From a virus, in the IMG/VR virus record IMGVR_UViG_3300025769_001086, positions 1 to 20,563 of that record: a DNA stretch of 20,563 nucleotides, one strand, 5' to 3'. The notes under the pieces were generated by a model. It was not told where the DNA came from and searched no databases. It saw nothing but the letters and a program-made list of their open reading frames with translations. This document shows, piece by piece, positions 1 through 20,563 of this stretch (positions within the stretch are counted from its first letter, which is position 1; each line of letters begins with the position of its first letter). Both the position numbers and the translations under genes were made by a program.

Positions 1-12
1 CGTTTAATAGAT

Positions 13-624
13 ATGAACTGGAACGATATAAGCACGTTAAACTTTCAGAAGTACGCCAAGACTTTAAAGGAGAAGCCCGAAAGCGAATTAGAGCGCGTTC
101 AATTGTTGATTAAGCAAAACGCTATTTTGTTAGGGGTAACAGAAGACGAGGCAAAGAAAATACCTTTGGGAGAATTGCAGAGCGTTAAAAACTTATTGAC
201 TACTCCAATACCGCAAAAGATATACGAGACATTTAAACTACATGGTCTTTGGTACGAGGTTACAATGAATCCGAAAGAACTAACAGCGGAACGATTCGCA
301 GGAGTTCAAGAAGCAGCAAAGAACGATGATCTAGCTTTGGCGATGTATTATATCTGCCGACCGTTTAAGCCAAGTTTATTGAAGCGTAAGTATTTCGAGT
401 TTAACGAGAGCGAGATACCAGAACGAGTGAAAGGATTTAACGACTTACCCGTAACGATCACCTATCCGATTACCAGTTTTTTTTTGAAGACACGAAACGA
501 ATTTACAGACTATTTCCTTACCTCTTCAATAGAGATATCGAAGCGGATGAGGGAGGAAGTCCTGGAAGATTACAAAGAATATACGGATGGTTTGCGACAA
601 TCGAAGCAATTAGTAAAAGACTAG
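13..624 (+). CDS. Tail assembly chaperone, unshifted product
   Basis: This 203-residue protein is the zero-frame product of what looks like a two-product tail assembly chaperone gene (the lambda G / GT arrangement), which in known phages coats the tape measure protein during tail assembly. Seen: a small soluble acidic/basic helical protein with an N-terminal region up to about residue 75 and a core with the pattern WYEVTMNPKELTAERF followed by a segment ending YYICRPFKPS (about residues 80-120), typical by eye of Bacteroidetes-phage chaperones. The ATG at 13 is preceded by in-frame stops in the first 12 bases. From residue 156 the message runs through nine T residues (477-485), where a -1 shift would give a longer product; the last 46 zero-frame residues are then an alternative tail. 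It lies four genes upstream of the tape measure rather than directly before it. Family assignment is from pattern and context only. Confidence 0.72.
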   Translation: MNWNDISTLNFQKYAKTLKEKPESELERVQLLIKQNAILLGVTEDEAKKIPLGELQSVKNLLTTPIPQKIYETFKLHGLWYEVTMNPKELTAERFAGVQEAAKNDDLALAMYYICRPFKPSLLKRKYFEFNESEIPERVKGFNDLPVTITYPITSFFLKTRNEFTDYFLTSSIEISKRMREEVLEDYKEYTDGLRQSKQLVKD

Positions 625-752
625 ATGAGAATTGGGATAATACCGCTAAAAGGAACGTGATAGATTTTTTGAGTAAAGCGCAGTACTACTCAATACAAGC
701 AGAAGAAGAAAGAGAAAGACATGAGCAAGAACTTGCTAGGCATAGAAGATAA
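13..752 (+). CDS. Tail assembly chaperone, -1 frameshift product (G-T-like)
   Basis: Predicted fusion of about 246 residues: zero frame from 13 to 483, then the -1 frame from 483 to the TAA at 750-752. The -1 frame is open from 441 to 749 and contains no ATG, so it cannot easily be a separate gene, yet it reads like protein: an aromatic helical stretch (IYGWFATIEAISKRLDENW) followed by a strongly charged EEERERHEQELARHRR end. That matches the T part of known chaperone pairs, which binds the tape measure. The fused end overlaps the following gene by 32 bases. In known phages the fusion is made in a small minority of translations. The alternative is a miscounted T in the nine-T run, which would make the fusion the only product. 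What is seen is the two open frames and the slippery site; the function is inferred. Confidence 0.68.
477..483 (+). promoter_or_regulatory. Slippery heptamer T TTT TTT for -1 frameshifting
   Basis: In the zero frame the sequence reads AGT TTT TTT TTG, so T|TTT|TTT is a perfect X XXY YYZ slippery heptamer where both tRNA-Phe can re-pair after a one-base backward slip. The T run continues to 485. A possible stem (514-524 with 549-558, ten pairs with one bulged A) lies about 30 bases downstream, which is further than the usual spacing, so it may not be the stimulator. No upstream Shine-Dalgarno-like stimulator is seen. Confidence 0.65.
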
Positions 753-1287
753 GGACTTAGTAACACTAGGTAAGGAGAACACTATAGCTGGAGTACTTCA
801 AGACTTTGGCAATAAGTTGCAAGCCGACCTACGAAATAACTTACAAAAAGAAATAACCTCTATCACCCCTAAGACGTTAGAGCAGTCTATTGTATTTGAT
901 ATTAAATTCTTAGGCACTAACTATCAGTTCGAGTTGAAGATGGAGGACTACTGGGAGTTTGTTGATAAAGGGGTGCAAGGTGTAGGCGGTGTAAGTAAGT
1001 CGGGGCTATTCTCTTACGTTAAAAAGAACAACACCAGCCCGTTTAGTTTTAAGAAGAACGGTTGGAAGCCCCCTATAAGCGCGCTAGAACCTTGGTCTTA
1101 TAACAATGGGGTAAATCCTTTCGTAGTTCAAAACTCGGTATTCTACAGAGGTATACGAGCAACTAACTTTTATTCTGACGTAGTTGATAACAAATTAGCC
1201 GAGGATTTAGTTAATAGACTAGAAGAAGTAGGAGCAAAAGAAATAACAATTAGTTTAAAAAAGGCTTTCAAAGGTGAAGCAACTTAA
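721..1287 (+). CDS. HK97 gp10-like head-tail/tail completion protein
   Basis: A 188-residue protein resembling the HK97 gp10 / tail-completion family, which acts at the head-tail or tail-terminator interface. Visible marks are an amphipathic N-terminal helix region (about 18-50), the motif YWEFVDKG at 77-84 and the C-terminal motif FYRGIRATNFYSDVV at 141-155, both common in gp10-like proteins of phages. The ATG at 721 lies inside the frameshifted end of the upstream chaperone (overlap 32 bases), suggesting translational coupling. Placement inside the tail module rather than next to the portal fits the rearranged gene order here. The family call is from memory of motifs, not from alignment. 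Confidence 0.6.
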   Translation: MSKNLLGIEDKDLVTLGKENTIAGVLQDFGNKLQADLRNNLQKEITSITPKTLEQSIVFDIKFLGTNYQFELKMEDYWEFVDKGVQGVGGVSKSGLFSYVKKNNTSPFSFKKNGWKPPISALEPWSYNNGVNPFVVQNSVFYRGIRATNFYSDVVDNKLAEDLVNRLEEVGAKEITISLKKAFKGEAT

Positions 1288-1402
1288 AACAATACAGGTT
1301 ACTCAACAAGAGATACAGATGGCTACAAGACATAACGTGTATAATAATAAGAAAAAATACACAAGAAAGTCTAAACATAAAAATAACGCTCAATGGCGAT
1401 AG
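1274..1402 (+). CDS. Small basic protein, possible gene
   Basis: This fills the gap between two tail genes. With a GTG start at 1274 it encodes 42 residues; with the ATG at 1319 it encodes 27 (MATRHNVYNNKKKYTRKS and onward). It is rich in Lys, Arg, Asn and Gln and lacks hydrophobic segments. The GTG start overlaps the upstream stop by 14 bases and the TAG stop overlaps the downstream ATG at 1393, the same tight spacing as the annotated neighbours. Short basic ORFs of this kind occur in other phage late operons, but the length is too small to be sure it is translated. No function can be assigned. Confidence 0.38.
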   Translation: MKQLKTIQVTQQEIQMATRHNVYNNKKKYTRKSKHKNNAQWR

Positions 1403-2667
1403 TAATTAACACAGATACAAGGTTATTTAGTCCCGTCTATAATAAGATGGAAGTGCAAGTATTCCAAAACGATGCTTCTATTAGGACTAAACCAGATTAT
1501 AGATATATCTTCGATATTAAGATAGTAGACTATATTAGCGGCTCTACGGTTGTATTCACGGCAAAGGTAACACCAGACCCGTTATTAGGGCGAGGTGTTC
1601 AAGATTTAAGCGGACACGTTGAAAAGTACATTAAGGAGAATATCGTACCGCACGACGATACAGACGCTATAAGAATAACGGATAACGCGGTAATTAGATA
1701 TTTTGTAGAGTACGGGGAAGAGTATAGGCTAACCGCTAACGATCCTATCGTAGAATATAAGAACCTAGTAACGGGTACAGATAAATACGCTTTTGGAGCA
1801 AGCTTAGAGGAGCATAGATGGATAGACTTCTATAACAATTCCGAGTACTTACTATACTTATTCGACACTAATAACCAAGGCGAGTTCTTAACTAATTATA
1901 AAACTCCAAGCGTATACCTAACGGATTTAGGCTGGCATTGGTATCTAAGCGAAACGCCCACGAGTGTGGATTTTGTGCGCGTATTGACTTACGACTCGTC
2001 AGGTGTTTTGCTTGGTACTTTTGATATACCTAACAACTCGGTAACGGGGTTAGATCAATCGAGAATGAATAGCGTAGCAACAGCACCACAAAGCCTTAAT
2101 AATATAACGGGGGCTTTCTTAGTTGGAGCGCAGCCAGTTATAACATCTTCTGTCGCTAGTTATACCGTTCAATGCTTTCAAAGTCCAGGCACTGCCGTAG
2201 GAGAAATATTATATTTCACTTTAGATAGCGAGTGCTTCTACGAAACGTTTAGAGTACACTTCAAGAACGAATACGGGGCTTACGATTCTTTTAACTTCAA
2301 AGGTAATAGTAAAAGGTTATCCGATGGAGAGAGTAAGGACTATACCACGAACGCTAATAATATAACTTCTACTGGATTGGTTTATAGCCACGACACAATT
2401 AAGAAGATAAACTATTATACAAAGTACTCTAATAAACTTCAATTGGAAAGCGGACTAATTAACGAGACTCAACTAAACTGGTTAAAGGAGATGGTTTTTA
2501 GTCCTCAGCTATTTGTTGAGTTTGTAGATAATAACGGAGACCATAACTTTAAGCCTGCGATAATCAAAGGTTCTAAATCATGGAGAGAGTTAAAAGACCA
2601 AGTAGACAAGGTGTTTAATTTTAGTATCGAATTAGAATTAGCGGATAACTTTAGACAACGTAGATAA
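1393..2667 (+). CDS. Tail structural protein, Bacteroidetes-phage type
   Basis: A 424-residue soluble, beta-rich protein without signal peptide or membrane segments. It has several aromatic-rich repeats of the form seen in virion proteins and a central-to-C-terminal segment ECFYETFRVHFKNEYGAYDS (about residues 280-300), which I recognise as typical of a tail protein that precedes the large baseplate protein in Bacteroidetes phages. The C-terminal part (LKDQVDKVFNFSIELELAD) has the look of a domain that packs against a ring neighbour. Its last base is the first base of the next start codon (TAATG), so the two are translationally coupled. A distal-tail or baseplate role is inferred from position between chaperone and hub protein; the exact role is unknown. 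Confidence 0.55.
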   Translation: MAIVINTDTRLFSPVYNKMEVQVFQNDASIRTKPDYRYIFDIKIVDYISGSTVVFTAKVTPDPLLGRGVQDLSGHVEKYIKENIVPHDDTDAIRITDNAVIRYFVEYGEEYRLTANDPIVEYKNLVTGTDKYAFGASLEEHRWIDFYNNSEYLLYLFDTNNQGEFLTNYKTPSVYLTDLGWHWYLSETPTSVDFVRVLTYDSSGVLLGTFDIPNNSVTGLDQSRMNSVATAPQSLNNITGAFLVGAQPVITSSVASYTVQCFQSPGTAVGEILYFTLDSECFYETFRVHFKNEYGAYDSFNFKGNSKRLSDGESKDYTTNANNITSTGLVYSHDTIKKINYYTKYSNKLQLESGLINETQLNWLKEMVFSPQLFVEFVDNNGDHNFKPAIIKGSKSWRELKDQVDKVFNFSIELELADNFRQRR

Positions 2668-5666
2668 TGAGAGAGCAATTATTTATAAATGGAATAGAAA
2701 TACCTTTAAGCCGTTCTCTTGATCCGTCTTTTACTCGGTCTATCACGGACATAAAGAACCCAGAGAAAAGAAACGCTACTTATTCTAAATCTGTAACAGT
2801 ACCTAACTCAAAAGAGGCTAACGTTTTATTCGCTTCTATTTGGGATATTAACATTATTACTAGCTCTTTCGACGTTACTAAAAAAGCAGATTGCAGATAT
2901 ATTTTAAATGGCGCGGAAACGATTAGCGGTTATTGTCAGTTAAAAGAAATTAATATAACCGACAACAAAGAAATAGAGTACTCAATAGTCATCTATTCGG
3001 AGTTTGCTAATTTAATGAAGTCAATCCAAAACCTAGAGTTAACAGATTTAACGGGGTTAGATGTTTACGATCATATCATTAACCAAGAGGTGCAAAACTG
3101 GTCAACGGGTAACGATGGAGAGCCTTATCAAATATTTAAAAACTATCCTAGTACTATTCCAGGTGCTTTAGGTGTAGGTTATATCTATCCGCTTATAGAC
3201 TTCGGTTTATCTAGTGACGCGGTTACATACGACGTTATGGATATAGCCTGCTGTATCTATGCAAAAGAGTACTGGGATAGAATACACGATCAAGCGGGTT
3301 TTACTTACGAGTTTTTAGATTCAGATTTTGAGGATCATTTTAAACACTTAATAGTTCCAGGAAGTCCAGACGCTTATAAATTAGACTCGGACGATATAGC
3401 ACTAAGAGAGTTCAAAGCTAATACGGCAGTGTTTGACGATACGGGAACAAGCACCTCCAACAACTTAACTAAAGGCTCTTTTAGTACTCCTGACACAATT
3501 ATCTTCACGGTTGAAGAGTTAGACCTTGGAGGTGTTTATAATAACGTTAACGGAAAGTTTACCGCGCCTGCTTTAGGTAGGTATTCGATTACTTCTATAT
3601 TCGACATATTTGTAAATTTTAAACCTAACGATACTATATCTAGTTTGGAGAGCCTCGGGGAGGTTGACTTTATCGCTAGAATTAAATTCTATGACGCAAG
3701 TGCGGCAACTACTACAACGATAGAGGAAATAAACTTTAGGATTAAACACGAAGGTTTTTCTGTTGGTAACAGAACTTCTACGGTATTACCTACTGCTGGC
3801 AATCCTGACTACTTCACAGAGCTTTTCCTTGTTGATATTCCTAGAGAAGTTAACCCGCCGAATAGAGTGCAGTTAGCAATTATCAATAAAGAAATGAATA
3901 CGGGAGACCAAGTTTATATTGAATATACCGCTAACTACGAGACTGATTTCCCTAACTACTTTAGAGATGGAGGGGGTACTTTCTCTGGGGGTAATGCTAC
4001 GTTAAATTTGGTTAGCCTTACTCCAAGTACTTTAGCGGGTAAGGTTTCCAATACTAATATGTTAGAGGGGAGTTTCTTCGAGATAGAGCGAGCGATCCCT
4101 GAAAACGTTAAGCAGTTAGATTTTTTGATGAACTACATTAAGGAATATAACCTATTTGTAGACATAGACACAGACAAGCCAAAGCATTTAATATACGCCC
4201 CTAGAGATACGTTTTATAATACTGACGTAATAGACTTACGGGAGAAGGTATCTATTGACAAGGGGATAGTTTATAACCCAGTGGGGGCTTTAGACGCGAA
4301 AGAATATCTTTATAAACATAAAGATGATAACGACTATTTAAACCAAAAATATAAAAGCGATTGGTTAGCAACTTACGGACAACGTTCAATACTAACCACT
4401 AACGATTTTAGCGAGAAGGTAAGCAAAACAGAAGTGCCGTCTAGCCCTACACCGTTAGCGGATCAAGGCAACGGTAATAACAGAGTAGTCTCAACTATTT
4501 TAAAAGTAGACGAGTTAGGTAATAGAGTTAGTACTAAGTTTAATTGGCGAACGCTTTACTACGGAGGGTTAAAGGATAACTTTGAAAACTGGGTACACCA
4601 AAGTGCGGTATTCCCGCCTATCTCACAAACTCAATATCCATACGCTGGACATTTTGACGATCCATTTAACCCTACTTTAGACATTAACTTTGGGTTAGTT
4701 CGTGAGGTTTACTATTACGACTTTATCGACGATATTATACCAACAGACAATAACCTTTATAATAAATATCATTCTAAGTATATTAGAGAGATAACGGACA
4801 AGGATAGTAAGTTAGTCGAAGCTTTCGTTAATATGGACGCGGTAGATTTTAAAACATGGTCTTTTAGAAACTTATACTATTTTGATAACGCTTATTTTAG
4901 ACTTCAAGAGGTGCAAGGTTTTAACCCTACATCTAATGAATTAACTAAATGCGTATTCTTAAAGTTAAAAGAGGTTAGCCCCTTTAAACCTACTTTAACT
5001 CCTGCCGATGGTGGGGGTAGTCCTTTTGAACCTCAAACAGACGACGGTACAACAGGAGGAGAAGTTAACCAACAAGAGTTTAGCCCATTAAAAGGCATTA
5101 CACAAAGCCCGCAACAAGACGGCAACAACTACAACGCGCGCACTAATGAAGTAACGGGAGAGGACAACTTTGTAAGTATTAAAGCGACTAACGTAAGCAT
5201 CAAAGGCGATGGCAACCAAGTTTACTCTGGTGTCGATGGTGCGACTTTACTAAACTCTAACAATAACGTAATATCCGCAGGGTTAGCAGACGTTGTGTTA
5301 ATTAATACTGACGGTGTAACGGTAACGGAATCGGGAGTAACTTATATCGGAGGTCAAAAGGTTAACCCAGATCAAATAAGCTTACCTACAGCGGTTGAAA
5401 CGGTTACGACTAGCCAAACTGTTAGCAGTGACGTTTTAACTTATATGGGTGATACTTCTGGAGGTGACATAACAATGACATTTAATTTAGTAGGCGAGGT
5501 ATACACCGAGGGGCAAGTATGGAATTTTAAAAAGGTTGCTTCGACTAATCAGTTTATAATTTCAATTTTAGGTGGAACTATTGATGGTTCATCCTCTATA
5601 AACATTACAAGAATATACGATAATGCAGCCGTGCAATACGACGGCACTAATTTTATTATAATTTAA
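2667..5666 (+). CDS. Baseplate/tail hub protein with C-terminal fibre region
   Basis: At 999 residues this is the largest protein in the window. The N-terminal 120 residues carry the pattern IPLSRSLDPSFTRSITDIKN followed by NPEKRNATYSKSVTVPNS, a recognisable start of large Bacteroidetes-phage tail-tip proteins. The middle is beta-rich and aromatic. From about residue 780 a Gly/Asp/Ser linker (PADGGGSPFEPQTDDGTTGG) leads into short Asn/Gly/Val repeats (NVSIKGDGNQVYSG, NSNNNVISAGLADVVLINTD), the look of a beta-helix or beta-prism fibre, and the last 93 residues resemble trimeric fibre caps that end in VQYDGTNFIII. The inferred role is a tail-tip hub that also supplies a short central fibre, perhaps touching the host surface. 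No lysozyme or peptidase motif was seen. Confidence 0.6.
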   Translation: MREQLFINGIEIPLSRSLDPSFTRSITDIKNPEKRNATYSKSVTVPNSKEANVLFASIWDINIITSSFDVTKKADCRYILNGAETISGYCQLKEINITDNKEIEYSIVIYSEFANLMKSIQNLELTDLTGLDVYDHIINQEVQNWSTGNDGEPYQIFKNYPSTIPGALGVGYIYPLIDFGLSSDAVTYDVMDIACCIYAKEYWDRIHDQAGFTYEFLDSDFEDHFKHLIVPGSPDAYKLDSDDIALREFKANTAVFDDTGTSTSNNLTKGSFSTPDTIIFTVEELDLGGVYNNVNGKFTAPALGRYSITSIFDIFVNFKPNDTISSLESLGEVDFIARIKFYDASAATTTTIEEINFRIKHEGFSVGNRTSTVLPTAGNPDYFTELFLVDIPREVNPPNRVQLAIINKEMNTGDQVYIEYTANYETDFPNYFRDGGGTFSGGNATLNLVSLTPSTLAGKVSNTNMLEGSFFEIERAIPENVKQLDFLMNYIKEYNLFVDIDTDKPKHLIYAPRDTFYNTDVIDLREKVSIDKGIVYNPVGALDAKEYLYKHKDDNDYLNQKYKSDWLATYGQRSILTTNDFSEKVSKTEVPSSPTPLADQGNGNNRVVSTILKVDELGNRVSTKFNWRTLYYGGLKDNFENWVHQSAVFPPISQTQYPYAGHFDDPFNPTLDINFGLVREVYYYDFIDDIIPTDNNLYNKYHSKYIREITDKDSKLVEAFVNMDAVDFKTWSFRNLYYFDNAYFRLQEVQGFNPTSNELTKCVFLKLKEVSPFKPTLTPADGGGSPFEPQTDDGTTGGEVNQQEFSPLKGITQSPQQDGNNYNARTNEVTGEDNFVSIKATNVSIKGDGNQVYSGVDGATLLNSNNNVISAGLADVVLINTDGVTVTESGVTYIGGQKVNPDQISLPTAVETVTTSQTVSSDVLTYMGDTSGGDITMTFNLVGEVYTEGQVWNFKKVASTNQFIISILGGTIDGSSSINITRIYDNAAVQYDGTNFIII

Positions 5667-5668
5667 TT

Positions 5669-6439
5669 ATGAGTTATTTCGGATCAACAGATTATTTGAT
5701 TGAGGTTTCAAAAGGGAACGTACCAGGAGCTTCATTAATAAATAAGTTCGGGGCTAATATTTCACTATCTTCAAGTTACGTGCCTATTTCTATAAATGGG
5801 ATTTATCAAACTCCTCAAGCGTCTGCACCAGAAACATTGTTTTTGAGAAGCACTAGCGCCAGCGATACAGCAGGCGGTATAGGTGCGCGAGAAGTAACCA
5901 TTGAAGGTATTGCTGCAGACGGAAGTTTACAAACGGCATCCGTTGCGACAAACGGCGTGTCAAATAGCGCAAATTTTGCAGGTACTTGGATAAGGATTTT
6001 CCGAATTTATGTATCAGAGTCGGGAACTTACGCAACCGCATCAACTCAATCTCATGTAGGAACTATACAAGTTAGGTCTTCAACTTCTGGGGTTTGGGGG
6101 GTTATTGAAACCACAAACATAGCCAAATCTCAATCGCAGATAGGCGCATACACGGTGCCTTTAGGGTTTACCGCTTACCTACTAGATTATACGGTCACGC
6201 TTGACTCTGGCAAAACGGTTGACTTTGCTTTTTTCTTACGGGAAAATATTTTGCAGACTTCCGCTCCTTATTCAGCTATGCTGTTAAAGTTCCAAGAGAT
6301 AGGACTTGCAGCACCTTTTACACGAAGCTTTCCCGATCCTGTAAAATTCCCCGAACTTACCGACATAGGCTTTTTAGCGAAAGGATCACAAACACCAAGT
6401 GTAACAGTCGATTTTAACATATTATTAATAGAAAATTAA
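5669..6439 (+). CDS. Baseplate or tail-tip protein
   Basis: A 256-residue beta-rich protein that starts two bases after the hub-fibre stop. Motifs visible by eye are NKFGANISLSSSYVPISING (about 25-44), SASDTAGGIGAREVTIEGI (62-80) and the C-terminal FPELTDIGFLAKGSQTPSVT. I recognise this as a family widespread in marine tailed phages and cyanophage-like myo-/podoviruses, where it is annotated as a virion or baseplate protein of unknown detail. There is no catalytic motif, signal peptide or membrane helix. Coupled neighbours (hub before it, tape measure one base after its stop) support a tail-tip structural role. Confidence 0.52.
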   Translation: MSYFGSTDYLIEVSKGNVPGASLINKFGANISLSSSYVPISINGIYQTPQASAPETLFLRSTSASDTAGGIGAREVTIEGIAADGSLQTASVATNGVSNSANFAGTWIRIFRIYVSESGTYATASTQSHVGTIQVRSSTSGVWGVIETTNIAKSQSQIGAYTVPLGFTAYLLDYTVTLDSGKTVDFAFFLRENILQTSAPYSAMLLKFQEIGLAAPFTRSFPDPVKFPELTDIGFLAKGSQTPSVTVDFNILLIEN

Positions 6440-6440
6440 G

Positions 6441-8564
6441 ATGGCAGAAAACGTAGCATTTAAGTTAAACCTCGACGCTGGAGACGCTCCTAAGACTTTA
6501 GCGGATTTAGAGAAAAGAGTCCAAGACGTAAACGAAGAACTCTCTAAAACCGAAATAGGTACGAAGCAGTACGAGGATTTACGTAGGGAGTTAGTAAGGA
6601 ACAACAAGGAGCTAAAGAACTTGGAGCTAGGTTACGAGGCTTTAGACGTTGAACAACAAGCTTCTGAACTTGGAAGTGTAGCAGGTGCGGTTGGAGATGT
6701 TACCAGTGCGTTCGTTTTACTTGGTGGTGAGTCCGAAACAATGGAACAAATAGCCGCGAGCATACAAACCGCGTTAGGTGTATCAATGGCGTTTAAGGGT
6801 GCTATTGAGGGCGTACAATCTGCCCGTAAGTTACTAAACTCGTTAGATAAAGAAAGTTTAATATTTAAGATTAAAGACGCTATAGCTACTAAGGCATCTG
6901 CAGCAGCGCAGGGGCTTTATACTGCTGTTGTCGGAACTTCTACGGGGGCTTTGAAAGCTTTTAGGATAGCGCTAGCGTCTACGGGAATAGGTTTAATAGT
7001 CGTTGGATTAGGTCTATTAATTTCTAATTTTGAAAAAGTCTCCAATTGGGTTAAAGACACCATAAAATCGTTCGCTGGTTTAAGTGACACTATCCTATTA
7101 TTATTAGGCCCGATTGGGTGGTTAATTCTTGCCTACGAAGCTTTGTTTGGAGAAATTGAAGATGGTGAAAACAAAGCCATGACCGCAAACGAGAAAAGGC
7201 AAAAGGAAAACGCTAAAGCGCATAAAGAAAGAATTAAGCAAATAGAAGAGGAGAGGGACGCTTTAATAAAAGCCTCTAATGATAAAATTTCAGCCTTAGA
7301 AACCGAACTGGAAATAATAGAAGCGTCTGGCGAAGAGTCAAGTAAAATAAGCAAACAGATTCTAAAAGAGGAATTGGCTAAAACGCAAGCCGTATTAGAC
7401 GCTAACCAAAAGAAAATTCAATCATGGATAGACTACTATAAACTACAAGCGGAACTATCTGGACAGTCAGAGGAGCAGTTTATCGAATCAATGAAGTCAA
7501 GAGGTGTTGATCTTGAAAGACTAAACAACGAAGCGCAAGAACTATTAAAGAAGAACGAGGACGCGGTAAGACTTGCAGAAGCTAGAATAACAGGGTTAGA
7601 AAAAAAGGAGCGCGAGAAACGATCGCAGGAAGCGGATAAATTAAGACAAGAACAAGAGAAGAAAGACCAAGAAGCGTTAAACGCTAGGACTAAACGAATA
7701 CAAGAAGAGACAAAAGCGTTAATGGATTTCTACGACAAAGTAGAAGCTATTGAAAACGAGTATAACAATAGGTTTATATCCGAACAAGACCAACAAGAGA
7801 ACGCAGTTAGAGATAAGTATTTTGCTTTAATTGCGGAGGCTGAAAAGTACGGAGAAGATATAGCCATACTTGAAGCAGCGAGAGAAGCAGAGTTATTAGA
7901 TATTCGTAACGATTTTAGACAACAAGAACTAGAAGCACAGCAAGCTTTAAAAGATCAGGAAGCGCAAAACATTCAAGATAGAATAGCAGAAGAACAAGCC
8001 CTTAACGAATCAAAAATAGAGTTTGCACAACAATCTTTAAACTCTTTAAATGCTATTAATGACTTAGCTTTTGGTGCTGAAATAGAACGGATAAAAGCAA
8101 AAGAACAAGCAGGAGAGAAACTATCTGCTAACGAACGTAAACGATTAAAGAGAGACGAGCAAATTAGGAAAGCTTTCGCAGTTGCACAAGTTGCTATCGA
8201 TACGGCAAGTGCTATTAGTTCGGCTATTGCTGGTGCAACGGCTGCTGCTGCCGCCACTGGACCTGGTGCGGTAGTTGCTACACCTTTATTTATCGTTTCT
8301 CAAATTGCTACGGTATTGGGAGCGTTTGCCCAAGTCGCAAGTATATTGCGCGCTCCTAGCCCTAGTATAGGAAATATAAGCGGAGGCGGTGAAATAGATG
8401 CGCCAGACACAGAAGGAGCAGCACAAGATGCGCCAGATAATAACCAATTCGATTCGGGTAGTACTTTCTTAGATATACCGCAAAAAGTTTACGTACTAGA
8501 ACAAGACATAACCAATACACAGGATACGGTTGCTAATATAAAGCAACAGGCTACTTTCGGCTAA
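6441..8564 (+). CDS. Tape measure protein
   Basis: A 707-residue tape measure protein that sets tail length and is injected with the DNA. Seen: an N-terminal charged coiled coil (about 17-75), hydrophobic segments at about 180-195 and 217-236, a long Glu/Lys/Gln-rich coiled coil from about 250 to 560, and an Ala/Val-rich region at about 585-645. This domain order is standard for tape measure proteins. By the usual rule of about 0.15 nm of tail per residue, the tail would be near 100 nm long (inference). No peptidoglycan hydrolase domain was seen. It starts one base after the upstream stop, and the next gene begins with its own possible promoter. Confidence 0.85.
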   Translation: MAENVAFKLNLDAGDAPKTLADLEKRVQDVNEELSKTEIGTKQYEDLRRELVRNNKELKNLELGYEALDVEQQASELGSVAGAVGDVTSAFVLLGGESETMEQIAASIQTALGVSMAFKGAIEGVQSARKLLNSLDKESLIFKIKDAIATKASAAAQGLYTAVVGTSTGALKAFRIALASTGIGLIVVGLGLLISNFEKVSNWVKDTIKSFAGLSDTILLLLGPIGWLILAYEALFGEIEDGENKAMTANEKRQKENAKAHKERIKQIEEERDALIKASNDKISALETELEIIEASGEESSKISKQILKEELAKTQAVLDANQKKIQSWIDYYKLQAELSGQSEEQFIESMKSRGVDLERLNNEAQELLKKNEDAVRLAEARITGLEKKEREKRSQEADKLRQEQEKKDQEALNARTKRIQEETKALMDFYDKVEAIENEYNNRFISEQDQQENAVRDKYFALIAEAEKYGEDIAILEAAREAELLDIRNDFRQQELEAQQALKDQEAQNIQDRIAEEQALNESKIEFAQQSLNSLNAINDLAFGAEIERIKAKEQAGEKLSANERKRLKRDEQIRKAFAVAQVAIDTASAISSAIAGATAAAAATGPGAVVATPLFIVSQIATVLGAFAQVASILRAPSPSIGNISGGGEIDAPDTEGAAQDAPDNNQFDSGSTFLDIPQKVYVLEQDITNTQDTVANIKQQATFG

Positions 8565-8571
8565 GTCAAAA

Positions 8572-8579
8572 AATATTTG
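8572..8579 (+). promoter_or_regulatory. Weak Bacteroidetes -7-like box before the phosphoesterase
   Basis: AATATTTG differs from the Bacteroidetes TAnnTTTG -7 consensus at the first base only and lies 24 bases before the ATG at 8604. The nine bases ATATTTGTA are shared exactly with the two boxes after the phosphoesterase gene. No clear TTG element is visible about 19 bases upstream. Confidence 0.25.
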
Positions 8580-8603
8580 TATTTTAGTTGCAAATTCAAA
8601 ACT

Positions 8604-9701
8604 ATGAATAGAGCAGGAGTTAGACTTAACAACGAAGAGGCTAAAGCGTTGGGCTTTGAGATTAAGAAGAAACCTAAAAAGGGCAATCCGAAGTATTTTA
8701 TAACTCCTAAGCAGCAGGCAGAATTAAGCCGAATAAGAGGTGAGCATTTAATTATAAAAGGCAAATCAACTTTAAAAGACGCTGACGGCAATTTAGTCAT
8801 GGAATGGACTAAGACCGAAGTCGACAAAGAAACAAGACTAAAAGCAGCTAGAGAAGCAGTACAGGCTTTAATAGAAGACATTAAACCCGTTAAGCCTCGT
8901 GAGTATAAAATGTCTATCGTTGAGAGCGAGTTGATTAATCAATATACCTTAACAGACTTTCACCTGGGTATGATGGCATGGGGAGAAGAAACTGGTGCGG
9001 ATTGGGATTTAAAAATAGCCGAAGAAGTTTTATTGAATTACTTCCGTTATGCTATAACCAATAGCCCTTTTGCAAGTACTTGTATTTTCGCTCAACTTGG
9101 GGATTTTCTACATTGGGATGGAATACTAGCCGTAACACCTCAAAGTAAGCACGTTCTAGACGCTGACACTAGATTTAGCAAACTTGTTAGAATCGCTATA
9201 AGAGTATCTAGGCAAGTAATAAATATGTTACTAGACAAGTATCAAACCGTTAACGTAATAATGGCAGAGGGGAACCATGACGAATCCAGCTCTATTTGGT
9301 TACGTGAGATGTTTGCAGCGTTCTACGAGAACGAGCCTCGCGTTATAATAGACACTAGCCCCGATCCGTATTATTGTATTGAATGGGGCGAAACTGTATT
9401 ATTCTATCATCACGGACACAAAAGAAAATTAAACAACATTGACACAGTATTTACTGCAAAGTTCAAAGAGCAATTTGGAAGGTCTAAAAATGTCTATGCT
9501 CATACGGGGCACTTACATAATATGCAAGTAAAAGAAACTAACCTAATGATAATCGAGCAGCATAGAACGTTAGCGGCTAAAGATGCTTACGCTAGTCGTG
9601 GAGGTTGGTTAAGTGGTAGAGACAGTAAAGTTATAACGTACCATAAAAGATTCGGAGAAGTAGATAGAAGAACTATTAACATACGTGCTTTAATTGATTA
9701 A
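8604..9701 (+). CDS. Calcineurin-like metallophosphoesterase
   Basis: A 365-residue protein with all the metal-binding motifs of calcineurin-type phosphoesterases in order: DxH at D118-F-H120, GD at G166-D167, GNHD at 223-226, H at 269-272 (HHGH) and GHLH at 302-305. This fold uses two metal ions to hydrolyse phosphodiester or phosphomonoester bonds; the substrate (DNA, a nucleotide or a signalling nucleotide) is not shown. The first ~100 residues are basic and helical (KKKPKKGNPKYFITPKQQAE), consistent with a DNA-binding helix-turn-helix region. The ATG at 8604 is chosen because the longer frame needs a TTG at 8577 inside the likely leader. It sits between tail and head modules, with its own promoter-like box and terminator, so it may be regulated apart from the virion genes. 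Confidence 0.82.
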   Translation: MNRAGVRLNNEEAKALGFEIKKKPKKGNPKYFITPKQQAELSRIRGEHLIIKGKSTLKDADGNLVMEWTKTEVDKETRLKAAREAVQALIEDIKPVKPREYKMSIVESELINQYTLTDFHLGMMAWGEETGADWDLKIAEEVLLNYFRYAITNSPFASTCIFAQLGDFLHWDGILAVTPQSKHVLDADTRFSKLVRIAIRVSRQVINMLLDKYQTVNVIMAEGNHDESSSIWLREMFAAFYENEPRVIIDTSPDPYYCIEWGETVLFYHHGHKRKLNNIDTVFTAKFKEQFGRSKNVYAHTGHLHNMQVKETNLMIIEQHRTLAAKDAYASRGGWLSGRDSKVITYHKRFGEVDRRTINIRALID

Positions 9702-9707
9702 ATTTAT

Positions 9708-9715
9708 TATATTTG
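9708..9715 (+). promoter_or_regulatory. Bacteroidetes -7-like box TATATTTG (first copy)
   Basis: TATATTTG is an exact match to TAnnTTTG and lies seven bases after the phosphoesterase stop and about 35 bases before the terminator. The 12 bases TATATTTGTACT recur exactly at 9793-9804. No convincing TTG -33 element is seen at the usual spacing. If active, its transcript would be only some 55 bases before the terminator. Confidence 0.35.
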
Positions 9716-9748
9716 TACTTCATAAATTGATTTTGTTCTCATAGTTTG

Positions 9749-9778
9749 GCGTCCTACTTCGGTAGGGCGTTTTTTTAT
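9749..9778 (+). terminator. Rho-independent terminator with TTCG loop
   Basis: Bases 9750-9757 (CGTCCTAC) pair with 9762-9769 (GTAGGGCG) with one G·U pair, closing a TTCG tetraloop at 9758-9761, followed directly by a run of seven T. This is a textbook strong terminator and would end transcription of the phosphoesterase unit. Confidence 0.9.
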
Positions 9779-9792
9779 TTAAAATATTTTTG

Positions 9793-9800
9793 TATATTTG
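9793..9800 (+). promoter_or_regulatory. Bacteroidetes -7-like box TATATTTG (second copy)
   Basis: A second exact TAnnTTTG match, placed just after the TTCG terminator and about 430 bases before the protease ATG. It is the best candidate promoter for the head operon; transcription would start near 9807. The expected TTG -33 element is not evident because the upstream region is the terminator T run. Confidence 0.4.
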
Positions 9801-10229
9801 TACTCGAGGGCTTGCACGTAATGGTGGGGTTTTCGGTTAGCTTCCCTCGTCTTTTATTTATTAAAAGTAACCGATAAAATACATAATAACCGAATCAACG
9901 GCTTTACCTTGGGGCAACCGTATAAAAAACAAACCCAATTCAGAAACGATTTAGTTACACATAGAAAGACGGTTTTAAAATTCTCGCTCTGATCCAAACC
10001 TATCAACGAGGACTTGCAGGACTTTTTTAAGTTGAATATAAAACCGAGTAGAAAGCCGTAATAATGCTAATCGGCACGTTTAAAATAACGTAAGGGGTAC
10101 AAATGCTTTCTATGTGAGTTAATCTATTTTGATTAAACAATCTCTATCTATTATGCAAGGGGTAAGGGGATTCTTGTATAATCTATCAAAAAAAGTACAT
10201 AAGTAATTCTGTTATCGTTTAGTAGACGT
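9801..10229 (+). ncRNA. Structured leader or ncRNA candidate without a gene
   Basis: This is the only long stretch without a convincing gene; all frames are broken by stops, and the longest ATG-started ORF noticed has 18 codons. It holds many paired elements: CGAGGG 9805-9810 with CCCTCG 9844-9849; TCGGTTA 9833-9839 with TAACCGA 9868-9874, which together would form a pseudoknot; CTTTTA 9851-9856 with TAAAAG 9862-9867; CGGTTTT 9970-9976 with AAAACCG 10040-10046, enclosing a hairpin of 9981-9986 with 10007-10012; ACGTT 10076-10080 with AACGT 10087-10091; TTAATC 10119-10124 with GATTAA 10131-10136. A long-range CTTGCA (9811-9816) with TGCAAG (10154-10159) is possible. It may be a regulatory 5' leader of the head operon or a phage ncRNA. 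It does not match tmRNA, RNase P or a group I intron core that I know. Confidence 0.35.
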
Positions 10230-11393
10230 ATGGACTTATTTATTTTAGATATCCCCGATGGGGATCAAAAGGAGTTTCAAATTGCTTTAGTAGACGAACC
10301 AGCTATTGAGTCGGATTGGATAGCTTTTAATAAGCACCAAAATTTCAAGATACAATCTAAAGAAAGACGTATTGTTTCGGGCTACGCTATGATAGCGGAT
10401 TTAGAGATACCTAGATACGACGAGCGAAGAGGTTACTATAACGTAACATTCAGAAAGGGCAATATTGAAAAGATATGGCTCAACTTTCACCGTAACAACT
10501 TAATGACTAACACAAACGAAATGCACCAAAGCGGTAAGTTCGCAGAAGGTGTTTTTGTATGTGAGTCTTTTATCATTGATTCAGAACGTGGCATTAAAGC
10601 TCCTGAAGGATTTAAGCAAGAGCCTGACGGTTCGTGGTTTATTTCTATGAAGGTAGAAAATGACGACGTGTGGAATAAAGTACTAGAGGGAACTTTTAAA
10701 GGGTTCTCAATAGAGGGGCGTTTCTTTGAACGTCCTGCGGAGACATTCGCAAATAAGTTAAAGGATTTAATAAAAACAAATATGACTAAAGAAGAGTTAA
10801 AAGATAAAGTAGTTTCTTTCTTCAACAAAGAAGAAGATGCGAAGATCGAAGAGCCTAAAAAAGAGGGCTTCGAAAGCGTTTTGCTAGTTGACGGTGAGAC
10901 AGAGTTAACTATCGAACCAGCAGTAGAAGTTGGGGCAGCGGCAGTAATTATGTTAGACGGTGAACCACAGCCTGCGCCAGTAGGTGAGCATGAACTAGAA
11001 GACGGCAGAGTTATCGTTATCGAAGAAGCGGGAGTTATCGCAGCGATTAACGAGCCAGAAGTAGTGGTTGAAGAAGAGCCAATGGCTGACAAATCTACAC
11101 CAGAGCAAGCGCAAGTTAAAAAGATTATTGAGCGTATCGAATCGGAAAAGATTTTCGAGAAGATCGCAGAACTTCAGGAGACTGTTAAGTTTTTGAAAGA
11201 AGAAAATGAAGCTTTAAAAGCTGAATTTACAGAAAACAAAGGCGAAGCAAAAGACGAGTTCAAAAAACTTAAAGACTTCTCGGAAGAGGTTTTTAAAACG
11301 TTACTTGACGAGCCAAGCAAAGAGCCAGTTAAGAAACAATTCAACCCTTTTAAGAAAGAGAAAAAAGGGAACATATTTTTACAAAACAACTAA
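10230..11393 (+). CDS. XkdF-like prohead protease fused to scaffold region
   Basis: 387 residues. Residues 45-170 fit the XkdF-like prohead serine protease family (peptidase S78_2): VSGYAMIADLEIPRYDE, then H99 in NEMHQ, CESFIIDSERG at 111-121 and S160 in KGFSIEG, the likely catalytic His and Ser. After the protease part comes a beta-rich Val/Ala/Glu segment (about 215-275, VGAAAVIMLDGEPQPAPVGE) and a coiled coil at about 295-355 typical of capsid scaffolds, ending in a Lys-rich tail (FNPFKKEKKG). The inferred role is to scaffold prohead assembly and then digest itself and the inner proteins during maturation. It lies directly before the capsid gene. The ATG at 10230 is the first after an in-frame TAA at 10200-10202; no Shine-Dalgarno sequence is seen. 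Confidence 0.8.
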   Translation: MDLFILDIPDGDQKEFQIALVDEPAIESDWIAFNKHQNFKIQSKERRIVSGYAMIADLEIPRYDERRGYYNVTFRKGNIEKIWLNFHRNNLMTNTNEMHQSGKFAEGVFVCESFIIDSERGIKAPEGFKQEPDGSWFISMKVENDDVWNKVLEGTFKGFSIEGRFFERPAETFANKLKDLIKTNMTKEELKDKVVSFFNKEEDAKIEEPKKEGFESVLLVDGETELTIEPAVEVGAAAVIMLDGEPQPAPVGEHELEDGRVIVIEEAGVIAAINEPEVVVEEEPMADKSTPEQAQVKKIIERIESEKIFEKIAELQETVKFLKEENEALKAEFTENKGEAKDEFKKLKDFSEEVFKTLLDEPSKEPVKKQFNPFKKEKKGNIFLQNN

Positions 11394-11404
11394 AATAGAA
11401 AAAA

Positions 11405-12343
11405 ATGAGTTTTGATGTATCAGCCTTAGCGGCATATATTGAGGATAGAGATTTTCCTTTGATTGGTGAGTTACAAGTATCACCAGAATTAACGGCTGGA
11501 GAAGCCACAAAACAAGTAGGATTAAAAGGTACTAGCAACCTTCACTACATGGAGACTGACGTAGTATTCCAAGATGGAGATAACTGCTCACGTACTGCAA
11601 GCGGAACTACTACTTTTACTAATCGTTCGATCACTGTTGCACCTATCACGGTAAGCGAGGATTTATGTTTAAACGATCTTCGTAACAAGTGGACGCAAAT
11701 TTTATTGCGCCAAGGTACAATGGAAGGCAAGCAAGTAATGCCAGAAGAGATTGCTGCTATCTACTTTGAAGAGAAATCTAAGAAGTGGTTACAAGCTACT
11801 GACGTAGCAGATTGGCAAGGAGACACTGCATCTGGAACAGTAAACTTACAGCGTTATGACGGTTGGATTAAACTTATTGATGCTGGTTCAGCTGTTAACG
11901 GTAACACAGGAGGCATTACGGTTGCAACTGGTGTAACTGCTGCAAACATCTTAACTGTATTGGAGAATATGTGGTTAGCACGTACAGAGGAGTTGAGAGA
12001 GCGTGATGACGTAGTTTGTTACATTCCAACTACTTGGTACGATCTTTATATTTCTGCATTGAAAGCAGCTAACTTGTACCACTACGTATCGCAAGATGGA
12101 GATACTTTGTACTACGGTACTACTATGCGTTTACGTCCTACTTACGGGTTGAGAACTTTGAACCGTGCGTTTATCACTTATCCAACTAACCTAGTTATCG
12201 GTATGGACGGAGAAAACGACGGAGATTTTGAATACCGACTTGATCCAGTAACTAACAAGAAAATCTTGGTAGACGCTGATTGGACAAGAGGTTGTCAGGT
12301 TTTCTTTACTGAGCAAGTAGTAGAGTTTACTTTAGTACCATAA
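11405..12343 (+). CDS. Major capsid protein
   Basis: A 312-residue protein in the place of the major capsid protein, 11 bases after the protease-scaffold gene. Its sequence pattern (APITVSEDLCLNDLRNKW, VVCYIPTTWYDLYISALKAA, RTLNRAFITYPTNLVIGMDG) is one I recognise from HK97-fold capsid proteins of Bacteroidetes phages. Length and composition (Thr/Gly-rich loops, aromatic core, no Cys-rich or signal segment) suit a shell protein. It is followed by its own terminator, as expected for a gene needed at very high level. An N-terminal arm (residues 1-40) may be rearranged in maturation, but no protease cleavage site can be defined by eye. Confidence 0.82.
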   Translation: MSFDVSALAAYIEDRDFPLIGELQVSPELTAGEATKQVGLKGTSNLHYMETDVVFQDGDNCSRTASGTTTFTNRSITVAPITVSEDLCLNDLRNKWTQILLRQGTMEGKQVMPEEIAAIYFEEKSKKWLQATDVADWQGDTASGTVNLQRYDGWIKLIDAGSAVNGNTGGITVATGVTAANILTVLENMWLARTEELRERDDVVCYIPTTWYDLYISALKAANLYHYVSQDGDTLYYGTTMRLRPTYGLRTLNRAFITYPTNLVIGMDGENDGDFEYRLDPVTNKKILVDADWTRGCQVFFTEQVVEFTLVP

Positions 12344-12362
12344 TAGAAAATAGATAATAATT

Positions 12363-12386
12363 AGAGGGGGTGAGATTCCCCCTTTA
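12363..12386 (+). terminator. Terminator after the capsid gene
   Basis: AGGGGG at 12365-12370 pairs with CCCCCT at 12378-12383 around a seven-base loop, with G64·T84 and A63-T85 able to extend it, followed by a short T/A-rich tract. The T run is short, so termination may be partial, letting some transcripts continue into the next genes. Confidence 0.7.
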
Positions 12387-12403
12387 TTTAAAATAAAAAT
12401 AAT

Positions 12404-12925
12404 ATGAGCTGTGTATTAACTACTGGTTTCACCGAAGAGTGCGAAGATGGTTTAGGAGGTATTGAACAAGGCGAGTTTTTGTTAACTCAATTTACCGATA
12501 TCGACGCGACTGCTACCGTAATTACTGCGGGTGAGATCACTACATTAACACAAGTTGCGCTTACTAATTTCTATAGATACTATATGAAAAAAGAAGCGGC
12601 TAACTTTGTTACGACAATGAGTAAAGAGAATGGCAACCAAGTCTATGAAACGGTTGTAACTATTCCAATGATGAAAATGAGCGCGGCTAAATTCGTAGAG
12701 TTTAAGCTAGTCGCTGGAAAACCTAACGTTATTATCGTAAAAGACAATAACGGTTTATATTGGGCTATAGGTATTGACAAGGGCGCAGATTTAAACGGTG
12801 CTACTGGTCAAACTGGAACAGCTATGAATGACGCCAACGGTCATACTTTGACTTTTACAGCGCGTTCAGGTAACCCGCCTTATACGGTAGATGCTGCCGT
12901 AGTAGCTGGTTTAACTATTGCTTAA
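12404..12925 (+). CDS. Small virion structural protein, Bacteroidetes-phage type
   Basis: 173 residues, beginning MSCVLTTGFTEECEDGLGGI, a start I recognise from a Bacteroidetes-phage structural family. It is Thr/Gly/Val-rich and beta-prone, with an aromatic KNFYRYYMKKE-like stretch (about residues 55-65) and a C-terminal Gly/Thr segment (GATGQTGTAMNDANGHTLTF). Isolated between two terminators just after the capsid gene, it is likely made in large amounts, as a capsid decoration or tail-tube protein would be. Tail tube would also fit since no other tube gene was found in the window. Neither role can be proven from sequence alone. Confidence 0.5.
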   Translation: MSCVLTTGFTEECEDGLGGIEQGEFLLTQFTDIDATATVITAGEITTLTQVALTNFYRYYMKKEAANFVTTMSKENGNQVYETVVTIPMMKMSAAKFVEFKLVAGKPNVIIVKDNNGLYWAIGIDKGADLNGATGQTGTAMNDANGHTLTFTARSGNPPYTVDAAVVAGLTIA

Positions 12926-12940
12926 TTTTGTTTAACTTTA

Positions 12941-12976
12941 GGAGGTGGTTAATTACGGTTAATTACCTCCTTTTTT
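12941..12976 (+). terminator. Terminator after the small structural gene
   Basis: GGAGGT at 12941-12946 pairs with ACCTCC at 12965-12970, with an inner AATTA/TAATT stem after a four-base bulge, and is followed by six T. The gene downstream starts only 10 bases later, so expression of the portal group probably depends on readthrough. Confidence 0.75.
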
Positions 12977-12986
12977 GTATATTGTG

Positions 12987-13181
12987 ATGAAAATTAAAAA
13001 GGAATTTATAGGAGTTCGACACGGTTCTAAAGTCGGAATGGTTTTGATTGAAGAAGGAAAAGAAGAACTGTATAAGAAATTAGGGTTAAATATTTTTGAG
13101 GATGAGCCAAATAAGACTAAAAAAGGGACAAGAAACGCAAAACGTAGTACTGACTCTAGCGGAGAAGACGACGATAAGTAG
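12987..13181 (+). CDS. Small phage protein, unknown function
   Basis: 64 residues from the ATG at 12987 (MKIKKEFIGVRHGSKVGMVL). A longer TTG start at 12975 lies in the terminator and is rejected. The N-terminal half is beta-prone, and the segment YKKLGLNIFEDEPNK resembles the C-terminal part of small proteins next to portal genes in other Bacteroidetes phages. The last 25 residues are charged and low complexity. The 3' end overlaps the following gene by 80 bases in another frame, so the two are probably co-translated. No function is known to me. Confidence 0.6.
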   Translation: MKIKKEFIGVRHGSKVGMVLIEEGKEELYKKLGLNIFEDEPNKTKKGTRNAKRSTDSSGEDDDK

Positions 13182-13515
13182 CCCTACTTATTTATTTGAG
13201 TTCACGAGTGATTTAACTAAGCAGTCGAATACTTGTATTTGTGCGGATCAAAGTACACCTGGAGCGGCTAGAACTAGAGCAAACCTTTTTAATATTACTG
13301 AAGGTGTAGACGATAGGCTAAATAGTTCTTTAGTTTTATTCAACGCTGGAAGATATCACTATACAATAAGAGAACAAGAGAGTACAACGAATTTAGACCC
13401 CGATTTAAGCGGTGCGATAGTCGAAAGAGGGATAATGATACTTGCGGACTTTTCTACAAACCAATACATAGAACACGAAATTAACGTAACTTATATAGCA
13501 CATGAGCCTTTCTAA
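13102..13515 (+). CDS. Phage protein upstream of portal, unknown function
   Basis: 137 residues from the ATG at 13102 (MSQIRLKKGQETQNVVLTLA); a TTG at 13096 is possible but less likely. The pattern NVVLTLAEKTTISSPTYLFEF, followed by an acidic-aromatic FNITEGVDD and ending with an IEHEINVTYIAHEPF strand, is one I recognise as a common Bacteroidetes-phage head or neck protein family. It is beta-rich with no enzyme motif. It overlaps the upstream gene by 80 bases and the portal start by 14 bases, a chain of overlapping genes that would be translated in order. Confidence 0.62.
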   Translation: MSQIRLKKGQETQNVVLTLAEKTTISSPTYLFEFTSDLTKQSNTCICADQSTPGAARTRANLFNITEGVDDRLNSSLVLFNAGRYHYTIREQESTTNLDPDLSGAIVERGIMILADFSTNQYIEHEINVTYIAHEPF

Positions 13516-15688
13516 TTTATATTTTTTTAACGGGGTTGATTTATTGAAGTTTGACGCTCATAAGACGCCAGAGTTTAAGCAACGTAATACAGTTGATTGG
13601 GTTCTATATGGAAACGATGACGAGTGGAAAAATAGATATCCTGACTATTTAATTCATCTTTATAATTCAAGCCCTAAGAACAACGCTATAATCAATAAGA
13701 AGTGTTCTTATATTAAAGGACAAGGTTTAAACTTTGGCGGTGCTGGTTTAAGTCTCCAAGACAAAATAGAGCTTGGCGGTTTTGTTGCTAAGTTAGAAGA
13801 CTCTAAAGTTTTTGAGAGGTCTGTAAGTGACCTATCTATTTTTGGTGGGTTTGCTAACGAGATGGTATTTAATAAAGGGGGTAATAAGGTAGAACCGTAT
13901 CACATAGACTTTTCAAATATCCGCGTATCTAAGCCCGTTTGGAATGAAGAAGCGCAAGATTGGAATAGACCTACTTACTATTATACTTCCGATTGGTCGT
14001 CTAGAAAGCCGCACAATAATGAAGACTTCGTAGAGTTTGAGGAATTTAACCCTAACGAAACACCAGATAAAAACAAAAGATACTTATTCTATTATAAAGA
14101 GTATAGACCAGATTTAGGAGTTTATCCTTTACCTGACTACCTGGCGAGCGTTCCTTATATTGCCGCGGATTACGAAATAAGTAACTTCACTATAAACAAC
14201 GTTAAAAACGGGTTTACAAGTGGGTACTTAATTAATTTTTATAACGGTGATCCTACCGAAGAGCAAAAGCGCGATATAGTCGCTAATTTTGACGCGGTAT
14301 TGCACGGTACGGATAACGCTGGCAAGTCTATTAAATCTTTCAACGAGGATAAAGATAGCGCGGTAGACATTACACCACTTAACGCCAATGGACAAGATGA
14401 TAGATTTATCAACTTAAATAACACTATACGCGACGAAATTTACACAGGGCATGGAGTTGATCCAGTTATAGCAGGGTTAAAAGGTGATAGCGGATGGAGC
14501 AATAACGCAGACGAGAAGAGGGTAGCGGTTGAGGAATGGCAAAATAGCTACGTAGACTCTAAACAAAAGATATTTGAAGATTACTTTACTAACGTTGCTC
14601 ACTTCAACGAGATTAAAGGTAAGGTTGTGATAGTTAAAAAGCGACCAACGACAGCCCAAGCCTCAGAGAATGAAATAAGAGAAATACTAACAATAGAAGA
14701 AAGACGCGAAAGAATAGGTTATCCAGCACAAAAACCACAACCTAAAGCAACTTATGTTAAGCAATCAAAAGAAGAATATTTTGAGAGCTATACAGATTAT
14801 CCAAAGGGCGCAACGTCAAACGCAAAAAGAGCTTTAGAATGGGCAGATAATAACGGTTGGGGTTCTTGCGGCACAGATGTAGGAAAGATAAGAGCGAACC
14901 AATTAGCAAACCGTGAGCCTATAAGCTTAGAAACTATAAAAAGGGCGTTTAGCTTTTTAAGTAGACATGAACAAAATAAGGATGTACCTTATTCTGAGGG
15001 ATGCGGTGGACTAATGTATGATGCTTGGGGCGGTGATGCTATGAAACGTTATGCTAAAGCTAAGATAAAAAAGGTTGAAGATGAAAAACTAATACAACAG
15101 TTTTCTAACTGCGGTATAAATGACGACGAACTAGAGTTTATCGATTCTAGGCAAATTCCAATTTTAGGAACAGAAGACGCTTTTAGTAAAGAAGAAGATT
15201 ATAAGCAACAATTCGCTACAAAGATAGAGATTTCAATTCTTAAACTTTTAATTGGCGGTGCTAAACCATCGGACATACAAAAGAGTTTAAAGATTAGCGA
15301 AGAAAAATATAACGAATCAATCGTTAACTTAACCGAAGAAGGCTATTTAACGGATGACGGAGATATAACGCAAAGCGGAGAAGAAGAGTCTAAGAAGGAT
15401 GAGGTTTTTGTAGTTTACAAATATGTAAAGCGAAACGATGTAAGTGGGGGTGATATTATCGACACAACTAGAGACTTCTGCAAAAATATGGTTAGACAAA
15501 GCCGTACTAGATCGTGGACGCTAGAAGAGATTAAGTTAATGAATAATAGAATGACTTATCCTGGCGGTAGAAAGATGGACGTATTTACAACGCGCGGAGG
15601 ATGGAGAACGATAGAAGGCTCAAAACCTGCTAGACACGTACCGTTTTGTAGACATATATGGGAACAAAGATTAGTAAGAAGAAGGTAA
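13502..15688 (+). CDS. Portal protein with extra C-terminal domains
   Basis: 728 residues. Residues 1 to about 410 are the portal: NAIINKKCSYIKGQGLNFGG near the start, DYEISNFTINNVKNGFTSGY at 223-242, and HGVDPVIAGLKGDSGWSNNA at 317-336, with the DPVIAGL(K) segment typical of portals. Three further parts follow. Residues 433-520 form a small phage domain marked by NNGWGSCGTDVGKIRANQLA, FLSRHE at 485-490 and YDAWGGD at 506-512, seen in various phage head proteins but of unknown role. Residues 565-625 look like a winged-helix segment (ISILKLLIGGAKPSDIQKSL). Residues 650-728 carry DTTRDFCKNM (C660) and HVPFCRHIWEQ (C716), a Bacteroidetes-phage head domain. The portal forms the DNA entry ring; an add-on role in head assembly or packaging is inference. 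It lies downstream of the capsid gene, which is unusual. Confidence 0.8.
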   Translation: MSLSNLYFFNGVDLLKFDAHKTPEFKQRNTVDWVLYGNDDEWKNRYPDYLIHLYNSSPKNNAIINKKCSYIKGQGLNFGGAGLSLQDKIELGGFVAKLEDSKVFERSVSDLSIFGGFANEMVFNKGGNKVEPYHIDFSNIRVSKPVWNEEAQDWNRPTYYYTSDWSSRKPHNNEDFVEFEEFNPNETPDKNKRYLFYYKEYRPDLGVYPLPDYLASVPYIAADYEISNFTINNVKNGFTSGYLINFYNGDPTEEQKRDIVANFDAVLHGTDNAGKSIKSFNEDKDSAVDITPLNANGQDDRFINLNNTIRDEIYTGHGVDPVIAGLKGDSGWSNNADEKRVAVEEWQNSYVDSKQKIFEDYFTNVAHFNEIKGKVVIVKKRPTTAQASENEIREILTIEERRERIGYPAQKPQPKATYVKQSKEEYFESYTDYPKGATSNAKRALEWADNNGWGSCGTDVGKIRANQLANREPISLETIKRAFSFLSRHEQNKDVPYSEGCGGLMYDAWGGDAMKRYAKAKIKKVEDEKLIQQFSNCGINDDELEFIDSRQIPILGTEDAFSKEEDYKQQFATKIEISILKLLIGGAKPSDIQKSLKISEEKYNESIVNLTEEGYLTDDGDITQSGEEESKKDEVFVVYKYVKRNDVSGGDIIDTTRDFCKNMVRQSRTRSWTLEEIKLMNNRMTYPGGRKMDVFTTRGGWRTIEGSKPARHVPFCRHIWEQRLVRRR

Positions 15689-15819
15689 GTAGTTACCAAC
15701 GTTTAAAAGCTAAAAATGATTTGTTGGAAATGACTTTGGAGGCTATAATAGAACGCCCACACAGCTCAGAAGCGAAGAGTTTAAGGACTCAATATAAGAT
15801 TGATAAAGGTTTAATATAA
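15658..15819 (+). CDS. Small phage protein, unknown function
   Basis: 53 residues starting at the ATG at 15658 (MGTKISKKKVSSYQRLKAKN), overlapping the portal's 3' end by 31 bases and sharing the A of its TAA stop with the next ATG (TAATG at 15817-15821). The protein is basic at the N terminus and then forms an amphipathic helix (LLEMTLEAIIERP). It fits the spacing between portal and head-completion genes so well that translation is likely. I recognise similar short helical proteins at this place in other Bacteroidetes phages, but no function is known to me. Confidence 0.7.
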   Translation: MGTKISKKKVSSYQRLKAKNDLLEMTLEAIIERPHSSEAKSLRTQYKIDKGLI

Positions 15820-16379
15820 TGGCAAGAGGTTTATTTATATCAGAGAAGTACGTAAAAGAGAATAGCGTTATAGACGATAACGTAGACATGAAGTTGATAC
15901 AGCCTACTATTTGGCAATGTCAAAAGCAGTATATCGAAGCGTATTTAGGCACTCAACTATACGACGACATTAATAGTAAGGTTGTAGCATCAACTTTAGC
16001 GGGAGACGATTTAACTTTAGTTAACGATTATATTGCGGACTCCTTACTTTATTGGGTTGTGTACGAGTTGCAAGTATCGTTATTATTTAAAATGCGTAAC
16101 GTTGGAACTTCTACAGAGCGTTCAGATTTTAGCAATCCAGTAGACTTAAAGCAATTAGCAAGAGTAGAGAATAGGTTTAAAAAGAAAGCAGAGTATTTTA
16201 GCGAGCGTTTAACGGCTTATCTTTGCGCTAATACAGATTTATACCCTTTGTACTTAATAACGTCAGAGAGCGACGATTTATTGCCAGAGAGCGCAAAGCC
16301 TACTACTTCAGTTTTCTTAGGATCAACCGCTATGCCTAAGTGTAATAAATACCTTTATACAACCAATCCAGATGAGTAG
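15819..16379 (+). CDS. Head-completion / connector protein
   Basis: 186 residues, an all-helical protein in the place expected for the gp6-like adaptor that joins the portal to the tail. The motifs VDMKLIQPTIWQCQKQYIEA at 23-42, YLGTQLYDDI at 42-51 and the Lys-rich helix ENRFKKKAEYFSERLTAY (about 116-133) match DUF6712-type Bacteroidetes-phage head-completion proteins that I recall. Its Cys residues (33, 135, 174) are scattered with no metal-binding pattern. The start overlaps the preceding stop and its end overlaps a further small frame, keeping the tight operon. Confidence 0.68.
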   Translation: MARGLFISEKYVKENSVIDDNVDMKLIQPTIWQCQKQYIEAYLGTQLYDDINSKVVASTLAGDDLTLVNDYIADSLLYWVVYELQVSLLFKMRNVGTSTERSDFSNPVDLKQLARVENRFKKKAEYFSERLTAYLCANTDLYPLYLITSESDDLLPESAKPTTSVFLGSTAMPKCNKYLYTTNPDE

Positions 16380-16497
16380 TTTTAAAAAGATTGATAAAAA
16401 GATAGTTGAATATTATGCTAACCTACAACAAAATAATAAGCCTAAACGAAGAGTTCGCGGAAGCTCATCATCAAATAAAAACATTCGGAAACGGTGA
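16372..16497 (+). CDS. Small basic overlapping ORF, possible gene
   Basis: 41 residues ([20 protein letters not shown], then a basic Ser/Arg tail NIRKR), starting eight bases before the upstream stop and running in another frame across the first 83 bases of the next gene. The N-terminal half reads like a short helix, while the rest is low-complexity basic. The start spacing resembles other overlapped genes here, but the long overlap and short size make it uncertain. No function can be assigned. Confidence 0.33.
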   Translation: MSSFKKIDKKIVEYYANLQQNNKPKRRVRGSSSSNKNIRKR

Positions 16498-17077
16498 GGC
16501 TTATAAGTTAACTCAACACTCTAAGCAAGATTGGTTTAACTATCCTGTTATGTGGGTAGAAGACCTTTCTAGCACGGTTAATGATAGAGACTTTGAGTTT
16601 AATTTTAGGGTTTATTTTGTTCAACAAGTAGCGACTTTAAAAGACCGAGAAGAAGACCAATTAACGGTTAACTATACAGAAGCAAAGTCTAACATGATAG
16701 ACTGTGCAACAGACTTGCTTTCCTTTTGGGCTAAAGATTTAAACTATCCCGAATTAAATTTAATCAAATCAACAAGTATTCAAACATTCGAGGATGACTG
16801 GGACGATTTAGTAACTGGATGTTGGGTTGATTTAAAGATTAAACAAGGGTTTAGATACAATAAATGCGCTATCCCTATGGCTGGGGTAACACCTCCCCCT
16901 TCTGAATGCGCGCCAGTTTCCATATTCGAAAACGGAATATTTTTAGAAAACGTTCCTAGCGGTGGAACTTACTCATATACTACTGCGACTTACGATTATG
17001 ATTTATTTTTCGATGGTGTAGATACTGGTGAGAATGTAACGGTAGACGGTACGGATATAACAATAAATTTAAGATAA
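16415..17077 (+). CDS. Neck / tail-terminator-like protein
   Basis: 220 residues from the ATG at 16415 ([20 protein letters not shown]); the TTG at 16406 is less likely. Residues 1-150 have the alpha/beta pattern of small tail-terminator proteins, with [20 protein letters not shown] at 46-55 and [14 protein letters not shown]-like strands, then a CATDLLSFW helix. Such proteins cap the tail tube and dock it to the head. The last 60 residues (from [20 protein letters not shown]) are a separate beta-rich add-on that repeats a theme common at the C-terminus of Bacteroidetes-phage virion proteins. The final A of its stop is the first base of the next ATG. The tail-terminator call rests on context and general pattern. 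Confidence 0.5.
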
Positions 17078-18018
17078 TGCCAACGATAAATATACAAGGT
17101 AATGTGGTAACTCAAACATCAGCGGCTTGGGCTTTAGATGCTACGGTTTACTCTAATAAGACTATTTTAGTAACTTCCGATTTATTCTATTCAGCAACAG
17201 ACCAACCACGGTTTAAATTCGCTAATGGTGTAGACGTATGGAGCGCTTTAGATTATGTACCAGAGGGAGCGACTGGTGGAGTTGATACGGTAACGGGTGA
17301 CGGTGTAGGGGGTACGGCTACAGATGTAGTAATGACTTTCCCAACGCCAGCGGAGATAGGAGCGAAAGCAGACTTTACAGAAAACACGGCTTTTAATAAA
17401 AACTTTGGAAGTTCAGCGGGTGAAGTTTGTGAGGGTAACGATTCAAGGTTAAGCGATTCAAGAACGCCAACGGGTTCGGCTGGTGGAGATTTAACTGGTA
17501 CTTATCCGAATCCAACTTTAGATGTCAGCGGAGTAACAGCAGGAAGCTATACAAATGCAAATATTACCGTAGACGCTAAGGGGCGCGTAACAGTAGCCGC
17601 AAATGGTTCTGGAGGTGCCAATACAAATGTCATCATGTTCAGTCATACATCTGGAACAAATTTAGCGGATAGTTCTGATTACTTTATAACAGCGGGCACA
17701 GCTATGGGGAACACTTCTAACAGTAGTGTAAAAATGCCCATTCCAGCAGGAACTCTAACAGGGTATTCAATTGTTTCATACGTTGGTGGTGCTTTTGCAA
17801 CTTCTGAAGCGGCTGACGTTTCTTTTGTTTGGAATGATGGAGCAAACGAGGAGCTTTTAAGCGGGTCTGTAATGTTCGACGCTAGAAACAATAAATACGT
17901 AGGTACTAAATCGGTATCGGTTGCGGAGTCTTACGGATGGGTAAGATTAGATACGCCAGTTTACACAACTAACCCAACAGCAGCCAAAATAATTATACTA
18001 CTAACGTTTGAAATATGA
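17077..18018 (+). CDS. Tail fibre-like protein
   Basis: 313 residues. The middle holds [18 protein letters not shown] and then [19 protein letters not shown], a well-known tail-fibre repeat motif found in many phage and prophage fibres. The N-terminal 80 residues ([20 protein letters not shown]) are likely the virion-attachment part and the C-terminal 110 residues, beta-rich and ending [19 protein letters not shown], the distal part. The likely role is host-surface binding. Lying between the neck and lysis genes, it is well away from the tail-tip genes at the left of the window. A four-base ATGA overlap joins it to the next gene. Confidence 0.66.
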
Positions 18019-18242
18019 TAAAAATACACACATATAAACTACAAGGTAATGGTTCGGATAGTTGGCACGTTGATGTACATAATTGCGAAACAGAAGCACA
18101 AGCAACTAGAGAAAATAGAATTAGCCGTGAGATAGTTTTTAATGACCCTACAAAACCAGAAGCCGTTTCAATGGATAACTTTGATTTATCAACAATAACA
18201 AGCGAACAATTAAACCAACTTAAAAACCTATTGGGATTATAA
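18015..18242 (+). CDS. Small protein after tail fibre, unknown function
   Basis: 75 residues ([20 protein letters not shown]), with a beta-prone N-terminal half with two short strands and a C-terminal amphipathic segment [13 protein letters not shown]. There is no signal peptide or membrane helix. It overlaps the fibre stop by four bases and precedes the membrane protein of the lysis cassette by 12 bases. It could be a fibre-assembly chaperone by position only; I do not recognise a family. Confidence 0.6.
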
Positions 18243-18254
18243 ATTTAAAATAAA

Positions 18255-18536
18255 ATGAACAAAGAACAAGCTCAGGAGGTAGTTAAAATAATAAACGAAG
18301 CAAACACTGGAAATTGGATTCCAATTGCAATTGTGGGCTCTTTGTTTGGAATTATTATCGTATTGCTATTATACATTTATAATCGAGATAGAAAAATTAG
18401 TCTATATAAGCACAGAGATATTGATGAAATTCAATCTAGGTTGAGTTCTAACAATGAAAAGTTAACAATTTTGGTTAATCGGCACGATGTTAAGTTAGAA
18501 GAACACGACAAAAGATTAGAAAAAATAGAAAGGTAA
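18255..18536 (+). CDS. Single-helix membrane protein, holin-like candidate
   Basis: 93 residues: a short polar N-terminus, one clear transmembrane helix at about 21-43 (WIPIAIVGSLFGIIIVLLLY) followed by a charged, coiled-coil-prone domain of some 48 residues (NRDRKISLYKHRDIDEIQSR). A membrane protein placed just before the endolysin is expected to be a holin or lysis regulator that opens or controls the inner membrane. Its layout, one helix plus a coiled coil, is also shared by some inner-membrane spanin subunits, so the exact lysis role is open. A second holin candidate lies after the endolysin. Confidence 0.62.
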   Translation: MNKEQAQEVVKIINEANTGNWIPIAIVGSLFGIIIVLLLYIYNRDRKISLYKHRDIDEIQSRLSSNNEKLTILVNRHDVKLEEHDKRLEKIER

Positions 18537-18567
18537 TTCATAAAAAAATGAATAAAAACCGTAAATC

Positions 18568-18981
18568 ATGAGAGAAATAAACTACATTGCAATTCATTGT
18601 TCAGCGACAAAACCATCTATGGACGTTCCAATTGAAAGGGTGCGCGATTGGCATTTAAAACGTGGTTGGTCGGATATTGGCTATCATTATTACATACGTC
18701 GAAATGGTGCTATCTTCTTAGGTAGAGATTTAAAGACTCCAGGCGCACACGTTAGAGGATTTAATAACGAGTCAATCGGTATCTGTTATGAGGGGGGAAT
18801 AGACGAACAAGGCAAAGCAGAAGATAACAGAACTAAAGAACAAAAGCAAGCTTTAAAAAACTTATTAATAGTATTAAAGCAAAGATTCCCGCAGGCAGTT
18901 ATAAAAGGACACAGAGACTTCCCAAACGTATCTAAGTCTTGTCCTTGCTTTGATGCTGAATTAGAATACAGTGATATATGA
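18568..18981 (+). CDS. Endolysin: N-acetylmuramoyl-L-alanine amidase
   Basis: 137 residues, matching the Amidase_2 (T7 lysozyme-like) family, which cuts the bond between MurNAc and L-Ala of peptidoglycan at lysis. Zinc-ligand motifs are visible: H10 in YIAIHCSATK, H115 in KGHRDF and C125 in KSCPCFD; Y40/Y41 in DIGYHYYI is the usual catalytic position region. The length is short and compact, and no signal peptide or cell-wall-binding domain is seen, so export probably depends on a holin. The stop overlaps the start of the next gene (ATGA). Confidence 0.92.
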   Translation: MREINYIAIHCSATKPSMDVPIERVRDWHLKRGWSDIGYHYYIRRNGAIFLGRDLKTPGAHVRGFNNESIGICYEGGIDEQGKAEDNRTKEQKQALKNLLIVLKQRFPQAVIKGHRDFPNVSKSCPCFDAELEYSDI

Positions 18982-19157
18982 CATTTTTTAAAGATCACAA
19001 AAACAAAGATAGCGTTATGAGGTTAGGGTTTTATACTTTAATCTTAGGAGGGTTGATATTCGCTTTTATTTATCCTAGCGAGCATACAGGTTACTTAGGT
19101 ATATTAGCAGCAGCTGTTGGTATGAAGTGGCAACAAAACCGTAGCGAAAATGCGTAA
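18978..19157 (+). CDS. Two-helix small membrane protein, holin candidate
   Basis: 59 residues (MTFFKDHKNKDSVMRLGFYT), with a charged N-terminus and two hydrophobic segments at about 14-32 (LGFYTLILGGLIFAFIY) and 36-50 (TGYLGILAAAVGMKW) separated by a short polar turn (PSEH). It fits a small class II-type holin with both termini inside, and it lies next to the amidase as holins usually do. It overlaps the amidase stop by four bases and the next gene by eight. No similar sequence is known to me, so the call rests on topology and position. Confidence 0.6.
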   Translation: MTFFKDHKNKDSVMRLGFYTLILGGLIFAFIYPSEHTGYLGILAAAVGMKWQQNRSENA

Positions 19158-19482
19158 ATATATCCCCTACGCGATTATAATCGTTTTAACAGTAGTTTTT
19201 ACGATGATCTATACAAGTATATCAAAAGAAAAAGAAAGTCTCTTAGAATCAAGATTAGAGCTATTAAACAAGGTCAGAGAATTAAGGTTTAAGTACGAAC
19301 GTTTAGAAAACGAAAAAACTATCCTGAAACAAGAACGGGATATGTTAGAACTAAAAATCAAAGATTATGAAAGCGAAAACGACTCTATTATTAACTCGGT
19401 TAAGTCTGCTCATATTGCTAGGAATTACGCAGCCGTCGATAGTATCGGGGCAAGCATCCTTAAACGATTGCGACACCGTTAA
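19150..19482 (+). CDS. Inner-membrane spanin-like protein (Rz-like)
   Basis: 110 residues with an N-terminal transmembrane anchor (about residues 5-24, IPYAIIIVLTVVFTMIYTSI) followed by a long Glu/Lys-rich coiled coil (about 25-82), ending with a basic LKRLRHR tail. This is the build of an Rz-type inner-membrane spanin, which spans the periplasm to fuse inner and outer membranes after the wall is cut. The 3' end contains an out-of-frame start for the next gene, the classical spanin gene layout. Evidence is topology and context; no family motif is known to me. Confidence 0.6.
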   Translation: MRKYIPYAIIIVLTVVFTMIYTSISKEKESLLESRLELLNKVRELRFKYERLENEKTILKQERDMLELKIKDYESENDSIINSVKSAHIARNYAAVDSIGASILKRLRHR

Positions 19483-19777
19483 ACATATTTGCTACTCTGA
19501 TTACGTTCTATTGATTGAATACGCTCAACTAGGTATTAATCATGATAGTATAGTCATTGAACTGCGTAGAGTTATCGTTAACCTGGAAACTCAAAACGAA
19601 TTAACGGAGGATCAAATCCAGCTACTAAAAAAAGAATCCGATTTATTACAAAACCACGTTCGAGAGCAAGACAAAGAACTAGCCGTTAGACAACGCAAGA
19701 TAAAATTTCTACGGTTCTTCGCAACGGCTAGCACTACCTTGTCTGGTGTATTGCTTTTAGTGTTATCTACCTCGTAA
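19367..19777 (+). CDS. Secreted coiled-coil protein, possible spanin partner
   Basis: 136 residues starting inside the spanin-like gene in the +1 frame (overlap 116 bases). Seen: an N-terminal signal peptide (about 1-28, LLLTRLSLLILLGITQP), a periplasmic coiled coil (about 60-108, LTEDQIQLLKKESDLLQNH) and a C-terminal hydrophobic segment (about 115-133, FFATASTTLSGVLLLVLS). It lacks a lipobox Cys at the cleavage site; the first Cys is several residues later, so it is not a standard Rz1 lipoprotein. A signal peptide, coiled coil and C-terminal membrane helix are also the layout of a unimolecular spanin without the lipid anchor. It overlaps the convergent gene's stop by 15 bases. Confidence 0.62.
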   Translation: MKAKTTLLLTRLSLLILLGITQPSIVSGQASLNDCDTVKHICYSDYVLLIEYAQLGINHDSIVIELRRVIVNLETQNELTEDQIQLLKKESDLLQNHVREQDKELAVRQRKIKFLRFFATASTTLSGVLLLVLSTS

Positions 19778-20035
19778 CTCAATAAATTCATTCCAAGTTT
19801 TATCACCTGAGTTTCTAAACTGCATGAATAAATTATAGGACATATCCTCCAAATAAAAATCTGGGTTTGCTAATATTATATTTCTCAACCTAGTAGAACA
19901 ACGTGTGTATAATTTATCCCATTTCGTCCAATCAGTTTTATGCAAATCTCTTAAGATAATACTATCTTTAAGTAATTGCTTATGATAGGATTCAACAATG
20001 TCTAATGCTTTGTTATATTCTATTCTTGTTATCAT
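19763..20035 (-). CDS. Unknown protein, convergent with lysis genes
   Basis: 90 residues on the minus strand (MITRIEYNKALDIVESYHKQ), helical, with an aromatic-rich middle (TDWTKWDKLYTRCSTRLRNI) and no membrane segment or enzyme motif. Its 3' end overlaps the lysis gene by 15 bases tail-to-tail with no terminator visible between them. It is the last of a minus-strand group with the 60-residue gene and the NinG-like gene, 13 bases away, which suggests a DNA-metabolism or early-gene operon. I do not recognise a family. Confidence 0.68.
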   Translation of the reverse strand: MITRIEYNKALDIVESYHKQLLKDSIILRDLHKTDWTKWDKLYTRCSTRLRNIILANPDFYLEDMSYNLFMQFRNSGDKTWNEFIELRGR

Positions 20036-20048
20036 GCTTTTATCGTTG

Positions 20049-20231
20049 TTAATATAAATACTTTTTTTCCCATTTAGCCCAGAACATCTCTATATCTTTC
20101 AAGGCTTTTTTATGTTCTTTCTCGTGCTTCTTTGCGCTTCTTCCGTCCGTTCTAATTGCGGTACGATTACCAGTTAGTACTTCTGATACTTCGCTTATTT
20201 TAGTGTAGCGTGATAATAATTCTTTTTTCAT
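20049..20231 (-). CDS. Small basic protein, unknown function
   Basis: 60 residues (MKKELLSRYTKISEVSEVLT), highly charged and helical with a central basic segment (GRSAKKHEKEHKKALKDIE) and an aromatic C-terminus (FWAKWEKKYLY). It starts one base after the NinG-like stop, so it is almost certainly co-transcribed with it. A nucleic-acid-binding role would fit the charge but is a guess. Confidence 0.58.
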   Translation of the reverse strand: MKKELLSRYTKISEVSEVLTGNRTAIRTDGRSAKKHEKEHKKALKDIEMFWAKWEKKYLY

Positions 20232-20232
20232 G

Positions 20233-20563
20233 TTAATATATTCCTATTATTTGGTTAAAGTAAGTTCGTGCGGTTTTTGGATCGGTTAAACTATACGCGC
20301 TAAAATTCCTGTTTAACTTCCTTACTATTTTTAGTTTATCGTATATCTCCGATTCAGTTAATTTAAGTTCTTTAAACTCGTGCCTAATACCGTTTTGTAA
20401 GTATTCTAGGTACTCATCCCCATATCGTTTTCTTATTCCCTCTGGATATCGTTTTTTATGTTCGCTATCGTATTGGTTACAATGCGCACGAGCCGAATGT
20501 ATATTATGCAAATTAAACCTTAAATGCTCGTTACCTCCAACGTTATGAAAGTGCGCTCCGTCT
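20233..20563 (-). CDS. ninG: NinG-like recombination protein, 5'-truncated by window edge
   Basis: Only the C-terminal 110 residues lie in the window; the reading frame stays open through the right edge, so the first in-window ATG at 20511 is an internal Met position rather than the true start. The edge segment reads DGAHFHNVGGNEHLRFNLHN followed by IHSARAHCNQY, the NinG/HNH-type pattern with a His/Cys-rich metal site (DxAHF...HN.H...CN). NinG of lambda acts in recombination and has an HNH-like core. The C-terminal part is helical (HEFKELKLTESEIYDKLKIV). It belongs to a minus-strand module that runs toward the late genes. Confidence 0.65.
   Translation of the reverse strand, partial: DGAHFHNVGGNEHLRFNLHNIHSARAHCNQYDSEHKKRYPEGIRKRYGDEYLEYLQNGIRHEFKELKLTESEIYDKLKIVRKLNRNFSAYSLTDPKTARTYFNQIIGIY

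Follow-up and report, generated by a model that had tools for sequence, protein, structure and literature searches.

Programmed -1 ribosomal frameshifting is a known mechanism by which lambda and many dsDNA phages obtain two products from one gene (PMC5009743). In the lambda gpG/gpGT pair, a single start gives two products, the longer one carrying a -1 extension with a different C-terminal domain, and the slip takes place at an in-phase heptamer in a gene located among the morphogenesis genes. In the genes subject to transcriptional realignment, i.e. Thermus dnaX, IS elements and Shigella mxiE/spa13, long runs are avoided elsewhere and no ribosomal stimulator is found, and where the two frames meet, Thermus dnaX and the IS elements have A9 sites, with A or T runs at least nine long. 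In the openly accessible literature searched, no phage tail chaperone made by transcriptional slippage and no recoding of the T9-10 family described here was found to be reported. To our knowledge, nearly all known tail-chaperone shifts are ribosomal.

The gene analysed here resembles lambda gpG/gpGT in all the features listed above, and differs from it in having a homopolymer fixed at 9-10 without a conserved stimulator, a frame-0 product that continues for about 30-63 codons past the slip in dual-coded sequence, and a position after TerL, four genes away from the tape measure gene, with no significant sequence match. With the transcriptional realignment genes it shares the long run at the frame junction, the avoidance of such runs elsewhere and the lack of a ribosomal stimulator; it differs from them in that its run consists of T and lies in a phage assembly gene. 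Among cultured phages, the pairs gp38/gp39 of Nonlabens phage P12024S and gp40/gp41 of P12024L (phrog_32199) are alike in having a homologous gene after TerL, a T9 run (CTT TTT TTT TAT) and a -1 extension, but they are annotated as two separate hypothetical proteins, have a shorter frame-0 tail and are very divergent in sequence.

Organization of the recoded gene

The window, i.e. the whole stretch of DNA analysed, is a virus record of 20,563 bases, from which the run, the frames and the ORFs were read directly; all features given here lie on the + strand. The frame-0 ORF (nt 13..624, stop codon at 622-624) codes for a protein of 203 aa (AlphaFold model pLDDT 87), made up of an N-terminal domain of 157 aa that reaches to the second slip codon and a frame-0-only tail of 46 codons. 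A run of nine T at nt 477..485, read in frame 0 as AGT TTT TTT TTG AAG, is the sole A or T run of at least 8 anywhere in the window. The first-pass annotation had reported a T_TTT_TTT heptamer at 477-483 in phase for a -1 slip, and both the heptamer and the length of nine T were confirmed in the sequence; a second in-phase heptamer, T_TTT_TTG at 480-486, was absent from its list. Its -1 ORF (nt 441..752) was likewise found to be open over 103 codons (441-749) without any ATG, with the stop at 750-752, and to overlap at its end the next gene, whose ATG lies at 721. The used part of this ORF begins only at the slip, giving a -1 extension of 89 aa (nt 483..752), a helical domain with a YGWF...NVIDFL motif, and the slip thus leads to a fusion of 246 aa. 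Frame-0 tail and -1 extension are both encoded in the dual-coding overlap at nt 484..621.

The next gene (nt 721..1287, 188 aa) shares its first 32 nt with the -1 extension, belongs to phrog_29822 and is by eye similar to HK97 gp10-type tail/neck proteins. The tape measure protein (nt 6441..8564, 707 aa; phrog_1538, E 7e-8) is encoded downstream of the slip gene with four genes (721-6439) in between, exactly the distance that had been noted as unusual.

Conservation of the run and of the -1 extension

Seventy-eight related contigs were gathered, mainly by terminase or neighbour-gene searches, which do not select on the T run; the cultured Nonlabens phages P12024S and P12024L are among them. 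All tabulated contigs carried a frame-0 TTT TTT within a run of exactly T9 (65/78) or T10 (13/78), together with a conserved -1 extension, and a run of 7 or 8 T was never seen among the 78. Three contigs with 96-97% protein identity to the window gene had the same T9 and an intact -1 frame, while L007, at 45% identity, had a T10 in another codon context and the same phase. The frame-0 tail measured 31-63 codons in nearly all relatives and the complete -1 extension about 78-97 codons. The slip gene usually stood directly after TerL, the end of the -1 frame usually overlapped or abutted the next gene, and in most relatives an ORF started at or near the -1 stop. Runs of eight or ten T had been named beforehand as arguing against the shift; only ten T, in the codon phase of the window, fuses the two frames, eight T leading instead to the +1 frame.

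The cultured relative P12024S surfaced only via the fold search. Its gp38 corresponds to the frame-0 part and matched the family profile (E 2.6e-12), with the T9 at 23578-23586 and the -1 part annotated as the separate gp39; the same T9 is present in P12024L. Seven of 40 members of our family matched phrog_32199, to which gp38 belongs, at E<0.1 (best 1.8e-4), the window's own protein giving no match. P12024S and P12024L infect a Nonlabens/Persicivirga strain, which supports the earlier assignment of the window to a phage of Bacteroidota. In two distant homologues from a Flavobacteriaceae MAG (L108 and L109; profile E 9e-9 and 1.8e-8) both parts are encoded in one continuous frame with no T run.

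A tblastn search against GenBank phages with four queries (the frame-0 protein, two fused relatives and one continuous homologue) gave no matches, and no member was found by the family profile in Polaribacter phage P12002S, Flavobacterium phages 11b and 6H, Riemerella phage RAP44 and Cellulophaga phage phi10:1. The broad fused alignment of the family was too diverse for use in scans. One contig (L079) was set aside, as truncation or rearrangement of its gene has removed the site. In another (L102, nt 2931-3596), T9 and both parts are present with an in-frame stop in the N-terminal part (at about 3414), pointing to an error or to decay of the gene. In Flavobacterium phage 6H (L112), an unannotated 106-codon frame (+ strand, 10044-10361) lies -1 relative to the end of gp10, itself a fold-search match, and adjoins a T_TTT_TTC; this is possibly another unannotated recoded chaperone, though a -1 stop follows the heptamer.

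Purifying selection in both frames

Substitutions were counted in 21 independent sequence pairs. In the upstream stretch, frame 0 showed 292 synonymous against 91 nonsynonymous changes (neutral expectation 23% synonymous), and in the stretch past the frame-0 stop, frame -1 showed 139 against 48 (expectation 21% synonymous). Within the overlap, which spans about 30-63 codons across the relatives, all four conditional tests, in which one frame is assessed with the other taken into account, gave more synonymous changes than expected (p 2e-7, 3e-8, 6e-7 and 4e-4). Purifying selection in frame 0, in frame -1 and in the overlap indicates that both frames are read. Two-frame coding, a dual-coding overlap and a conserved run length are what the comparison establishes for the locus.

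The alignment of relatives, proposed earlier as a check, thus revealed a retained T9 or T10 and -1 extension with synonymous-biased change in both frames, and the programmed -1 frame change yielding a fusion protein was found conserved across large distances. The conserved run, the selection on both frames and the continuous-frame homologues together indicate that two proteins are made from the gene, a short one in frame 0 and a longer one with the -1 part fused on.

Slippage by RNA polymerase or by the ribosome

In the mechanism we propose, two products arise from one start: straight reading would give the frame-0 protein of about 203 aa, and slippage on T9 a protein of about 246 aa, with the first 157 residues in common and then the other, conserved 89-aa C-terminal domain of the -1 frame. 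The slip would most likely occur mainly in transcription, the RNA polymerase inserting an extra U at the T9-10 run; with 10 or 11 U in the mRNA, ribosomes would enter the -1 frame without slipping. A minor ribosomal slip on U_UUU_UUU may contribute.

The length of the run appears to be under selection beyond what a heptamer requires. Whenever the preceding codon contributed a single T the following codon was always TT-, and whenever the following codon contributed a single T the preceding one ended in TT, the total being at least nine. The second bases of the flanking codons compensate each other (Fisher p=0.002 in 23 clusters at 60% identity), and a tree of 43 representatives, on which each position underwent six parsimony changes, had no tip with 8 T, where 6.7 would be expected had the positions evolved independently (P=0.001). 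In other genes of the related phages long runs were depleted about sixfold with respect to synonymous shuffles, with one T8 run against 6.7 expected and one A9 against 6.8. Two marks of transcriptional realignment were thus observed, namely a conserved A/T run of at least nine at the frame junction and the avoidance of such runs elsewhere in coding sequence. In many bacteria, selection against slippage usually sets in at a length of nine nucleotides (PMC1088944), and E. coli RNA polymerase shows insertion slippage of about 5-10% on T7/T8, with a preference for poly(T) (PMC6260861).

A downstream RNA structure was looked for in 40 representatives and none was conserved family-wide (mean z 0.16), while an upstream SD-like motif was found in only two of the 40. 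A stable hairpin at nt 500..571, inside the dual-coding overlap, is restricted to the clade of the window (window, L002, L003 and L014; z -2.6 in the window and -3.7 in L014), where no covariation support for it was found; it begins at least 14 nt past the T run, farther away than is standard for a -1 stimulator. The observation of a poly-U site with no properly spaced stimulator therefore holds for the whole family, and it is best explained by RNA-polymerase slippage.

The alternative that best withstands these data is classical programmed -1 ribosomal frameshifting, yielding the same two products by a slip of the ribosome on U_UUU_UUU (or on U_UUU_UUG where present), as in lambda G/GT, and we assign to it a substantial probability, though short of an even one. 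T_TTT_TTT is in phase in every family member, the clade of the window does have a downstream hairpin, and a shift of a few percent would be enough. On the other hand, seven T suffice for such a slip, yet nine or ten are kept by compensating codons; T_TTT_TTC or any other heptamer is used in no lineage; the conserved stimulator is missing; and in E. coli U_UUU_UUU is a weak site, far less shift-prone than A_AAA_AAG (PMC5009743). Of the ribosomal shift proposed in the first-pass annotation, the in-phase heptamer stands, but its translational nature becomes doubtful, at least nine T being kept with no family-wide stimulator and at a threshold that fits RNA-polymerase slippage.

Against slippage by the polymerase, the heptamers required by a slipping ribosome are all present too, and those tail-chaperone shifts that the consulted review covers are ribosomal. 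The compensation could partly mirror amino-acid constraint (small/polar-FF-Leu versus Val/Leu-FF-small), and the avoidance of long runs elsewhere could stem from replication slippage instead. On balance, a length of at least nine kept by compensation, the avoidance of long runs and the lack of a conserved stimulator favour, modestly and short of proof, RNA-polymerase slippage over ribosomal slippage.

Putative function of the two products

Two products with a common N-terminus, one of them longer, match the lambda G/GT arrangement, and by analogy with gpG/gpGT an abundant short form and a rarer long form would constitute a tail assembly chaperone pair, in which the C-terminal domain of the long form would recruit the tail tube protein. 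The gene is not adjacent to that of the tape measure, and for this reason we compare its mode of action with that of a G/GT pair without counting it as a member. The HK97 tail assembly chaperone (PDB 2ob9) came out best in the second-look structural comparison with the first 69 residues of the frame-0 model, ranking first of 529 chains with 65 aligned residues and an rmsd of 4.2 A, at a Z of 3.5 that is far below the level indicating homology. One of 40 members weakly matched Phage_TAC_7 (E 0.0037), none of the 40 matched PHROGs named as chaperone, and the viral fold library returned a protein annotated as tail assembly chaperone at E 0.05. Neither the two parts nor the fusion had a significant match to a named family in Pfam, PHROGs or NCBIfam; PDB sequence profiles gave no matches and the structural search with the -1 extension no usable match. 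Of the proposed equivalence to lambda G/GT, the two-product gene with a -1 shift is thus upheld, and the product is likely a tail assembly chaperone, an identity to which these matches weakly point.

The recoded protein might instead serve in morphogenesis in some way other than as a tail chaperone, a question orthogonal to the mechanism of the slip. Its gene follows TerL, four genes ahead of the tape measure, and matches no chaperone family significantly; the two-product architecture and the matches to the HK97 chaperone, to the annotated chaperone of the fold library and to Phage_TAC_7 speak against such a role, which we regard as rather unlikely. The joint reading, i.e. two products from one start, a slip made mainly by RNA polymerase and a chaperone pair, is in our judgement probable by a modest degree, with the polymerase as slipping agent, the product ratio and the chaperone role being its inferred parts.

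Other explanations of the two frames

Internal initiation, phase variation and assembly error were each considered and rejected on the evidence of the relatives. The annotation of P12024S gp39 implies that the -1 ORF codes for a separate, internally started protein, and an internal ATG is indeed present in that phage. In the window and in 13 other representatives no ATG, GTG or TTG lies ahead of the conserved motif, the GTG (657) and the TTG (669) of the window's -1 frame (441-749) coming after it; 32 of 41 representatives have no ATG, conservation begins at the slip site and continuous-frame homologues exist, making an internal start very improbable. Marginally less probable still is replication slippage, in which the run length would differ between genomes and toggle two proteins: homopolymers of 9-10 are mutable, but the 78 contigs share one out-of-frame state, without a single case in which a change of run length has fused the parts, and T9 and T10 lineages share the same phase. 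An error of sequencing or assembly, to which homopolymers are prone, is practically negligible, since the same run recurs across numerous independent assemblies and in both cultured phages, and both frames are under selection.

Other genes of the window

A portal-like protein with an extra C-terminal region is encoded at nt 13502-15688; over residues ~429-527, identity is about 45% both to portions of haloarchaeal tailed-virus proteins with portal, prohead protease or head morphogenesis annotations and to Vibrio and roseophage proteins, as a mobile domain found across very different phages. The gene just ahead of the tape measure (nt 5669-6439) is related to the Synechococcus cyanophage virion/tail family phrog_8198 (27-29% identity). 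Upstream of the putative major capsid gene, the product of nt 10230-11393, which matches head maturation protease families as well as a PHROG labelled DNA methyltransferase, is probably a protease plus scaffold. At nt 19150-19777, after the amidase gene, lie two ORFs (110 and 136 aa) in different frames that share 116 nt and have the look of an embedded spanin-type pair.

Implications for phages of Bacteroidota

These findings add a broad group of aquatic phages of Bacteroidota to those with two-product assembly genes in the style of lambda; in the cultured example the -1 part had been called as a separate hypothetical gene. Judging from the relatives compared, the T run is kept at nine or ten over a very long time. 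We tentatively suggest, with somewhat less than even confidence, that programmed RNA-polymerase slippage at a selected T9-10 sets the tail-chaperone ratio in a large family of siphophage-type morphogenesis genes of Bacteroidota phages, and that it may have evolved independently as another answer to the lambda G/GT problem, one with a long overlap coded in both frames. A run length held at nine or more by compensating codons gives a clean comparative signature for separating transcriptional from ribosomal recoding in any alignment. If polymerase slippage is true, the gpG:gpGT ratio, translational in the descriptions consulted, would here be reached by way of transcription.
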